A DNA stretch of 64,000 nt, taken from assembly GCF_003574315.2 (NCBI RefSeq), contig NZ_AP025739.1, forward strand, positions 6,138,001 to 6,202,000, written 5' to 3'. This DNA comes from Capsulimonas corticalis. Its GTDB lineage: Bacteria > Armatimonadota > Armatimonadia > Armatimonadales > Capsulimonadaceae. Positions within the stretch are counted from its first letter, which is position 1. Each line of letters opens with the position of its first letter. Both the position numbers and the translations under genes were made by a program. This document shows positions 1-64,000 of the stretch, piece by piece. Under the pieces are notes generated by a model. That model was not told where the DNA came from and searched no databases. It worked only from the letters and a program-made list of their open reading frames with translations.

Positions 1-1
1 C

Positions 2-382
2 GCGACGACCTGGCTTTCCGACGCCGGCGCGCTCTTTGCGGGCCGGGCACTGGGCCGCAACAAACTAGCGCCGGAGATCAGCCCCGCCAAAACGGTGGAG
101 GGCAGCATCGGCGGCTTGATCGCGTCGGGCCTGGGCGGCGTTGTCCTCAGCTTATGGCTGCATCTGCCGATGGGACACGCCATTATCCTGGGCGTCCTCT
201 GCGGCTTCGCCGGGCAGATCGGCGACCTTTGCGAATCCCTGCTCAAGCGCGAGCTGAGCATCAAGGACTTCGGGCACTGGATTCCCGGCCACGGGGGGGT
301 TCTGGACCGCATCGACAGCCTGCTCTTTTCGGCGCCGCTGGCGTTCTATTACATCCAGTTCTTCCTGATCAACAAGCATTAG
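2..382 (+). CDS. cdsA: Phosphatidate cytidylyltransferase, C-terminal part (cut by window start)
   Basis: This membrane enzyme makes CDP-diacylglycerol from phosphatidate and CTP, the branch point of phospholipid synthesis. The frame is open from the first bases, so the gene starts upstream and only about 126 C-terminal residues are visible. The CdsA signature is clear: DAGALFAG, then SPAKTVEG, and the C-terminal block with KR, KDFGHWIPGHGG and DRIDS, which carries the conserved acidic and histidine residues. Hydrophobic segments separate the motifs, as expected for the multi-pass C-terminal half. The gene ends about 30 bases before the next start, so the two may share a transcript, though the next product is unrelated in function. 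The family call is secure. Confidence 0.93.
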   Translation, partial: ATTWLSDAGALFAGRALGRNKLAPEISPAKTVEGSIGGLIASGLGGVVLSLWLHLPMGHAIILGVLCGFAGQIGDLCESLLKRELSIKDFGHWIPGHGGVLDRIDSLLFSAPLAFYYIQFFLINKH

Positions 383-411
383 AGAAATTCGCAAGCACTC
401 GAGAAATCACC

Positions 412-1638
412 ATGGCCTCAAGAACGCGTCTTCCGCTCCGCGCCGCTCTCCTGCCGGCTTTGGGCCTCTGCTCTGCTTTCACCTCGATCGCTGCACACGC
501 GCAGGCGCCGCTGCGCTGCCTGATCGTCGGCGGCGGGCCGGACAAGCAGTACAACCAAGTCGCGATCGAGAGCAATGTGCGATACGTCCAGCGTCTCCTG
601 CCGACCGGGACCAAGAAACGCGTGCTGTTCACCAACGGAAGCCTCACCGCCGCCAACGTCCAGTACGAAGACGAGCATCAGCACGAGCGCTACCGCGCCA
701 CGACCCTGAAATCGATCGACGGTCCGGCGCGCCTTGCAACCTTCCAAAAGACTTTCAGCGGCCTTTCCGCCGACGCCGGCGGCCCCTTCCTGCTCTACTT
801 CACCGGGCATGGCAGTCCGGACGAAGACGGGACCTACACCAACAACGCCTATGACATGTGGGCCGACGACGTGCTCACGGTGGACTCGCTTTCCGACGCG
901 CTCGACAACGCCGACGCATCCTCCCCAACGGTGCTCGTGATGGCGCAGTGCTTTTCCGGAGCGTTCGCCGATGTCGTCTTCCGAAGCGCCCACACCAAGG
1001 GCCCTTCGCTGCGTCCCAATTTCTGCGGTTTCTTCGCCAGCGTCTCCGTACGCCCCGCCGCCGGCTGCACACCCGAAGTCAACGAAGCCGACTATCACGA
1101 CTTCACATCCTATTTCTTCGGCGCCCTCAGCGGCCACGACCGTCTCGGCCACGCCGTCACCGGCGCCGACTACGATCGCGACGGGCGAGTCGGCATGAAC
1201 GAAGCCTTCGCCTACGCCCTGATTCACGACCCGTCCATCGACACCCCCGTGTCCACATCCGACGCCTTCGTGCGCCGCTACGTCAAGACACCCGAACCAA
1301 TCGTCTTCCACACCGCCTACTCCGATGTCCTCAAATGGGCCTCTCCGCCGCAGGCCGCCGCCCTCGAAGCCCTCTCCAAGCAGCTCGGCCTGCACGGCGA
1401 GCTGCGCCTGCTGACCGCCTACCGCACCTTCAAACAGCGCACGACCGACACGCCCGACGCCGACGCCCCCGAAGACGAAGACGAGCTCACCGCCCGCTGG
1501 ATCCGCATCGTCCGCCTCGCCAAAACCATCGTCCTCGCCCACACGCTCACCACCGGCCCCGACGAGGCCCTCAAAACCCAATACGCCGCTTTGCTCCAGG
1601 CTGAATCCGCCAATCCGATCGCTCCCAAAACTCCTTAA
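412..1638 (+). CDS. Secreted caspase-like (clan CD) protein with an EF-hand-type calcium loop
   Basis: The protein has 408 residues from the ATG at 412. A frame open from further upstream lies inside cdsA and is not used. Residues 1-31 form a signal peptide ending AHAQA, so it should be exported. The fold resembles caspase/legumain-type cysteine peptidases: a strand then YFTGHG with His133, and a later strand then AQCFSGAF with Cys180, the expected catalytic dyad. Residues 253-264 (DYDRDGRVGMNE) match a canonical 12-residue EF-hand loop with Asp at positions 1, 3 and 5, Gly at 6 and Glu at 12. The C-terminal 120 residues look helical and are unrecognised. Proteolysis is inferred from the dyad; the substrate is unknown. 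Confidence 0.72.
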   Translation: MASRTRLPLRAALLPALGLCSAFTSIAAHAQAPLRCLIVGGGPDKQYNQVAIESNVRYVQRLLPTGTKKRVLFTNGSLTAANVQYEDEHQHERYRATTLKSIDGPARLATFQKTFSGLSADAGGPFLLYFTGHGSPDEDGTYTNNAYDMWADDVLTVDSLSDALDNADASSPTVLVMAQCFSGAFADVVFRSAHTKGPSLRPNFCGFFASVSVRPAAGCTPEVNEADYHDFTSYFFGALSGHDRLGHAVTGADYDRDGRVGMNEAFAYALIHDPSIDTPVSTSDAFVRRYVKTPEPIVFHTAYSDVLKWASPPQAAALEALSKQLGLHGELRLLTAYRTFKQRTTDTPDADAPEDEDELTARWIRIVRLAKTIVLAHTLTTGPDEALKTQYAALLQAESANPIAPKTP

Positions 1639-1725
1639 CGACTCGTAATTATGGGATAAAATAAGATCGGCTTCGTAAGTCCAGGAGCTCACTCGCAGAG
1701 GGATATCGTTCGGGAGAATTGTGTC

Positions 1726-2913
1726 ATGGCGAGAAAACCTTTCAGGACGCCGGAATCTGACGCCCTTCCCCCCGTTGACCTGTACGAGGCGATTGGCGGC
1801 TCGGCGAAATGCCGCGAGCTTTCCGCCGCGTTCTATGCCCGGGTCGACAACGATCCCACTCTGGCCCCTCTGTTTCCGGGAAAGACTCACAAGTGCGCCA
1901 TCGAGGAGATGTCGGCGTTCCTGGCTCAGTTCCTGGGCGGCCCTTCGAAAGACGCGCAGCGCCGATGGTGGTTAAGCCTCCGTGAGTCCCATCTTCGGTT
2001 TTCGATCGGGCAGAAGGAGCGGAAAGTGTGGGTAGAAATGATGGCCAAAACCTTATCCGATATGGAGATGAGCCAGACCATGCGCAGCGCGTTGATGGAG
2101 CTTTTCGAGGAATCATCCGCATATCTTGTCAATACTGGCCCGGCAGTGGCCGCGACAACTTGCCAGCCGGAAACTTCGGACGTACACACGCAGATTCGAC
2201 ATCGATGGGAGCAGCAATGCGAGTTAGATAAAGCTGTGTTGGCGGTCCGCGAGGGCGACTTAAACCGCGTGACTGCTCTTATCGAGGGGCCGCTGCTGCC
2301 GTCGTGGCTCCAGCAGAGCCGCTCAGTGTTCACGCAGTTCGTAGGAGTTTTGATCGGAAGCGGCCATGACGTCATGGCGGAATACGCGCTGCAAACGTTG
2401 TGGGAGAATCCCGATCTGGCGCACGAACGCTACAGCGGACGCACCCTGCTGCACGCGGCGGCCGCCGCCGGGAATTTGCCGATGGTTGCGCACCTCCTAG
2501 ACCTGGGCGTCGACGCCGACGTCCAGGACGAACGCGGTCATACACCGCTCCACAGCGCAGGAAACGAATGCGGCGGTTCCGGCGCTGTCGTGAGAGCGTT
2601 GGTTCATGGCGGCGCAAGCGTGGATGCCTGTGACGGGGTTAAACGCTGCACGGCGCTGCACATGGCGGCGAGGCGCGGTAATGTCGAGGTTGCCAAGGCG
2701 TTAGTGGAATTCGCCGCGAATATCGAAGCGCGGGACAGTCTTGGCGAAACGCCGCTTCGGCGCGCCGTCAATTGCGGGAAGACTGCTGTCGCGGCGTACC
2801 TGTTGGCGCGGGGAGCTGATCCGCTTTCCGTGGGAAGCAAGGGCCTCACTCCCCTCTCGGCCGCGCGCAGCGACCAAATGCGGCGCTTATTGCAAACCGG
2901 GATCAGGAAGTAA
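1726..2913 (+). CDS. Truncated haemoglobin fused to ankyrin repeats
   Basis: The protein has 395 residues from the ATG at 1726, preceded by CGGGAGAA. Residues about 12-135 form a 2/2 (truncated) globin of the group II type: DLYEAIGG at the start, FYARVDNDPTLAPLFP, FLAQFLGGP, the proximal histidine in RESHLRFSIG and a Trp a few residues later in KVWVEMM. After a helical linker, residues about 225-390 contain four to five ankyrin repeats, seen as GRTLLHAAAAAGN, GHTPLHSAG, CTALHMAARRGN and GETPLRRAVNCGK. There is no signal peptide, so it should be cytosolic. The globin suggests binding of O2, NO or a similar ligand, and the ankyrin part a protein partner. Neither neighbour hints at the partner. 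Confidence 0.85.
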   Translation: MARKPFRTPESDALPPVDLYEAIGGSAKCRELSAAFYARVDNDPTLAPLFPGKTHKCAIEEMSAFLAQFLGGPSKDAQRRWWLSLRESHLRFSIGQKERKVWVEMMAKTLSDMEMSQTMRSALMELFEESSAYLVNTGPAVAATTCQPETSDVHTQIRHRWEQQCELDKAVLAVREGDLNRVTALIEGPLLPSWLQQSRSVFTQFVGVLIGSGHDVMAEYALQTLWENPDLAHERYSGRTLLHAAAAAGNLPMVAHLLDLGVDADVQDERGHTPLHSAGNECGGSGAVVRALVHGGASVDACDGVKRCTALHMAARRGNVEVAKALVEFAANIEARDSLGETPLRRAVNCGKTAVAAYLLARGADPLSVGSKGLTPLSAARSDQMRRLLQTGIRK

Positions 2914-3072
2914 GATATCATAATCTCATATACCGATCCCCCTTTCCATCCTCTCAAGCCCTCCTACAGAGATTTTTGAGCATCTATTGAATAAGACGCG
3001 GTATTGTATTCTCGCGTCGGCGGCAATCGACGCGATTATTCTACTTGCCTGGGAAATCGTGTGAGGCGTCTT

Positions 3073-4104
3073 ATGAAAGCATTGGTCAAGAGCAAATCGG
3101 AACGGGGTCTGTGGCTGGAAGATGTGCCGATGCCGAAGGTCGGTATCAATGATGTGCTGATCAAAGTCGATCGCACGGGCATCTGCGGCACGGATCTGCA
3201 CATTTATCATTGGGACGCCTGGGCGCGAAAGACCGTGCCCGTCCCCCTGGTGACGGGGCATGAGTTTGTCGGCGAGATCGTCGAAGTCGGCTCCAATGTC
3301 AACGATTTCTTTCCCGGCGAAATTGTCAGCGGCGAGGGGCATGTCGTCTGCGGACGCTGCCGTAACTGTCTCGCGGGCCGGCGCCATCTCTGCAAGGACA
3401 CGCAGGGCATCGGCGTCAACCGCCAGGGCGCGTTCGCGGAGTATATCTCCCTGCCGATGACCAACGTCTGGCACCACCGTCCCGGCGTCGATCTGGATCA
3501 GGCGTCGATCTTCGATCCCTTCGGCAACGCCGTCCACACGGCTCTTTCTTTTCCCATTCTCGGCGAAGATGTCCTGATCACCGGCGCGGGCCCGATCGGC
3601 GTGATGGCCGCCGCCGTTTGCCGCCATGCGGGAGCGCGCTTTGTGGTGGTCACCGATGTCAACGAGTATCGTCTGGATCTCGCCCGAAAGATGGGCGCGA
3701 CGGTAGCGGTCAATGTGCGCGAGCAAAATCTGGCGGATGTCCAGCGCGAGTTGGGGATGACGGAAGGCTTCGATGTCGGCCTGGAGATGTCGGGCAACCC
3801 GGCCGCCATGCAGGATATGATCGGCAACATGTGCCACGGCGGCAAAATCGCCATCCTCGGCATTCCCTCCGGCTCCATCGATGTGGACTGGAACAAAGTC
3901 GTCTTCAATATGCTGACCCTGAAGGGCATCTATGGCCGCGAGATGTACGAGACCTGGTACATGATGACCGTGATGCTGCAAAACGGTCTGGATATTTCGC
4001 CGGTCATCACCCACCGATATCACTACACGGAGTACGAAAAGGGATTTGAAGTGATGGATTCGGGCCAGTCGGGCAAAGTCATTCTGAACTGGCGCGACGT
4101 CTGA
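3073..4104 (+). CDS. tdh: L-threonine 3-dehydrogenase
   Basis: This zinc- and NAD-dependent medium-chain dehydrogenase oxidises L-threonine to 2-amino-3-ketobutyrate. The ATG at 3073 gives 343 residues, close to the E. coli enzyme; an upstream in-frame TTG is less likely. Visible features are [13 protein letters not shown] with the catalytic-zinc Cys, GHEFVGEI with the zinc-binding His-Glu, the four-cysteine structural-zinc lobe CGRCRNC plus a later Cys, and the Rossmann glycine motif [11 protein letters not shown]. It lies 11 bases upstream of kbl, and together they convert threonine to glycine and acetyl-CoA, which strongly supports the Tdh call over other alcohol dehydrogenases. Confidence 0.95.
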
Positions 4105-4115
4105 AAGGAAACGCA

Positions 4116-5300
4116 ATGTACGGAGCGGTAAAAGATCGGATCGCGCAGGAGATCGGCGCGATCCGTGAGGCGGGACTTTACAAAGACGAGCGCGTGCTGA
4201 GCACGCCGCAGGACGCTCATGTCCAGGTCGGGTCGGATGCCCCGGTGCTCAACATGTGCGCCAACAACTATCTCGGCCTCGCGGAGCATCCCACGGTGAT
4301 CGCCGCCGCGCGCGAATCGCTGGACAAGTGGGGCTACGGCCTGGCCTCGGTGCGCTTTATTTGCGGCACTCAGCAAGTCCACAAGCAGCTTGAAGCCGAA
4401 CTGAGCAGCTTCCTCGGGATGGAGGATACGATCCTCTACTCGTCGTGTTTCGACGCCAACGGCGGCCTCTTCGAAACGCTGCTCGGCGCCGAGGACGCCG
4501 TGATCTCCGACGAGCTCAACCACGCTTCCATTATCGACGGCGTGCGGCTCTGCAAGGCGCAGCGCTTCCGATACCGCAACAACAACATGGAAGACCTCGA
4601 AGCGAAGCTAAAGGAAGCGAGCGGCGCGCGCACTCGCCTGATCGCCACCGACGGCGTCTTCTCCATGGACGGCATCATCGCCGACCTTCCCGCGATCTGC
4701 GAGCTCGCCGAACGCTACGACGCCCTGGTGATGGTGGATGACTCCCACGCGGTCGGCTTCATGGGCAAGACGGGACGCGGGACGCACGAGCATCATGGCG
4801 TCATCGATAAGATCGACATCATCACCGGCACCCTCGGCAAGGCGCTGGGCGGCGCCAGCGGCGGCTACACCAGCGCCCGCCGCGAAATCGTCGAACTGCT
4901 GCGCCAGCGCTCGCGCCCTTACCTCTTCTCCAACTCCCTCGCGCCGGCGATCACCGCGGCGTCTCTCGCCGTTCTGGAGATGCTCACCCACTCCACAGAG
5001 CGACGCGATAAACTCGAAGAAAACACCAAGTTCTTCCGCCAGGGCATCACCGATCTGGGTTACACCGTCGTCCCCGGCGAGCACCCGATCGTGCCGATCA
5101 TGCTCGGCGACGCCGCCCTCGCCGGCCGCGTCTCCGAAGCCATGCTGCGCAAAGGCGTCTACGTGGTCGGCTTCTCTTACCCCGTCGTCCCGCAGGGCAA
5201 AGCGCGCATCCGCACGCAGGTCTCCGCCGCGCACTCCCGCGAAGACCTGGAGTTCGCGATTGCCAAATTCGGCGAAGTAAAGTCGGAATTGGGGATTTGA
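4116..5300 (+). CDS. kbl: Glycine C-acetyltransferase (2-amino-3-ketobutyrate CoA ligase)
   Basis: This cytosolic PLP enzyme cleaves 2-amino-3-ketobutyrate with CoA to glycine and acetyl-CoA. It has 394 residues, the usual length for Kbl in the alpha-oxoamine synthase family. Visible features are the N-terminal [12 protein letters not shown], the substrate-binding [13 protein letters not shown], the cofactor aspartate in [12 protein letters not shown], and the PLP lysine in [23 protein letters not shown] lies just before the ATG at 4116. The product of tdh is unstable, so the tight tdh-kbl arrangement probably ensures channelling and co-expression. Confidence 0.95.
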
Positions 5301-5338
5301 CGAGTTTACCGATGACTCAGACGAAGGAAATTTTCACC

Positions 5339-6541
5339 ATGACATCCACAAAAACAACCGCCGCCTCGGTGCTGGCGCTCAGCCTGGCGGGAGCGGCGTT
5401 CACCGTCTCCCCTCTTTTTGCCGACACCCCGGCCTCGCCTTTGTTCTCGGCGAAGACCATCCAGGTGCATGAAGTCTATGCGCAAGTTTCGGGCGCGGAC
5501 GCCACGCTCACGCCCGTGTTTACGTTTGATGTCAAAGTTGTGCGTCCCAGCAAGGTTAAGGTTCTGATGACGGTCAATCAGGATAAGACCGGCAAAGGAA
5601 AGCCGAACCAGTATATCGACGACGGCAAGGTGGAGCGCGAGTATAACTCCAATAAAAACACCTTCACGATTGTCGATGCAAAAACCGCAGGCGACTCGCA
5701 CTCGCAGATTCGCGGGATGTCGATGGTGGATAAGTACCTCACCGCAAAGGGACAGCCGGAGGCGGGCTCCACTCGCACCATCTCCACGGAAACCGTCGGC
5801 GGTCAGGCCTATACGGTTGTTTCGGACAAGCAGCCGCCGCGCCAAAGCGGTCCCAACAAATTTTATGTGGTGACCAGCCAGCTTTGGATCAACAAGGCGA
5901 CGCGGCTTCCCGTAAAGAACAGCTTTATGATGGAGACGGATGGCAAAATCCGCGAAACCGGCCGAATGACCTTCTCGAACTGGGTTCTCAACAAACCCAT
6001 CCCAGCCACGCAGGTCGCCTGGATTCCGCCGGTGGGCGCCACGCTTGGTTCTGAGCCGAAGCTGCTGGCCGCTGGCGCCGTCGCTCCAGACTTCACGGTG
6101 CTGACCTCCGACGGCAAAACGACCCATCTGTCTGACTTCAAAGGGAAGGTCGTGGTGCTTGATTTGTGGGCGACCTGGTGCGGCCCCTGCCAGGCGTCGA
6201 TGCCCCACCTGGACAGTGTCTACAAGGCGACCAAGGACCAAAACGTGCAGGTCCTCGCGGTTTGCGTCTGGGATAAAAAAGACGCCTACGAGAAGTGGCT
6301 GACCGAAAAGGGAACCACGTTCGCCTTCCCCACCTATTTCGACAGCGACAGCAACGACAAGAGCTTCGCCGCGACCAAGTACGGCGTCACCGGCATCCCA
6401 ACGCAATACGTCATCGACAAAGACGGCACGATCGCCGCAAGCAACGTCGGCTACGGCGACGGCGACCACCGCCTGGAAGACGAACTGACCAAGCTCGGAA
6501 TCACCTTGCCCAAGACAACCGCCAGCGCGGACGCGAAATAG
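5339..6541 (+). CDS. Secreted thioredoxin-fold protein (TlpA-like) with an N-terminal lipoprotein-carrier-like domain
   Basis: The ATG at 5339 is chosen because GAAGGAAA lies about 9 bases upstream and a signal peptide begins immediately; earlier in-frame starts add a charged stretch. The protein has 400 residues. Residues 1-29 are a signal peptide ending LFADT. Residues about 40-235 are beta-rich and resemble DUF2092/LolA-like domains by pattern, a weaker call. Residues about 250-395 are a TlpA/redoxin thioredoxin fold with VLDLWATWCGPC and cysteines 281 and 284, plus the cis-proline segment GIPTQYVID. It should act as a thiol-disulphide protein outside the cytoplasm. It overlaps kbl's stop but is functionally unrelated. 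Confidence 0.83.
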   Translation: MTSTKTTAASVLALSLAGAAFTVSPLFADTPASPLFSAKTIQVHEVYAQVSGADATLTPVFTFDVKVVRPSKVKVLMTVNQDKTGKGKPNQYIDDGKVEREYNSNKNTFTIVDAKTAGDSHSQIRGMSMVDKYLTAKGQPEAGSTRTISTETVGGQAYTVVSDKQPPRQSGPNKFYVVTSQLWINKATRLPVKNSFMMETDGKIRETGRMTFSNWVLNKPIPATQVAWIPPVGATLGSEPKLLAAGAVAPDFTVLTSDGKTTHLSDFKGKVVVLDLWATWCGPCQASMPHLDSVYKATKDQNVQVLAVCVWDKKDAYEKWLTEKGTTFAFPTYFDSDSNDKSFAATKYGVTGIPTQYVIDKDGTIAASNVGYGDGDHRLEDELTKLGITLPKTTASADAK

Positions 6542-6564
6542 TCCGTCGCACTCCCAAACGCCAG

Positions 6565-6613
6565 AGCCCCTTTGTACGTGTCTTATCACACTCACAAAGG
6601 GGCTTTGATTTTC
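6565..6613 (+). terminator. Rho-independent terminator after the thioredoxin-fold gene
   Basis: AGCCCCTTTGT at 6565-6575 pairs with ACAAAGGGGCT at 6594-6604, followed by TTGATTTTCT. It sits between convergent genes and may serve both directions. Confidence 0.8.
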
Positions 6614-6638
6614 TATACCTCAAGCGTGAGTGGCTCGG

Positions 6639-7622
6639 CTAAAACGCGAAGCTCCAGTGAGCCGCCAGGGATTTTGCCTCACTTTCCGTCACGGGGATAA
6701 TTGCGCCGTGTTTTGGTGAGGCGAAGTTAGTCGCTTTCATAGCGCCGTTATTGAAATGACCAATATCCTTGAAGTGGACAAAGTCGGTCGTCTCACTGAA
6801 TCCGAAATTGTGCGGCTCGATGCCGAAGATATCGTACATCAGCACATAGGTATCCGTGTCAAGGCGCCGCCAGACGTTGGGAGCTTCGCAGGGCGCATTC
6901 TCCGGATCGATCTTGGCCGGGTTGTAGACGTAGCCTTCGTTGATCTGATCCGATACCGCCTGCCTGAGGCCGCCCGGCGTTTCGTGGGCAACGTAGAACA
7001 TGTGAAACTTATCGCCAACTTTGGTGATATCGGCATCGATAACGTTGACATTCTCGCGCGGGTACTTGAACAGCGGCCTGGGCGTGGTCTCCAGTTTGGT
7101 GAAATCGTCGTCTGCGTATGAGTAATAGAGCATGTTCGGCCCATTACCGAAACGGATAGTGAAGTAGACCATCAGCTTGCCGGTAGCTTCGTCATAAATC
7201 GTTTCCGGCGCCCAAGCGCACCCGATGTCGGCCATTTCGGGAAACGCCTGATCGACACGGAAGATGGCGTGTGACCAATGGATGAGGTCTGTTGACTTCA
7301 TAAAAATCAGCGCACGGTTGTTTCCCCACTCGTACAGTTCGCCTGGCCGCTCCCATTCGGTGTCGCGCAAGCCCGCCTGCTGGGCGTAAATGTGGAGGTC
7401 AGTCATGGCCATGTAGAACGCCCCATCTGGTCCGCGCATGATGTGCGGGTCGCGGATTCCCTTCTGTTCGGCCAGATCGCGTCCGTTCATCACGGGCTTG
7501 GCGTCGTTGATGTCGGTGAACGAGTAGCCATCGTGACTGAGCGCGAAATACACGCTGTGTGTATCGTCTTTGAAATAGACAAACAGGTAGGCGCTCGGGT
7601 CCGCCGGAGTGGTTTGCAGCAT
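6639..7622 (-). CDS. GH43-like five-bladed beta-propeller glycoside hydrolase
   Basis: The start is taken at the ATG at 7622, where TGAAGGA lies about 8 bases upstream, giving 327 residues beginning MLQTTPADPSAYLFVYF. The frame stays open to 7733 and would add a hydrophobic N-terminal anchor, but that start lacks a good ribosome site. The sequence has the GH43-type plan: YLFVYFKDDTHSVYFALS, the RDPHIM motif, IGCAWAPE, and a later DADITKVGDKFHMFYVAH, supplying candidate acidic catalytic residues. Relatives cleave arabinose- or xylose-containing glycans. With no signal peptide at this start it would be cytosolic, acting on imported oligosaccharides. The exact substrate cannot be read from sequence. 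Confidence 0.8.
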   Translation of the reverse strand: MLQTTPADPSAYLFVYFKDDTHSVYFALSHDGYSFTDINDAKPVMNGRDLAEQKGIRDPHIMRGPDGAFYMAMTDLHIYAQQAGLRDTEWERPGELYEWGNNRALIFMKSTDLIHWSHAIFRVDQAFPEMADIGCAWAPETIYDEATGKLMVYFTIRFGNGPNMLYYSYADDDFTKLETTPRPLFKYPRENVNVIDADITKVGDKFHMFYVAHETPGGLRQAVSDQINEGYVYNPAKIDPENAPCEAPNVWRRLDTDTYVLMYDIFGIEPHNFGFSETTDFVHFKDIGHFNNGAMKATNFASPKHGAIIPVTESEAKSLAAHWSFAF

Positions 7623-7895
7623 AAAAGCATCCTTCAAGTAAAATATTACGTACGGCACAACGGGAATAAGAAGGAGAAGGTCGATCGGCCGACGTCGCCA
7701 TCCGATGAGAGCCACCATCAATGACATGATCAAGTATTTGAGCTAGTCTCAATGTTATCACAGCGATATTCCGCTGTCAAGACAGTTCCGTGAATTTTCC
7801 AGTCTCTCGGACACGTGAATATCTCAGGATGCCCCGCGCATTCTCCGCGCGTATAAAGCTGTAAATACTTCAGCGCAATTTGAGTGGCCGGAGCC

Positions 7896-7924
7896 TTGAC
7901 ATTGCCCGGGCTTCGTGATAATAT
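7896..7924 (+). promoter_or_regulatory. Sigma-70-type promoter for the GH63-like gene
   Basis: TTGACA at 7896-7901 and TAATAT at 7919-7924 are separated by exactly 17 bases, with TG one base before the -10 box. Transcription would start near 7931 and run right towards the gene at 8228. Confidence 0.75.
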
Positions 7925-7927
7925 TCA

Positions 7928-7941
7928 TGAAACCGGTTACA
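7928..7941. promoter_or_regulatory. LacI-family operator (cre-like)
   Basis: TGAAACCGGTTACA fits the LacI/CcpA-type consensus TGWAANCGNTNWCA at every position and has the central CG. It lies directly over the predicted transcription start of the preceding promoter, the place where a repressor would block initiation. No LacI-family gene is visible in the window. Confidence 0.65.
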
Positions 7942-8227
7942 CGGTAATAAAGAAGATGTTTGCCGGAATTGCGAGACTGGTCGCTCCATCCAGCGACAAT
8001 CGGCGCTTTCCTTCTGTTCGGCGCGACTGCGGCGCGGGCCGATGCGATGCGCAGCATCCGGCTGCCGCACGGCTATAACGACATTTTGATGTCGTTTCGT
8101 TAGTTCCTTGTTGAATTTGAGTCAGTACTCCCCGATTATTCAGCATCGCCAGCAGATTTTATGAACGTCTAAACATCCGTGAACGGCGTTCCCCAGACTG
8201 AAATTTTGTGAAAGAGCACATCTTCCC

Positions 8228-10069
8228 ATGCACATTGACAGATTCCTCGCTGTGAGAACCTCTTGTCTGACCTGCGGCGCGACGCTGCTGCTTGCGGTCG
8301 TCGGAATCATGACGCCGATTTTGTGTTCGGCAAAAACGACCAGGACCACGTATCGTTATACCGGCGATATCCACTTTGATATTGCAAAGATCCCCTTCAG
8401 CCGGTTTGGGTCGTATATGGCCTTCTCGGAACTGTCAGGGAGCCAAGAGTCTAGCTCCTTATCCAAACTCTATCTCAGGAATATGCGCGGAGGTCCTAGC
8501 GACGCCGAGCACCCCGCATTCAAAATCGAACTCCTCCGCGAGAAGAAGCCAATTTCGTTTAGCATCCTGGCTTCTCCAACTCTCCTCCATTTGACGGCCG
8601 AGGGCGGCGGCGTTGATATCTTCTTCTCGAAAACGAACCGCATCCGTTTTCGAGCAAATGGCGTTTCCGTAAGCTTTGTATCGGTCGGGCCGGAACATAG
8701 CGAAGCTCGTGAGAACGGACATTGGGAGTTGGAGTCCAACTCAGGAATCAGTGAGAAATATATGCTTTCGGCGTTGAATGGCGGCCTTAGCATCTCCCCG
8801 GCAACTCCGGATGCTCCTATGGCCGCAAATTTCACGCCAAGCTCGGGCTCCAATGGGATTGAAGGGATGATTGAGACTTACGACGACAAGACGGTTCCAT
8901 CCCCTGTCCATGGCGGCTTTACGTCCGAGCAGAATGCTGTCAAGCAGGAGTATAGAAAATGGTTGAATCGAATGCCCCAGGTATCGCCGGAGTTCGGCGC
9001 GGGAGCGGAATTGGCCGCTTATGTGAACTGGGAAAGCGTTGTTGCGCCGAAGGGCTTTCTCGATCGACCGGCTATGCTCATGTCCAAAAACTGGATGGCC
9101 AGGGTTTGGGCTTGGGATCATTGTTTCAATGCGATGGCGCTCAGTTTCAGAGACCCGAACTTTGCATGGCAGCAGTTCATAATCCTCTTTGATAACCAAT
9201 TGCCGTCCGGCGCGCTCCCCGACACGATCAGGGACGCAACTCAAGAAACCAAATACTCGAAGCCTCCAATCCATGGATGGGCGTTGAATTGGATGATGCA
9301 GCATGGCGGATATTCCGATAGAAAGCATCTGGCTGAAGTTTACGTGCCGCTCGAACGATGGACGAACTGGCGCCTTCAGGATGGCGATGGGAATCACGAT
9401 GGTCTTCCCAAATACAATACAGGGCCGGACTCCGGATGGGATAACTCCACGGTTTTTCAATCGGGGGTTTCAATGGAGACGCCTGAATTAAGCGCCTATC
9501 TCGTTCTGCAAATGGATACATTGTCAAAGATCGCACATGACCTTGGCAAAGACAGCGAAGCAGCAGCATGGGCTAAGAGGTCGGATCAACTATTGCAGAC
9601 GATGCTGACGAAGCTTTGGCGCGCCGATCATTTCGTCGCCATCCGGGCCGACAACGGAGCCGCCGTCGAATCGGAAAGCCTCGAACTGTATTTGCCCCTC
9701 GTGCTGGGCAAGAAACTCCCGATTCCTGTTCGAGAAAAGATGATTGAGGGTCTTATGCGACAAGGGCGCTTTAGAACAGATCATGGATTCTCCAGTGAAG
9801 CGCTCACGAGCAAATACTACGGGGCGGACAGCTACTGGTGCGGACCGATCTGGGCTCCGACCTCCATGCTGTTGGCGGAAGGCATGGACTCTATCGGTCA
9901 GAAAACCCTTGCGGAGAATCTGCGTCTGGATTTCTGCAAAATGGCGCAGCAGAATGGCGTATCGGAGAATTTCGATGCTCAGACCGGAAACGGTCTGCGC
10001 GATCCTGCTTACACCTGGACTTCGAGCGTGTATCTCATCTTTGCGCATCAACTGTGGGCTTCACGCTGA
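8228..10069 (+). CDS. Secreted GH63/MGH1-like alpha-glucosidase family protein
   Basis: The protein has 613 residues from the ATG at 8228. An N-terminal signal peptide ends near residue 36 (PILCSAK). Residues about 40-230 are a beta-rich N-terminal domain. The rest resembles an (alpha/alpha)6 barrel of the GH63/trehalase-like group: NWMARVWAWDHCFNAMAL, LPDTIRD, PPIHGWALNWM, DGNHDGLPKYNTGPDSGWDNS, and a C-terminal YWCGPIWAPTSMLL and YTWTSSVYL. The family removes glucose or mannose units from oligosaccharides such as mannosylglycerate or alpha-glucosides. The LacI-type operator upstream suggests sugar-responsive control together with the oppositely oriented GH43-like gene. Substrate is not determinable here. 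Confidence 0.8.
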   Translation: MHIDRFLAVRTSCLTCGATLLLAVVGIMTPILCSAKTTRTTYRYTGDIHFDIAKIPFSRFGSYMAFSELSGSQESSSLSKLYLRNMRGGPSDAEHPAFKIELLREKKPISFSILASPTLLHLTAEGGGVDIFFSKTNRIRFRANGVSVSFVSVGPEHSEARENGHWELESNSGISEKYMLSALNGGLSISPATPDAPMAANFTPSSGSNGIEGMIETYDDKTVPSPVHGGFTSEQNAVKQEYRKWLNRMPQVSPEFGAGAELAAYVNWESVVAPKGFLDRPAMLMSKNWMARVWAWDHCFNAMALSFRDPNFAWQQFIILFDNQLPSGALPDTIRDATQETKYSKPPIHGWALNWMMQHGGYSDRKHLAEVYVPLERWTNWRLQDGDGNHDGLPKYNTGPDSGWDNSTVFQSGVSMETPELSAYLVLQMDTLSKIAHDLGKDSEAAAWAKRSDQLLQTMLTKLWRADHFVAIRADNGAAVESESLELYLPLVLGKKLPIPVREKMIEGLMRQGRFRTDHGFSSEALTSKYYGADSYWCGPIWAPTSMLLAEGMDSIGQKTLAENLRLDFCKMAQQNGVSENFDAQTGNGLRDPAYTWTSSVYLIFAHQLWASR

Positions 10070-10112
10070 CACTATGAATCAAAACCAACTCCCCTCATCG
10101 TAGTCATAGACA

Positions 10113-10158
10113 AATGAAAGGCGTCTGCGGATATCGCAGACGTCTTTCATTTTTTCTA
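10113..10158 (+). terminator. Terminator after the GH63-like gene
   Basis: GAAAGGCGTCTGCG pairs with CGCAGACGTCTTTC around a GATAT loop, followed by ATTTTTTCT. It lies between convergent genes. Confidence 0.85.
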
Positions 10159-10174
10159 CGCGAGTGCTATCGTC

Positions 10175-10678
10175 TTAACGGTGGTCGATGAGGTCGCCCC
10201 AGATGGTTTGCAGGTAGTCGATCTGGCGCGTATGGCCGGACATGTGGTCGGCGGGAATGGTCATCCAGAAACGGAAGGGCATCTCTCCGAACGCCGTCGT
10301 GAGGTTTGTGTCCAGAGCCTCCGGCCCGGCGATCTCTAGTGACGCGATCACGTCGGCGACGGTGTCTTCGAGGAGTTTAACCACCGATTCGCGCGAATTG
10401 ATGCCCGCAGGAACGACGCGCATTTGCTCAAAGGCTTCGGCCGGGTTCAATGAAAGCGGCCAGGGTTTGCCCTGAAACAGGGTGGCGAAGGCGGCGTTGG
10501 CGGCGGCGCAGTGCGCCGCGATCTGTATGGGCGTGCGGGCGGTCGGCGATGGCGACCAGTTCAGCTTCTCATCGGGAATAAAGGAGAACGTGGCCAGCAG
10601 CAAGTCTCGGGAACTCAATGTAACGCTCTTGGCGCCGTCAAGCGCTTCCCGCGCGGGCGATGCAATGGTCTCTAACAT
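10175..10678 (-). CDS. DinB-family four-helix protein
   Basis: The protein has 167 residues from the ATG at 10678, with GAGAGGAA about 9 bases upstream. The pattern is that of DinB/YfiT proteins: an N-terminal helix, LLATFSFIPDEKLNWSPSPTARTPIQIAAH with the first metal-binding His, and the C-terminal DHMSGHTRQIDYLQ with two further histidines. This His triad normally binds a divalent metal. Members act as thiol-dependent transferases or stress-linked proteins. It lies upstream of nothing functionally related, but the next genes on this strand are SRPBCC proteins, a common company for DinB genes. Specific activity is unknown. Confidence 0.82.
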   Translation of the reverse strand: MLETIASPAREALDGAKSVTLSSRDLLLATFSFIPDEKLNWSPSPTARTPIQIAAHCAAANAAFATLFQGKPWPLSLNPAEAFEQMRVVPAGINSRESVVKLLEDTVADVIASLEIAGPEALDTNLTTAFGEMPFRFWMTIPADHMSGHTRQIDYLQTIWGDLIDHR

Positions 10679-10716
10679 ATCTTATTTCCTCTCGTGGTTT
10701 TTCGTATGGGATGATC

Positions 10717-11181
10717 TCACACCAATAACGGTGTTTGCGCGATGTGCTGCTCGATGTTCTTCATCTGCTCCGTCCAGCCGCCGTCATTCATGCGGAACGC
10801 TTCCTCGCGGCGACTGCTGGGAACGTTGTTGAAGCCGGATTCCGTCAGGCGCAGGAGCGCGCCGTTGGGGGCGGGCTCCAAAGTAAACTCGACAAGCGTG
10901 GGAGTTTCGGCGGAATAGTCCACGCTGGGATCGATGGCGTAGGGACGCCAGGTAAAGGAGAAGAGGCGCTCCGGCTCGATCTTCTGCACGACGGAGTTCC
11001 ACTGGACATGCTCGTAGCCCGGATAGGTGATGTGACCGGTCGAAACCTTCCCCGGTTCGAACGGTCCGTCCAGCTTCACGCGAAACCACTCCCCAAATTC
11101 TTGATAGTCCGTCAGAGCGCGCCACACGCGGGACACGGGCGCTTTTAACTCAATCTGTTTCTCAATACGATCGCTCGACAT
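10717..11181 (-). CDS. SRPBCC (AHSA1-like) domain protein
   Basis: The protein has 154 residues from the ATG at 11181, preceded by GAGGAAAG. It is a single START/AHSA1-type domain with a hydrophobic ligand cavity: IEKQIELKAPVSRVWRALTD at the start, GHITYPGYEHVQW, RLFSFTWRP, and a C-terminal GWTEQMKNIEQHI helix. It is closely similar to the protein at 12257-12712 (same WRALTDYQEFGEWFRVK, for example), so the two are recent paralogues. It shares a promoter/operator sequence with that paralogue and is probably controlled by the ArsR protein encoded beside it. Ligand and substrate are unknown. Confidence 0.85.
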   Translation of the reverse strand: MSSDRIEKQIELKAPVSRVWRALTDYQEFGEWFRVKLDGPFEPGKVSTGHITYPGYEHVQWNSVVQKIEPERLFSFTWRPYAIDPSVDYSAETPTLVEFTLEPAPNGALLRLTESGFNNVPSSRREEAFRMNDGGWTEQMKNIEQHIAQTPLLV

Positions 11182-11229
11182 CTGCTTTCCTCGCTTCCTT
11201 GTGGTAGGTCCGATCCAAACTGCTCATTA

Positions 11230-11275
11230 GCAACCTTCTTATTGCATATTACCCCGAAGCAAAACAAAAAAGCAA
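11230..11275 (-). promoter_or_regulatory. Promoter with ArsR-type operator for the SRPBCC gene at 10717
   Basis: On the minus strand TTGCTT (11275-11270) and TAATAT (11251-11246) are 18 bases apart. Directly after the -10 box is GCAATAAGAAGGTTGC (11245-11230), an inverted GCAA-N8-TTGC. The same arrangement occurs at 12741-12785, which supports a shared regulator. Confidence 0.65.
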
Positions 11276-11300
11276 CTCTAAAGTTGCTTTTTTGTTTGTA
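11262..11300. terminator. Bidirectional terminator hairpin
   Basis: AAAAGCAACT and AGTTGCTTTT pair around CTAA, with A-rich and T-rich flanks. It follows the minus-strand gene at 11322-11774 and overlaps the -35 region of the next promoter. Confidence 0.7.
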
Positions 11301-11321
11301 AAAACCGAAGCGAGTTTTGTA

Positions 11322-11774
11322 TTATGCAATGAGCGACGGCAGCACGCCCGGCGTTTCCACGCTCGCGCGCAGATCGTCCACGACCTGGGGCAAATGCGCG
11401 ATCAGTTCGTCGAGGGATTCGGACGTCCACTCTTCAAAATCGACAACCGTTGTCATCAGCTCTTCGTCGGGGCCGCGCCGGGACACAGAGTGCTCGACCG
11501 TCCAATCCGCGCCGTCGCATTCCACCTCGAAGCGCCATTCCGCGTCGGAGCCGTCCGTAAAGTTCGCGGACACTGAGGCGCTGAAGATGACGAGAGAGTG
11601 CTGCCGGTCCCCATCGCGCGACTTTCGCTCGAAGCTTCGGGGCGGTGAATCATAGAGGCGCGCCTCTTTGACGCTCGGGCGCTTGAGCAGCCAACTCAGC
11701 AATCCGCGCAGCTCCGCGCGGGCTTGCGAATAAGCGTGCAGGAATTGGAATACGGTCTTGGTTTCTGAGTCCAT
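11322..11774 (-). CDS. Hypothetical protein
   Basis: The protein has 150 residues and begins at the ATG at 11774. I do not recognise a family. It is soluble and acidic, with no signal peptide or membrane segment. The middle reads as a beta-rich block (SLVIFSASVSANFTDGS, WRFEVECDGADWTVEHSVSR) followed by helical segments (SLDELIAHLPQVVDDLRAS). It is flanked by hairpin terminators on both sides, so it appears to be its own transcription unit between an SRPBCC gene and an ArsR gene. Codon usage resembles its neighbours, which supports a real gene. Confidence 0.65.
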   Translation of the reverse strand: MDSETKTVFQFLHAYSQARAELRGLLSWLLKRPSVKEARLYDSPPRSFERKSRDGDRQHSLVIFSASVSANFTDGSDAEWRFEVECDGADWTVEHSVSRRGPDEELMTTVVDFEEWTSESLDELIAHLPQVVDDLRASVETPGVLPSLIA

Positions 11775-11872
11775 AGCTTACTTTCCGAAAATGAGAGGCG
11801 ACAAGATGGAAGAAATCTCTTCTGGAGACATTCTACCTAACATCCCGCTTCAAGTGAGAGCGCGGACATTCA

Positions 11873-11905
11873 AAAGGCGTCTGCTGGAGCCAGCAGACGC
11901 CTTTC
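11873..11905. terminator. Terminator between the ArsR gene and the hypothetical gene
   Basis: AAAGGCGTCTGCTGG pairs with CCAGCAGACGCCTTT around GAG-like loop bases. On the minus strand it follows the ArsR stop and is succeeded by TTGAATG. Confidence 0.7.
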
Positions 11906-11931
11906 GCGCGTTATCATTCACGTCCCAACCA

Positions 11932-12276
11932 TCAGTCTTCGACAAAAGACTTCAGCCGGAAGAGCGCCTGATCCCACTGCCGCGCCACCTGATCGAGATA
12001 TTCTTTTACCTCCACCATTGGCTCCGGATTGAACTTGAATAGCGTCTCCCGGCCCGCCCGAACGCCATGCACGATCCCGGCGCTTTCCAGAACGCGCAGG
12101 TGCTTGGTGACGGCCTGCCGGGTGATATGGGAGCCCTCGGTCAGTCGTGAGATCGAATAGGGCTGACCGACACAGAGCTTCGCCACCAGCGCCAGACGCG
12201 TTTCATCGCCCAGCGCGGCGAAGATGGCGGCGCGGTTCGCGGGGTTGACGCCGGTGTTATGGTGATTTTGTAACAT
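11932..12276 (-). CDS. ArsR-family transcriptional regulator
   Basis: The start is taken at the ATG at 12276 (114 residues). The longer frame upstream lies inside the SRPBCC gene. It is a single winged-helix domain: AIFAALGDETRLALVAKL (the typical opening), SISRLTEGSHITRQAVTKHLRVLESAGIV (helix-turn-helix and recognition helix), then the GRETLFKF wing. No metal-site cysteines are evident, so it belongs to the non-metal group commonly paired with SRPBCC genes. It overlaps the upstream SRPBCC stop by 20 bases, so both are made from one message. It probably binds the GCAA-N8-TTGC sites in front of both SRPBCC genes, forming an autoregulated circuit. Confidence 0.88.
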   Translation of the reverse strand: MLQNHHNTGVNPANRAAIFAALGDETRLALVAKLCVGQPYSISRLTEGSHITRQAVTKHLRVLESAGIVHGVRAGRETLFKFNPEPMVEVKEYLDQVARQWDQALFRLKSFVED

Positions 12277-12712
12277 AGTTCTCGATATTCTCCAGCTGGG
12301 ATGTCCAGCCGCCTTCGTCCATGCGGAACGCCTCCAGACGACGGCCGCTAGGAATATTCTCAAAACCGGACTCGATCAGCCGAAGAAGCGTGCCGGTTTC
12401 GGTCTCCTCCAGCAGAAATTCGACGAGCGTGGGCGTCTCCACGGAGTAATCGATGGCGGGATCGATAGCGCCGGGGTGCCAGGTGTAGGAGAAGAGGCGC
12501 TCGGGCTCCATCTCCTTGATTACGACGTTCCAGCGGACGTGCTCAAAGCCCGGATAAGTCATATGCCCGGTCGATATCTGCCCGGACACAAAGGGGCCGT
12601 CCACCTTCACGCGAAACCACTCGCCAAACTCCTGGTAATCCGTCAGCGCGCGCCACACGCGCGCGATGGGCGCTTTCACTTCAATCTGCTTCTCGATACG
12701 GTCCTGGGACAT
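12257..12712 (-). CDS. SRPBCC (AHSA1-like) domain protein paired with ArsR
   Basis: The protein has 151 residues from the ATG at 12712 and is one AHSA1-type domain: IEKQIEVKAPIARVWRALTD, GHMTYPGFEHVRW, RLFSYTWHPGAIDPAIDYS, and a C-terminal GWTSQLENIENYV helix. It is a close paralogue of the product of 10717-11181. Its 3' end overlaps the ArsR gene, a common SRPBCC-ArsR pairing in which the regulator controls its own operon. Family members bind hydrophobic ligands, but none can be named here. Confidence 0.87.
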   Translation of the reverse strand: MSQDRIEKQIEVKAPIARVWRALTDYQEFGEWFRVKVDGPFVSGQISTGHMTYPGFEHVRWNVVIKEMEPERLFSYTWHPGAIDPAIDYSVETPTLVEFLLEETETGTLLRLIESGFENIPSGRRLEAFRMDEGGWTSQLENIENYVTKSP

Positions 12713-12740
12713 GGAATTTCACTCCGCCTTTCACAAAAAC

Positions 12741-12785
12741 GCAACTTGATAATTGCATATTAGCATATCGTGATGGAAAACGCAA
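12741..12785 (-). promoter_or_regulatory. Promoter with ArsR-type operator for SRPBCC-ArsR
   Basis: On the minus strand TTGCGT (12785-12780) and TAATAT (12762-12757) are 17 bases apart, followed at once by GCAATTATCAAGTTGC (12756-12741), an inverted GCAA-N8-TTGC covering the expected start of transcription. Confidence 0.7.
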
Positions 12786-12816
12786 CCCACGGACCGCCCT
12801 GATGCGACGTAAGAAT

Positions 12817-12840
12817 GCGCCTGCGGAAGTCCGCAGGCGC
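12817..12840. terminator. Terminator hairpin after folE
   Basis: GCGCCTGCGG pairs perfectly with CCGCAGGCGC around AAGT. On the minus strand it lies just after the folE stop; the T-tract is weak. Confidence 0.6.
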
Positions 12841-12856
12841 CGGCGATACCCTCACT

Positions 12857-13525
12857 CTACGCTCTGGAGTTGCCCTTCACCAGCGCCATGAATTCCTGGC
12901 GCGTGGCGCGGTCGTCGCGGAAGAGGCCCATGACGTGCGAAGTGACCATGGTGGACGCTTGCTTTTGAACGCCGCGCATGAGCATGCACATATGCGCGCC
13001 TTCGATCACGACGGCGACGCCGCGCGGGCTGAGGGCGGTCTCGATGGCTTCGGCGATCTCAGTGGTCAGGCGCTCCTGAACTTGCAGGCGGCGCGAGAAC
13101 ATATCGACGAGGCGCGGAATTTTGCTCAGGCCCACGATCTTGCCGTCGGGAATATACGCGACGTGGACCTTGCCGTAGAACGGCAGCATGTGGTGTTCGC
13201 ACATCGAGTAGAACTCGATATCCTTCACGACCACCATGTCGTCGTAATCTTCATGGAAGATCGCGCCGTTCAGCAGCGTCTCCACATCCTGCTTGTAGCC
13301 GCTGGTCAAAAACTTGAGCGCTTCGGCGACGCGGTGCGGCGTGCGCAGCAGTCCCTCGCGATCCGGATCTTCGCCGACGAAGGTCAGGATATCGCGATAT
13401 TTGTCTTCCAGTTCTTCCTGGCTGACATTTTTCTTCGAGCCGCCGCCTGTGGGGCGCTGATCGCGTGAAGGTCGAATTTCCAAATCCTCGATGTTCTCCT
13501 CATCGGTCGTGGGTAAAAATGACAT
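12857..13525 (-). CDS. folE: GTP cyclohydrolase I
   Basis: This enzyme converts GTP to 7,8-dihydroneopterin triphosphate, the first step to folate, tetrahydrobiopterin or queuosine. It has 222 residues. After a charged N-terminal extension of about 35 residues, the conserved core follows: [14 protein letters not shown], then [20 protein letters not shown] with the zinc Cys and catalytic His pair, then [25 protein letters not shown], and [10 protein letters not shown] with the second zinc Cys. It lies 14 bases downstream of a PTPS-like gene on the same strand, so its product probably feeds that enzyme. Confidence 0.95.
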
Positions 13526-13539
13526 GATTCACTCTTCTT

Positions 13540-14352
13540 CTAAGGCTCTTCGCCGTAATACTTAAATACGTTGCGCGGCGTTTCACGGACGAGCACCCGG
13601 TACAGTCTGGCCGGACCGAGCGGCGCGTTCGCAAGGCGATTCGCCAATTTCTCCCAAATCACTTTGGTGACGTTCTCGGATGTCGGATTGAGGCCGGAAA
13701 ACTCAGGAACGTCGTAATTGAGATGCTTGTGATCGAACGGCCGCAGCACCTCCTCTTCGACGATTTGGTCGAGCAGCGCCATCGGCGCGATCTCGCCCGT
13801 ACGGGAGTCTGGCTCGCCGGACAGCGTCACCTCGATCTCGTAATTGTGCCCATGCCCGTTTTCCCAGTTGCACTTGCCGAAGATCTCGGCGTTCTCTTCC
13901 TCGGAGAGCTTCTGGGAGTGCAGGCGGTGCGAAGCGGAAAAATCATACATGCGTGTCGCGGTCAGCAATGGTTCGTCCTTTCTCCTCGATACGGACGACA
14001 GCATCGCCCATCGCTCATCGGATTCCCAGAGGGTCACGCGCACCAGTCGTCCCTGCGGCGGGATTTTCCCGGTGCAGCGCTCCCAAATGAATCGCGTCAG
14101 ATTTTCGGGCGTCGCGGGAGTATCCCGCAGCGCGGGAACATCGTGATCGAGAATTTTGCCGTCCAGCCACGAAACAATCTCCGCCTTCATGACGGCGTCG
14201 ATATCACGGATATTGACCACCATCCCCGAATCGGGATCGATCTCGCCGGCCACGGCCAGCTCGCACGAATAATCGTGACCTCCGGCCCGGCCGGTCAGGC
14301 TTCCCGTATCTCCCGCCGAAAACCGCGCGCGGCGACAGAGCGCAATGGTCAT
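13540..14352 (-). CDS. Duplicated 6-pyruvoyl-tetrahydropterin synthase/QueD-like protein
   Basis: The protein has 270 residues, twice the usual length, and holds two PTPS-like domains. The C-terminal domain (about 135-270) keeps the full zinc and catalytic set: FSASHRLH, CNWENGHGHNY and FDHKHLNYDVP. The N-terminal domain (about 1-120) has the same layout but is reduced: FSAG in place of FSASH, GGHDY in place of HGHNY, and ILDHDVPAL in place of the DHKHLN block, so it has lost zinc histidines and the Cys. It lies immediately upstream of folE, whose product is its expected substrate. QueD (queuosine) and PTPS (pterin) activities cannot be separated by eye; the N-half is probably structural. Confidence 0.85.
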   Translation of the reverse strand: MTIALCRRARFSAGDTGSLTGRAGGHDYSCELAVAGEIDPDSGMVVNIRDIDAVMKAEIVSWLDGKILDHDVPALRDTPATPENLTRFIWERCTGKIPPQGRLVRVTLWESDERWAMLSSVSRRKDEPLLTATRMYDFSASHRLHSQKLSEEENAEIFGKCNWENGHGHNYEIEVTLSGEPDSRTGEIAPMALLDQIVEEEVLRPFDHKHLNYDVPEFSGLNPTSENVTKVIWEKLANRLANAPLGPARLYRVLVRETPRNVFKYYGEEP

Positions 14353-14473
14353 AGCGAATATACCTTCAATCGAGAGAGCTAAGCCGCAAACAAAATGCCT
14401 GTCTCACCAGGTAAACAGGGCAGTCATAGGAAATAGTTCCCAACATCATATTCCCCTTGACTCAAAAACGACA

Positions 14474-14502
14474 AACGACGCGGCTGATATCAGCCACGTC
14501 GT
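14474..14502 (-). terminator. Terminator after the anti-sigma gene
   Basis: AACGACG-C-GGCTGA pairs with TCAGCC-A-CGTCGTT. Read on the minus strand it follows the gene's stop and is succeeded by TGTCGTTTTTGAG. Confidence 0.7.
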
Positions 14503-14549
14503 TATCATTTCGATGTGCGGGAAGTTTCATCCAGCAGAGGCGGTGTCGA

Positions 14550-15767
14550 TCAATCGTTTCCGCTACGCATATAGAACGGAGTGTAAGCCTCCATGGCATG
14601 GGCCGGACGCTGCGAAGAAGCTCCAGGGCCGGGGTCGTGAACAATTGTCGCTGTTTCGCTCGCGGATCCACGCGATGGATCAATCGTTCCTGCCTGACGC
14701 GATGGATCCACCGTTCCCATCTGATTGTTAGGGCGCGTCAAATGCACGGACCGGGCGCTGGAAGGCAGCGCAAAGGCGACAGTGTGCATGTAATCCACTT
14801 TGGAGCGAACTCCAGAGAGAATGTCGTTGGCATGTGATGACGCGCTCGCGACCCGAGTCGTATCGTCAGGAGTCGGCGCAATCGGAGCGGGCGGCGTGGG
14901 CGCGTCGTTTATTGGCGCGGCGGTCGTGTCATGCGACGGCGTGTCTCGATTGGCGATCTGCGTATCGTCCGGATGCTTGTTCACCGCAGACGGCGGCTTA
15001 TGCAGCGGATTGTGCGGCGCCTGCGCGACGTGCGTATTACCCCCCGTGGGAATGACGAACGCCTTCGGCGCCTTGGAATGGATGTGGACTTCGGGCAGCG
15101 CTGCGAGGAGCTGCTTCGATGTCAGAGGCGTCACCATATTGGAATGCTTGGCGTTATCGCCAGCCTCAGGACGCGCGCCATTTCCAACGGCTCCCTCATG
15201 CGGGACATCGGACGGAAGGCGAGTGGCGACATTCGCGTTCTTTTTCGGAGGAACGATGACAGTGGGCGTCGGGTTCGGCTTCACTGACGCCGATGGGGTG
15301 ACGTTCGGCGTCGTCTCAAGCGGCTGAGAGGCGACTTTCGGCCCGTCCTTCACGGCCACCGGACGATTGCCGGATGGGTGGAGCGTGATTTGCGCCACGA
15401 CCATCGCGCCGATCAAGATCGTGAATGCGGCGGCGAAGGCCGGGCGGTAGACAAGCGGCGTGCGCGCGGGCCGCGCCTGCTTGCCCGTCTCCAGGTCGGC
15501 GATGGCGCTGCGAATCCGCAGGCTCATATCCGGGGGCGGGAGGGCGGGTTCGCGGTGCGCAAGCACCGCGTTCGTCGCCTGCATCCAGGCCAGAGCTTTG
15601 CGGCAATCTTCGCACTCCAACAAGTGCGCTTCCACGCGGGCGGATTCCGCGGGAGCGGTCATTTTGTCGGAATACAGCGAGAGCAGCGGCTGAATGTCGT
15701 GACATCCAGAGCCGGGATCGACAGGCTTTCGATGGGTTACTTGGGAAAACCAGGCGGAAAAATTCAT
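14550..15767 (-). CDS. Membrane anti-sigma factor with zinc-finger (ZAS) domain
   Basis: The protein has 405 residues from the ATG at 15767. The N-terminal cytoplasmic domain carries Cys22, His48, Cys52 and Cys55 (C-x25-H-x3-C-x2-C), the pattern of zinc-binding anti-sigma domains that bind ECF sigma factors. Residues 109-128 form one transmembrane helix. The remaining 275 residues are Pro/Thr/His-rich and would lie outside the membrane as a flexible sensor or wall-linked region. ECF sigma and anti-sigma genes are usually adjacent, but no sigma gene is seen here, so its partner must lie elsewhere or be absent. Confidence 0.85.
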   Translation of the reverse strand: MNFSAWFSQVTHRKPVDPGSGCHDIQPLLSLYSDKMTAPAESARVEAHLLECEDCRKALAWMQATNAVLAHREPALPPPDMSLRIRSAIADLETGKQARPARTPLVYRPAFAAAFTILIGAMVVAQITLHPSGNRPVAVKDGPKVASQPLETTPNVTPSASVKPNPTPTVIVPPKKNANVATRLPSDVPHEGAVGNGARPEAGDNAKHSNMVTPLTSKQLLAALPEVHIHSKAPKAFVIPTGGNTHVAQAPHNPLHKPPSAVNKHPDDTQIANRDTPSHDTTAAPINDAPTPPAPIAPTPDDTTRVASASSHANDILSGVRSKVDYMHTVAFALPSSARSVHLTRPNNQMGTVDPSRQAGTIDPSRGSASETATIVHDPGPGASSQRPAHAMEAYTPFYMRSGND

Positions 15768-15889
15768 CTCGTCGCTAGGCCTTTCGCTTGCGCGGTGTTT
15801 CTCATATGGGCTAGACAGCGCGTTTATGAAAATGTTTCATGATTTCTCGGCAGGATTTCTCTGGAGATTCCGCCAATTGAAAGGGCATC

Positions 15890-16171
15890 ATGCCAGACAA
15901 CAAAGACGATTCATTCCTCGGTGGAGGAATTAAATTTAATAGCGCGGGCGCCGGAGCCCCCACGGACATCGAACCGGTCGCGGAAGTCACGCCGCAAGGT
16001 ATTCAGCCACACCAGATCAAGGCCGCGATCATCGTCGCCGTGGTGGCGGTGCTGCTCGTCGCCCTCTTCGTCATCAGCATCGTGGGGCTTGGCGGCACGG
16101 AGCCGACCCAGCGCCATCATTCCGGCGCGCCCACCCTGCAAAAACCGGAGCAGAACGACAAGACGTTCTAG
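15890..16171 (+). CDS. Small single-pass membrane protein, unknown
   Basis: The protein has 93 residues from an ATG preceded by GAAAGGG. Residues about 43-68 form one hydrophobic helix (AAIIVAVVAVLLVALFVISI). The N-terminal 40 residues are polar and the C-terminal 25 are polar and Gln/Pro-rich. No family is recognised. It is divergent from the anti-sigma gene and lies 130 bases upstream of the phosphohexomutase gene. Confidence 0.65.
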   Translation: MPDNKDDSFLGGGIKFNSAGAGAPTDIEPVAEVTPQGIQPHQIKAAIIVAVVAVLLVALFVISIVGLGGTEPTQRHHSGAPTLQKPEQNDKTF

Positions 16172-16302
16172 CGGCGCAGCGAAATGGCATTCAATTTGCA
16201 GGGATGTCGTTACGCCATCATCTGGCCGACTGCACTTCCCAATCGATCGCCGCCCTTCCCCGAAGCGCGCGGCGATCCCCCCGCAAGGAGAATTTCGTTT
16301 CT

Positions 16303-17739
16303 ATGCCGGAGCTAAAGCGCCCCGAAATTACGTTTGGCACGGACGGCTGGCGCGGTATTATTGCCGAGGACTTTACCGGCGCGAGCGTCCGGCTCGTCGC
16401 TCAGGCCGTAGTCAACTTCCTGAAGCGCGCCGATACGCCGGGCGCTCCCACGATCTATGTCGGCTACGACAACCGCTCCCAATCTGAGTACTTCGCCGCG
16501 GAAGCCGCCAAGGTCGCGGCGGCGTCCGGCCTGCGCACCATCCTGTCCAGCGCCGCCTGCTCCTCCCCCGCCGTTTCCTATAACAGCTACGCCGGCGACG
16601 CGCGCGGCGCGATCATGATCACGGCCTCGCACAACCCGCCCCAATTCAACGGTCTCAAGATCAAGATGGGCTACGGCGGATCCGCGCTGCCGAGCATGGT
16701 CACCCAGATCGAGCAGGAACTCAGCGCGCTGCTGGACGCCGGCGTGTACGCCGTGGATGTCCCCGCGAGCGCCATGGATCTAGTGCATAAGACCGATCTG
16801 CGGCCCGCTTACTTCGATGGCCTGAGAAAAGTCGTGGATCTGGACGCCATTGGCGCTTCGGGATACAAAATCGTCGTCGACTCCATGCACGGAAGCGGAG
16901 CCGGATATCTTCCGAGCATCCTTCAGCAGACCAATGCTCAGATCACCGAAATCCGAGGCGACCGCAACCCGGTGTTCGGCGGCGTGAATCCGGAGCCGAT
17001 CCCGCAAAACCTCGGAGCGCTGCGCGACGCGGTGCTGGCCGCGAAGGCGGATGTGGGCGTCGCAATAGACGGCGATGCGGACCGCGTCGGCGCCATGGAC
17101 TCGCACGGGAACTTCGTCGATAGCCACCGTATCTTCGCCATTGCCCTGCGCCATCTTTATGAGAATAAGGGTCTGCGCGGAAGCGTGGTCAAAACCGTCT
17201 CCACTACCCGTCTGATCGATAAACTGTGCGCGAAATACGGCCTGGAGCTGCGCGTCGTCCCAATCGGCTTCAAGAATATCTGCGAGTGGATGCTGAAGGA
17301 GCAAGTCCTGATCGGCGGCGAAGAGTCCGGCGGCATCGGCGTTCTGGGACATATTCCCGAGCGCGACGGTCCCTTGATGTCCTTGATCCTGCTCGAATCG
17401 ATGGCCGTGCGCCATCAGCGCCTCGAAGAACAGATCGATGAGCTGATGGCTGAGTTCGGCCCGCACGAATACAACCGCGTGGACCTGCATCCCAACCCGG
17501 CGCGCATGCCCGCGATCATTCGCACGCTGAAAGAAGACAACCCCACGGAAATTGCCGGCCAGCAGGTCGCGTCGATCGATCGCACCGACGGAACCAAGTT
17601 CGACTTCGCCGACGGCTCCTGGCTTCTCCTGCGCGCCTCCGGCACCGAGCCGGTCGTCCGCGTCTACTCGGAATCGTCCTCCCAGGAAAATGTCGCTCGC
17701 CTGATCGAAGGCGGCGTCCAAATCGTCGAGAACGCCTGA
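16303..17739 (+). CDS. Phosphoglucomutase/phosphomannomutase family protein
   Basis: The enzyme interconverts hexose-1- and hexose-6-phosphates, supplying sugar nucleotides. The ATG at 16303 (AAGGAG about 13 bases upstream) gives 478 residues; an earlier in-frame start is less likely. All four family signatures are present: GTDGWRGIIAEDFT at the N-terminus, ITASHNPP with the phosphorylated Ser109, the metal loop DGDADR (256-261), GGEESGGIG for sugar binding, and RASGTEPVVRVY in domain 4. The substrate (glucose, mannose or glucosamine) cannot be fixed from these motifs. It is followed within 6 bases by the DUF309 gene. Confidence 0.9.
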   Translation: MPELKRPEITFGTDGWRGIIAEDFTGASVRLVAQAVVNFLKRADTPGAPTIYVGYDNRSQSEYFAAEAAKVAAASGLRTILSSAACSSPAVSYNSYAGDARGAIMITASHNPPQFNGLKIKMGYGGSALPSMVTQIEQELSALLDAGVYAVDVPASAMDLVHKTDLRPAYFDGLRKVVDLDAIGASGYKIVVDSMHGSGAGYLPSILQQTNAQITEIRGDRNPVFGGVNPEPIPQNLGALRDAVLAAKADVGVAIDGDADRVGAMDSHGNFVDSHRIFAIALRHLYENKGLRGSVVKTVSTTRLIDKLCAKYGLELRVVPIGFKNICEWMLKEQVLIGGEESGGIGVLGHIPERDGPLMSLILLESMAVRHQRLEEQIDELMAEFGPHEYNRVDLHPNPARMPAIIRTLKEDNPTEIAGQQVASIDRTDGTKFDFADGSWLLLRASGTEPVVRVYSESSSQENVARLIEGGVQIVENA

Positions 17740-17744
17740 CGCTC

Positions 17745-18194
17745 ATGGACGCCTCCGAGCCTCGCCCCACCCCGCTCCGGCCAGCCGACTGGCCGGAGCA
17801 TCTTCCCGCAAGTTTCTACACCGGCCTCGAAGAGATCAACACCCGCCAGTACTATCAGTGCCACGAAACCCTCGAAGCTCTCTGGCTGGCCGACAAAGGC
17901 TCCGTGCGGCAGCTCTATCAGGGCGTGCTGCAAATCGCCGTCGGCTGCTTCCACTTACTGGAGCGCCAAAACTGGCGCGGCGCCGTGAACAAACTCGACG
18001 CTGGCGCACGGCGGCTGGAGGCGACGGGAGTACAAGATATCCGGGAAGATGGTCATAGGATCTACGGCGTGGAGTGGCTCGATTTTCTAGAAGCGTCCGA
18101 CCGCCTGCAAGCGCATTTACGAGATTTGGGAGAGTCCCGCGTCGGCGACGCCGATTTGACGCTGCTTCCGCTGGTCCATTATACGATCCGTTAG
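17745..18194 (+). CDS. DUF309 family protein
   Basis: The protein has 149 residues. The core matches DUF309: FYTGLEEINTRQYYQCHETLEALW, then LYQGVLQIAVGCFHLLER and GAVNKLDAGARRLE. The conserved HETLE and YQG residues suggest a small helical pocket, but no function is established. It lies 5 bases after the phosphohexomutase stop and is probably cotranscribed. Confidence 0.85.
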   Translation: MDASEPRPTPLRPADWPEHLPASFYTGLEEINTRQYYQCHETLEALWLADKGSVRQLYQGVLQIAVGCFHLLERQNWRGAVNKLDAGARRLEATGVQDIREDGHRIYGVEWLDFLEASDRLQAHLRDLGESRVGDADLTLLPLVHYTIR

Positions 18195-18234
18195 CTCGGG
18201 AAGGCGCCTCCAGCACATCATCCTGCCTCTGGGT

Positions 18235-18240
18235 ATAATA
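18235..18240 (+). promoter_or_regulatory. Extended -10 promoter for the ArsR gene at 18264
   Basis: CTCTGGGTATAAT ends at 18240, giving an extended TGGG-TATAAT -10 element. The -35 region is weak. The same CTCTGGGTATAAT string precedes hemL. Confidence 0.5.
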
Positions 18241-18263
18241 GTTACGGGGAGCAATGAAATACA

Positions 18264-18599
18264 ATGACGACCGCCGATGAGAGCCAGGGCGAGGATCAGG
18301 GACCCGACACCACCGACCAGACGATTGAAATCACCGACCGGCAGTTTGAGCGGATCGCCCGTGCGCTGGCCGAGCCGCGACGTATACAAATCCTTCAGGA
18401 GCTCGGCGCCTGCAGCGATCCTACCCCATGCAGCGTCATTCAGCTCTCGCACAAGATCAGCGCTCCGACCCTTTCGCATCACATGAAGGAGCTGGAAACG
18501 GCCGGTCTCATCCAGATCGTCCGCGAAGGCAAATTCGCCAACCTCATTCTCCAGCGCGATGTCCTGCGCGCCTACCTCGATCGCCTCTCAAAAATTTAG
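18264..18599 (+). CDS. ArsR-family transcriptional regulator
   Basis: The protein has 111 residues from an ATG preceded by GGGGAGC. After a 35-residue acidic tail comes one winged helix: [20 protein letters not shown], then [27 protein letters not shown] for the recognition region, and a short wing EGKFANLIL. There is a Cys pair only in [11 protein letters not shown], which could be a redox or metal site, but its role is uncertain. It lies 94 bases upstream of an SDR oxidoreductase and a palindrome that may be its operator. Confidence 0.87.
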
Positions 18600-18645
18600 T
18601 CAAATAATATTTTGCCGCCCTGGGAACTCATCGTTGCGGGCAACA

Positions 18646-18671
18646 GTTAGATGCATGTGAAAGTGTCTAAC
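18646..18671. promoter_or_regulatory. Palindrome between the ArsR and SDR genes, probable operator
   Basis: GTTAGA (18646-18651) and TCTAAC (18666-18671) form a perfect inverted repeat with 14 bases between, just upstream of the SDR start. The adjacent ArsR protein is the likely ligand. Confidence 0.5.
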
Positions 18672-18693
18672 GATATCGAACAGGAGATTTCCA

Positions 18694-19443
18694 ATGAGTG
18701 ATTTGACAGGTAAAGTGGCGGTCGTGACGGGAGCGTCCAAGGGCATCGGCGCGGGGATCGCGAAGGGATTGGCGGCTGCGGGCGCGGCGGTCGTCGTGAA
18801 TTACTCGTCCAGTCGGGAAGGCGCGGATCGCGTCGTCTCAGAGATCGTCGGCGCGGGCGGCAAGGCGATCGCGGTTCAGGGCGATGTCTCAAAGGCCGCC
18901 GATGTCAAACAACTGTTCAAAGCAACGAAAGACGCCTTTGGCGGATTGGACGTACTGGTGAATAACGCGGGCATTTATCAGTTTGCCCCGCTCGAAGCAG
19001 TCACGGAAGACGAGTTCCACCGAGAGTTCAACACGAACGTCCTTGGACTGATCCTTGCGACCCAGGAAGCGGAGAAATACTTTAGCCCCGCCGGCGGCAG
19101 CGTCATCAACATCGGCTCGGTCGCCAGCCGGATCAGCCCACCGAACACGGTCGTCTACACCGCGACCAAGGGCGCCGTGGACGCCATCACCGGCGTGCTT
19201 TCCAAAGAACTCGCCCCCAAGAAAATTCGCGTCAACTCCATTAACCCGGGCGGCGTAGAGACGGAAGGCACGCACACCGCCGGCGTCATCGGCAGCGAAT
19301 TCGAGAAGCAAATGGTGGCTCAGACCCCACTGGGACGAATGGGCCAGCCAGAAGACATCGCCCCCATCGCCGTCTTCCTCGCCTCCGACGCTTCCGGATG
19401 GCTGACCGGAGAAATCCTCCTGGCCGGCGGCGGCATGAAATAA
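18694..19443 (+). CDS. Short-chain dehydrogenase/reductase
   Basis: The protein has 249 residues, the classic SDR size. Visible are the cofactor loop TGASKGIGAG, NNAG, the catalytic Ser in SVINIGSVAS and the Tyr-x3-Lys in VVYTATKGAVD, and the C-terminal GRMGQPEDIAPIAVFLASD and TGEILLAGGG. It resembles FabG- and glucose-dehydrogenase-like members, but the substrate is not assignable. An ArsR gene and a palindromic site sit immediately upstream, suggesting local control, possibly by the substrate or a related stress. Confidence 0.92.
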   Translation: MSDLTGKVAVVTGASKGIGAGIAKGLAAAGAAVVVNYSSSREGADRVVSEIVGAGGKAIAVQGDVSKAADVKQLFKATKDAFGGLDVLVNNAGIYQFAPLEAVTEDEFHREFNTNVLGLILATQEAEKYFSPAGGSVINIGSVASRISPPNTVVYTATKGAVDAITGVLSKELAPKKIRVNSINPGGVETEGTHTAGVIGSEFEKQMVAQTPLGRMGQPEDIAPIAVFLASDASGWLTGEILLAGGGMK

Positions 19444-19449
19444 AACTCA

Positions 19450-19490
19450 AACGCCCCTCCGCCGAAATCACGGCGGAGGGGCGTTCGTCA
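19450..19490 (+). terminator. Strong terminator after the SDR gene
   Basis: ACGCCCCTCCGCCG pairs with CGGCGGAGGGGCGT around AAATCA, followed by TCGTCATTTTC. It separates convergent genes. Confidence 0.85.
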
Positions 19491-19495
19491 TTTTC

Positions 19496-19798
19496 TTAAA
19501 GCGACAGGGACAGCGCTTTCATTCGCTTCCATTCGGAGAATAGGCGGTTCAAAAAACCGAAAGCCATAAAAAGATGTGCCAGAGCTAACCAGTACTTATG
19601 AGTGATCAGGTCATCTACAAAAACAGCAACTGTCGATGTGCTTGCAATTAGCCAGGCAAAGAGCAAATATCTGCCCGCCGCCACATTTCCAGCTTTAGCT
19701 TTGCCATTCAGGCCACAAAACCACACGCAATATGCAATAAACACGAAGGGTATGGAGAGAACAAGGAGTAGCCCTAATATGCCTACAAAAATTGACAT
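19496..19798 (-). CDS. Small multi-pass membrane protein, unknown
   Basis: The ATG at 19798 follows GGCAGGAAGAG and gives 100 residues; an upstream in-frame TTG would add 11. Three hydrophobic helices are evident: about 2-26 (FVGILGLLLVLSIPFVFIAY), 42-62 and 66-85. The ends are positively charged. No family is recognised. It stands alone between two terminators/promoters, convergent with the SDR gene. Confidence 0.65.
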   Translation of the reverse strand: MSIFVGILGLLLVLSIPFVFIAYCVWFCGLNGKAKAGNVAAGRYLLFAWLIASTSTVAVFVDDLITHKYWLALAHLFMAFGFLNRLFSEWKRMKALSLSL

Positions 19799-19936
19799 CT
19801 CTTCCTGCCTTCGCTGACTGAACGCTAGCAATATTTTACACCATTTCCGCGCTCCGAGCGCAACGCGCGACGCAGAATCAATGGATCACCCTCATGCTAA
19901 CATTTTGAGACTATAAGCGCGGGCGGATGCTCTGGG

Positions 19937-19942
19937 TATAAT
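19937..19942 (+). promoter_or_regulatory. Extended -10 promoter for hemL, apparently leaderless
   Basis: TATAAT preceded by CTCTGGG sits only 6 bases before the hemL ATG, so transcription should start at or next to the ATG. No Shine-Dalgarno is present. Confidence 0.5.
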
Positions 19943-19948
19943 GTCCCC

Positions 19949-21247
19949 ATGTCTCGTAACCATTCCCAATCCGCCGCCCTCTACGCCGAGGCGGTGCAGT
20001 ATATCCCCGGCGGCGTCAACTCTCCCGTGCGCGCCTTCAAGAGCGTCGGCGGCGATCCGCTTTTTATGGAGCGCGGCGCCGGCAGCCGGATCTTTGATGT
20101 GGACGGAAACGGCTATATCGATTATGTGATGTCGTGGGGACCGCTGATCTTCGGCCATGCGGCGCCGCGTATTCTGGAAGCGATTACCGACGCCGCGTCG
20201 CGCGGGACATCGTTTGGGGCGAGCACGGCGGCGGAGGTGACGCTGGCGAAGAAGATTGTCGCGGCTGTTCCCAGTATTGAGAAGGTTCGGCTGGTCAGTT
20301 CGGGCACGGAAGCGGTGATGAGCGCGGTGCGGGTGGCGCGAGGCTTTACGAAGCGCGATCTGATTATTAAGTTCGAGGGAAACTATCACGGCCACTCGGA
20401 TGGGTTCCTGGCGAAGTCGGGATCGGGGCTGGCGACATTCGGCCTGCCGGATTCGGCGGGCGTGCCAGCGAATTTGACGCGTGATACGATCACCCTGCCC
20501 TACAACGACATCGCGGCGTTTCGTGAGGCGTTCGCGGCGCACAAGGGCGAAGTGGCGTGCGTGATGCTGGAGCCGATCGCGGGGAATATGGGCATCGTGC
20601 CGCCGGTCGCGGGATTTCTGGAAACGCTGCGGGAGCTGACGGCGGCGGACGGGGCGCTCTTACTATTCGATGAGGTGATCACGGGATTTCGCGTATCGGT
20701 CGGCGGGGCGCAGCAGATGCTGGGCGTAACGCCGGACCTGACGACGCTGGGCAAGATCATCGGAGGCGGCCTGCCGCTGGCGGCGTACGGGGGGCGCGCG
20801 GATATTATGGATGTGGTGTCGCCGGTCGGTCCGGTCTATCAGGCGGGCACGCTCTCCGGGAACCCGCTGGCGGTGGCGGCGGGCCTGGAGCAGCTGACGA
20901 TCCTGGAAGAAGGCGGGCCGGAGATGTACGATGATCTCACGCGCAAGATCGGCCGCCTCGCGACCGCCACGCAGACCGCCGCCGACCGCGTGGGCGTTCC
21001 CATCCAGATCAATCGCATCGGTTCGATGATGACGACATTCTTCACCGAAACGCCCGTCACGGATTACACGACGGCGAAGACCTCCGACGCCGCGCGCTAC
21101 GCCAAGCTCTTCCGTTCGCTGCTGGAGCAGGGGATATACTTCGCCCCTTCGCAGTTCGAGGCGGCGTTCGTGAGCACGGCGCACACCGACGAAGACCTGG
21201 ACGCCACCATCGCGGCGGTAGACAAGGCCTTCGATGGGCTGGTTTGA
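19949..21247 (+). CDS. hemL: Glutamate-1-semialdehyde 2,1-aminomutase
   Basis: This PLP enzyme makes 5-aminolevulinate for haem and other tetrapyrroles in the C5 pathway. It has 432 residues. Key elements are the opening YIPGGVNSPVRAF, the cofactor-binding VSSGTEAVMSAVRVARGFT, KFEGNYHGHSDGFL, the DEVITGFR segment, the PLP lysine in TLGKIIGGGLPLAAYGG, and YQAGTLSGNPLAVAAG. The length and the VNSPVRAF and GTLSGNP motifs separate it from ordinary class III transaminases. It overlaps the next gene by 14 bases. Its promoter lies directly at the start codon. Confidence 0.96.
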   Translation: MSRNHSQSAALYAEAVQYIPGGVNSPVRAFKSVGGDPLFMERGAGSRIFDVDGNGYIDYVMSWGPLIFGHAAPRILEAITDAASRGTSFGASTAAEVTLAKKIVAAVPSIEKVRLVSSGTEAVMSAVRVARGFTKRDLIIKFEGNYHGHSDGFLAKSGSGLATFGLPDSAGVPANLTRDTITLPYNDIAAFREAFAAHKGEVACVMLEPIAGNMGIVPPVAGFLETLRELTAADGALLLFDEVITGFRVSVGGAQQMLGVTPDLTTLGKIIGGGLPLAAYGGRADIMDVVSPVGPVYQAGTLSGNPLAVAAGLEQLTILEEGGPEMYDDLTRKIGRLATATQTAADRVGVPIQINRIGSMMTTFFTETPVTDYTTAKTSDAARYAKLFRSLLEQGIYFAPSQFEAAFVSTAHTDEDLDATIAAVDKAFDGLV

Positions 21248-21959
21248 CGTCCCGCGTATCGACGAGCCCGAAGAGATCGACGATCCCACGCAGCCATTTG
21301 ACGAAATCGCGACGTCCATGGGCGATGTCGCCCGATCCAACCGATGGTTCGGCGGGACACACGCCATCGTCAGCCAAGCCGCGCGCTTGCTGCGCGATGT
21401 CCCATCCAGAACCGAGATCCGCGTATTGGACATCGCCACCGGCAGCGGCGATATTCCCCATGCGCTGATCGCGTGGGGACGGCGGCGCGGCCTGCGCATC
21501 ACCGCCGTCGGCGTGGACAACATGCCCGCCATGCTGCGACTCGCGCAGGCGTCCGCTCCCGATGTCCGCCTTGTGCAGGCCGATGCCCTGCATCTCCCCT
21601 TCCCGCCCCGATCCTTCGACATCGCGATCTGCGCCCTCGCCTTTCACCATCTCGGCTTCGACGCGTCCGCGCGACTCCTGCGCTCCATGGATGCGCTTAC
21701 CACACGCGGCTTCATTGTGACGGATCTGCGCCGGGACAAGCTCTCCCTGATCGGCGTGGACGCCGCGCTGGCGATCATGCGGTCCCATCCCTTCACGCGC
21801 CACGACGGCCCCGCCAGCGTCCGCCGCGCATTTACGCCGCGCGAATACTGCAAGATGGTCGCCGTCAGCGGCGTGCATGGGGTCCGCGTGTCGTCCCACC
21901 TTTACTACCGGATGGCGCTCGTACAAAACAAGAGTGAGGGCCGTCGGAGATGGGTATAA
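21234..21959 (+). CDS. Class I SAM-dependent methyltransferase
   Basis: The protein has 241 residues and overlaps the end of hemL. Motif I is VLDIATGSGDIPHAL, followed by the acidic GVDNMPAML strand, ADALHLPFPPRSFDIAIC for motifs II-III, and FIVTDLRRD. The N-terminal DDPTQPFDEIATSMGDVARSNRWFGG resembles methyltransferases near polyketide or isoprenoid genes. The next genes are an SRPBCC protein and a ketosynthase on the same strand, suggesting action on a polyketide- or lipid-like substrate. That role is inferred from context only. Confidence 0.88.
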   Translation: MGWFDVPRIDEPEEIDDPTQPFDEIATSMGDVARSNRWFGGTHAIVSQAARLLRDVPSRTEIRVLDIATGSGDIPHALIAWGRRRGLRITAVGVDNMPAMLRLAQASAPDVRLVQADALHLPFPPRSFDIAICALAFHHLGFDASARLLRSMDALTTRGFIVTDLRRDKLSLIGVDAALAIMRSHPFTRHDGPASVRRAFTPREYCKMVAVSGVHGVRVSSHLYYRMALVQNKSEGRRRWV

Positions 21960-22090
21960 GCACTCATATCGTGTACGAACCAATGAGGCGTTTCCGCCTC
22001 GGATACTCGCCCATATCCATTTCGGACTCTTCCGCCTGATGGCGGCCTTTTTCAAGGCCGCCTTCCCGTCCTCGGCTCAATCGACACCAT

Positions 22091-22585
22091 ATGCACACTG
22101 AAAACACCGTCTATATCCAAGGTCCCAAAGAGCGGATCTTCGAGCTCGCCTGCGCCACGCAAAATTGGCCCGCCATTCTGCCGCACTACCGCCGCGTGGA
22201 GATATTGGAACAATCCGAGGACGGGCTTCGTAAAGTGGTAGAGATGGCTGCCGTTCGCGAAGGATTTCTCAGCCCAGGCGTGCGCTTTCCCGTACAATGG
22301 CGCAGCGTGCAGATCTGCGAGCCGGAGAAGGGCCGAATATTCTTCAAGCATATCGGAGGGATCGCGACGGGAATGTGGGTCGTCTGGACATTGGAGGACG
22401 ATCCATGGGGGCGCGGAGTCCGCGTCACCATCGCCCATGATCTGACCTATCCGCTGGATATTCTGAACGGATGGTTCGCGCGCGATCTGGTTGGCGACGG
22501 CTTTGTCCACGCGATCGCCGGACGGACGCTCCAAACCATCAAACAGATCGTCGAACAAGAAACCCGCGCGCAGGCGCCGGTCTAG
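22091..22585 (+). CDS. SRPBCC (polyketide cyclase-like) domain protein
   Basis: The protein has 164 residues in one SRPBCC domain: ENTVYIQGPKERIFELAC, NWPAILPHYRRVEIL, FPVQWRSVQICEPEKG, WVVWTLEDDPWGRGVRV, and a C-terminal helix from FARDLVGDGFVHAIAG to the end. It is of the aromatase/cyclase type rather than the AHSA1 type seen at 10717. It lies between a methyltransferase and a ketosynthase, which suggests a role in shaping the product of that ketosynthase. Confidence 0.8.
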   Translation: MHTENTVYIQGPKERIFELACATQNWPAILPHYRRVEILEQSEDGLRKVVEMAAVREGFLSPGVRFPVQWRSVQICEPEKGRIFFKHIGGIATGMWVVWTLEDDPWGRGVRVTIAHDLTYPLDILNGWFARDLVGDGFVHAIAGRTLQTIKQIVEQETRAQAPV

Positions 22586-22598
22586 ACAGGAACTTCTT

Positions 22599-23849
22599 TT
22601 GACACATTCATCGCAGCGACGAGTCGTCGTGACAGGAATCGGCGCCATTACCCCGATTGGGATCGGCGTGGACGGTCTCCGCACGGGACTGCGCGCAGGC
22701 CGATCGGCGGTGACGCCGATCACATCCTTCGACGCCTCGCCGTTCGTCACGCGCATCGCCGCGCAGGTCCCCGACTTCGATCTTTCGCCTTATTTGGAAG
22801 GCAAAAAACTCAAGCGCCTGGACAAATTCTCCCAATACGCCGTCGCCTGCGCGAAGATGGCGCTGCTGGACGCCCATTTGGATTTGGACAACACCGACCG
22901 GGAACGAGTCGGCGTCTGCCTGGGCACGGCGCTCGGCGGCGTCGGCTTCGCGGAAGAGCAGTATCCAAACTTTCTGGCGCATGGCGTGCGCGGCGTGAAC
23001 CCCATGCTGGCGCTCAGCGTATTTAACGGCGCCGGATCGTGCAATGTGGCGATCGAGGTGGGCGCCACGGGACCGGCGACCGCCAACGGCGATTCCTGCG
23101 CCTCGTCGCCCATCGCCATCGGGCGCGCCGTGGATTTGATCCGCGACGGCAGCGCCGACATCATGCTCGCCGGCGGCTCGGAAGCGCCGCTCTCCCCGCT
23201 TTGCTTCGGCGCCTTCGCCATTATCCGGGCGATGAGCCAGCGCAACGACGATCCCGAGCACGCATGCCGCCCCTTCGACAACGGCCGCGACGGCTTTGTC
23301 ATGGCCGAGGGCGCCGCTATGCTTATCCTCGAAGAATATGAGATGGCGAAGGCGCGCGGCGCGCGCATCTACGGCGAGATCCTCGGCCACGCCATCACCA
23401 ACGACGGCTTCCATATGACGCAGCCTCGTCCCGACGGCAAGCAGGCCGCGCGCTGTCTCACGATGGCCCTGGACCGCGCCGGCCTCAATCCCGAACAGAT
23501 CGACTATGTGAACGCACACGGCTCCAGCACGCCGCTCAACGACAGCACGGAGACCAGCGCCATCAAGCAAGCCTTCGGCGCGCACGCGCACACGGTCCCG
23601 CTCAGCAGCACCAAAAGCTTCCACGGCCACGCCCTCGGCGCGACCGGCGCCTGGGAAGCGGCGATCAGCCTCCTCACCCTACAGGACAACTGGCTTCCGC
23701 CCACGCTCAATCTGACCGATCCCGATCCCGACTGCGACTTAGACTATATCCCGGAGCTCGAAGGCCGCGAAAAGAAAGTCAACTACGTGCTTTCCAACTC
23801 CTTTGGGTTCGGCGGGATCAACTCCTGCTTGATCTTCGGCCGCGTCTAA
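22599..23849 (+). CDS. Beta-ketoacyl-ACP synthase II-type ketosynthase
   Basis: The start is taken at TTG 22599, with ACAGGAA about 8 bases upstream, giving 416 residues. The thiolase-fold catalytic triad is present: Cys167 in NGDSCASSP, His307 in NAHGSSTPLNDSTET and His344 in SFHGHALGATGAWE, at FabF positions. The N-terminal VVVTGIGAITPIG and C-terminal NSFGFGGINS also match. The Cys environment (DSCASS) departs from the usual ACATG, which hints at a specialised ketosynthase. With the preceding methyltransferase and SRPBCC genes it may form a small biosynthetic unit; a primary fatty acid role cannot be excluded. Confidence 0.9.
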   Translation: MTHSSQRRVVVTGIGAITPIGIGVDGLRTGLRAGRSAVTPITSFDASPFVTRIAAQVPDFDLSPYLEGKKLKRLDKFSQYAVACAKMALLDAHLDLDNTDRERVGVCLGTALGGVGFAEEQYPNFLAHGVRGVNPMLALSVFNGAGSCNVAIEVGATGPATANGDSCASSPIAIGRAVDLIRDGSADIMLAGGSEAPLSPLCFGAFAIIRAMSQRNDDPEHACRPFDNGRDGFVMAEGAAMLILEEYEMAKARGARIYGEILGHAITNDGFHMTQPRPDGKQAARCLTMALDRAGLNPEQIDYVNAHGSSTPLNDSTETSAIKQAFGAHAHTVPLSSTKSFHGHALGATGAWEAAISLLTLQDNWLPPTLNLTDPDPDCDLDYIPELEGREKKVNYVLSNSFGFGGINSCLIFGRV

Positions 23850-23862
23850 CATAACATCGGTG

Positions 23863-23886
23863 CTCGGCAAAAAATATTTTGCCGAG
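23863..23886 (+). terminator. Terminator after the ketosynthase gene
   Basis: CTCGGCAA pairs with TTTTGCCGAG through an A/T-rich centre. The T-tract is inside the stem rather than after it. Confidence 0.55.
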
Positions 23887-24032
23887 TACAAACTTTTGAG
23901 GATGATTTGACGATGCGCCGCTATACTTACGCCTGTCAGTGACGTTCACCGCCGTCGTCCTAACACTACCCTCAAGCAATAATCTCCGTCATCGCTGTCG
24001 ATGTCGTTATTCCCAATCATCAAGGAAATCGA

Positions 24033-24896
24033 ATGTCACAGCAACACAAATTCCGCGGCTTTACTCTTATTGAATTGCTCGTCGTGATCGCCATTATCGC
24101 GATTCTCGCCGCCATCTTGTTCCCTGTTTTCGCGAAGGCTCGGGAGAAGGCTCGCCAGATCAGCTGCACCTCCAATATGAAGCAGCTCGGTCTGGGCCTC
24201 ATGCAGTACACCCAGGACAACGATGAGACGTTCCCCTCCGGCGTCAACAACCTTGGACGCGGCTGGGCGGGCGCGATCTACCCATACGTCAAGAGCACCG
24301 GCGTTTACAAGTGCCCTGATGATTCTACGTCCACCGCGACGAGCCTCGAACAGAGCGCCGTCGCCGAGACAGATTATCCGACCTCGTACGGTTTGAACGG
24401 AAATCTGACGGGCCGCGCCGTTTGGAGCAACTACCCAATCGTCACCACTCTCTCCGGCCTGACGGCCCCGGCCAGCACGGTGCAGCTGTTCGAACTGGTG
24501 GGAGAGCAAGCTCCTCTTGGCAACGCCAGCGTCGTGGACACCCGCTCCGTGGTCGCCTGCGGACCTGACGGCGGCGGCGACGGCGGTTGGGACGGCGGCT
24601 GGTCCGGCGCGAACGGCGGCGGAACGCAGTCCACGATCCATTATGCGACCGGTATCCTTGGAAACCCGCCGCGCACCGCCGGAACGAACACCTACGAGGG
24701 TTCGCCGAGCAGCATCAAGACCGGCCGCCACACCGACGCCGCGAACTACCTGATGACCGACGGCCATGTCAAGTGGATCCGCGGCGCATCGATCTCGGCC
24801 GGCCCGAACGCCTACACGCCGACAGACGCTCAGAGCGGCAACCAGGCCGCCGGCACATCGGCCACCGGCTTCGCCGCAACATTCAGCGCGATCTAA
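24033..24896 (+). CDS. DUF1559-type prepilin-like protein
   Basis: The protein has 287 residues from an ATG preceded by AAGGAAATC. The class III prepilin signal is [20 protein letters not shown], with cleavage after Gly before FTLIE, followed by [16 protein letters not shown]. The ectodomain has the family pattern [19 protein letters not shown], a KCPDD segment and a C-terminal [18 protein letters not shown] (H-x9-DG). A Gly/Asp-rich loop lies near residue 190. Such proteins are exported by a type II/IV pilus-like system. It is one of three in this window. Surface or adhesive roles are inferred, and no assembly genes are adjacent. Confidence 0.9.
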
Positions 24897-24932
24897 CCAT
24901 CGCGCGCCTGATCTCTCCTCGGACGTAATACT

Positions 24933-24970
24933 TAAGCCGCACTTCCTTCGGGAAAGTGCGGCTCTTTTTA
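24933..24970 (+). terminator. Terminator after the first prepilin gene
   Basis: AAGCCGCACTTCC pairs with GGAAAGTGCGGCT around TTCG, followed by CTTTTTATTC. Confidence 0.85.
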
Positions 24971-24986
24971 TTCTTTACGCCTGAAT

Positions 24987-25448
24987 TTATTCCTGCGACA
25001 TCAGCGCTTCGAGCCGCCCCATCATGTATGCCCAGCCGTCGGTGTTGCCGTTAAACAGCTTTTCGGCGCTCTCCGCCGGAAGCGACGCGAACCCGCTTTC
25101 CTTCACCCGGACAATCGTGCCGTCCGCGACTTCCTCAAGCCGGAACTCCACCAGCGTGTGCGGCTCGGCCAGCACGTCCCCATGGAAGCCATGCGAATCT
25201 TCGCCGGCGCATGGAACCCAATTGTAGGCAAAATAATCGTGTGGATCGACGGCGATGACATAGATCTGGACTTTAAAATTGTTTCCGAAGTCGAACGTGG
25301 GCCTTTCCCCTGGCTCAATCGCTCCCTCGACCGCGTCCGGGAACCAGGCGACGATCTGTTTCGGATCCGTGATTGCCTTGAAGACGCGCTCTTTCGGAGC
25401 GCGGACAGTAATTTCTCTCTCGATGGTGTCTTGTGCCGTGGTGATCAT
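24987..25448 (-). CDS. SRPBCC (AHSA1-like) domain protein, third copy
   Basis: The protein has 153 residues from the ATG at 25448 with CGGAGG upstream. It is an AHSA1-type domain: IEREITVRAPKERVFKAITDP, IVAWFPDAVEGAIEPGERPTF, YFAYNWVPCAGEDSH, and a C-terminal GWAYMMGRLEALMSQ. It is more distant from the two near 11000. Its promoter has the same TTGCGT -35 box as the copy at 12712. The next gene on this strand is a glyoxalase-like VOC gene. Confidence 0.83.
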   Translation of the reverse strand: MITTAQDTIEREITVRAPKERVFKAITDPKQIVAWFPDAVEGAIEPGERPTFDFGNNFKVQIYVIAVDPHDYFAYNWVPCAGEDSHGFHGDVLAEPHTLVEFRLEEVADGTIVRVKESGFASLPAESAEKLFNGNTDGWAYMMGRLEALMSQE

Positions 25449-25466
25449 TTGCAGCCTCCGAGTTGC

Positions 25467-25495
25467 ATTATATCAGACTTCCGCGTAACACGCAA
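25467..25495 (-). promoter_or_regulatory. Promoter for the SRPBCC gene at 24987
   Basis: On the minus strand TTGCGT (25495-25490) and TATAAT (25472-25467) are 17 bases apart. GCAAC follows the -10 box, but the full GCAA-N8-TTGC seen at the other SRPBCC promoters is absent. Confidence 0.65.
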
Positions 25496-25524
25496 CCTTA
25501 TAGTAGCTTTTTATGCATCTCGGT

Positions 25525-25952
25525 TTACAGACCGGCGATATCCCGATGCCGCGCGACATTCCCCTGCCCGTCCAATTCAATATATGGATTGCAGGCAATC
25601 TCCCACAGGTTGCCCTCAACATCGACCACATATCCAAAAACGTCGCCTCCGGCCGCTTCACAATCCCAACGCCTCGGCTCTCCAGCAGCGCGAACAGCGC
25701 ATTGACCTCCGTCTCCGTCTGCACATTATAAGCCAGCGTAAACGGCTTGGCGCCCGCGGTTTCCGCCGCCAGGTTCGCATCCGCCGCCAGCGCCTCCTTG
25801 CCGAAGAACGCCAGCAGGAAACCATTCATCTGGAAGAAGACGATATCCGCGCTCGCCGCAACCGGCGTCCATTCAAACTTCTCTTCGTAAAACGCACGGA
25901 CTGCCGCGAGATCATTCACGCCAACGGTCAGGAGAGAAAGCCTTTGCTGCAT
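25525..25952 (-). pseudogene. VOC (glyoxalase/bleomycin-resistance) family gene, frameshifted
   Basis: The N-terminal part, from the ATG at 25952, reads as a VOC domain (MQQRLSLLTVGVNDLAAVR, FYEEKFEWTP, VEVNALFALLESRGVGIVK). The family's C-terminal end, with GYVVDVEGNLWEIACNP, is found in a different frame and ends at 25525-25527. The break lies near 25640-25655, at about KRPE. Reading straight through gives an unrelated Arg/Cys-rich tail. This is either a real frameshift mutation or a one- or two-base error in the sequence. Codon use in the second frame resembles coding sequence, so the loss may be recent. Confidence 0.72.
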
Positions 25953-25995
25953 ACCGCCTCACCCGACGTATACTTCTTCGTCATATTTACCTTGC

Positions 25996-26613
25996 TCAGA
26001 CGGGTTTCTGATAGCCTTGCTCCGTCAGTGTCCCCAGCAAAACACAATCCCCGTCGTCAAACCCCGCGACCACGGCGCGCTCTGTCCAGGTTCCTGGGAA
26101 TATCGACGTGTCGATATTCCGAATAATCGACAGGAGGGCCAGGCACGCGTATCCAAGGCAAAGCACATATTCGGCCATCGGCATGGCTTCCGGCGCCTGT
26201 TGAATGGCGCAGTGAATCGTGTGCAGGACCTTTGACTCCGCGACATAGTGGCCTGGCAGATACGTGTCATCGCGAAAGCACGCCCAGTCCAGCCCGCCGG
26301 GCGTATAGGCCTGTGTGGATCCGGATACGTAGAGCGCACACGAAGGCTTGTCGTCAGCCTCAGGGTTAAACAGGCCAAACCAAAAAGCTTTCACGGGAAC
26401 GGGAACAGGATCTTGAGTAAACGTACTGACGAGCCACTGCCGCAGAAGCGCCTCATCTTCAGCGTAACCGAGATTGCGCAGAGTGCTCCAGAGAGCCGTG
26501 GGATACACACGCGAGCAATAGTCGAGCAGCGTTTCCATGCCGGTCGTAGTAGACGGCGCACGCGAAACTTCTTGCATCATGAATTCATAGGCGGCAGCGA
26601 TGTTAATTTCCAT
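25996..26613 (-). CDS. Hypothetical protein
   Basis: The protein has 205 residues from the ATG at 26613. No family is recognised. It is soluble with no signal peptide; hydrophobic stretches at FWFGLFNP and EYVLCLGYACLALLSIIRN look like buried helices or strands. The N-terminal MMQEVSRAPSTTTGMETLLDYCSRVYP and central GLDWACFRDDTYLPGHYVA could form a small enzyme-like fold, but I see no catalytic motif. It lies 20 bases upstream of a minus-strand dehydrogenase gene that ends at 26634, so it may be at the 3' end of that transcript. Confidence 0.6.
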   Translation of the reverse strand: MEINIAAAYEFMMQEVSRAPSTTTGMETLLDYCSRVYPTALWSTLRNLGYAEDEALLRQWLVSTFTQDPVPVPVKAFWFGLFNPEADDKPSCALYVSGSTQAYTPGGLDWACFRDDTYLPGHYVAESKVLHTIHCAIQQAPEAMPMAEYVLCLGYACLALLSIIRNIDTSIFPGTWTERAVVAGFDDGDCVLLGTLTEQGYQKPV

Positions 26614-26633
26614 ATAGTCCTCGTGCCTTAATT

Positions 26634-27632
26634 TTACGCTACTCTGTCTAACATGTCCAGTGTTATGGCGTAGCGAAGCGGCTCCCCTGCCCGCCAGCGG
26701 TCGAATTCTTCGATAGCGTAGTCGGCGATGCGCAGGACTTCGTCGCCGGCTGAGCCCGCGATGTGACTGGAGAGGAAGACGTTCGGCAGTGTGCGCAGCG
26801 GTGAATGAGGCAGCGGCGGTTCGGGGGCGGTGACGTCGAGGAGGGCGGTAATGTCCGGGCGATCGGTGAGAACGCGGATCATTTCGTCTTCGCGAATGGT
26901 TGCCCCTCGACCGGTGTTGATAAACGTCGCGTGGGGCCGCATTGACGCAAAGTGCGCGCCGGTGAACATGCCGAGCGTGTCCGGAAGGTCGGGTAGATGA
27001 TTGGAGACGACGCCGGCGCGCGCAAACGCCGCATCAAGCGTGACCTTCTCGACGCCCAGGGCGTTGGCCTCAGAGTCAGGAAGAAATGGATCGTAGACAA
27101 CCACTTTCAAATGGTAGGGCTTCAGAAACTCGATCACCTTTCGAGCAACCATGCCCGCCCCGATCAAGGCAATCGTCTCGCCGAAGTTGCCGGCCTGATG
27201 CATCGCCATGTGCTTATCGGTAGTCACATACTTTCGTGTGTTCTGGAAATATCCCTTGTTAGCGAGCAGGATCTGAGAGACCGTAAACTCCGCCACGGGA
27301 ACAGCATTCGCCGCCCAGCCGCTCACGACCGTGATCCCCCGCTCCAGCAGTGGCCGCGCGAACGGCTGCACTGTACCGGCGGCGTAAAAGAGCGCCCGCA
27401 GGCTTGGCAGCAAATCCAGTTGCGCCGCGCTGAGCAGCGGCATGCCCCATGTGCTGAACATCACTTCGACATTGACTAGCTCTGGCGCGTACTGCGCCAG
27501 ATTATCCGTCGTGATAACCTTGGGAAACACATGCGCCCGCTCGGCGATAGCCTCCCAACGGCCCTGAGCGTAGGTCCGTTTAATTCTGACTTCATCGCCG
27601 AAAAAAATGGCTTTGGGAACTGGCGCTGTCAA
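26634..27632 (-). CDS. D-2-hydroxyacid dehydrogenase (NAD-binding)
   Basis: The start is TTG at 27632, with AGGAG about 8 bases upstream, giving 332 residues. Motifs are those of the 2-hydroxyacid dehydrogenase group: the NAD-binding ALIGAGMVARKVIEF, substrate-domain GWAANAVPVAEFTVSQIL, TFINTGRGATIREDEM, ALLDVTAPEP and the catalytic His in FLSSHIAGSAGDEV. The Arg in NTGRGA and Glu in VTAPEP complete the usual catalytic set. The substrate is unknown; relatives reduce glyoxylate, pyruvate or phosphoglycerate-type acids. Confidence 0.88.
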   Translation of the reverse strand: MTAPVPKAIFFGDEVRIKRTYAQGRWEAIAERAHVFPKVITTDNLAQYAPELVNVEVMFSTWGMPLLSAAQLDLLPSLRALFYAAGTVQPFARPLLERGITVVSGWAANAVPVAEFTVSQILLANKGYFQNTRKYVTTDKHMAMHQAGNFGETIALIGAGMVARKVIEFLKPYHLKVVVYDPFLPDSEANALGVEKVTLDAAFARAGVVSNHLPDLPDTLGMFTGAHFASMRPHATFINTGRGATIREDEMIRVLTDRPDITALLDVTAPEPPLPHSPLRTLPNVFLSSHIAGSAGDEVLRIADYAIEEFDRWRAGEPLRYAITLDMLDRVA

Positions 27633-27687
27633 TTTCGATCTCCTGATCGCAAAGCACTGGTTCGCAAGTGTGACAAGACGTATTCCA

Positions 27688-27897
27688 TCAGTGGCTGAGA
27701 ATTGTGTAGAACCCGAAAAGTACGAAACCGGCGTCGATCATTAGCGCGCGGCGGCGTTTGCCTTCGAAGCGGCGGCGGGCTTTGAGGTCGCCGGGGGGGA
27801 GGCGTTTTTCGAGGAGGCTGAAGTAGGCGAGGCTGATCGCCCGGAATATACATCCCAGGGCGACCAGCGCTCCGCCGGCGATTTTGAATGGATTCAA
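27688..27897 (-). CDS. Small two-helix membrane protein, unknown
   Basis: The protein has 69 residues if it starts at TTG 27897. Two hydrophobic helices (about 5-26 and 52-68) flank a basic loop (GDLKARRRFEGKRRR). It lies 12 bases after the YajQ stop on the same strand, so it could be translated by coupling. The start has no strong ribosome site and no family is recognised, so the call is tentative. Confidence 0.5.
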   Translation of the reverse strand: MNPFKIAGGALVALGCIFRAISLAYFSLLEKRLPPGDLKARRRFEGKRRRALMIDAGFVLFGFYTILSH

Positions 27898-27909
27898 AGT
27901 GGTTGGCTG

Positions 27910-28407
27910 TTACTTGAAGTTGGTGAACTGGAGCGGCGATTCGATCTCTTCCGCGCCTTTCAGAAGGGCGATGACCGCTTGGAGGTCGTCGCGGCTCTTG
28001 GAGGTCACGCGGACCTGCTCATCCTGGATTTGCGCATTGACCTTGATGCCCTTGTCCTTGATCAGCTTGACGATCTTCTTCGCGGCTTCCATCGGAAGGC
28101 CGTTTTTGATGGTGACAACCTGACGAACCGTGCCCTTGGTCGCTTCTTCGAGCTTTCCGTACTCCAGGAACTTAATGTCGATCCCGCGCTTGATGAACTT
28201 GGACTGGATGACATCGATCAGCGCCGTCAATCGCGCCTCATTGTCGGCGGTCAGGGTGAGCTTATCCTTCTCGTGCTTGATCTCCGCCATGGAATTGCGG
28301 AAGTCGAAGCGGGTCTCGATCTCGCGCTCCGCTTGATCAATCGCGTTCTTGACTTCCTGCGGATCCGTCTTGGAAACGACGTCGAAACTGGAATCTGTGG
28401 CTGCCAT
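27910..28407 (-). CDS. YajQ family (UPF0234) nucleotide-binding protein
   Basis: The ATG at 28407 has AAGGAG upstream and gives 165 residues, the usual size; a longer frame runs to 28431. The sequence reads as YajQ: SFDVVSKTDPQEVKNAIDQA, FRNSMAEIKHEKDKLTL, LIDVIQSKFIKRGIDIKFL, and a C-terminal VRVTSKSRDDLQAVIALLKG and PLQFTNFK. Homologues have two small alpha/beta domains, and some bind cyclic-di-GMP or RNA. The role here is not shown by context. Confidence 0.92.
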   Translation of the reverse strand: MAATDSSFDVVSKTDPQEVKNAIDQAEREIETRFDFRNSMAEIKHEKDKLTLTADNEARLTALIDVIQSKFIKRGIDIKFLEYGKLEEATKGTVRQVVTIKNGLPMEAAKKIVKLIKDKGIKVNAQIQDEQVRVTSKSRDDLQAVIALLKGAEEIESPLQFTNFK

Positions 28408-28529
28408 AATTTGCAGATCTCCTTCGGGCAATAAATTCTCGCAGCCGCGTCACATGGATCGTTTATTGCGCGGCCGGCGGTTATTCCCTTTATCATACCC
28501 GCTCCAGGGCTTGGCGCCGCCCCTCCCGT

Positions 28530-28558
28530 TTGCCGCAAACGGGTATTTCTGCTATAAT
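28530..28558 (+). promoter_or_regulatory. Promoter for the ftsK gene
   Basis: TTGCCG (28530-28535) and TATAAT (28553-28558) are 17 bases apart, about 20 bases before the start at 28580, with GGTAGGAG between. Confidence 0.65.
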
Positions 28559-28579
28559 GGTGGGTAGGAGAACATCTGT

Positions 28580-31108
28580 ATGGCGGTCAAACCGTCCGAA
28601 GAACCACGGACCCCGAAAAAGCCCCGCGCGCCCCGAGCCGCCCCCGCGCCTCAGAAAGCCTCGCGATCCAAGCCCCCGCGCAATAACCAGCGGTTCGCCC
28701 ACGATATGTGGGGAATCGGCTTTCTCGCGCTGGGCGGAATTTTGCTCGTCAGCTTGATCTTTGAAGGCCAGGCGGGAGCGATCGGCGATGCGCTGGCGGG
28801 CGGAATGCGCTGGCTGGTGGGCGTCGGCGCCTGGGTCATGCCGTTCTTCATCGCCAGCATCGGCGTGATGCTGATCCGGGGACGCGAGCAGCACACACGG
28901 GCGAACTTTATCGGCGGCGGAGTGACGCTGTATCTGATCTTCATCACCTGGTGGCATCTGGCGTACACCACTGTCGCCAATCAATCCATGAACCCGGGAC
29001 ATAACGGCGGCGAAGTCGGATTTTTGTTCTGCTCGCTGCTGCGCATGCTCTTCGGGACCAACGATGTTTCCAGCCACATTCTTCTGACGGCTCTTTCCAT
29101 CGGCGCGATTGTCTGGACAACCGACATGCGCCTGCTGCACCTCTTCGAGCGCACCGTCGAAGGCGGGCGCAAGCTCACGCCGCCCGTGACCAAGACGGCG
29201 CAGGCGATGCAGCGCGGCGCGGCGGCGGCCAAGGAGCGCGCGGCGATCGCGCGGGAGGAGCGCCTGCTGGCGCAGGAAGAAGAGCGCGCCGAACGCGACG
29301 CCGCGCGGGCCAGGGACGAAGAGCGCAAGCGCGAGGAGCGCGCCCGGCGGATGATCGAGACGATGGACGCCCCGGTCAACAAAAAGGCCAAGGCCGAGCC
29401 CATTGCGGAATCCGCCCAGCCCAGCGCGCCGGCGCCGATCATTCCGATCCTTCCCATTACTCCGATCGAGGCGGTCGCCGCCGCGCCGGTGATTCCGCCC
29501 GCGCCGATGAGCCTGCCGCCGTCGATCGCGAAGCTGGTGGAGGAGGACGACGATGACGCGCCGACCATTCCCCAGATTCCGATCAAGATGATGGTTCCCA
29601 AACCCGCGCCGGTGGCGCCGCTGGTGATCCCGGTGGGCCTCGCCGATGACGGCACGAAGCGGGAGTACACCCTGCCGCCACTGGAGCTTCTCAACGAGCC
29701 GCCGCCCAAGCCCATCCGATCCGCGCAGTCGATTCAGGACAAGCAAGCCGTATTGATGCAGACGCTCAACGACTTCAAGATCGGCGCCAACGTGGCGCAG
29801 GTCGCGATGGGGCCGACCGTCACGCGTTACGAAGTCCAGCTGGAGCCGGGCATCCTGGTCAAGAAGATCGTCAGCCTCGCGGACAACCTCGCGATGTCGC
29901 TGGCGGCGATCGATGTCCGTGTCGAGGCCCCCATCCCGGGCAAGAGCGCCATCGGCATCGAAGTGCCCAACGACGTCATTGAGATGGTGACGCTGCGCGA
30001 ATGCCTCGCCACCAATGAGTTCATGAACGCGCCGAGCAAGCTGACTTTTGCGCTCGGAAAAGACATCGCCGGCAACTTCAAGTATGCGGACCTGACGCGC
30101 ATGCCCCACCTGCTGATCGGCGGCAGCACCAACAGCGGCAAGAGCGTCTGTCTGAACGTCATCATCTCCAGCATCGTGTACCGCGCGACGCCGCGCGAAG
30201 TGCGCTTTGTGATGATCGACCCGAAACGCGTCGAGCTGTCGCTGTACGACGGCATCCCGCATCTTCTGTCTCCCGTGATCAAGGACGTTAAGCTCGCCGC
30301 CGGCATCCTGCGCAGCGTCCTTCAGGAGATGGAGGAGCGCTATGACCGGTTCGCCCAGATCGGCACGCGCAACATCGAAGGGTTCAATAACCGCGTTCCC
30401 CCCGATGAGCGGCTGCCGTTCATCGTCGTGATCATCGACGAGTTGGCCGACTTGATGATGCAGCAGGGACCGGAAGTGGAAACCTCCATCTGCCGGCTCG
30501 CCCAGCTCGCGCGCGCCACGGGCATTCACCTCGTGATCGCAACGCAGCGGCCGTCCGTGGACGTCATCACCGGTACGATCAAGTCCAATGTCGGCTCCCG
30601 CATCGCCTTCTCCGTGGCGACCGTCATCGACAGCCGCACCATTCTCGATCAGGGCGGCGCGGACCGTCTGATCGGGCGCGGCGACATGCTCTACCTTCCC
30701 ATCGACGCCCCCAAGCCCGTGCGCGTCCAGGGCTGCTATGTCGGCGAGCGCGAAACCGAGGAGCTGGTGAAGTATCTGCGCGGCCAGGAAGAGGCCGTCT
30801 ATACGATGATCCCGTCCGAGACCAGCGCGAGCGGAACCCGCGACGAGTTCGACGACGACGGCTCCAGCGACCAGCTCTTCGAACCCGCCGTCCGCTGGCT
30901 CGTCGCGCAGGGATCGTGCTCCACATCCAGCCTTCAGCGCAAGTTCAAAGTCGGCTACACCCGCGCCGCCCGCCTGGTCGAAACCATGGAGGCCCTCCAG
31001 ATCGTCGGCCCGCAAGACGGCGTCAAACCTCGCGAAATTCTCCTCCGCCCCGAAAACCTTGAAGCCTGGTTCTCCGGAAAGGGTCAAGGAGATTTAGGAC
31101 AAGGATAA
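28580..31108 (+). CDS. ftsK: FtsK/SpoIIIE-family DNA translocase
   Basis: The protein has 842 residues, a hexameric septal motor that pumps chromosomal DNA during division. A basic proline-rich N-terminus (1-40) is followed by four transmembrane helices between about 42 and 180. A charged, probably coiled-coil and proline-rich linker spans about 200-380. The motor domain (about 390-740) has LIGGSTNSGKSVCLN (Walker A), PFIVVIIDELADLMM (Walker B) and LARATGIHLVIATQRPSVDVITG. The C-terminal winged-helix gamma domain (about 775-842) has KVGYTRAARLVETME, which would read orienting sequences. The gene has its own promoter, and a repeat element starts 5 bases after its stop. Confidence 0.95.
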   Translation: MAVKPSEEPRTPKKPRAPRAAPAPQKASRSKPPRNNQRFAHDMWGIGFLALGGILLVSLIFEGQAGAIGDALAGGMRWLVGVGAWVMPFFIASIGVMLIRGREQHTRANFIGGGVTLYLIFITWWHLAYTTVANQSMNPGHNGGEVGFLFCSLLRMLFGTNDVSSHILLTALSIGAIVWTTDMRLLHLFERTVEGGRKLTPPVTKTAQAMQRGAAAAKERAAIAREERLLAQEEERAERDAARARDEERKREERARRMIETMDAPVNKKAKAEPIAESAQPSAPAPIIPILPITPIEAVAAAPVIPPAPMSLPPSIAKLVEEDDDDAPTIPQIPIKMMVPKPAPVAPLVIPVGLADDGTKREYTLPPLELLNEPPPKPIRSAQSIQDKQAVLMQTLNDFKIGANVAQVAMGPTVTRYEVQLEPGILVKKIVSLADNLAMSLAAIDVRVEAPIPGKSAIGIEVPNDVIEMVTLRECLATNEFMNAPSKLTFALGKDIAGNFKYADLTRMPHLLIGGSTNSGKSVCLNVIISSIVYRATPREVRFVMIDPKRVELSLYDGIPHLLSPVIKDVKLAAGILRSVLQEMEERYDRFAQIGTRNIEGFNNRVPPDERLPFIVVIIDELADLMMQQGPEVETSICRLAQLARATGIHLVIATQRPSVDVITGTIKSNVGSRIAFSVATVIDSRTILDQGGADRLIGRGDMLYLPIDAPKPVRVQGCYVGERETEELVKYLRGQEEAVYTMIPSETSASGTRDEFDDDGSSDQLFEPAVRWLVAQGSCSTSSLQRKFKVGYTRAARLVETMEALQIVGPQDGVKPREILLRPENLEAWFSGKGQGDLGQG

Positions 31109-31113
31109 GAGAG

Positions 31114-31250
31114 GGCCCTCACCCGGCCCTTCGGGCCACCCTCTCCCAATTCTGGGAGAAGGTTAAGATTTGGATCTTTGATCCAAAAAAACTCAAAACT
31201 CGGACTCCCCCTCTCCCAGAATTGGGAGAGGGGGCCGGGAGGTGAGGGCC
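31114..31250. repeat. Palindromic REP/MITE-like repeat, copy 1
   Basis: Two arms with CCTCTCCCA-N-TGGGAGAGG cores lie in inverted orientation: CCCTCACCCGGCCC...CCAATTCTGGGAG on the left and CTCCCAGAATTGG...GGTGAGGGCC on the right. The outer ends (CCCTCAC and GTGAGGG) are complementary. The element begins 5 bases after the ftsK stop. A related copy is at 43599-43757, also a few bases after a stop codon, and the two share inner TCCGAGT sequence. Confidence 0.8.
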
Positions 31251-31273
31251 AATCTTTATCGCGATATCCGTAG

Positions 31274-31279
31274 TATAAT
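31274..31279 (+). promoter_or_regulatory. Candidate -10 element for the TPR gene
   Basis: TATAAT, with no good -35 box, lies 81 bases before the start at 31360. Confidence 0.4.
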
Positions 31280-31359
31280 ATGGAATAACCAGTACACCCC
31301 CTGGTTGTTTGACTTATATTCTTAAAAAAGTGCTCCGCCAAACGCCGCGAAAGGAACTT

Positions 31360-32652
31360 GTGACGCCGATGATGGATCAGGAAGATAACTATTACTTCCT
31401 CGAAGGCAACCGCCTTCGCGTGGAAGGCCGTATCCCGCAGGCAATTGGCGCATATCTTGAGGCAGTACGCCGGCGGCCCAGCCATACCGGCGCGCACTTC
31501 AACCTGGCCGTCGCCTACACGATCAGCGGACAGTTTCAGCCGGCGCTTCTGCACTACCGTGAAGCGCTGCGATTCGATCCGGAAAACGCCACCATCCATC
31601 TGGCCGCCGGAAACCTGCTGGCCGACATGAAGCAGTGGGATGAAGCCGTCCGGGAGTACCGCGAAGCGCTCACCCTCGACCCCACACTTGCCAGCGCGCA
31701 CGTCAACCTCGGCAACATCCTGATGGAGCGCGGCGCGGCCGACAGCGCCATCGAGTCCTACCGTGAGGCCATCGCGCTCGATCCGGAGCATGTCGAAGCG
31801 CACTTTTCCCTCGGGAACGCGCTGCATAGCAAAGGATGGGTTGACGCGGCCATCGCCTACTGGCACGACACCCTCCGTCTCGATCCCGAGCACGGACGCG
31901 CCAATTATAATCTTGGCAGCGTCTACTACGCCCTTCAGAAGTACGATGAGGCGACGCGTCACTACCGCGAGGCGCTGCGCATCAGCCCGGAGTTTGCCGA
32001 CGCCCACCATTACCTGGGCGATGTCCTCAGCGATCAAGGCGATATCGATACGGCGATCGCGGAGTACCGCAAAGCCCTCAAGCTCGACTCGCGCCATGTA
32101 GACGCCCGCAACAACCTTGGGCTGGCGCTGCGCCTGAAAGGCCAGTTGGACGCCGCGATCGCCCAGTGGGAAGAAGCGATCCGCCTGGAGCCCGGTTACG
32201 CCGAAGCGCATCACAACCTCGGCGCCGCGCTGTTCGTCACCGGCAACTTCCATATGGGCCTGCATGAGCTGCGCGAGGCGATCCGCCTCCAGCCGGACCA
32301 TGCTTGGGCGCACTTCAACCTGGGTGTCGCGCTGAACCAGATGGGCAACATCGACGGCGCCATCGCCAACTGGCAGGAAGCCGCGCACTTGAACCCGAAC
32401 CTGGTCGGCGCCCACTTCAATCTGGGCAACGCCTTCTACAAGCGCGGCAATCCCGACCAAGCGGTCTCGAAATGGCGCGAAACGCTCCGCTTCGATCCCG
32501 AACATCCGTGGGCGAGCTTCAACATCGGCGGCGCCTCCCGCAGCACGCCATCGGTGGATTACACCTACGCGCAGTGCGAGAGCACCGTCAAACAGCACCC
32601 GCGCGTCGCGGGCCGCATGTTCGCCGCGACAGGAGCGTCTCCCCGCTCCTAA
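31360..32652 (+). CDS. Tetratricopeptide repeat protein
   Basis: The start is taken at GTG 31360, with AAAGGAAC 6 bases upstream, giving 430 residues; ATG codons follow at 31369 and 31372. About eleven 34-residue TPR units run from residue 10 to about 385, each with the A-L-F/Y-N-L-G-x-A-L and Y-x-x-A-L-x-x-D-P pattern (for example AHVNLGNILMERGAADSAI and AHFNLGVALNQMGNIDGAI). Residue types at the repeat positions are typical. There is no signal peptide or enzyme domain, so it is probably a cytosolic scaffold. Its partner is unknown. Confidence 0.9.
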   Translation: MTPMMDQEDNYYFLEGNRLRVEGRIPQAIGAYLEAVRRRPSHTGAHFNLAVAYTISGQFQPALLHYREALRFDPENATIHLAAGNLLADMKQWDEAVREYREALTLDPTLASAHVNLGNILMERGAADSAIESYREAIALDPEHVEAHFSLGNALHSKGWVDAAIAYWHDTLRLDPEHGRANYNLGSVYYALQKYDEATRHYREALRISPEFADAHHYLGDVLSDQGDIDTAIAEYRKALKLDSRHVDARNNLGLALRLKGQLDAAIAQWEEAIRLEPGYAEAHHNLGAALFVTGNFHMGLHELREAIRLQPDHAWAHFNLGVALNQMGNIDGAIANWQEAAHLNPNLVGAHFNLGNAFYKRGNPDQAVSKWRETLRFDPEHPWASFNIGGASRSTPSVDYTYAQCESTVKQHPRVAGRMFAATGASPRS

Positions 32653-32667
32653 CCTCCTCAGTCCAAC

Positions 32668-32693
32668 GGCGGCGGCGCGCATGCGCCGCCGCC
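32668..32693 (+). terminator. Hairpin after the TPR gene
   Basis: GGCGGCGGCGC pairs with GCGCCGCCGCC around GCAT. It lies 16 bases after the stop but has no T-tract. Confidence 0.5.
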
Positions 32694-32753
32694 ATTCCCA
32701 TGTCATTATCAATCGAAATCACAATCAATCGAAATCCAACCCGGAGTGTTTTT

Positions 32754-33374
32754 TTGAAGTCCCTTAAGCTTGCCTGCTACGCCTCTCTCATAATCGCCAT
32801 CTCAGGTTCCGCGCACGCGAAACCCGTCCATAAGCGCCCGGTCCATACCGCGCATCCCGCTCCCGTGTCTGGGATCGGACATCTACTGCAAGGCTATTAC
32901 AATCAAGCAAACGCCGCCGCCGCTCGCAAGGATTTAGACGGCGCATTCCGTTACTTTTCACAGGACTTCGTACTTACCAACCGTAAGGGCAACGAAGTTG
33001 ACTTAGGGGAAATCCGCTTCAGGGTGAGCGCCCTGTTCGATTCCGCGAGGTCGATTAAACCCTCCACCCTCGTCACCGGCGCCTCACAGCACGGAAGTGT
33101 GGCGACGGCTTTGATCCGCGACTCCATCGAATGCATTGTGACCAATCCAGATACTGGTAAGAAAGGCCTTCTCGTTGGCCACTCTGTATCACGAGATACC
33201 TGGACACATACTGAGGACGGCTGGATGATTACGAGCTCCCAGCAAATCTCCACGCAAGAGACAATCAACGGACGAGTAGTGACAGATCCAGACCCGGCGG
33301 CGCCGGACGCGAGTGATGGCGCCACGCCGCCACAGAGCCTGGGCGGCATCACGAACGGAAATGACGGCGGGTAA
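32754..33374 (+). CDS. Secreted NTF2/SnoaL-like domain protein
   Basis: The start is taken at TTG 32754, with CCGGAG about 7 bases upstream, giving 206 residues; an upstream in-frame ATG at 32700 is weaker. A signal peptide ends SGSAHA near residue 23. The rest resembles an NTF2-like fold: helix LLQGYYNQANAAAARKDLDGAFRYF, strand QDFVLTNRKGNEV, and RDTWTHTEDGWMITSSQQIS at the end. The C-terminal tail is Pro/Gly-rich. NTF2-like secreted proteins often bind small ligands, but none is indicated. It is convergent with the aminopeptidase gene. Confidence 0.7.
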   Translation: MKSLKLACYASLIIAISGSAHAKPVHKRPVHTAHPAPVSGIGHLLQGYYNQANAAAARKDLDGAFRYFSQDFVLTNRKGNEVDLGEIRFRVSALFDSARSIKPSTLVTGASQHGSVATALIRDSIECIVTNPDTGKKGLLVGHSVSRDTWTHTEDGWMITSSQQISTQETINGRVVTDPDPAAPDASDGATPPQSLGGITNGNDGG

Positions 33375-33390
33375 TCCCACCCTCCCGTCG

Positions 33391-33443
33391 CGATCTGGCC
33401 GGCGATGAAACGTCTCTTGGGCGTTTCATCGCCGGCCAGATCG
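33391..33443. terminator. Perfect 22-bp hairpin between convergent genes
   Basis: The arms at 33391-33412 and 33422-33443 are perfectly complementary (ends CGATCTGG...CCAGATCG) around the 9-base loop TCTCTTGGG. No T-tract is present on either side, so it may stop transcription from both sides by structure or act at the RNA level. Confidence 0.6.
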
Positions 33444-33473
33444 ATATGCATTCGCGCAATAGGCGATGGCCTC

Positions 33474-34586
33474 TTAAATCTTCCACTCCCCATTCTCATG
33501 GATCACCACGCCGTCGGCGTAAATCGCTCCCCCACCCGCGTCAGGACGCATATCGCAGACCATATCCCAGTGGACCGCTGAGGAGTTGACGCCGCCCGTC
33601 TCTGGATAGGCGTTTCCTAGCGCCAGATGGAACGTGCCGCCGATCTTCTCGTCATAGAGAGTATTGCGCGTGTAGCGCCTCACGCCGTAGTTGTTGCCGA
33701 TCGCCACCTCGCCCAGCGAGCGGGCGCCGGGATCGGTTTCCAGCATTTCCTCTAAGAACTCCAGGCCGCTGGACGCTTCGGCGCTGACCACACGTCCATT
33801 CTCAAAGGTCAACTGGATATCGTGGACTTCGTGGCCCAAATGCGCCGTCGGGAATGTGTAGCGCACCCGGCCATTGACGGAGTTTTCGATGGGGCCGCTA
33901 AAGACTTCGCCGCTGGGAAAGTTGCGATGACCGTCTGAATTGATCCAGAGACGGCCTTCGACGGACATGGTGATATCCGTGTCGGCGGCGACGAAGCGCA
34001 GGGTCTTCACCTGGTTGAGATAGTCGACGTAGTGCTGCTGTTTGCGTGAGAACTCGCGCCAGGCTTCGGCGGGATCGTCCTGGTCCAGGAACATCGCGGA
34101 CATCACGAACTCTTCATACGCCGCCAGCGACAAGCCCGCGTTCTGCGCGGCCGCCGGCGTGGGGAAGAGGGTCAGGACCCAATCGGCCTTCTCCGTCGCC
34201 GTGCGCTGAAACAAAGACTTGCGGATGATGCTGTTCGCCTTTTGCGCCTTCGCCTGCTTGGCGGGATCGACGCCGGAAAGGCCCGCCGTGTTAGTTGGCG
34301 CCATGATCGCGCACATCGCGTCGATCGTCTCGTACTCAAACTTACGGATCGGAGAAACATACTCCAACTGCTCGTCGCTGGCCGTCGTCAAAAAGACTTC
34401 GTCCAGGCCATCCAGCAGGACCTGAAGATGCGGATGCGCGCCGAGTCGGATCGCCGACGCGTACACTTCGCGCGCCAGCGGGACGCCGGCTTCATCCACA
34501 CGAATCAAGAGCTGCTGGCCCGCCTTGAGGCTCAGGCTGTACTGGGTCATCGTATTGGCCCATTTCGTCAAACGAGGATCGTGCAT
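33474..34586 (-). CDS. M29-family aminopeptidase
   Basis: The protein has 370 residues from the ATG at 34586. It resembles the thermophilic AmpS/AP II family of dinuclear metal aminopeptidases: the N-terminal LTKWANTMTQYSL and AGQQLLIRVDE, NFPSGEVFSGPIE, LGEVAIGNNYG, the metal-site His in GGTFHLALGNAYPETGG and the HWD triad residues in SSAVHWDMVCDMR. Glu, His and Asp ligands of the family therefore appear in order. There is no signal peptide, so it should be cytosolic. The neighbouring genes are unrelated. Confidence 0.9.
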   Translation of the reverse strand: MHDPRLTKWANTMTQYSLSLKAGQQLLIRVDEAGVPLAREVYASAIRLGAHPHLQVLLDGLDEVFLTTASDEQLEYVSPIRKFEYETIDAMCAIMAPTNTAGLSGVDPAKQAKAQKANSIIRKSLFQRTATEKADWVLTLFPTPAAAQNAGLSLAAYEEFVMSAMFLDQDDPAEAWREFSRKQQHYVDYLNQVKTLRFVAADTDITMSVEGRLWINSDGHRNFPSGEVFSGPIENSVNGRVRYTFPTAHLGHEVHDIQLTFENGRVVSAEASSGLEFLEEMLETDPGARSLGEVAIGNNYGVRRYTRNTLYDEKIGGTFHLALGNAYPETGGVNSSAVHWDMVCDMRPDAGGGAIYADGVVIHENGEWKI

Positions 34587-34635
34587 GGTTTCTCCTGGAA
34601 TCTAATCATCATTGCGGCGGCATCTCGGGCCAGTA

Positions 34636-34779
34636 CCCCGGTTATGAAACCCGGGTCTGGGAGGGCTTCGCCCTAACCGTCCGTGCCGGACGGAGGAATA
34701 TATGTTGTCGATTGCCAGCATTTGCGTCCGGCACGGACGGTTAGCCGAAGGCTCCCAGACCCGGGTTTCATAACCGGGG
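34636..34779. repeat. 144-base near-perfect palindromic element
   Basis: The outer arms (34636-34663 and 34752-34779, 28 bases) are exact reverse complements and include CCGGTTATGAAACC. The inner 19-base arms (34674-34692 and 34725-34743, containing CCGTCCGTGCCGGACG) are also exact. The two 8-10 base spacers between arms differ. The 32-base centre is unpaired. It is close to the size and shape of a miniature inverted-repeat element. No second copy lies in the window. Confidence 0.75.
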
Positions 34780-34843
34780 CGCCCTGGTTTCACGCCTAAC
34801 GCCACTGCATCTTATACCCAACGCGTCATAACGTCGTCAAAAC

Positions 34844-34882
34844 AAAAAAAGCCCTCTTCCCACGTGAGTAGGAAGAGGGCTG
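34844..34882 (-). terminator. Terminator after atpA
   Basis: GCCCTCTTCC pairs perfectly with GGAAGAGGGC around CACGTGAGTA. Read on the minus strand it follows the atpA stop and is succeeded by TTTTTTTG. Confidence 0.9.
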
Positions 34883-34896
34883 GGCGTCACGTTAAG

Positions 34897-36411
<1,515 letters not shown>

Positions 36412-36972
36412 TTAAATAGCTCCTCCCTGTGTGCGGGACCCAAGCAAATGCGCTTCCAGGTTGTCCAGGCGGCCACGGACGCTTCCGTCGATGACCGTGT
36501 CCCCAATGCGCACGACGACGCCGCCCAGAATGGCGGGGTCGATGTGCGTGGTCAATAGTACGGTTTTTCCGGTCAGCGCGCGCAGACTCGCGACCAGACG
36601 ATCCGTCTGATCGGCGGTCAGCGCCACCGCCGTGGCCGCGCTCGCCTCCACTGTGTTGTGGAACTCGGCCAGCAATTCGCGGAAATCACGGATCGTCTCG
36701 CCGACAAGCTCCTCGCGTCCCTTGCGGATTAGCAGCTGGAGGAAGCTGAGCGTGGTCGCCGTAACACGGTCCCCAAATGCATCGCTCGCCACCTTCGATT
36801 TCTGCTCATCCGAGACTAACGGCTGAAGCAGGACCGCGCGCAGATAAGGCACTTCCGCGAGGAAGCGCTCGATCAGCGTCAGATCCTCCGCGACGGAATC
36901 GAGGATTCCGTCGCGCTGGGCCACGCTGAACAGCGCCGCTGCGTATCGCTTTGCGACTCGAGTGTCTTTCAT
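36412..36972 (-). CDS. atpH: F1F0 ATP synthase subunit delta
   Basis: The protein has 186 residues. The pattern is that of the delta/OSCP stalk subunit: VAKRYAAALFSVAQ at the N-terminus, FLQLLIRKGREELV in the middle and a C-terminal DPAILGGVVVRIGDTVIDGSVRGRLDNL. Its start overlaps the stop of atpF (TAATG), and it is followed directly by atpA. Confidence 0.95.
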   Translation of the reverse strand: MKDTRVAKRYAAALFSVAQRDGILDSVAEDLTLIERFLAEVPYLRAVLLQPLVSDEQKSKVASDAFGDRVTATTLSFLQLLIRKGREELVGETIRDFRELLAEFHNTVEASAATAVALTADQTDRLVASLRALTGKTVLLTTHIDPAILGGVVVRIGDTVIDGSVRGRLDNLEAHLLGSRTQGGAI

Positions 36973-37547
36973 TAGGCGATGGTCCCCGTCCCAGCGCCGT
37001 CTCCAACGGAGTTGCCGCTGACGCCGCGTCCGCTCTCGATGACCGCGCCGGCGTTGACGCTGCCGATGAATCCATCGACAAGCGCGGTGTGGCGGGCGGG
37101 ATCGAGCGATTCGCCGATAACTTTTCCAGCGGCGGTGATCGCCAGAGTGACAATCTGCTGACGCATCTCCAGGAACGCCTTCTGCCGCTCACGCTCGCTG
37201 TCGCTGCGTCCCTTTTCGAGGATCGCGTCGGCTTGCTGATGGGCGTCGGCGACCAGATTGTCGCGCAGTGTCTGTGCTTCCTTGACCGCGGCCTGGATCT
37301 TCTCACGCGCTTCGGCTTCGATACCGGCGAGACGCTGCTCGTATTCGCCGCGAAGTCGATCCATGGCGGCGCGGTCGGCGTCCAGCTGATCGTAGGTTCC
37401 CTTGATGTCCGCCTGACGCTGGTCCAGGAAGGCGAAAACCTTCGTGAAGACCACTTTGTTCAGGAAAAACAGCAGTAACAGGAAACCCAGGATCTGCGTG
37501 ATGATCAGGCGCCAGTCGATTCCCAGCGCATGAATAATCTCGTTCAT
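36972..37547 (-). CDS. atpF: F1F0 ATP synthase subunit b
   Basis: The protein has 191 residues, about 25 longer than typical. Residues 10-30 form the membrane helix (LIITQILGFLLLLFFLNKVVF), followed by a long charged alpha-helix rich in Glu, Arg and Ala (about 45-150), the peripheral stalk. A C-terminal Gly/Ser/Thr tail (about 165-191) is unusual. The start overlaps none of the upstream gene; its stop overlaps atpH. Confidence 0.95.
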   Translation of the reverse strand: MNEIIHALGIDWRLIITQILGFLLLLFFLNKVVFTKVFAFLDQRQADIKGTYDQLDADRAAMDRLRGEYEQRLAGIEAEAREKIQAAVKEAQTLRDNLVADAHQQADAILEKGRSDSERERQKAFLEMRQQIVTLAITAAGKVIGESLDPARHTALVDGFIGSVNAGAVIESGRGVSGNSVGDGAGTGTIA

Positions 37548-37616
37548 AGTTGTCCTAAAGGCTCCACATTCGTCGCGAGGCCCATGGCCCGCGAAGCGTG
37601 GCCGGCGCCTCGGTAA

Positions 37617-37892
37617 TTAGTGACCCGCCAGAAGCTGGGTGACCTGCTCGGCGGTGGGGAACTTCGCCAGAAGGATAAAGAAGATAACGAACGCGTAGAT
37701 CGCCAGCGCTTCGATGATTCCGAGACAGATGAACATCGTGGTCTGAATGCGGCTGGCCGCTTCCGGCTGGCGGGCGATGCCCTGCAGCGCGGCGAACGAC
37801 GCCAGACCCTGACCGATACCCGCGCCAACAGCGGCGAGGGGAAGAGCGAGACCCGCGCCTAGCGCGAGAAGACCGAAGTAAATGGCTGCCAT
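37617..37892 (-). CDS. atpE: F1F0 ATP synthase subunit c
   Basis: The ATG at 37892 gives 91 residues, with AAAGGAG about 12 bases upstream; a longer frame to 38036 is not used. Two hydrophobic helices enclose a polar loop (GIARQPEAASRIQ). The ion-carrying carboxylate is Glu in IIEALAIYAFVIFF. It is followed by Ala, not by the Ser/Thr of Na+-binding c-rings, so proton coupling is favoured. Confidence 0.95.
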   Translation of the reverse strand: MAAIYFGLLALGAGLALPLAAVGAGIGQGLASFAALQGIARQPEAASRIQTTMFICLGIIEALAIYAFVIFFILLAKFPTAEQVTQLLAGH

Positions 37893-37962
37893 GTCGTAAC
37901 TGTGCTCCTTTAGCGTAAATACCGTGATTGTAACAGGTGAAAAATTCGAAAGTCGTTTTTGA

Positions 37963-38700
37963 CTACGCCGACGGAACGTAAGCGGCGTCCTGAACGCGAT
38001 TTTCCAGGCTTTCGTGGCCGTGACCGTGATCGTCATCGTGGCTGTGATCGGCCGTCGCGATGCCGATGTACGCCGACGACAGCAGTGTGAAGATGAACGC
38101 CTGCAGAACGCCGGTGAACAGCATCAGCAAATACACGAAGAACTGCGCCGGGATGTGCGTGGCGTTGACGACGCTCGCTACAACGTAGGCGATATAGTCC
38201 TCGCCGTAGATGTTTCCGTAGAGACGCATCGCCAGCGAAAGCGGCTGCGCGAGCGCTCCCACGATCTCGGTCAGCAGGAACAGCGGAATGAGCGGAATGA
38301 TCCCAGGTCCAAGGAAGTGCTTGAGATAGCCGCCAAATCCCTTGGTCCGGATGGACCAGTACTGCACGTAGAAGAAGACGATTACCGCCAGCCCCAGGTT
38401 GGTGCTGAGGTTCGCCGTCGGCGCGCGCAGCGGGGTCACGGACAGGAGATTACAGAACAGGATGTACATGAACAGGGTCATGACGAGCGGCACGTGGCGC
38501 TCGCCGCCCGGCCCCAGCAGTCCCATAAACAGGTTGCGCAGTCCATCGACGGCGACTTCCCAGATGTTCTGCAAGCGGCCCGGCACGCGCTGCGGGTTCT
38601 TAAACGCGGCCACGCCCAATCCGATCAGGATGGCGGCGACCATGACACCATAAATGACGCAGGTCCAAAGCTCCGGTTTTTCAAGCGGTTCTGTCGGCAT
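37963..38700 (-). CDS. atpB: F1F0 ATP synthase subunit a
   Basis: The protein has 245 residues with five or six transmembrane helices. The essential Arg is in LSLAMRLYGNIYGEDYI, opposite the c-ring Glu. Other markers are ERHVPLVMTLFMYILFCNLL and VLQAFIFTLLSSAYIGIA. The C-terminal tail is His/Asp-rich (DHSHDDDHGHGH) and unusual; it could bind metal. Confidence 0.95.
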   Translation of the reverse strand: MPTEPLEKPELWTCVIYGVMVAAILIGLGVAAFKNPQRVPGRLQNIWEVAVDGLRNLFMGLLGPGGERHVPLVMTLFMYILFCNLLSVTPLRAPTANLSTNLGLAVIVFFYVQYWSIRTKGFGGYLKHFLGPGIIPLIPLFLLTEIVGALAQPLSLAMRLYGNIYGEDYIAYVVASVVNATHIPAQFFVYLLMLFTGVLQAFIFTLLSSAYIGIATADHSHDDDHGHGHESLENRVQDAAYVPSA

Positions 38701-38784
38701 AATTGTGATATTCTCTTCGTGTGTTACTTCGTCGTAATTCTCAATGCAATGTCACTGAAAATCTCTATGGGATACTTTCAAAAC

Positions 38785-39297
38785 TTAAAGCGGCTTCGCG
38801 GCCCGCATCGCGCGGCTTGCGGCGATGATGATCGCCAGCTGCGTCATCGAAAACGCGCCGACAAACGCGAGCAGGAACGGCAGCAAGTGATCCTTCACGA
38901 ACTGGAAGATCGAGATCATCCCAATCGTCAGAAGCGCGTACTTCAGGATCAGCATGCCGGCCAGGCGCCAGAGCGCCGCGGTGCGGTTCTTCACGGGCGT
39001 CGATCCCGACCCGCCCCGACGCTCCGCTTCCATGCCGATCAGATACTCAGGCACGATCCGGCTGATCATATGCAGGGACCAGAAGACCGCGAACGCGACA
39101 ACCGTTCCGGCGATCGCGCCCAGCGCGGGCCAGTTCTGGCGGGTCGCAAGCAAGACGCCGATCAGGATCGCATCCAGCGTCACCGCCGTCTGGGACAAGC
39201 TGCGAAATGGCGGAAGCTGAAACGCTTCCGGCTCGGCGGGAGCAGCCTTTTTCTCCTGGGAACCTTTTGCGTCGTCCGGTCGCTGTTGTAATATCAT
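38785..39297 (-). CDS. atpI: ATP synthase operon membrane protein (AtpI-like)
   Basis: The protein has 170 residues with four hydrophobic helices and a basic loop near residues 90-105, consistent with AtpI-like proteins that assist c-ring assembly or ion transport. Its start overlaps the preceding gene's stop (ATGA). The family call rests partly on position between atpZ and atpB, as AtpI sequences are poorly conserved. Confidence 0.75.
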   Translation of the reverse strand: MILQQRPDDAKGSQEKKAAPAEPEAFQLPPFRSLSQTAVTLDAILIGVLLATRQNWPALGAIAGTVVAFAVFWSLHMISRIVPEYLIGMEAERRGGSGSTPVKNRTAALWRLAGMLILKYALLTIGMISIFQFVKDHLLPFLLAFVGAFSMTQLAIIIAASRAMRAAKPL

Positions 39298-39737
39298 GAT
39301 GTTTTGCCGCCCGGGCGGTTCCCTCGGTTACCATTGGCCGCGGTGAGAAGCCGGATCATATTCGCAAATCCGCCGACGACTCCCAGCAGCAGACCGGCGA
39401 TGGTAAACCATGGAACGCCGGAGTGATTGAACCGATGGTCCAGCCACTGGCCAAGCACGATAAAAATTCCGACGGTGATCGCCAGCGTCAGCGCCGCCGT
39501 GATGGCGACGCCATATCCCTGGACACCCTGCGCCAAAAGGCGGTCGTCACGCGGCCCGCTTGCCCCGCCGGCGCTGCTTTGCGCGGACTGGGATGCGCGA
39601 TGACTCGCGGGCGTTCCCTTACCTAAGCTGGGGCGATTGAAGGTGATTTCCGGAGGGGCGGGAAGAACTCCGAACGACGGCAGTTCAATCGATTCGTCGT
39701 CCTTGCCGGTCTCTGATGTCGGATCGTCTTCGCCCAT
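39294..39737 (-). CDS. atpZ: ATP synthase operon membrane protein (AtpZ/AtpQ-like)
   Basis: The ATG at 39737, with GAGGGGGG upstream, gives 147 residues. The first 70 are polar and Pro/Ser-rich; two membrane helices follow (YGVAITAALTLAITVGIFIVL and WFTIAGLLLGVVGGFANMIRLL). The GQWLDHRF loop and AxxLGxxxGF pattern resemble AtpZ. It is the first gene of the operon behind the promoter at 39784. Confidence 0.78.
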   Translation of the reverse strand: MGEDDPTSETGKDDESIELPSFGVLPAPPEITFNRPSLGKGTPASHRASQSAQSSAGGASGPRDDRLLAQGVQGYGVAITAALTLAITVGIFIVLGQWLDHRFNHSGVPWFTIAGLLLGVVGGFANMIRLLTAANGNRGNRPGGKTS

Positions 39738-39783
39738 GATAGCCCCCCTCAACGCGGGCCGTTTACACCAATTTCCGCGCATT

Positions 39784-39813
39784 AGTATATCACAGCGGGA
39801 CCTCGTGAGTCAA
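39784..39813 (-). promoter_or_regulatory. Promoter of the ATP synthase operon
   Basis: On the minus strand TTGACT (39813-39808) and TATACT (39789-39784) are 18 bases apart, about 45 bases before atpZ. Confidence 0.75.
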
Positions 39814-39981
39814 TACATTGCGCATTTTTTCACGAATTGACAAAATATAATTGGATTATTCCGGAACTTTGATGGAACAAATACCGCTGTATAATACTCA
39901 AAACGCATGAGAGAACGGCGCTTTACCCAATTTTGAACAGTTCAAAACCAAGCATTACCGAGCGCCAATGATGGAGCCGAC

Positions 39982-42900
39982 TTGAGCACACACGATCCGC
40001 AGCAAAAACCGATCTTTTACGACGAATCGCAGCGACGCGGCGGCGTACTTTCCTTCATGATGTACGCTCTGGCGATGTTCTGCATCGTCGGCGCCGCCGT
40101 CTTTTTGATCAGCATCGCGGGTAATCCCGTGATGACCGCCTCGCCCATCGGCGGCTCGCCGACGCGCGGGCCGCACGGACTGGTCAACATGCGCCTGGCG
40201 CCCCGCCCCGCCCTTCCCGATGTCAAGCAGCCCGCCGACTTGCGAAACAAGGTCCTGCGGACGGTGCTTCGCGGCGATAACGAAGTCCAGGAAACGCAGA
40301 AGCGTCTCAGCGCGACGATCCGCCGCGAGCGCGCCGTCACGCCGATCCCGCCGGCGGCGATCGCCCCCGGGCATATTCAGGGGCCGGTGCGCGCGGCGTT
40401 CTACGTCAACTTTGAAAAGAACAGCATCGACTCACTGCGCGAGCACATCGACCAGACGACGCACTTGATGCCGGTCTGGGTCGAGATCAATCCCCAGGGC
40501 TCGGATATCAAAATCACGCGCGATATCTCGACGCGCTCCGGCGGCTCGCAGGTCACGCTGGGCGAAACCTACGACGACGAGGCGATCCGTCTGGCGCGCA
40601 CCCACGGCGTCCCGATCATCCCCGTCGTCCAGAACGCCACCGAAGGCGAGTTCCACGGTGAATGGGTGCACGCGCTGGTCAACGATCCGCACAAGCGGGC
40701 GGCGATGATCGAGAAGCTGCGCGCCTTTATTGTGAAAAACGGCTACCAGGGCGTCAACATCGACTTCGAAACCGACAGCGCGGACGACGCGGATGGCCTG
40801 ACAGCCTTCATGACGGAGCTTGGCGCGGTCTTCCATCCGCTCGGCCTCCTCGTCACGCAGGATATCCAGACCGACAGCGCCACCTACGATCTGCCGACGC
40901 TCGGCAAGTGCTGCGACTTCATCATCCCGATGATCTACGACGAGCATGGAGACGGCACGCACGACGGCCCGGTGGCGTCGTGGGACTGGTTCCAGACCGA
41001 ACTGGACGATGTCTTGGCGGAAGTCCCCGCCGACAAGGTCGTGCTGGGGATCGCCAACTACGGCTACGATTGGTCCGCCGGCAGCACCTCCCCGGATGAC
41101 GTCACATTTGAGCAGGCCTGCCAGACCGCCAAAGACTCCATGGACGGCGAAGACGGCGTGATCAAGATCGATCGCGGCACGCTCAGCCCTTACTTCACCT
41201 ATTACGACGATTCCAACGGTCAGGGCGACAAAGAGATCGCGCATAAAGTCTGGCTGGAGGACGCCGCGAGCGCATACAACAAGCTGATCGCCGGCGAGCA
41301 CCACCATCTGCTCGGAGCGGCCCTCTGGCGACTGGGCTCCGAGGATCCCAGCCTGTGGCGCTACTTCAACCACGACCACCCGAATATTGAAAAGAACTTC
41401 GATCTGCATGCGCTCACCGATGTCACCTACAACTACTTCGGCACCAGCTTTATCGGCCAGGGCGACGTGCTTTATGTCAAGCAGGCTCCGACCAAAGGCA
41501 AGCGCAACCTCACGGTCGATCCCAAAACCAAGCTGATCGTTGGCGAGACCTTCAGCAGCTACCCCTCCCAGTACGTCATCCAGCGAACGGGAAAAGTCGA
41601 CCAGCAGAACGGCGCCAACAAAGACACCGTGGCGCTCACGTTCGACGACGGCCCGGATCCGCGCTGGACGCCGCAGATCCTCACGATCCTGCACAAGTAT
41701 CATGTCCCGGCGACATTCTTCGTCGTCGGCGAGAACGCCCAGGCCAATCCCGGCCTGCTGACCCGCGAGTGGAACGAGGGCATGGAGATCGGCAACCACT
41801 CGTTCACGCACCCAGAGATCGATCAGATCTCGTCGCCGCGCATCAAGCTGGAGCTGGACGCCACGCAGCGCGTGATCGAAGCGCTGACGGGCCATATGAC
41901 CACCCTCTTCCGCGCTCCCAACCGCGCCGACTCCGAGCCGAGTACGCCCGCCGACTTCGACCCGATCCTACAGGCGCACAAGCTGGGCTATGTCTTTATC
42001 GGAGAGCAGGTCGACCCGACCGACTGGAAGCCGGGCATCAAAGCCGACCAGATCGTCTCGTTCGTGTTAAACCACGCGCATGAAGGCAACTGCGTCCTGC
42101 TGCACGACGCCGGCGGCGATACGCGCGCCGAGACGATTAAGGCGCTGCCCCGGATCATTGAGGGCCTGCAAAAGCAGGGCTTCCATTTCGTCACGGTCTC
42201 CAATATCATGGGTCGGACACGCGATCAGGTCTTCCCGGCCATCTCGCCCCGGCAGCGTGTGACGGCGGCGATCAACCGCGCGTTTATCTACGGAACCTAC
42301 GTGGTCGGCACCGTGCTCACCGGCCTGTTCCTGCTGGCGATCTTCCTCGGCATCGCCCGGATCGCGATCATGGGCGTGCTGGCGACCATCCAGGCGCGCA
42401 AAGAAAAAGCGCGCGCCTTCGAGCCCGACTTCCTGCCGTCGGTCAGCGTCATCATCGCCGCTTACAACGAAGCGAAGGTCGTCAACAAAACGATCGCGAC
42501 GCTGTTGGCGAGCCACTATCCGCGCCTGGACATCCTGGTCGTGGACGACGGCTCCCGCGATGGCACCGCCGATGTCGTCCGCGCCAAGTACGGGCAAAGC
42601 ATGCAGGTGCAGGTCATCTCGAAGCCCAACGGCGGCAAGGCCTCCGCGCTGAACCTCGGCATTCAAAAGTGCTCCGGTGAGATCATCGTCGCACTCGACG
42701 CCGATACGGTCTTCACGCCGGACACGATCGGGAATCTGGTGCGCCACTTCGCCGACTCGCAGATCGGCGCCGTGTCCGGCAATGTCAAAGTCGGCAATCG
42801 CAAGAACGCCTGGACGATCTGGCAGGCCGTGGAGTATATCACAAGCCAGAACTTCGACCGGCGCGCCTTCGACTTGCTGAACTGCATCACGGTCGTCCCC

Positions 42901-43593
42901 GGCGCCGTCGGCGCCTGGCGGCGCGACGCCGTGGTGCTCGCGGGTATGTACTCCTCGCAGACTCTCGCCGAGGATACGGACCTGACTCTGAAAGTCCGCA
43001 AGCTCGGATATAAGATCGTCACCGACAACGACGCCCTCGCCTACACCGAGGCGCCGGACGGATGGCGGGATCTCATCAAACAGCGCTACCGCTGGGCCTT
43101 CGGCACGCTCCAGTGCCTCTGGAAGCACCGGGACGCGCTCGGCAACAAGCGCTACGGCGCGCTGGGCACCGTCGCGATGCCGTCGCTCTGGCTCTACCAG
43201 ATCGTGTTCCAGGCCATCGCGCCGCTGGTGGATATCGGCATTCTCTGGGCGATGTTCACGCAGTTCATCATCAAGCCGACCACGGATCACACGAGCCTGT
43301 TCATGCTGCTCGGCTACTGGGCCGTCTTCTCCACGGTCGAAATGGCCGGCGCCGCCCTCGCCTTCCACCTGGACCGCGAAGACAAGCGCCTGATCGCCTG
43401 GCTCCCGTTGCAGCGCTTCGCGTATCGCCAGTTGATGTACGTCGTCATCCTCAAATCCCTGCGCTCCGCGCTGTTCGGCCGGCGGGTTGGCTGGGGCAAA
43501 TTGGAGCGCAAAGGAACGGTCACCACGCCCAAAGGCAGAGACACGCTGCTCGGCGGAGGATCCGAACAAGCGTCTCCGGAGGTTCGATCGTAA
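39982..43593 (+). CDS. GH18 - polysaccharide deacetylase - GT2 fusion protein
   Basis: The protein has 1203 residues; the start is TTG 39982 with GGAG 6 bases upstream. An N-terminal membrane helix (about 25-46) is followed by a GH18-like TIM barrel (about 130-495) with GVNIDFE (Asp261, Glu263) and PMIYDEHGD. A NodB/CE4 deacetylase (about 548-740) has TFDDGPD (Asp555, Asp556) and His606-x3-His610. A second membrane helix (about 770-800) leads to a family-2 glycosyltransferase (about 819-1050) with VVDDGSRDG, DADT, EDTD (997-1000) and QRYRW (1034-1038), then several C-terminal helices. The GT2 should polymerise an N-acetylglucosamine-type sugar and the outer domains trim or deacetylate it. This resembles poly-N-acetylglucosamine systems in one chain; the polymer is unproven. 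Confidence 0.9.
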   Translation: MSTHDPQQKPIFYDESQRRGGVLSFMMYALAMFCIVGAAVFLISIAGNPVMTASPIGGSPTRGPHGLVNMRLAPRPALPDVKQPADLRNKVLRTVLRGDNEVQETQKRLSATIRRERAVTPIPPAAIAPGHIQGPVRAAFYVNFEKNSIDSLREHIDQTTHLMPVWVEINPQGSDIKITRDISTRSGGSQVTLGETYDDEAIRLARTHGVPIIPVVQNATEGEFHGEWVHALVNDPHKRAAMIEKLRAFIVKNGYQGVNIDFETDSADDADGLTAFMTELGAVFHPLGLLVTQDIQTDSATYDLPTLGKCCDFIIPMIYDEHGDGTHDGPVASWDWFQTELDDVLAEVPADKVVLGIANYGYDWSAGSTSPDDVTFEQACQTAKDSMDGEDGVIKIDRGTLSPYFTYYDDSNGQGDKEIAHKVWLEDAASAYNKLIAGEHHHLLGAALWRLGSEDPSLWRYFNHDHPNIEKNFDLHALTDVTYNYFGTSFIGQGDVLYVKQAPTKGKRNLTVDPKTKLIVGETFSSYPSQYVIQRTGKVDQQNGANKDTVALTFDDGPDPRWTPQILTILHKYHVPATFFVVGENAQANPGLLTREWNEGMEIGNHSFTHPEIDQISSPRIKLELDATQRVIEALTGHMTTLFRAPNRADSEPSTPADFDPILQAHKLGYVFIGEQVDPTDWKPGIKADQIVSFVLNHAHEGNCVLLHDAGGDTRAETIKALPRIIEGLQKQGFHFVTVSNIMGRTRDQVFPAISPRQRVTAAINRAFIYGTYVVGTVLTGLFLLAIFLGIARIAIMGVLATIQARKEKARAFEPDFLPSVSVIIAAYNEAKVVNKTIATLLASHYPRLDILVVDDGSRDGTADVVRAKYGQSMQVQVISKPNGGKASALNLGIQKCSGEIIVALDADTVFTPDTIGNLVRHFADSQIGAVSGNVKVGNRKNAWTIWQAVEYITSQNFDRRAFDLLNCITVVPGAVGAWRRDAVVLAGMYSSQTLAEDTDLTLKVRKLGYKIVTDNDALAYTEAPDGWRDLIKQRYRWAFGTLQCLWKHRDALGNKRYGALGTVAMPSLWLYQIVFQAIAPLVDIGILWAMFTQFIIKPTTDHTSLFMLLGYWAVFSTVEMAGAALAFHLDREDKRLIAWLPLQRFAYRQLMYVVILKSLRSALFGRRVGWGKLERKGTVTTPKGRDTLLGGGSEQASPEVRS

Positions 43594-43598
43594 CGGGA

Positions 43599-43757
43599 GG
43601 CCCTCCCCCCCTGCCCCCTCTCCCAACTCTGGGAGAGGGGGAGTCCGAGTTAAGATGCCCGCCCACTGGGGAGTAGAGCATATTCTCGTATCCGTGACAA
43701 ACTCTTCGCTTGCTCCCCTCTGCCAGAATTGGGAGAGGGGCCGGGGGTGAGGGCCTC
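43599..43757. repeat. Palindromic REP/MITE-like repeat, copy 2
   Basis: The arms GGCCCTCCCCCC...CTCTCCCAACTCTGGGAG and CTGCCAGAATTGGGAGAG...GGTGAGGGCCTCC match copy 1 at 31114-31250. GGAGTCCGAGT follows the left arm, and its complement precedes the right arm of copy 1. The element begins 5 bases after a stop codon, as copy 1 does. Confidence 0.78.
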
Positions 43758-43816
43758 CCCTTGCTCCCTCGCCGCAATTCTTCCGCCGGAACGCCTGAAT
43801 ATTCCCTTCCACACGG

Positions 43817-43866
43817 TACAATAATAGGCAAATCGCAGTCACTCCCGTCAGCGGAGGCGATTTGCC
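43817..43866 (+). promoter_or_regulatory. Promoter element and 5' hairpin before the JAMM gene
   Basis: A TACAAT box (43817-43822) is followed by GGCAAATCGC (43827-43836) and GCGATTTGCC (43857-43866), exact inverted repeats. The Shine-Dalgarno GGAGG lies inside the loop, 15 bases before the start. The hairpin could affect translation or be an operator. Confidence 0.45.
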
Positions 43867-43872
43867 AACGCC

Positions 43873-44307
43873 ATGCCTATCATTTTTACCACCGCTCTCG
43901 ACGCCGAGATGCGCGCTCATGCGCAGCGCGACTATCCTCACGAATGCTGCGGCTTCCTGATCGGGAAGCCCGGCGCGGAGGGAGTCGCGGTCCACGAGGT
44001 CCGCGCGGCCGACAATACGCGCCAGGATTCCCCCCGGAATCGATTCGAAATCGATCCGGGGGAATTGATGCGCGTGGACAAGGCGGCGCGCGCCGCCGGG
44101 CTGAGCGTGGTGGGGTTCTACCACAGCCACCCCGACGCCCCCGCGAGCCCATCAGAGTTCGACCGGGAACATGCCTGGCAGGGCTACTGTTACATCATTG
44201 TCTCCGTTTTGAGCGGACAACCCGCAGAAATGAACAACTGGCTCCTGCTGGACGACCATAGCGGGTACACGCAGGACGCCGTTCGGATAGTCAATTCCGA
44301 GAATTAA
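43873..44307 (+). CDS. JAMM/M67-family metalloprotease (Mec-like)
   Basis: The protein has 144 residues and the full JAMM zinc motif: Glu24 in YPHECCGF, then His84-x-His86-x7-Ser94-x2-Asp97 (HSHPDAPASPSEFD). Bacterial members remove the C-terminal residue or adduct from ubiquitin-like sulphur carriers such as CysO. The next gene, 19 bases later, encodes a fusion with such a ubiquitin-like domain and E1 and rhodanese domains. A shared sulphur-transfer operon is therefore likely. No transmembrane segment or signal is present. Confidence 0.9.
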   Translation: MPIIFTTALDAEMRAHAQRDYPHECCGFLIGKPGAEGVAVHEVRAADNTRQDSPRNRFEIDPGELMRVDKAARAAGLSVVGFYHSHPDAPASPSEFDREHAWQGYCYIIVSVLSGQPAEMNNWLLLDDHSGYTQDAVRIVNSEN

Positions 44308-44326
44308 CCCAGGAGAATACGACGAG

Positions 44327-45808
44327 ATGGCCGTAAAGATCGTCATACCGACACCGATGCAGCGGTATGCCAATAATCAGGAAGAGATCAATGCCGAAGG
44401 CGTGAATGTCGGCGAAGCGCTGACGCATATCGCCACGCAGTTCCCCGACCTGCGCAAGCACGTATTCAATGAAGACGGCACGATCCGCAGCTTCGTGAAC
44501 GTGTATGTCAACGACGAAGACAGCCGCTATAGCGGCGGCGACGCCACTCAGATCAAGGATGGCGACACCCTCACGATCGTCCCAAGCATCGCCGGCGGCA
44601 TCGATGCGGTCGGACACGGCGGCGCGCCGTCGTTCCACCTCGCGGCCGATCCCGACGAAGTCGAGTTCACGAACGACGAGATCCTGCGCTACTCGCGCCA
44701 CCTGATCATGCCCGAAGTCACGCTGGAAGGCCAGAAGCGGCTGAAGGCGGCCAAGGTCCTGTGCATCGGCACCGGCGGCCTCGGCGCTCCGCTCACCATG
44801 TACCTCGCGGCGGCGGGCGTCGGCACCATCGGCTTGGTCGATTTCGACATCGTCGATCTCACCAACCTCCAGCGCCAGATCGTCCATCGCGAAAGCACCG
44901 TCGGCACGCCCAAGATCGACAGCGCCGAACAGACGCTCAAAGAGATTAACCCGCACGTCAACATCATCAAGCACGAAGTGATGCTGACCTCCGAGAACGC
45001 CTTAGAAATCCTCAAGGATTACGATGTGATCGCCGACGGTACGGACAACTTCCAGACCCGTTACCTGGTGAATGACGCCTGCGTGCTGCTGGGCAAGCCG
45101 AACGTCTACGGCTCCATCTTCCGATTTGAGGGCCAGGCCACCGTGTTCTTCGCCAAGGACGGTCCCTGCTATCGCTGTCTGTATCCGGAACCGCCCCCGC
45201 CCGGACTGGTCCCCAGCTGCGCCGAAGGCGGCGTCCTGGGTGTCCTCCCCGGCATCATCGGCGTGATCCAGGCCATCGAAGCCGTCAAGCTGATCCTGAG
45301 CGAAGGTAAGCCGCTGATCGGCCGCCTGATGCTCTTCGACGCGCTGAAGATGTCCTTCCGCGAGCTGAAACTGCGCAAAAATCCGGAGTGCCCGGTCTGC
45401 GGCGAGCACCCGACCGTCACCGCGCTGATCGACTACGATGAGTTCTGCGGCATCGGCCGCGGCGGCGACGCTCCCCAGGTTCTGGGCAAGAGCGAAGAGA
45501 TCACCGCCAAGGAGCTGAAGGCCCGCTTCGATCGCGGCGACAAGTTCACCCTGGTCGATGTCCGCGAGCCGCACGAATACGCCATCGCAAAGATTCCCGG
45601 CGCCAAGCTCGTCCCGCTCGCCACCGTCGCCGACCGCCTGCACGAGTTCGACAAAGACTCCGAGATCGTCCTCCAATGCAAAATGGGCGGCCGCTCCGCG
45701 AAGGCGCTCCAGATCTTCAAGGACGCCGGGTTCAAACATCTCCAGAACCTGACCGGCGGCATCACCGCCTGGTCCGACGATGTCGATCCGAGCGTGCCGA
45801 AGTACTAA
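44327..45808 (+). CDS. Ubiquitin-like (MoaD/CysO-type) - MoeB E1 - rhodanese fusion
   Basis: The protein has 493 residues from an ATG preceded by AGGAGAA. Residues 1-91 form a beta-grasp ubiquitin-like domain ending TIVPSIAGG; the double Gly (90-91) is the usual C-terminal tail but here is internal. Residues about 110-380 form the MoeB/ThiF adenylation domain: LRYSRHLIMPEV, GTGGLGAP, NLQRQIVH, two Cys-x2-Cys zinc pairs (CYRC, CPVC) and the candidate Cys in PSCAEGG. Residues about 395-490 form a rhodanese domain with Cys451 in QCKMGGRS. It should activate a sulphur carrier and transfer sulphur for cysteine, molybdopterin or thiamine-like pathways. The adjacent JAMM gene may free the tail. Confidence 0.92.
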   Translation: MAVKIVIPTPMQRYANNQEEINAEGVNVGEALTHIATQFPDLRKHVFNEDGTIRSFVNVYVNDEDSRYSGGDATQIKDGDTLTIVPSIAGGIDAVGHGGAPSFHLAADPDEVEFTNDEILRYSRHLIMPEVTLEGQKRLKAAKVLCIGTGGLGAPLTMYLAAAGVGTIGLVDFDIVDLTNLQRQIVHRESTVGTPKIDSAEQTLKEINPHVNIIKHEVMLTSENALEILKDYDVIADGTDNFQTRYLVNDACVLLGKPNVYGSIFRFEGQATVFFAKDGPCYRCLYPEPPPPGLVPSCAEGGVLGVLPGIIGVIQAIEAVKLILSEGKPLIGRLMLFDALKMSFRELKLRKNPECPVCGEHPTVTALIDYDEFCGIGRGGDAPQVLGKSEEITAKELKARFDRGDKFTLVDVREPHEYAIAKIPGAKLVPLATVADRLHEFDKDSEIVLQCKMGGRSAKALQIFKDAGFKHLQNLTGGITAWSDDVDPSVPKY

Positions 45809-45823
45809 ATCGCTTCTCGTCCC

Positions 45824-45866
45824 AAAGTTGCGGCGCGGCATTTTTGCCGCGCCGCAACTTTTTTGT
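45824..45866 (+). terminator. Terminator after the Ubl-E1-rhodanese gene
   Basis: AAAGTTGCGGCGCGGCA pairs with TGCCGCGCCGCAACTTT around TTTT, followed by TTTTG. Confidence 0.9.
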
Positions 45867-45932
45867 CCCGAACACGTTCCATAGAAAAGATCAAACGACC
45901 GCCAGCGCCGTGTCCGTTCTCTGGAGTGCCCG

Positions 45933-48680
45933 ATGCGCCACAAATTTCATCTTGCGACCCTGGCGGCAATCGCCGCCCTGCCCTTCTCTTCTCCGATCCA
46001 CGCGCAGATACCTGAACCGCCTCCGGCCGCCGCCGCGACGCCTCTGCCGGCCGCGCCGCGTGTGGCGCTCTCGGCCGCCGTGGCGCAGGCGAGCGTTCCC
46101 AAAGGCGTGCTGGTTCTCGCGACTTATCCGGAGCGCAAATCCCTTCCCTCCGCGATTCCTCCGGCGGCTGGGGATTCTCTTCCTCAGATCGCCCAGGCGT
46201 TTGGCCTCCTCAAGATGGAGTTTGGCGCGGTGACAGCCCTGGGTCCCACGATGATGACCGTGTTTAACGACGCGCCGAGCGGTTCCGATATCTATTCCGG
46301 AATGCCGCCCAAGCAGGTTCTCGTACTGCTGGCAGCGACTCTCAGCCAGGATCAATGGGGATTGCTGACGGGCAAAAGCGGAATTGCCGATTCCGATCTC
46401 ACAACCCGCGAGCAGCATGCGATGTGGGCGGCGCTCTGGGGCTATCATCGAATTGACTATCAAGTAGGAAACACGGGGACAGAGGTTCATAAAGAAGATC
46501 TGATGCGCGCCCGCCTTCGTCTCACTTCCACCATTCGCATGCGTCTCTATAACAAGGCGGACAACAGCCAGAGCCTGACGAACGAAGACGTGGATCAATA
46601 TGGGCCGTCCGGAATGGATGGACTTTACATGTGGGATGACGGGCAAAGCGACGCCTCCCACGGCCCTCTCGCCAGCGTGGAGGCGCCAAATACTCCGAAG
46701 CCAAGCGATCTGGACTGGGGCGATCGCCGCCTGCGCGCCATGATCGAGACAACGGGCGTGACAACGGTGGGCGGCCTCGTGGATCGCGTGCGCGCGCAGA
46801 CCGGCGTTGAGATCTATGCGGATCAGCGAATGGAGCAATGGCCGCTTCTGCTCACCGGAGATATCTCGGCGAAATCGGCGGCGGATCTTCTGCGAGCCCT
46901 GGCGTTTGTCGTGGCGGGGGCGTATCGCCGAGTCGGACCAGCCTACGTTCTCACCGATGATCTGACCGGCGCCGGCGCGCGGACGCAGGTCTGGCGAGAC
47001 TTCGAACGGGATGTGGAGACGCTGCGCCGGAAGCCGGTCTCGGCGGCGAGCGGAAAGATTCACAGAGAACACGGCGACGCCGATCTGCCGACGGACAGCC
47101 CGCTGGCGCTGAGCGCGGAACAGATCAGGAATTTTAATCAGCCAATCGAAAACCTCAGCCATTTAGAGCTGCCATTCGATCAGTTGACCCCCTCGCAGAA
47201 AGCGGCGGCGAAAGATTTGGCGGCCGCGCTTGTCAAAGTACAATCCCAGCCAGGCCATCCCTACCAGGCGGATCTCACGCAAAAGGTCGTGCTGCAAGAC
47301 GATCCGGTCGTCCACATCATTCTTCCCAATATCCCGAAGCCGCTCGAACTCACGGACTTCTCGCCGACACGATACGATCTTTTCCGGCGCTCGGATGACG
47401 AAAATATGCAAGGCTTTCGTCAAATGCTTCTGAGGCAGAAAGCGCAACAGGACGCCAAAGGTGATAAGGACGCCGCCGCGCATCTGAAATCGCTGCTGGC
47501 GCAAGTGAAACGGAGCGCCCTGCTCGCGGCTCCGAGATCGGAGAAAGAAGCGGCGGCTCTTCTGGACTCCATGGCGACCGCAGGCTTCCATGAACTCTGG
47601 CTCAAAACCTTCACCGAGGGACAGGAACAGCGGGATCTTTTAAAATCGACGATACGCTACGCCGTCCAAAAGGGAATCACGGTGTTTCCCGTCGTGAGTC
47701 TCTTCTCCTGGGGACAATCGGCGACCGAAGACGCGTGGGATGTAACGATCCTGGGCGAGAACTCGCTGCAATCGAACGCGCATTGGCGGGCGCGAAGCGC
47801 CGACGATTTCGCGATGATGCAGCAAGTCAAACACGTGCGGGACGAGATTGGCGCGGACTTTCCCATCCCCGATATGGGATACCATGAGATGATCGTCAGC
47901 CCGTTCTCGGAGGCGACGCGGGCAAAACTGGAAACCGTCGTCCGCGATCTGGCGGCGACTCCGGGGATCGGGGGGATGGTATGGAACGACACGTTGCCGT
48001 CCGGGTATGACGATATCCCTCGGACGTTCGACAACGAGTTCTACGCATCTCTGGGATACACGACGCCGGCGCGAGTCGCCTTCCTGCGCAAATGGCGTGT
48101 CGATCCGATCGATATCGTCGCCGAGCAGACTCAGGCGCACGCATGGCCGGTATGGATGCAGCCAAACACAGAAGGCGGAACGGATATGTCGGCGAAGTGG
48201 CGTGCGTTTCTCTTTGGCGCCAACGTGGAGTTTCTGCGCAAATTGTCTCACGACGCGCAGCCAAAATCGAAAGGCGCGCGCCTCCCGATTTTCGTACAGC
48301 AGCGCCGGGACTACGAAATGACCGACGACAAAAACACGCACTGGTTCGGTTCCTGGGACTCTTCCAGCGCCCCTCTGCCTTCCCTCGTCCGCGCACAGGA
48401 CACGCCGGATGCGGCGGCCAAGATCCCCGATCCCGCAGCGCAGGCGTCGAGCCAGTCCAAAGAGTCGCGGATCTTCTTCACGCCGCAATCCCCTCTCGAT
48501 TGCGCAAAATTCATCGCCCTGCTCGGCGATACCCTCAAAGAGATAGCGACCGGCAAATCTTCCTGGCAAGGGTTCGTGCTGGACGTCACCCAGCTTCCGG
48601 ACGGCGAACCGCTCGCCAGAATCGCGGCCGAAATGGCGGCTAAATCCGCCGCGCCCGACGTGAAGAAGGCCGGCGATTAA
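45933..48680 (+). CDS. Secreted protein of unknown family, paralogue A
   Basis: The protein has 915 residues. A signal peptide (1-25) ends PIHAQ. The 130-residue region near 275-350 resembles a STN/secretin N-terminal-like domain: TVGGLVDRVRAQTGVEIYADQ, DLLRALAFVV and YRRVGPAYVLTDDLTGAG. The C-terminal half (about 540-900) looks like a TIM barrel by its alternation of strands and helices: GFHELWLKTF, GITVFPVVSLFSWGQSA, ILGENSLQSNAHWR, DMGYHEMIVSPFSE and GIGGMVWNDT. The nearest relative is the protein at 50814. Family and substrate are unknown; a glycoside hydrolase-like activity is a guess. Confidence 0.75.
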   Translation: MRHKFHLATLAAIAALPFSSPIHAQIPEPPPAAAATPLPAAPRVALSAAVAQASVPKGVLVLATYPERKSLPSAIPPAAGDSLPQIAQAFGLLKMEFGAVTALGPTMMTVFNDAPSGSDIYSGMPPKQVLVLLAATLSQDQWGLLTGKSGIADSDLTTREQHAMWAALWGYHRIDYQVGNTGTEVHKEDLMRARLRLTSTIRMRLYNKADNSQSLTNEDVDQYGPSGMDGLYMWDDGQSDASHGPLASVEAPNTPKPSDLDWGDRRLRAMIETTGVTTVGGLVDRVRAQTGVEIYADQRMEQWPLLLTGDISAKSAADLLRALAFVVAGAYRRVGPAYVLTDDLTGAGARTQVWRDFERDVETLRRKPVSAASGKIHREHGDADLPTDSPLALSAEQIRNFNQPIENLSHLELPFDQLTPSQKAAAKDLAAALVKVQSQPGHPYQADLTQKVVLQDDPVVHIILPNIPKPLELTDFSPTRYDLFRRSDDENMQGFRQMLLRQKAQQDAKGDKDAAAHLKSLLAQVKRSALLAAPRSEKEAAALLDSMATAGFHELWLKTFTEGQEQRDLLKSTIRYAVQKGITVFPVVSLFSWGQSATEDAWDVTILGENSLQSNAHWRARSADDFAMMQQVKHVRDEIGADFPIPDMGYHEMIVSPFSEATRAKLETVVRDLAATPGIGGMVWNDTLPSGYDDIPRTFDNEFYASLGYTTPARVAFLRKWRVDPIDIVAEQTQAHAWPVWMQPNTEGGTDMSAKWRAFLFGANVEFLRKLSHDAQPKSKGARLPIFVQQRRDYEMTDDKNTHWFGSWDSSSAPLPSLVRAQDTPDAAAKIPDPAAQASSQSKESRIFFTPQSPLDCAKFIALLGDTLKEIATGKSSWQGFVLDVTQLPDGEPLARIAAEMAAKSAAPDVKKAGD

Positions 48681-48697
48681 AATCGTCGGCCTTCTTC
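48663..48697 (+). terminator. Hairpin overlapping the paralogue A stop
   Basis: AAGAAGGCCGGCGATT pairs with AATCGTCGGCCTTCTT across the stop codon. The short T-run TCTTCC follows. Confidence 0.55.
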
Positions 48698-48733
48698 CTC
48701 GAACTGCGTCCATGCCTGAGAACAATCCACGCG

Positions 48734-49507
48734 TTATCTGCGCGCCAGCTCCGGCTCGCCCACAATGGCCGGCTTCTCCGCTTCCGTGCTTCCCGCCAGC
48801 AGATTGTAAACCACGCCTCCCAGAGCGCCGCCGATGATCGGCGCCACCCAGAACAGCCAGAGCTGCGCGAGCGCCCACCCGCCGACAAACAGCGCGGGGC
48901 CGGTGCTGCGGGCGGGATTGACGGAGAGGTTGGTCACGGGAATGCCGATCAAGTGGATCAGCGTCAGCCCCAGGCCGATGGCGATCGGGGCGAAGCCTTT
49001 GGGCGCGCGGCCGTCGGTCGCGCCCATAATGATGATCAGGAACGCGAACGTGAGTACGACTTCCGACACGAAACACGCCCCAATGGAGTAGCCTCCGGGG
49101 GAATGCAGGCCGTACCCGTTGGAGGCGAAGCCGCCCGACGTACTGAAGCCGGGCTGGCCGGACGCAATGAGGTAGAGCGCGCCAGCGCCGGCGACGCCGC
49201 CGAGCACCTGAGCGACGATGTAAGGGAGCAGATCCGAGGCCGGAAATCGCCCGCCGGCGCAGAGGCCAACGGAGACGGCGGGGTTGAGGTGACATCCGGA
49301 GATGTGCCCGATCGCGTAGGCCATCGTCAGAACCGTGAGGCCGAACGCCAGCGCAACGCCGACAAAGCCGATGCCGAGATTGATGTTGGAATTATCCGTC
49401 AGGAGAAACTTCGCGGCCAGAACGGCGCTGCCGCAGCCGCCAAAGACCAGCCATGCCGTGCCGAGAAACTCAGCCGCGGCGCGCTTCGACATTGGGAGAG
49501 TAGACAT
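48734..49507 (-). CDS. Aquaporin (AqpZ-type)
   Basis: The ATG at 49507 has GAAGGAG about 9 bases upstream and gives 257 residues; a longer frame lacks a site. The two NPA motifs are in [11 protein letters not shown] and [14 protein letters not shown]. Arg after the second NPA, rather than Asp, and the narrow-pore residues favour a water channel over a glycerol facilitator. Six membrane helices and the two half-helices are evident. It lies between two 920-residue secreted paralogues on the opposite strand, with no obvious functional link. Confidence 0.93.
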
Positions 49508-49797
49508 CGTAACGACTCCTTCAACGAGTTGAGAACACTTGCCCGACGAAATCGTGCGTGAAACCCTCACGCGTCCTTTCTAGCCGTACTTGCGTTTGGA
49601 GGTCGTACCAGCGAAGGATCGTTCGCCGCAACGGAAGGAGTTTCCTGCACAATATTGGCGTACTGAAACAGACAAAATTATGAATATCGCCAGAAATTTT
49701 ATTCGAGCCGCGCGTTGTTAAGGATTGGTTAAGGGTGAGTGACTATAGTGTGTTTATCAAGCGCATCTTTGAACGTCCGACAAAGGAACAGATCACC

Positions 49798-50694
49798 ATG
49801 CTTCACCCATTCAAACCGTCCCGATCGACCTCAGCCTTCACTCTGATTGAGCTCCTCGTCGTGATAGCTATCATTGCGATTCTCGCGGCGATTCTCTTTC
49901 CCGTCTTCGCCAAGGCTCGCGAAAAGGCCCGCCAAACCTCCTGCGCCAGCAACTTGCGCCAGCTCGGTCTGGGCTTTACGCAGTACGAACAAGATAATGA
50001 TGAACTGACTCCGGTCGGAGACCCGTATGGTCAGGGCTGGGGCGGCCGCATCTACCCTTACATCAAAAGCGCCGGCGTCTACGGATGCCCGGACGATCCC
50101 AGCTCGCCCATCGCCGGGACTTCCAAGATCTCGTACGCGATGAACACAAACCTAATTTTCGGGACGGACAACGTCGGCGACGTGATGACCGCCATTTTTT
50201 TCAACGGAGCGGCGACTTATCCGGCCATCGCCTCCTGGGGCAGCCCCTCCAATACCGTTCTACTCTTTGAAATCCAGGGCAACACAAACGCCGTCGTCGG
50301 CGGCGTTCCCCAATACGGCGTCGATTTGACGACGACCGAGGAGGTCCGAACCGGCAACGGCACGGGCTCAATTTCCGGCGACCTCTTCGACGGCCCCACC
50401 ACCAACAACGGCGTGGCGCAATATGCGACAGGCGACATTGGCGGCTACGCGCTGAATCGACATTATTCTCCGCCGATGCTTAAGGGACGACATACGGACG
50501 GCTCCAATTATCTGGCGGCGGACGGTCATGTCAAATGGCTAAGGCCCGAACGCGTTTCCGGCGGACTGTCCGCTGCGAACGCAAGCACGGCGGAGATTCA
50601 CGACGCCGCGCACAACGCTGGCAAGGCGGCAGGAACGGGCAGCATGACGCAGCAGAGCGGCGCGACGGTCAGCATGACGTTTAGCGCCATTTAG
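49798..50694 (+). CDS. DUF1559-type prepilin-like protein, second copy
   Basis: The ATG at 49798 follows AAAGGAAC and gives 298 residues. The signal is [20 protein letters not shown] then [16 protein letters not shown], with a predicted cleavage before Phe. [20 protein letters not shown], a CPDDPSSP segment and [18 protein letters not shown] (H-x9-DG) match the family. It ends 119 bases upstream of paralogue B and is probably cotranscribed with it. Surface adhesive or pilus-like roles are inferred. Confidence 0.9.
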
Positions 50695-50813
50695 CAGGCC
50701 GCATGGCGCCGTATGCAAGCAAAACCACGAAACTCTTCCGCGAATACTCTCTGTCACGGGGTATCCTAAATCATCACGATCGCCGCATTTCGGGATCGAT
50801 TTGGGAACCCCTT

Positions 50814-53576
50814 ATGCGCCCTCATCTTCCGTTACTCACTCTGACAATGGCCCTGATCGCATCGGCGCCGGCCACGGCGCAGTCGCCGCCCGGCGCCCTT
50901 CCGCCTGTGGCGACGCCCGGTGTCCCAGCAACGCCGACCGCGCCGCCGGTCGCGCCGCGCTTGAGGCTGCGCGAGGCGCTCGCATTCGCAAAGATCGCTC
51001 CCACCGACACGATCTTCGCAATCGCCCCCGGACAGCACATCCCCACCGGCGCCGTCCCTTCGGTTCCCGGCGATTCTCTCACGCAGGTCATGACGGCGTT
51101 CGGACGCTCCAAGGCCGAGTTCGGTTCGCTGATCGCGCTCGGCCCGCTGACGATGACCGAGTTCAACGACGCCCCGAGCGATGCGGATATTTACGCGGGA
51201 ATGGATCCCCGGCAGATCCTGGTGCTGCTAGCGGCCAGCCTGGACCAGGATCAGTGGACGAAACTTACCACCGGACGCGGGATCGCGGATGTCGATCTGA
51301 CAACCAACGAACAGCATGCGATGTGGTCGGCGATGCTCCTGCACAAGAACTACGAGACCGTCGGCCGAGTGACACATGAAGTCCATGAGATTTCCGACCA
51401 GGAAATGCAGGGCGCGCATCTGCGGCTGGGATCCGAATGGTCGATGATGCTGACCAGCCTCAAAAGCGATTCCTCCAGCATCTCGTCCGGAAGCCTGGCG
51501 GAAATCCTCGATCCCGCATACCGTGACATCATGACGCGCTCCTCTCCGGCGGATAAGACAGCCCTCAGCGCCTCGGTGCGGCGGGAAATCCCGAACAACC
51601 CGAAAACCAGCGATCTGGACTTTACCGGCAAGGCGCTCAACGCGACGGTGGATATCACCGGCTTGAACACCGTCGGACAGCTGATCGATCGGATCCGCCA
51701 GGCGACGAGGATGGAGATTTATGCGGATCAGCGCTACGAGCAGATCAGTTTTATGGTCACAGGACCGACGTCCGTCCTGAAAGCGCGAGACCTGCTTCGC
51801 GCGCTGGCCTTTGGAATCGCCTCGACGTACCGCGGAGTGGGACCGGCGTATGTCCTCACCGCCGACCTCACTGGAGCCGGTATGCGCACGCAGACATGGT
51901 GGGAATACGAACAAGATGTCGAAAAATTGCGCGCCAAGCCCCTCACCGCCGCCAGTGAAAAGATCCATAAACTTCATGGCGACACGGTTCTGCCCGCCTT
52001 CGGCGACGGCGTCCCACTGACGGACGAACAGATCAAAGCCCTCGGCCAGCCCATCGAAAATCTCAACCTTGTCAGTCTGCCCATGGGGAAACTAACGCCG
52101 AGCCAGCAAGCGGCGGCCAAGCAACTCGCCGCCGATCTCAAGCGTGAGCCACGATATGGCGGCCAGGCGCCTTATCAAGCAAACCTTGCGGGAGACGTCA
52201 TCTTTGGGGGATCTCCCATGGTGTGGATTACGTTTCCGAGCGATCTGCGCCCTCTCAAAATGGGGATGCTGGCGCCCTCGCAGTACGACCTTTATCATCA
52301 GTCGCTGGAAACAGAGATGGCGAACATCAGTCAGGAGTTTACCCACGATAAGGCGGACCAGGACGCGAAACGAGACCCGAACGCCGCCGCACACTTGAAG
52401 ACGCTGCTGCCCGCCGCTCCGCGCCGCGCGCTTCTTTGCCGTCTGCAATCACCTCAAGACGCCGGCGCGGTCGTCACTTCCATGATGCGCCTGGGACTGA
52501 ATGAACTGTGGGTCGCCGCATTTTACGACGGCGAAGCGCATCCCGAATCGGTCAAAGCCGCCGTCCATGCGGCGGCCGGCAAAGGGATCGCCATATACCC
52601 GGTCATGGATGTCCTGAAGTGGGGGCAAAGCGCGCCGGACGCGGCAAAGGATTGGACGATCTTAGGCGAGGATTCCCTGCAATCCAATCTCCACTGGCGG
52701 CGACGCAATGAAGACGATATCGCCAGCATGAACCGAGTTTTGGAGATCGCCAAGAAATTTGGCCTCGACTTCTCCATGCCGGAAATGGGCTATCAGGAGA
52801 TCTTTGTCAGTCCATTTTCCCGGGAAGCAGCGACTCGCCTCACGACCGCCGCAAAGTCCCTGGCGGCGCAGCCGGGAATTGCCGGGCTGGTCTGGAGAAC
52901 GACGGAAGCTCCTGGCTACAATCGACAGCGGCCAGACGACCTGGAGTTCTTCTCCCGCCTGGGCTACACGCTCCCCGCGCGCCTGGCGTTTCTGCGCAAA
53001 GCGCATCTTGATCCCATCGACCTGAAGCCGCTCGATTTAAATCTACAGGCGCAGACCATACCGGAAGTGTGGAGTCAAGGGTATGTGGCGAACAACAGCG
53101 CCTTCGAAAAACAATGGCCCGACTTCTTGAATGACGCGAATATTCAGCTTTTGCGAGCGATGAGGGCCGCGATCGACCATGAGACTCCGGCGGGCCGGCT
53201 CCCCCAGCCCATCCTCCTGCGCAAGCGCCCGGATTATACGTCCAGTCTCCATCCCGACTTGGAATGGTATGGAAGCTGGGACAGCTCCGCGCTGCCTCCG
53301 CCGTTTCTCCTGACCGATCAAAATTATGACGATCCCATCCCAAAGGCGCCGCCGACCGCCGCGGAGCAGGCGCGCGCGCAATCCAAGGACACCCTGTTTA
53401 CCGTCACGCCTTCCAATATCCCCGACGACGCCAAACTGATCGAGCTTTTGAAAGATCGGCTGACGGAAATGGCGAACGGCAAGAGCGCATGGCGGGGATT
53501 CGTGCTGGATGTGTCACAATTAAAGGAAAGTAACCCGATCGACAAAGCCGCGAACGAATTCTTAAAGAAACCTTGA
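50814..53576 (+). CDS. Secreted protein of unknown family, paralogue B
   Basis: The protein has 920 residues from the ATG at 50814, where a signal peptide begins (ending PATAQS); an upstream in-frame ATG at 50703 is not preferred. It parallels paralogue A throughout: RIRQATRMEIYADQ, DLLRALAFGIASTYRGVGPA, the C-terminal GIAIYPVMDVLKWGQSA, ILGEDSLQSNLHWR, EMGYQEIFVSPFSR and WYGSWDSSAL. The conserved YADQ, GWEDTLQ-like and SPF positions imply a shared active site or fold. It follows the second prepilin gene closely. Function is unknown. Confidence 0.75.
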   Translation: MRPHLPLLTLTMALIASAPATAQSPPGALPPVATPGVPATPTAPPVAPRLRLREALAFAKIAPTDTIFAIAPGQHIPTGAVPSVPGDSLTQVMTAFGRSKAEFGSLIALGPLTMTEFNDAPSDADIYAGMDPRQILVLLAASLDQDQWTKLTTGRGIADVDLTTNEQHAMWSAMLLHKNYETVGRVTHEVHEISDQEMQGAHLRLGSEWSMMLTSLKSDSSSISSGSLAEILDPAYRDIMTRSSPADKTALSASVRREIPNNPKTSDLDFTGKALNATVDITGLNTVGQLIDRIRQATRMEIYADQRYEQISFMVTGPTSVLKARDLLRALAFGIASTYRGVGPAYVLTADLTGAGMRTQTWWEYEQDVEKLRAKPLTAASEKIHKLHGDTVLPAFGDGVPLTDEQIKALGQPIENLNLVSLPMGKLTPSQQAAAKQLAADLKREPRYGGQAPYQANLAGDVIFGGSPMVWITFPSDLRPLKMGMLAPSQYDLYHQSLETEMANISQEFTHDKADQDAKRDPNAAAHLKTLLPAAPRRALLCRLQSPQDAGAVVTSMMRLGLNELWVAAFYDGEAHPESVKAAVHAAAGKGIAIYPVMDVLKWGQSAPDAAKDWTILGEDSLQSNLHWRRRNEDDIASMNRVLEIAKKFGLDFSMPEMGYQEIFVSPFSREAATRLTTAAKSLAAQPGIAGLVWRTTEAPGYNRQRPDDLEFFSRLGYTLPARLAFLRKAHLDPIDLKPLDLNLQAQTIPEVWSQGYVANNSAFEKQWPDFLNDANIQLLRAMRAAIDHETPAGRLPQPILLRKRPDYTSSLHPDLEWYGSWDSSALPPPFLLTDQNYDDPIPKAPPTAAEQARAQSKDTLFTVTPSNIPDDAKLIELLKDRLTEMANGKSAWRGFVLDVSQLKESNPIDKAANEFLKKP

Positions 53577-53659
53577 CAGCCTGCCCCCGGCGAAGGTATA
53601 ACGAACCCATTGTCCTGTAAAGCAATAGGCATTGTAGACAATAAACTGTGAGGTAGCCC

Positions 53660-53935
53660 ATGGCCACGGAAAACACGCCCGAAACGCGGCAAAGCGTCCG
53701 GCTCAATCTGACCTTCCCCGTCGATCAGGTCAATCAGCCCCGCCTGGCGGAAGCGATCAAGAAGTTCGATGTGAGCGCCGACATCCGGCGCGCGCAGATC
53801 GAGCCGGAAACCGGCGGATTTATCACGCTGGAGCTAACCGGCACCGACAGCCAGCTCGACCAAAGCATCGCCTATTTGAAATCCTACGGCGTCGGCGTCG
53901 GCTTTATCGGCACGGACGACGTCCAAGCGTACTAA
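53660..53935 (+). CDS. NIL-domain protein
   Basis: The protein has 91 residues in a single ferredoxin-like NIL domain: SVRLNLTFPVDQVNQPRLAEAI, DIRRAQIEPETGGFITLEL and YLKSYGVGV. NIL domains usually occur in ABC importers or ferredoxin-like proteins and bind small ligands. This is a standalone copy. It precedes a tandem rhodanese and an Rrf2 regulator, suggesting a sulphur-related role. Confidence 0.85.
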   Translation: MATENTPETRQSVRLNLTFPVDQVNQPRLAEAIKKFDVSADIRRAQIEPETGGFITLELTGTDSQLDQSIAYLKSYGVGVGFIGTDDVQAY

Positions 53936-53975
53936 AACAAAGAAAATCACACGATATCGCAGGAGATTATCAACG

Positions 53976-54875
53976 ATGGCAGGCAACGGATACGCAAACC
54001 CCGAGGTCTTGGTAGAGACCGATTGGGTCGCCGAGACGTACAAGTCGGGCGACTATAAGCTGATTGAGATCGATGTTGACCTCGACGCCTACGCGCAGAG
54101 CCATATTCCCGGCGCGATCGGCTTCAACTGGCAGACCGAGCTGGAAGACACGCTGCGCCGGGATGTTCCCAGCAAAGAGCAGTGGAATACGCTTCTGAGC
54201 AACGCGGGCATCTCCAACAACGATACGCTGGTCCTTTACGGCGACAATAACAACTGGTTCGCGACGTTCGGCTACTGGCTGTTCGTGATCTTCGGCCACG
54301 ACAAGTCCAAGCTGAAGCTCATCAACGGCGGCCGCAAGAAGTGGCTGGCCGAGGGACGCGAAGTGACCGCCGAGGTCCCGAGCTATCCCGCCGCCTCCTA
54401 CACCGCCTCCGAGCCGAACTGGGAGCTGCGCGCCTTCCGCGACGAGATCCTGAAGAAGCTGGGCGATCCGAACCTGACCCTGCTCGATGTCCGCTCCCCC
54501 GACGAATTCACCGGCAAGGTGATCGCGCCTCCCGGAATGACCGAGACCGCGCAGCGCGGCGGCCACATTCCCGGCGCCCAGTCCACCCCGTGGCTGAACG
54601 CGGTCAAGGAAGACGGCACGTTCAAGTCCGCCGAAGACCTTCGCGCCTTCTATGAGCCGAAGGGCGTCGCCGAGGGCAAGGATGTCATCGCGTACTGCCG
54701 CATCGGCGAGCGCTCGTCGCACACCTGGTTCGTTCTTTACAACCTGCTGGGCTACGAGAAGGCGAAGAACTACGACGGCTCCTGGACCGAATGGGGCTCC
54801 ATCATCGGCGCGCCGATCGAGCGCGAAGTCGCGACGGTTGCCGGAACCGGCGGCGATCTGAAAGTCTGTCCGTAG
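53976..54875 (+). CDS. Thiosulfate sulfurtransferase (tandem rhodanese)
   Basis: The protein has 299 residues from an ATG preceded by GCAGGAG. It has two rhodanese domains: about 10-135 with an inactive N-half (YGDNNNWFATFGYW), and about 155-285 with the active Cys in AYCRIGERSSHTWF. GGRKKWLAEGREV links them, and VRSPDEF and HIPGA are family marks. The active loop CRIGERSS differs from the CRxG of classical thiosulfate enzymes only slightly. It should move sulphane sulphur, in line with the neighbouring NIL and Rrf2 genes. Confidence 0.93.
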   Translation: MAGNGYANPEVLVETDWVAETYKSGDYKLIEIDVDLDAYAQSHIPGAIGFNWQTELEDTLRRDVPSKEQWNTLLSNAGISNNDTLVLYGDNNNWFATFGYWLFVIFGHDKSKLKLINGGRKKWLAEGREVTAEVPSYPAASYTASEPNWELRAFRDEILKKLGDPNLTLLDVRSPDEFTGKVIAPPGMTETAQRGGHIPGAQSTPWLNAVKEDGTFKSAEDLRAFYEPKGVAEGKDVIAYCRIGERSSHTWFVLYNLLGYEKAKNYDGSWTEWGSIIGAPIEREVATVAGTGGDLKVCP

Positions 54876-54900
54876 GCTCGAAAGACCTACTCACTCTCCG

Positions 54901-54926
54901 TGGAAGGCGCCGCGCCGCGCCTTCCA
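54901..54926 (+). terminator. Hairpin between rhodanese and Rrf2 genes
   Basis: TGGAAGGCGC pairs perfectly with GCGCCTTCCA around CGCGCC. No T-tract follows, so it may attenuate rather than end transcription. Confidence 0.5.
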
Positions 54927-54944
54927 CAACCCCTGTTACCCACT

Positions 54945-55409
54945 ATGCGATTGACCACAAAAAGCCAATACGGCCTCCGCGTTCTCGGTGACCTCGTCCG
55001 AAACTGGCGCGAAGACGGCAACGGTTACCTTCAAGTCGGCGAGCTCGCGTCCCGCTGCGACACCTCCCAGAAGTATCTGGAGCAGGTCCTGCTGCCGCTC
55101 TCGCACGCCGGTATCCTGGAAAGCAAACGCGGCCAGCGCGGCGGTTATCGCCTCAACCGCGCCCCCGAAGAGATCTCGCTCGCCGAAGCGCTGCGCCATC
55201 TCGAAGGTCTGCTGATGCCGATTCCCAAATGGGCGGATGAGACCGACGCCGAGCATTCCCAGCTCGCCCAGGTCCTGCGCAAGGTCCGGGATTCCATCCG
55301 CGGGATTCTGGAAAACACGTCCATCGTCGTGCTTGCCGAAGGCGAAGGGGAGACCGAGGCCAAAGCGCGCTCGAACGAAGCGATTGAAGCATTAATGTAT
55401 TACATTTAA
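54945..55409 (+). CDS. Rrf2-family transcriptional regulator
   Basis: The ATG at 54945 gives 154 residues. The winged helix is typical: RLTTKSQYGLRVLGDL, then VGELASRCDTSQKYLEQVLLPLSHAGILESKRGQRGGYRL. The three-cysteine Fe-S cluster of IscR/NsrR is absent: only one Cys (RCDTS) is present in the protein. This resembles CymR, the cluster-free Rrf2 regulator of cysteine and sulphur metabolism. Together with the NIL and rhodanese genes just upstream, a sulphur-responsive regulator is likely. Confidence 0.9.
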   Translation: MRLTTKSQYGLRVLGDLVRNWREDGNGYLQVGELASRCDTSQKYLEQVLLPLSHAGILESKRGQRGGYRLNRAPEEISLAEALRHLEGLLMPIPKWADETDAEHSQLAQVLRKVRDSIRGILENTSIVVLAEGEGETEAKARSNEAIEALMYYI

Positions 55410-55444
55410 TATCAACAAAATTCAATAATAACTCGCCCGCCCCA

Positions 55445-55471
55445 TGCAGTTCTGGGTGGATTAGCCGATAA
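55445..55471 (+). promoter_or_regulatory. Sigma-28 (FliA)-like promoter of the chemoreceptor gene
   Basis: GCCGATAA (55464-55471) is a perfect sigma-28 -10 box. The region 11 bases upstream, TGCAGTTC (55445-55452), matches TAAAGTTT at five of eight positions. Confidence 0.6.
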
Positions 55472-55514
55472 TTACCTCAATGCGTCAGCGCCGACGCTCG
55501 AAAGGAAGATTATC

Positions 55515-57851
55515 ATGCTAACACTGAAAACGCGCACGGTAGCGCAGAAGCTCTGTCTCTTGATCGGTCTCGCGACTTGCAGTGTGTCGGCGCTGACGGC
55601 CTGGGTCAGTTACACCGCCAGCAGCGAGGCCCTGGAGCGCGAAGTCAACGCGACTCTCCAGAAGCAAGTCTACTCCACCGCCCAAACTCTCGACGATTTG
55701 ATGAAGCGCGCCGCCGCGACGCCGCGCACGATTGCGGCTCGCCAAAAAGTCAGCGGCAGCCGCCCCGACCCGGGCATGCAGCCCTGGCTGGCCCAGGTCC
55801 TTGGCGATACCCCCGCCGAGGAAGCCTACGACTGCTGGGTGGCGTACGATTACAAAAGCCCCAAAGGCGTCTACGGCCTCGTCGGCACGGACCGCGACCA
55901 CAGCCCCGCCCCCCTTGGCTGGAACTACGATTTCAACGATCCAAAACAATACTGGTACGTAACGCCCAAGAAGACCGGCAAGATCTTTGTCACCGAACCC
56001 TTCTATGATGACGGCGGGACCAATCTTTCGCTGGTCAGCGTCTGCGTCCCGATCTCCGACAGTCACGGAAAATTCGTCGGCGTCGCCGGAGTCGATCAAA
56101 AGCTGGACAAGCTGCGCGAAATCGTGAGCGGCCTGCATCTGAACGGCGGCGATGGGGCGAAACCTCAGGGCGATTACGCGTTCCTCGTCAGCCGTGACGG
56201 AATGGTCATCGCCCACCCCAACCAGGATCTGCTGGCGCACAAAGGGTTTGCCGGAACGGCGGCGAACACGCTTCTGGAAGGCAAGGCGCTCACGGCGTCG
56301 GACCAGGGCGTCGCGACGGTTCGCGTCCACGGCGAAGCGCGCCGGATCTACTGGGCCTCTTCGCCCTTCACCGGCTGGCGCGTCGCCTTCAGCGTCCCCG
56401 AGGCGGCGATCCTCGCGCCGATCCAAACACTGAAGATGCGCGCGCTCATCACGGGTCTGATCGGCCTGGCGCTGATGCTGGCGCTCGTCTACGCCATTTC
56501 CCGCAGTTTGACAGGCACGCTCGTGCTGGTCTCGGAACGGCTGGAGCAATTGCGCCGAGAATGCGTCACCTCGCTGGGCGACGCCGTGAAGGCGCTGGCG
56601 AACGGCGACCTCACGCGCCGCGTGACGGCGGATGTACAGGAGCTGGAGATTTCATCGCAGGACGAAGTGGGCCGAATGGCGCGAGAAGTGAACGCCATCA
56701 TCCGGCAGACGCAGGAGACGGTGACTGCGTTCGAAGCGGCTCAGTTGGCGCTGCGCGGTTTGATCGGCGAAGTGAGCCTCAGCGCCGCCGCCGTCGCCCG
56801 GACGGGCCAGGGGCTCGCGGAGGCGTCGGACCAAACGGCGGAAGGCGCGCGGTCGGTCTCGCTTTCCATGCAGGAAGTGGCGCAGGCGATCGATCATTCC
56901 GCGAGCGCCAGCCTGGAGATCGCGCGCGGAAGTGAACAGCAGGCCGACGCGTCCACGACGGTGTCCGCTTTGATGGATCAACTCGGCGCGGCGATCACCC
57001 AGGTGCACAGCGGCGGGGAGCGGCAGCAGGAAGTCACACGCGAGACGAGTGAACGGATGCGGGAAGCCGTCACGGCGGTGGAGCGTACGCTGAACGAGAT
57101 GGACCGCATTCAGCGCCAGGTGCAGACGACATCGGACGGCATTCAGCGGCTAGGCGGTAAGAGTATGGAGATCGGATCGATCGTGGAAACGATTGAAAAG
57201 ATCGCGGAGCAGACCAACCTGCTTGCTCTGAACGCCGCGATCGAAGCGGCCCGCGCCGGTGAACAAGGACGAGGCTTCGCGGTCGTGGCCGACGAAGTGC
57301 GCAAGCTCGCCGAACGTTCGGCGATCGCCACCCAGGAGATCGCCGCCTTGATCGGGGATGTCCGTCAGGAAGTGGACGCCGCTGTGGTCCATATGGGCGC
57401 GGCGGGCGCCGGTTCGAGCGATCCGCACTCGGTCATCGGGGCGGTCGCCGGAGTCCACGCTCTCGCCCAGGAGATGAGCGCCAGCGTCCACCTGGTCTTG
57501 TCGAGTATTGCCGCCATTCAGGAGACGTCTTCCGAAAACGCCAAGATCGTCGCCGGCATGTCTCTGAGCGCCGAGAAAGTCGGGCACGCCATCATGTCCG
57601 TGGCCGCCGTCAGCCAGGAAACCGCCGCCGGGGCGGAAGAGATGAGCGCGGCGGCCGATGAGATCTCGGCCAACGTGCAAAACGTGACCGCCGCCGTGGA
57701 GACGCAGGCGCAAAGCATCGCTCAGGTGCAGTCGTCCGCCAGCGACCTGAACACGATGGCGCAGCAGCTGCGTGAGCTGGTCGGCGCGTTCCGACTGGAA
57801 GACGAGCCCGCCCTGGCCGCCGCCGCGCCGCGAGCGCGACGGGCGGCGTAA
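55515..57851 (+). CDS. Methyl-accepting chemotaxis protein
   Basis: The protein has 778 residues from an ATG preceded by AAAGGAAG. A membrane helix (about 12-33) is followed by a double-Cache-like sensor (about 40-300; [37 protein letters not shown]), a second membrane helix (about 305-325), a HAMP region, and the signalling domain. [43 protein letters not shown] marks the tip that binds CheA and CheW. The sensor should bind an extracellular small molecule, but the ligand is not shown. The upstream promoter implies expression with the flagellar regulon. Confidence 0.95.
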
Positions 57852-57854
57852 ACG

Positions 57855-57898
57855 CAAAAAAAGGCCGGCGGTCTTCAAGAGATCGCCGGCCTTTTTTG
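57855..57898 (+). terminator. Terminator after the chemoreceptor gene
   Basis: AAAAAAGGCCGGCG pairs with CGCCGGCCTTTTTT around a 16-base interior with a mismatched stem. It serves convergent genes. Confidence 0.85.
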
Positions 57899-57929
57899 CG
57901 CGTTTGGAATCGGATCACTCCGCGAACGA

Positions 57930-58826
57930 TTACACGGGGTTCGGAATAAACTCTCCCCGGCAACCCTTCAGGTAGCGCAGTCCATGCACCTGCCCGGTCA
58001 TCTCCCGGTCGCCGACATAGACCGGATCGTGCCATCCTTCAATGTCGATCGCCCCACGGAACCCATTCCAGCGCAGTTCGCTGATCACATCGGTCCAGTT
58101 GGTGTCGCCAAAACCGGGCGTACGGTGGAAGGCGAAGGGCTCGGAACCGAAGACGCCGTGCGTCTTGACCACATCCCATTTGATCGTCGCGTCCTTGCCG
58201 TGAACGTGGAAAATCTTTGGCGCCCACTTTTTGATCTGCGGCAGCGGCTCGATCAGGCTGACCATCTGGTGGCACGGCTCCCACTCCAGGCCGATATGCT
58301 CCGACGGAACCGCGTCGAAGAGAAGCTCCCAGGCGGCGGGATTATGCGCGAGGTTCCAATCGCCGCCCTGCCAGGTTCCGTCCATCGCACAGTTCTCGAA
58401 GGCCAGACGAACGCCCTTGTCCTCGGCGCGCTTCGCCAGCGGCCCGAAGACCTCTTTGAAGGTCGAGATGGAATCCGGGATGCTTTTGCCGCGCAGACGT
58501 CCCGTGAACCCCGACACGATATCCGCGCCGAAGAGGTGCGCGTTGTCGATCAGCGTTTCCCAGGCCTTCGCCGTTTCCAAGTCCAGTGCGCCCTGCTCCA
58601 GCGGATTGCCGAAGATCCCAACGGTGCTGATCGTGATATCGCGATCGCCGATCGCCTCGCGGACGGATTCGGCCAGACGCGCCAGATCGACGCCCCCCAG
58701 TGTCTGCCAGAATGTGATGGAGAAGCTTTCGAAGCCATACGGGGCGATCTGCCGGATATACCCGGCGGGATCGTCGCCGTTTCCGCCGACAAGCGTGCCG
58801 ATGCGAATGTCCAATTCCTGTGTCAT
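57930..58826 (-). CDS. Sugar phosphate isomerase/epimerase (xylose isomerase-like TIM barrel)
   Basis: The protein has 298 residues. The fold resembles AP endonuclease 2-type TIM barrels: IRIGTLVGGNGDDP, FGNPLEQGALDL, GVRLAFENCAMDGTWQGG, IGLEWEPCHQMV, IFHVHGKDATIKWDVV and GAIDIEGWHDPVY, which supply the Glu, His and Asp metal ligands. There is no signal peptide. It is 13 bases downstream of the LptD-like gene, at the end of an operon. The substrate is unknown; such proteins isomerise or dehydrate sugars such as myo-inositol derivatives. Confidence 0.85.
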   Translation of the reverse strand: MTQELDIRIGTLVGGNGDDPAGYIRQIAPYGFESFSITFWQTLGGVDLARLAESVREAIGDRDITISTVGIFGNPLEQGALDLETAKAWETLIDNAHLFGADIVSGFTGRLRGKSIPDSISTFKEVFGPLAKRAEDKGVRLAFENCAMDGTWQGGDWNLAHNPAAWELLFDAVPSEHIGLEWEPCHQMVSLIEPLPQIKKWAPKIFHVHGKDATIKWDVVKTHGVFGSEPFAFHRTPGFGDTNWTDVISELRWNGFRGAIDIEGWHDPVYVGDREMTGQVHGLRYLKGCRGEFIPNPV

Positions 58827-58839
58827 AGTCGCCCTTTCG

Positions 58840-60594
58840 TTAAAACGAAATTCCTTCCACTTCGAAGTTGATATTTAAGCTGCGTTCCCGAAAGTTGTAA
58901 GTAAACGTCGGTATAAAACCGTGCATCGTCGGCGCGACGGTCACGCGGTAGTCAAGGACATCGTGGTTCACCAGATCATACCGGACCAGAGTCGACAGCG
59001 CGATATTGTGATTGCCGATCTGCCCCCGCGTGATTACCTCGCGCGACGTATCCAGCACGTCGAAGTTAAAGGGGGAGTCTCCCGTCACTTTGCTCGTACG
59101 ATACTCCACACTGAGCGCCGACCGGTCCGTGAAGTAGTGCGCTACGGCCAGGTTTGTCTGCGTGTACTGGTAGAGCGATTTGCTCTTATCGTAATGGTTG
59201 TACGTATTTTCGATTGACGGCAAGACCAGCGTGTTCTTAGCGATCAACCAGGGACGCGTGGACAACCCGACTTGAATCCGGTCCCGCTGTCCCCGGATCC
59301 CGGTCGGCTGCTCGTAATACCGGCCCGTGATAAAATCGGAGGTCAAGTACACAACGGGGCGGCGCAGGAACTGCCGGAATGCGACAGGGTCTCCCAGGGC
59401 CGGCGCCGCGTGCACCCGCGTCAGCGGGAGAGCGCCGTTCAGGCGCAGCTCGGGAAGCCGGGAAACATAGAGATCGTCACGGCGCCGGCCGCTCGCCGAA
59501 AGGTGCGCCGATGCTTCTTCCGCCAGATAGAGCCCCCCGCCCGAAGGAGAGTCGAATGGCCGGATCGTCGGCGTATCCTGAAGAAAGTCATGGAACAGCA
59601 GTGGATCTCCAAACGGCAGCGGCGGGCTTGCGGCCTGTTCGAATTGATGCAGCTCGTCCAGAGGCGTTCTGCGCGGCGGTATGGCCGGCGTCGGAGGCGA
59701 TTGGATCCGTCCGGCAATCAGCGTTTGATGCGCCGTCACCTGCGCCTGCGGCGACTGTCTCGTCGGCAGCAGCAAGTACGCCTCGATCGGCATATGCGGA
59801 TCGCCGCGATAGCGCAGTTCCGAGAAAAGGCCATAGCGCCCGGAGTATCCAAAGGCGGGGACGACGGTTGTTTCGGCGCCGGGACCGCTGGCTGTCGCTC
59901 CGGAGCGGAATTTGACCTTCCGCAGCGTCAGCACGCGGTTATGGAACAGATAGAAGGACGCGTTCTCGGCCCGTCCTCTCAGGACCGTGGGAATTCGAGG
60001 ATCCTGAAAGAGAGTGATCTTCGAGGCGCGCAGCTCAAAATCAGGCGAGACTCCGGGAGGCGCCGTGGACAGATACCCATCGGTCACGACGACATCCACC
60101 GGCGTCACGTCGATTCGGCCCGCCTGAATGCGATAGGGCCGCTGATAGATCAGCGCATTGTCACTGAAGCCGAGCCGTTCGGCGCCGCTGAACACCAGCG
60201 AATCGGCGGAGATGACAATCAGCTTATCATACGCCTTGACGGATCCCGTGGCGCTGAAGCGCTGGTGGGTGAGATCCCCCGCCACGCGGTCCGCCTCGAT
60301 AAAGAACTCGCCGCAGTAGTTGAGGCGAACGGGTTTGCCGGCGGAGCCTTCCAGCAGTCCATTGTCCAGTGAGCCGGACAGGAAATCATAGTCCAGCGAC
60401 AGCTCCGGCAGCGGGGCCGCCGGCGCGGGAGCGGCGGCCGCCGCTTGCGGAGCGGCGACGGGAGCGCCGGAAGTGGCCGGAGGAAGCGTTCCCGGCGGCG
60501 GCACGGCCGGCGGGTCTTCCGCAAATCCTGGGGTCGCGCAAAGCATCACGAGAGAGAGAACGAAAGCGGCAGAGCGCGTCTTACTTCCAGTCAT
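58840..60594 (-). CDS. LptD/OstA-like outer-membrane beta-barrel protein
   Basis: The ATG at 60594 opens 584 residues; a longer frame starts inside the HerA gene. A signal peptide (1-26) ends PGFAE, and a Pro/Ala-rich linker follows. Residues about 85-230 resemble an OstA/LptA-like beta domain (FIEADRVAGDLTHQRFSATGSVKAYD, IVISADSLVFSGAERLGF). The C-terminal half has amphipathic strands and ends GISF with a terminal Phe, typical of outer-membrane barrels. The role may be insertion of lipid or glycan at the outer membrane. It overlaps HerA by 14 bases, so the two are cotranscribed. Confidence 0.75.
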   Translation of the reverse strand: MTGSKTRSAAFVLSLVMLCATPGFAEDPPAVPPPGTLPPATSGAPVAAPQAAAAAPAPAAPLPELSLDYDFLSGSLDNGLLEGSAGKPVRLNYCGEFFIEADRVAGDLTHQRFSATGSVKAYDKLIVISADSLVFSGAERLGFSDNALIYQRPYRIQAGRIDVTPVDVVVTDGYLSTAPPGVSPDFELRASKITLFQDPRIPTVLRGRAENASFYLFHNRVLTLRKVKFRSGATASGPGAETTVVPAFGYSGRYGLFSELRYRGDPHMPIEAYLLLPTRQSPQAQVTAHQTLIAGRIQSPPTPAIPPRRTPLDELHQFEQAASPPLPFGDPLLFHDFLQDTPTIRPFDSPSGGGLYLAEEASAHLSASGRRRDDLYVSRLPELRLNGALPLTRVHAAPALGDPVAFRQFLRRPVVYLTSDFITGRYYEQPTGIRGQRDRIQVGLSTRPWLIAKNTLVLPSIENTYNHYDKSKSLYQYTQTNLAVAHYFTDRSALSVEYRTSKVTGDSPFNFDVLDTSREVITRGQIGNHNIALSTLVRYDLVNHDVLDYRVTVAPTMHGFIPTFTYNFRERSLNINFEVEGISF

Positions 60595-62269
60595 TAATAT
60601 CCATTTCCGCCGCGACAGTGTTAAACTCGCCCATGCTTCGTTTGAATTCCGAGTCGTCATAAGTGCGCGATTGGACCACGACCGGCATCGGCACCGCGTG
60701 TCCCAAAAGCAGCGCCTGCTGCTTGCTGTCGAGCGAAGCCAGGACTCCGCGCAGCGCCTGCGCGCCCGAGACGCCGGTCAGGACGGCGTCGATATCGCGT
60801 TCGTCGTTGAGCAGCGCGGTGATGCGCGTGCCAAGCTGCGAAAGCACCTCGTCATCGATCCCCGAGGGCCGCTGGTCCACTACCAGCAGCGTCACATTGT
60901 ACTTGCGCAGCTCGCGGGCGATGATGCCGAAGGTGGTCTGCTGCGCCAGGCTGGGACTGAGGAACTTGTGCGCCTCCTCGATCGTGATCACGACCGGCAT
61001 CGGCTTTTTGCCTTTGTCGCCCATCGCCGCTTCGGTCAGTTCGATATAGTTCTTATGGATCTGGCGCGTGAGGATATTGGCGACCAGCATATACTGCAAT
61101 GGCTTGCGATACTGCCCGAACTCCAGCACAACATGCGTTCCTTTGAGCAGGCAGCCCATGATCTGCCGCACCGCGTCATCTTCCTCGCCGGGCAGATCCT
61201 CGCGCAGAAAGCCCTTGCACTCTTCGACCATACGGCCTAGCTTGCGTTTCAAAGCCCCGAGCGACAGCGCGTTCGCGCCGCTGATCTCGCTGAAGGTTTT
61301 GATCGCCTCGCCGTCCATCTTGAGCAGTTCGGAGAGCCACTTTTTGGGATAGTGCTGCTCCAGCAGATAGGTCGTCTCGGCCGCGCTTTGATTCAGATTC
61401 AATTCGTTCGCCAGCAGCAGAATATCGTCCACGCTGATCTGGCTGTACGGGATATGCACGTCGTTTTCGATCAGCACTTTGCGGCGAAGCGCGGCGGCCC
61501 GGTCCAGGGTGAAGACGCGCACTTTGTCGGGGAAGTACTTCTTGAGACCGTCCACGCCCTCTTTGGTCGGGTCTTCCGTGGTGCCCTTCCAGCCATACTC
61601 GCCATGCATATCGAAGACCAGATTGACGGCCTTCTTGTGCTTGATGATGCCGCACAGACAGATACGCGTCAGGAAGGTCTTGCCGGTGCCCGACTTGCCG
61701 AAGATGCCGTTGGAGCGTTCGACGAACTTATTCAAATCCAGACAGACCTGGATATCGGTCATGTCCAACGGGGAGCCGATATGGAAGTAATCGCCGCCCT
61801 GCGTCTCCGCGCCGAAGATATCGGCGATGTCTTCCTCCGTCGCCTCCCCCACCCCGCTGAAGTGCGTCGGGACGGTCTTGACCGGATCGAATTCGACGGC
61901 GCCGCGCGGACGCATGAGCAGGGGTTTGAGCGTCAGCGTGCCGAAGGTGGACGTGCCGCTGAGCACCTGACGCAAAAAGGCGTCATCCGGCGAGGGCGGA
62001 TTGGCGAGCACCTGGGGCGACGTGCAGTCCAAGGAGACATCGGTGATCATGGCGAAGAACTCGTGCTGCGCGCCGTCGATGACGACGAACTTGCCCGCGC
62101 GGATGTCCTCAACCGAATGATCCCCGGTCAGCTTGATCTGGATGCCAGCCTGAAGACTGCCGCGCACGACCGTGCCCATCGCCACGCGCTGGCGCGGGCC
62201 GGGGGACAGCGAGCCGGCGTCGGACAAACTCAGCGCGCCGCGCGCGCCGTTCTTTTGGTTGAATGCCAT
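60581..62269 (-). CDS. HerA-like ATPase (DUF87)
   Basis: The start is taken at the ATG at 62269 (562 residues); a GTG at 62281 would add four. The N-terminal part (about 30-165) has the HAS-barrel-like pattern with IQIKLTGDHSVEDIRAGKFVVIDG. The motor core has Walker A GKSGTGKT (191-198), a Walker B region PVVITIEEAHKF near 425, and ELRKYNVTLLVVDQRPSGI. HerA proteins form hexamers that move DNA, usually with NurA nuclease. No NurA lies nearby; the next genes are an outer-membrane protein and an isomerase. Confidence 0.88.
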   Translation of the reverse strand: MAFNQKNGARGALSLSDAGSLSPGPRQRVAMGTVVRGSLQAGIQIKLTGDHSVEDIRAGKFVVIDGAQHEFFAMITDVSLDCTSPQVLANPPSPDDAFLRQVLSGTSTFGTLTLKPLLMRPRGAVEFDPVKTVPTHFSGVGEATEEDIADIFGAETQGGDYFHIGSPLDMTDIQVCLDLNKFVERSNGIFGKSGTGKTFLTRICLCGIIKHKKAVNLVFDMHGEYGWKGTTEDPTKEGVDGLKKYFPDKVRVFTLDRAAALRRKVLIENDVHIPYSQISVDDILLLANELNLNQSAAETTYLLEQHYPKKWLSELLKMDGEAIKTFSEISGANALSLGALKRKLGRMVEECKGFLREDLPGEEDDAVRQIMGCLLKGTHVVLEFGQYRKPLQYMLVANILTRQIHKNYIELTEAAMGDKGKKPMPVVITIEEAHKFLSPSLAQQTTFGIIARELRKYNVTLLVVDQRPSGIDDEVLSQLGTRITALLNDERDIDAVLTGVSGAQALRGVLASLDSKQQALLLGHAVPMPVVVQSRTYDDSEFKRSMGEFNTVAAEMDINDWK

Positions 62270-62302
62270 GGGTAAAATCACGATCCCGGAAATAAACGCA
62301 GC

Positions 62303-62335
62303 CTGACAGAAGCATAGAGCTTCCGTCAGGCGGTT
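62303..62335 (-). terminator. Hairpin between the third prepilin and HerA genes
   Basis: GCCTGAC-A-GAAGC pairs with GCTTC-C-GTCAGGC around ATAGA. On the minus strand it follows the prepilin stop, with a T-rich tail TGCGTTTATTT. Confidence 0.6.
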
Positions 62336-62402
62336 TGTTTCAGAGATATTCGTGATGGCGACCCAAAATTCCTGTCAGGATTTCTGGGCCGGGCGTGAGA
62401 TC

Positions 62403-63293
62403 TTACTTCGTGCTGAAGGTCACCGCAAACTGGCTGCCGGCGGTTCCAGCCGACATTCCGTTGTTCGATCCGCAGTCGGCGACGTTAGGCGTTCCGTTCT
62501 GGTTGCAGTCTTCCGCCGTGGCGACCGAGCCTCCGGAAACCGAGGAGCCTTTATACCACTTGACATGACCGTCGGCCAGCAAGTAATTCGAGCCGTCCGT
62601 ATGCAGCCCGGTTTTAGAGTCAAATCCATATCCGCCGCCGTTTCGATTCACTTGAGCGGAGCAATCGAGGCCGCCGAGACATCCCGTTCGCATATGGCCG
62701 CCTTGGCTGAAGTTGCCGATAAACGGATAGACCGCGGCGTCGAATGGTCCGTTCGTCACGGCGGAAACGACACCGTTGGCGCCGCCAAATTCGGGGCTGT
62801 TTGTGATCGGGCCGTAAATCCCGGTAATTTCACAAAGCAGTACGGTCTTGGCGGGCGAGCTGAGCGACGCCAGTGACTGCCCGCTATGCGGATCGGTGGG
62901 GCTGCCGCTTCCGTCGGTCCGAAGGAAGTTCAGGTTACCGGCGTACGAAACGGTGTAGGACACGACGCCGGCGCCGCTGACTTGCCCCGCCTGGGGATCG
63001 TCGGGGCATTTGAATACGCCCGTGCTTTTGACATACGGATAGACCGTTCCTGCCCAGCCCTGTCCTAACGACCCCGTGCCAGTGGGATAATTCTCATCGT
63101 TGTCCTGCGTGTACTGCATAATCCCCAAGCCGATTTGCTTGAGGTTCGAGGCGCAAGAGATTTGACGCGCCTTCTCACGCGCTTTCGCAAAGACGGGGAA
63201 CAGAATCGCAGCAAGTATTGCAATGATAGCGATAACGACGAGCAGCTCGATCAGAGTAAAGCCGGATGCGCGCTTGGACTGAACGTTGGACAT
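62403..63293 (-). CDS. DUF1559-type prepilin-like protein, third copy
   Basis: The protein has 296 residues from the ATG at 63293, preceded by AGAGGAG. The signal is [20 protein letters not shown], followed by [45 protein letters not shown] and [18 protein letters not shown] (H-x9-DG) match the family. A strong promoter lies 67 bases upstream. It is separated from the HerA operon by a hairpin and is probably a separate unit. Confidence 0.9.
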
Positions 63294-63359
63294 AATAATC
63301 TCCTCTTACGACAACCGTAAAACTCCAAATAAAAACCAAAATAAAACCACCGCCAATCA

Positions 63360-63388
63360 ATATTAGCACGAAACATGGACGCTGTCAA
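63360..63388 (-). promoter_or_regulatory. Promoter of the third prepilin gene
   Basis: On the minus strand TTGACA (63388-63383) and TAATAT (63365-63360) are exactly 17 bases apart, with TTCGTGC directly before the -10 box. The same TTCGTG-N-TAATAT string is in the promoter at 7896. Confidence 0.8.
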
Positions 63389-63462
63389 GCATAAATGCGA
63401 TAACGATTCATCCAAACAAAATCCAAATAACGGCGTCTCACTTGAGAGCCGGGTTCAGAATA

Positions 63463-64000
63463 TTACGGGCGCCGCCGTTTGGCGCCCAGCGTCTCTCTCA
63501 GTTTCGACGCCCGGGCCTGGATTAACTGTGCGCCGAGCAGCGCGTCGAGTGCGGCGAGCGGGTGCTGGCCATCGACCGCGAGCATGGTCGCCCCGCTGTC
63601 GGTGAGATAAGGGTTGTCGCCGATGTCGAGCAGAAAGGCGCGCTGATCTTTGGGCCTGGCGCGCCGATACGAGGCGAAGCCTTCCGTGAGCGCCGTCCGC
63701 GCCCGCCCACTGAAGGGGACAATGATCCAGATATTCGTAGAAGTGGAAGAAGCGGCCCGCAGCGAGGTCAGCAGACTTGAGACATCCCCAGCCGCCGGTC
63801 CCCGGTTTTCGCCCATATTGACGAAGATGTCGTCCGGGATGGGAGAAAGCTTGCCGGATACGAGACGGGAATGTGTGGAGTCAAAGGACTGCCAGAACGT
63901 CATCAGCCCCGGCGTGTGGCTGTCCGCCGCGCCGCTGTCCCACGAGGCGCCGCCGTAGGCGACCACACCGTACTCGGCGCCCAGCGCCGCCGCGATGGGC
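63463..64000 (-). CDS. SGNH-hydrolase-like protein, C-terminal part (cut by window end)
   Basis: Only about 179 C-terminal residues are visible; the gene starts to the right of the window. Likely SGNH motifs are NMGENRG (block III-like, with Asn) and DGQHPL near the end (block V, the Asp-x2-His that completes the catalytic dyad). WIIVPFSGRARTAL and FLLDIGDNPYLTDSG fit the alternation of strands and helices. Esterase or lipase activity on acyl or acetyl groups is the usual role. The N-terminal serine motif is not visible, so the call is moderate. Confidence 0.65.
   Translation of the reverse strand, partial: PIAAALGAEYGVVAYGGASWDSGAADSHTPGLMTFWQSFDSTHSRLVSGKLSPIPDDIFVNMGENRGPAAGDVSSLLTSLRAASSTSTNIWIIVPFSGRARTALTEGFASYRRARPKDQRAFLLDIGDNPYLTDSGATMLAVDGQHPLAALDALLGAQLIQARASKLRETLGAKRRRP

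Follow-up and report, generated by a model that had tools for sequence, protein, structure and literature searches.

The gap between the genes for an M29 aminopeptidase and atpA in Capsulimonas corticalis holds a nested palindrome, which raises the question of whether this DNA controls the neighbouring genes, forms one large conserved structure, or is a copy of something that moves. A sequence-only reading of the window (the whole 64,000-nt stretch of DNA that was analysed, to which coordinates without a prefix refer) had proposed a mobile miniature element or a large cruciform. The 144-nt palindrome is present as that reading described it, with outer arms (34636-34663 and 34752-34779) of 28 nt that are 100% complementary, unequal spacers (9 and 7 nt) and a 32-nt centre. 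The inner arms (34673-34692 and 34725-34744) are also perfectly complementary, but they measure 20 nt and not 19. The features of the locus are as follows.

33477-34586, minus strand: M29 aminopeptidase gene (PF02073)
34636-34779, no strand: whole element of 144 nt, consisting of two inverted halves and a centre; genomic copies start and stop near these points
34636-34655, plus strand: outer hairpin A of the left half
34662-34674, plus strand: middle hairpin B of the left half, behind the foot GGGAG
34677-34693, plus strand: inner hairpin C of the left half
34693-34724, no strand: centre of 32 nt that separates the inner arms (in 31 of 43 listed pairs, see below, the model matches lie 30-37 nt apart)
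34725-34739, minus strand: inner hairpin C of the right half
34743-34753, minus strand: middle hairpin B of the right half, unlike the left B in sequence
34760-34779, minus strand: outer hairpin A of the right half
34850-34881, minus strand: terminator-like hairpin of atpA
34900-36411, minus strand: atpA (PF00006, PF00306, PF02874)

The palindrome thus lies 49 nt 5′ of the listed start codon of the peptidase gene and 3′ of the terminator-like hairpin of atpA. As DNA, it is predicted to fold with -74.2 kcal/mol, compared with a mean of -31.8 (sd 3.2) for dinucleotide-shuffled versions (z = -13.1), and none of 200 such shuffles gave as stable a fold. A search of the palindrome against Rfam returned six matches at E ≤ 1, each of them under the gathering score of its family.

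This palindrome belongs to a family that is dispersed in the genome of C. corticalis (7.65 Mb in one contig, called C1 here). A search with a 181-nt query gave 104 alignment pieces, a count in which many palindromes are matched on both strands; the best copy besides the palindrome itself has 94% identity to the query. Most of the 20 loci from this search and of 15 further places share the boundaries of the outer hairpins and have unrelated flanks, and a few are truncated. A single copy conserved at the locus, which the sequence-only reading had set against a mobile element, is therefore not what was found. Present activity is unproven, since no movement was observed and no copy is identical to the query.

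To count the halves of these elements, we used patterns and then a covariance model. An initial pattern was too strict (13 halves found), and a second one found 86, of which one, in a tandem array, was set aside. With loop and end motifs as a filter, 62 of the 85 halves were accepted; the 23 that were dropped include several family members (for example at 661106 +, 2350470 -, 3304942 +, 3305048 - and 1578650 -). The covariance model of the half-element, termed R1, is based on 38 hand-picked halves among the 62 accepted ones, and because of this those 38 match it by construction. R1 detects at least 124 half-elements at E ≤ 0.01 in this genome, which is a lower bound, as scoring covered 150 of the 5076 first-look candidates. 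Among the 103 halves listed (of at least 124), 86 form 43 neighbouring pairs, and all 43 pairs are arranged plus then minus, with no other orientation. The centres of these listed pairs measure 30-37 nt in 31 cases and 46-53 nt in 10, and two pairs overlap. The other 17 listed halves are unpaired, and both ends of the first transposase gene described below are among them. The uniform orientation and the near-constant centres indicate that the pair, with its near-fixed centre, is the unit that spread.

Each half is about 60 nt long and consists of three local hairpins. Hairpin A is the outer one (for example CCCGG-TTATGAAAC-CCGGG), hairpin B in the middle is preceded by a GGGAG-type foot, and the inner hairpin C is built around CGTCCG-TGC-CGGACG. 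In nearly all of the 38 aligned halves, the foot of B reads CTGGGAG, CTTGGGAG, CTGGGGG or CTGGGAA. Hairpin B has an uninterrupted stem of 4-6 pairs in 59 of the 62 accepted halves, with 12 different stems, and an interrupted one in the other three; hairpin A is also variable in this set. The 38 aligned halves have 87.2% paired cells (78.2 when shuffled), 66 double changes (24.4 in shuffles) and a covariation score of 0.227 (0.081 when shuffled, and 0.103 for the best slid version), and none of 500 shuffles reaches any of the three values for pairing, double changes or covariation. The number of further pair types in the same alignment shows no excess over shuffling (105 of 500). The alignment is one column off for hairpin B in the CTTGGGAG halves and for hairpin A in subfamily 2, so that the pairing counts are lowered, and hairpin C says little on covariation because it scarcely varies.

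Within a short element, the left and right halves have different B hairpins in 24 of 24 cases, and different A hairpins in 13 of 24 as judged by a script, some of these in stem extent alone. Since B varies between the halves while its stems are kept, the local hairpins are conserved, and their inverted order in the two halves accounts for the long palindrome. The conserved unit is thus a hairpin triplet and not one cruciform; the unlike B hairpins, the retained stems and the covariation all speak against the large cruciform of the sequence-only reading. (We make no claim that the halves have to differ because a long perfect palindrome must be avoided, as shuffling of partners gave P = 0.18-0.23 for zero identical pairs.) Separately, a tandem array of 24 copies, with a 30-bp period and 99% matches, lies inside one element half (L038:1669-2395, about C1:2349668-2350394); each repeat combines the GGGAG foot and hairpin B with the 5′ portion of hairpin C.

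The Pfam domain Y1_Tnp (PF01797) occurs at five places in the genome, which correspond to four open genes and one fragment, with identities to the first enzyme of 24-50%. The first gene (C1:2171871-2172365) is bracketed by halves of the palindrome's subfamily, which form inverted repeats of 66 nt with 65 of 66 nt inverted-identical. The second gene (C1:2822418-2822852), whose product is 50% identical to the first, has 88-nt ends that belong to a second subfamily. No flanking repeat was found for the two other genes (at L035 and L036), and the fragment lay outside this comparison. The first enzyme is a protein of 165 aa in which Y1_Tnp is the sole domain found, with the motifs DHVH, WQ and YIKNQKQHH; in the second enzyme, WR replaces WQ. 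The first enzyme scores 61.9 with the curated IS200 model NF033573 (cut-off 55) and 24.5 bits with the curated RAYT model NF047646 (cut-off 80), and has Y...Q..HH, not Y...NP. Its predicted structure (mean pLDDT 87.6) is best matched by the TnpA proteins of ISDra2 and IS608, although with a large rmsd, and also matches the REP transposase structure 4er8 at E 5e-5. A HuH fold with catalytic motifs is thereby shown for the predicted model.

The second gene has an orthologue in Capsulimonas sp. RYN_270 that is 88% identical and lies in the same neighbourhood, with flanking blocks of about 1270 and 1230 nt at 87% identity. Since the orthologue and both flanks align, this transposase gene has been inherited in place. 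Between its right end and the next conserved gene, C. corticalis has about 830 nt more than RYN_270 (L033:1922-2757), and this extra DNA holds a GNAT acetyltransferase-like ORF (named by eye) and another short element.

Insertion sites were compared with one other genome of Capsulimonas (G001, 69% complete), whose TnpA ends are 65-nt sequences identical to the ends in RYN_270 (L073, L092). In G001, atpA and the peptidase gene are neighbours: the aligned blocks are 42 nt apart, compared with 237 nt including the element in C. corticalis. G001 in turn has an element 3′ of the peptidase gene and another on contig C678, and the C. corticalis sequence at the junctions matching those two contains none of the palindrome family. 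The two species thus differ in presence and absence at three junctions. A fourth site is occupied in both, by subfamily 1 in G001 (L173, on contig C710) and by subfamily 2 in C. corticalis (C1:3304919-3305071). Exact insertion ends are unreadable from the empty site in G001, where the flanks are too diverged. As for a target-site duplication, which the sequence-only reading had named as a check, one of at least 4 nt is present in 1 of 25 elements, with 0.94 expected.

The flanks themselves have a feature for which a REPIN-like model does not account, namely an excess of palindromy over shuffled partners (P = 0.003, summed score). At L045 (up to about 20 nt), L025 and L010 they prolong the inverted repeat, which would fit insertion of the element into the middle of a pre-existing palindrome, or an additional outer module. 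At another place where the sister genome carries a family element (L208, about C1:2553340-2553752 in C. corticalis), C. corticalis instead has a large inverted repeat of a different kind, which contains TTCG hairpins and perhaps belongs to another repeat family.

A search of GTDB genomes for relatives of the first enzyme gave 272 confirmed stretches, and the analysis uses the best 80 of them; 75 of these 80 have Y...Q..HH. An inverted repeat with a score of at least 16 is present on both sides within 350 nt for 50 of the 80 relatives, compared with 5 of 400 mismatched controls, in which the upstream part of one locus was paired with the downstream part of another. At a score of 25, the counts are 28 of 80 and 0 of 400, and windows displaced by 1 kb have flanking inverted repeats in 0 of 63 cases. 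By record title, the repeats flank 7 of 8 relatives in Armatimonadota, 16 of 30 in Bacteroidota and 27 of 42 in others; several of those in Bacteroidota are short, and some are without a hairpin. Among the loci listed, the ends in Armatimonadota again have three hairpins, in quite different sequences: an inner and a middle one, and an outer one whose loop is often of the TGAA or TAAA type.

Copies of a gene-flanking end elsewhere in the genome were found in all five further genomes searched, with few in one of them, G008 (5 pieces, of which two are the gene's own ends). The search in G010 gave 46 pieces on 34 contigs, with six close pairs, all six plus then minus, and the G010 query gave 26 pieces in G007, mostly shorter. 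Desulfonema magnum has 140 pieces of a Y1-flanking end, many in tandem arrays. Two Gemmataceae genomes have 47 and 62 pieces, with 16 and 22 close pairs in plus-minus order versus 10 and 8 in other orientations. Furthermore, R1 has matches in 12 of 16 genomes with an enzyme relative, some of them few and weak, versus 0 of 5 genomes without one, four of which belong to one genus (one-sided Fisher P = 0.006, 21 genomes); it finds nothing in the other 4 of the 16.

Very probably, the palindrome is a non-autonomous, REPIN-like element that the Y1 HuH transposase encoded at C1:2171871-2172365 moves in the form of single-stranded DNA. Its two inverted ends, each of about 60 nt with three hairpins, would be recognised in single-stranded form by this enzyme, which is encoded elsewhere in the genome. 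By analogy with IS200/IS605 enzymes, it may cut and join the hairpins of the half-elements during replication. The first enzyme, and not the related second one, would be expected to move the palindrome's subfamily, and the element presumably has no selected host function. The mobile miniature element of the sequence-only reading is thus borne out by the dispersed copies, by a transposase gene with the same ends and by the absence of the element at the sister junction. We use the name "REPIN-like element of subclass-1.2 type" because the function appears REPIN-like, but the GT[AG]G tag of REPs is missing and the enzyme scores below the RAYT model.

Other explanations account for parts of these data. 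A structured RNA, terminator or attenuator that is retained for control of the peptidase gene would fit the strong fold, the covarying hairpins and the position just 5′ of the start codon. However, the sister genome has no element at this junction, copies are dispersed with unrelated flanks, no Rfam family reaches its gathering score, and the terminator-like hairpin of atpA is a separate structure, so that we regard such a role as very improbable; a side effect of the element on gene expression is possible. A classical MITE, which derives by deletion from a DDE transposon, has terminal inverted repeats and inserts with a target-site duplication, would likewise be short, non-coding and dispersed, with inverted ends, and could be absent at the sister junction. 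Yet target-site duplications in the 25 elements are not beyond chance, and the genes found with the same ends, among the PF01797 places, encode Y1 HuH enzymes, which leaves this origin scarcely credible.

An old immobile repeat is a further, unlikely alternative: no transposase would take part, and spread as well as change would result from recombination, gene conversion or replication slippage. Hairpins A and C are indeed combined with different B hairpins in varying ways, the 30-bp array of 24 copies has arisen inside one half, and one site has different subfamilies in two species. However, such processes leave unaccounted for the presence and absence at otherwise conserved junctions, the single orientation of all 43 listed pairs, and the fact that relatives of the enzyme are flanked in the same way by ends of quite different sequence.

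Compared with known systems, the REPIN-like element and its enzyme share features with several. In the passages on subclass 1.2 drawn on here, Quentin et al. 2018 (PMC6006769) give the motifs DH[IV]H, WQ and YIKNQKEHH, about 148 aa and a low copy number, and describe the subclass as lacking REPs and generally IS200-type ends, and as occurring mainly in Cyanobacteria and Bacteroidetes. The first enzyme fits this subclass in its motifs and its similar length, but its gene is flanked by inverted hairpin repeats, as are those of 50 of the 80 relatives, which differs from the description in those passages. According to the same source, the automatic REP search required a GT[AG]G or GTAG/GTGG tag; since this tag is absent here, ends of the present kind may have been overlooked. 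Our literature searches, from which subscription journals were mostly outside the scope, gave PMC6006769 as the only paper on subclass 1.2, none on this subject in Armatimonadota (Armatimonadetes) among the papers listed, as judged by title and the start of the abstract, and no other paper in which ends of this kind are described.

Like REPIN/RAYT systems (REPtrons), as portrayed in passages of PMC6006769 and PMC3733652, the family consists of hairpin units that are dispersed as inverted pairs, and these units also lie on both sides of a single-copy Y1 HuH gene (here at 2 of 5 PF01797 places); a transposase gene is inherited in place (here the second) and different subfamilies go with different enzymes. 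In contrast to the single hairpin of 20-40 nt given there for REPINs, the ends here have three hairpins in about 60 nt. Canonical REPs also have a GT[AG]G tag at the hairpin foot, which is absent here, and RAYT/TnpA_REP enzymes (class 2) have Y...NP where the first enzyme, which scores under the NF047646 cut-off, has Y...Q..HH. The Y1 genes flanked by TIRs, with small TIR families, that are reported in the passages drawn on from Di Nocera et al. 2013 (PMC3733652) resemble ours in their long terminal inverted repeats (66 and 88 nt here) and small dispersed families, and some of those TIRs are self-complementary. However, these TIRYT enzymes, which PMC6006769 in the portion concerned puts in class 2 (20 of 26 in subclass 2.1), mostly have a C-terminal HTH extension, whereas the 165-aa enzyme here has only Y1_Tnp, with Y...Q..HH; triple-hairpin ends are not described in section 16 of PMC3733652. 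Finally, IS200/IS605 elements (IS608, ISDra2) share the HuH fold, hairpins at the ends, the lack of a target-site duplication and a score above the curated IS200 model, but the family here has long inverted-repeat ends, small non-autonomous copies dominate it, and there are no multiple near-identical gene-bearing copies, the Y1 genes being 24-50% identical to the first.

On balance we lean, with some reserve, towards regarding the Y...Q..HH branch (subclass 1.2) as a REP-type system of its own, with ends of two to three hairpins and REPIN-like inverted pairs, that is separate from the GT[AG]G-tagged RAYT line and spans Armatimonadota, Planctomycetota, Desulfobacterota, Chloroflexota and others. 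The results offer a concrete and testable candidate DNA partner for a class of HuH enzymes that had no known role, and the DNA for a test of binding or cleavage can be derived directly from the alignment of half-elements. The multi-hairpin design would be added to the ways in which a single-strand transposase may maintain populations of tiny repeats, and the flanking inverted repeats are the point at which the description of subclass 1.2, as given in the passages drawn on from PMC6006769, would change. For annotation, the results suggest that palindromes of this kind be treated as mobile repeats and not as regulatory RNAs.

Two loci among the relatives have further features. The closest relative of the first enzyme (62% identity), in a MAG of Longimicrobiaceae (L093:2001-2396), has a stop codon within the gene, and hairpins lie on either side of it, but no long inverted repeat was scored. 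In D. magnum (L114), the repeat adjacent to the Y1 gene forms long head-to-tail arrays at about 3075150-3078520 and 3465083-3469300, with a spacing near 50 nt.
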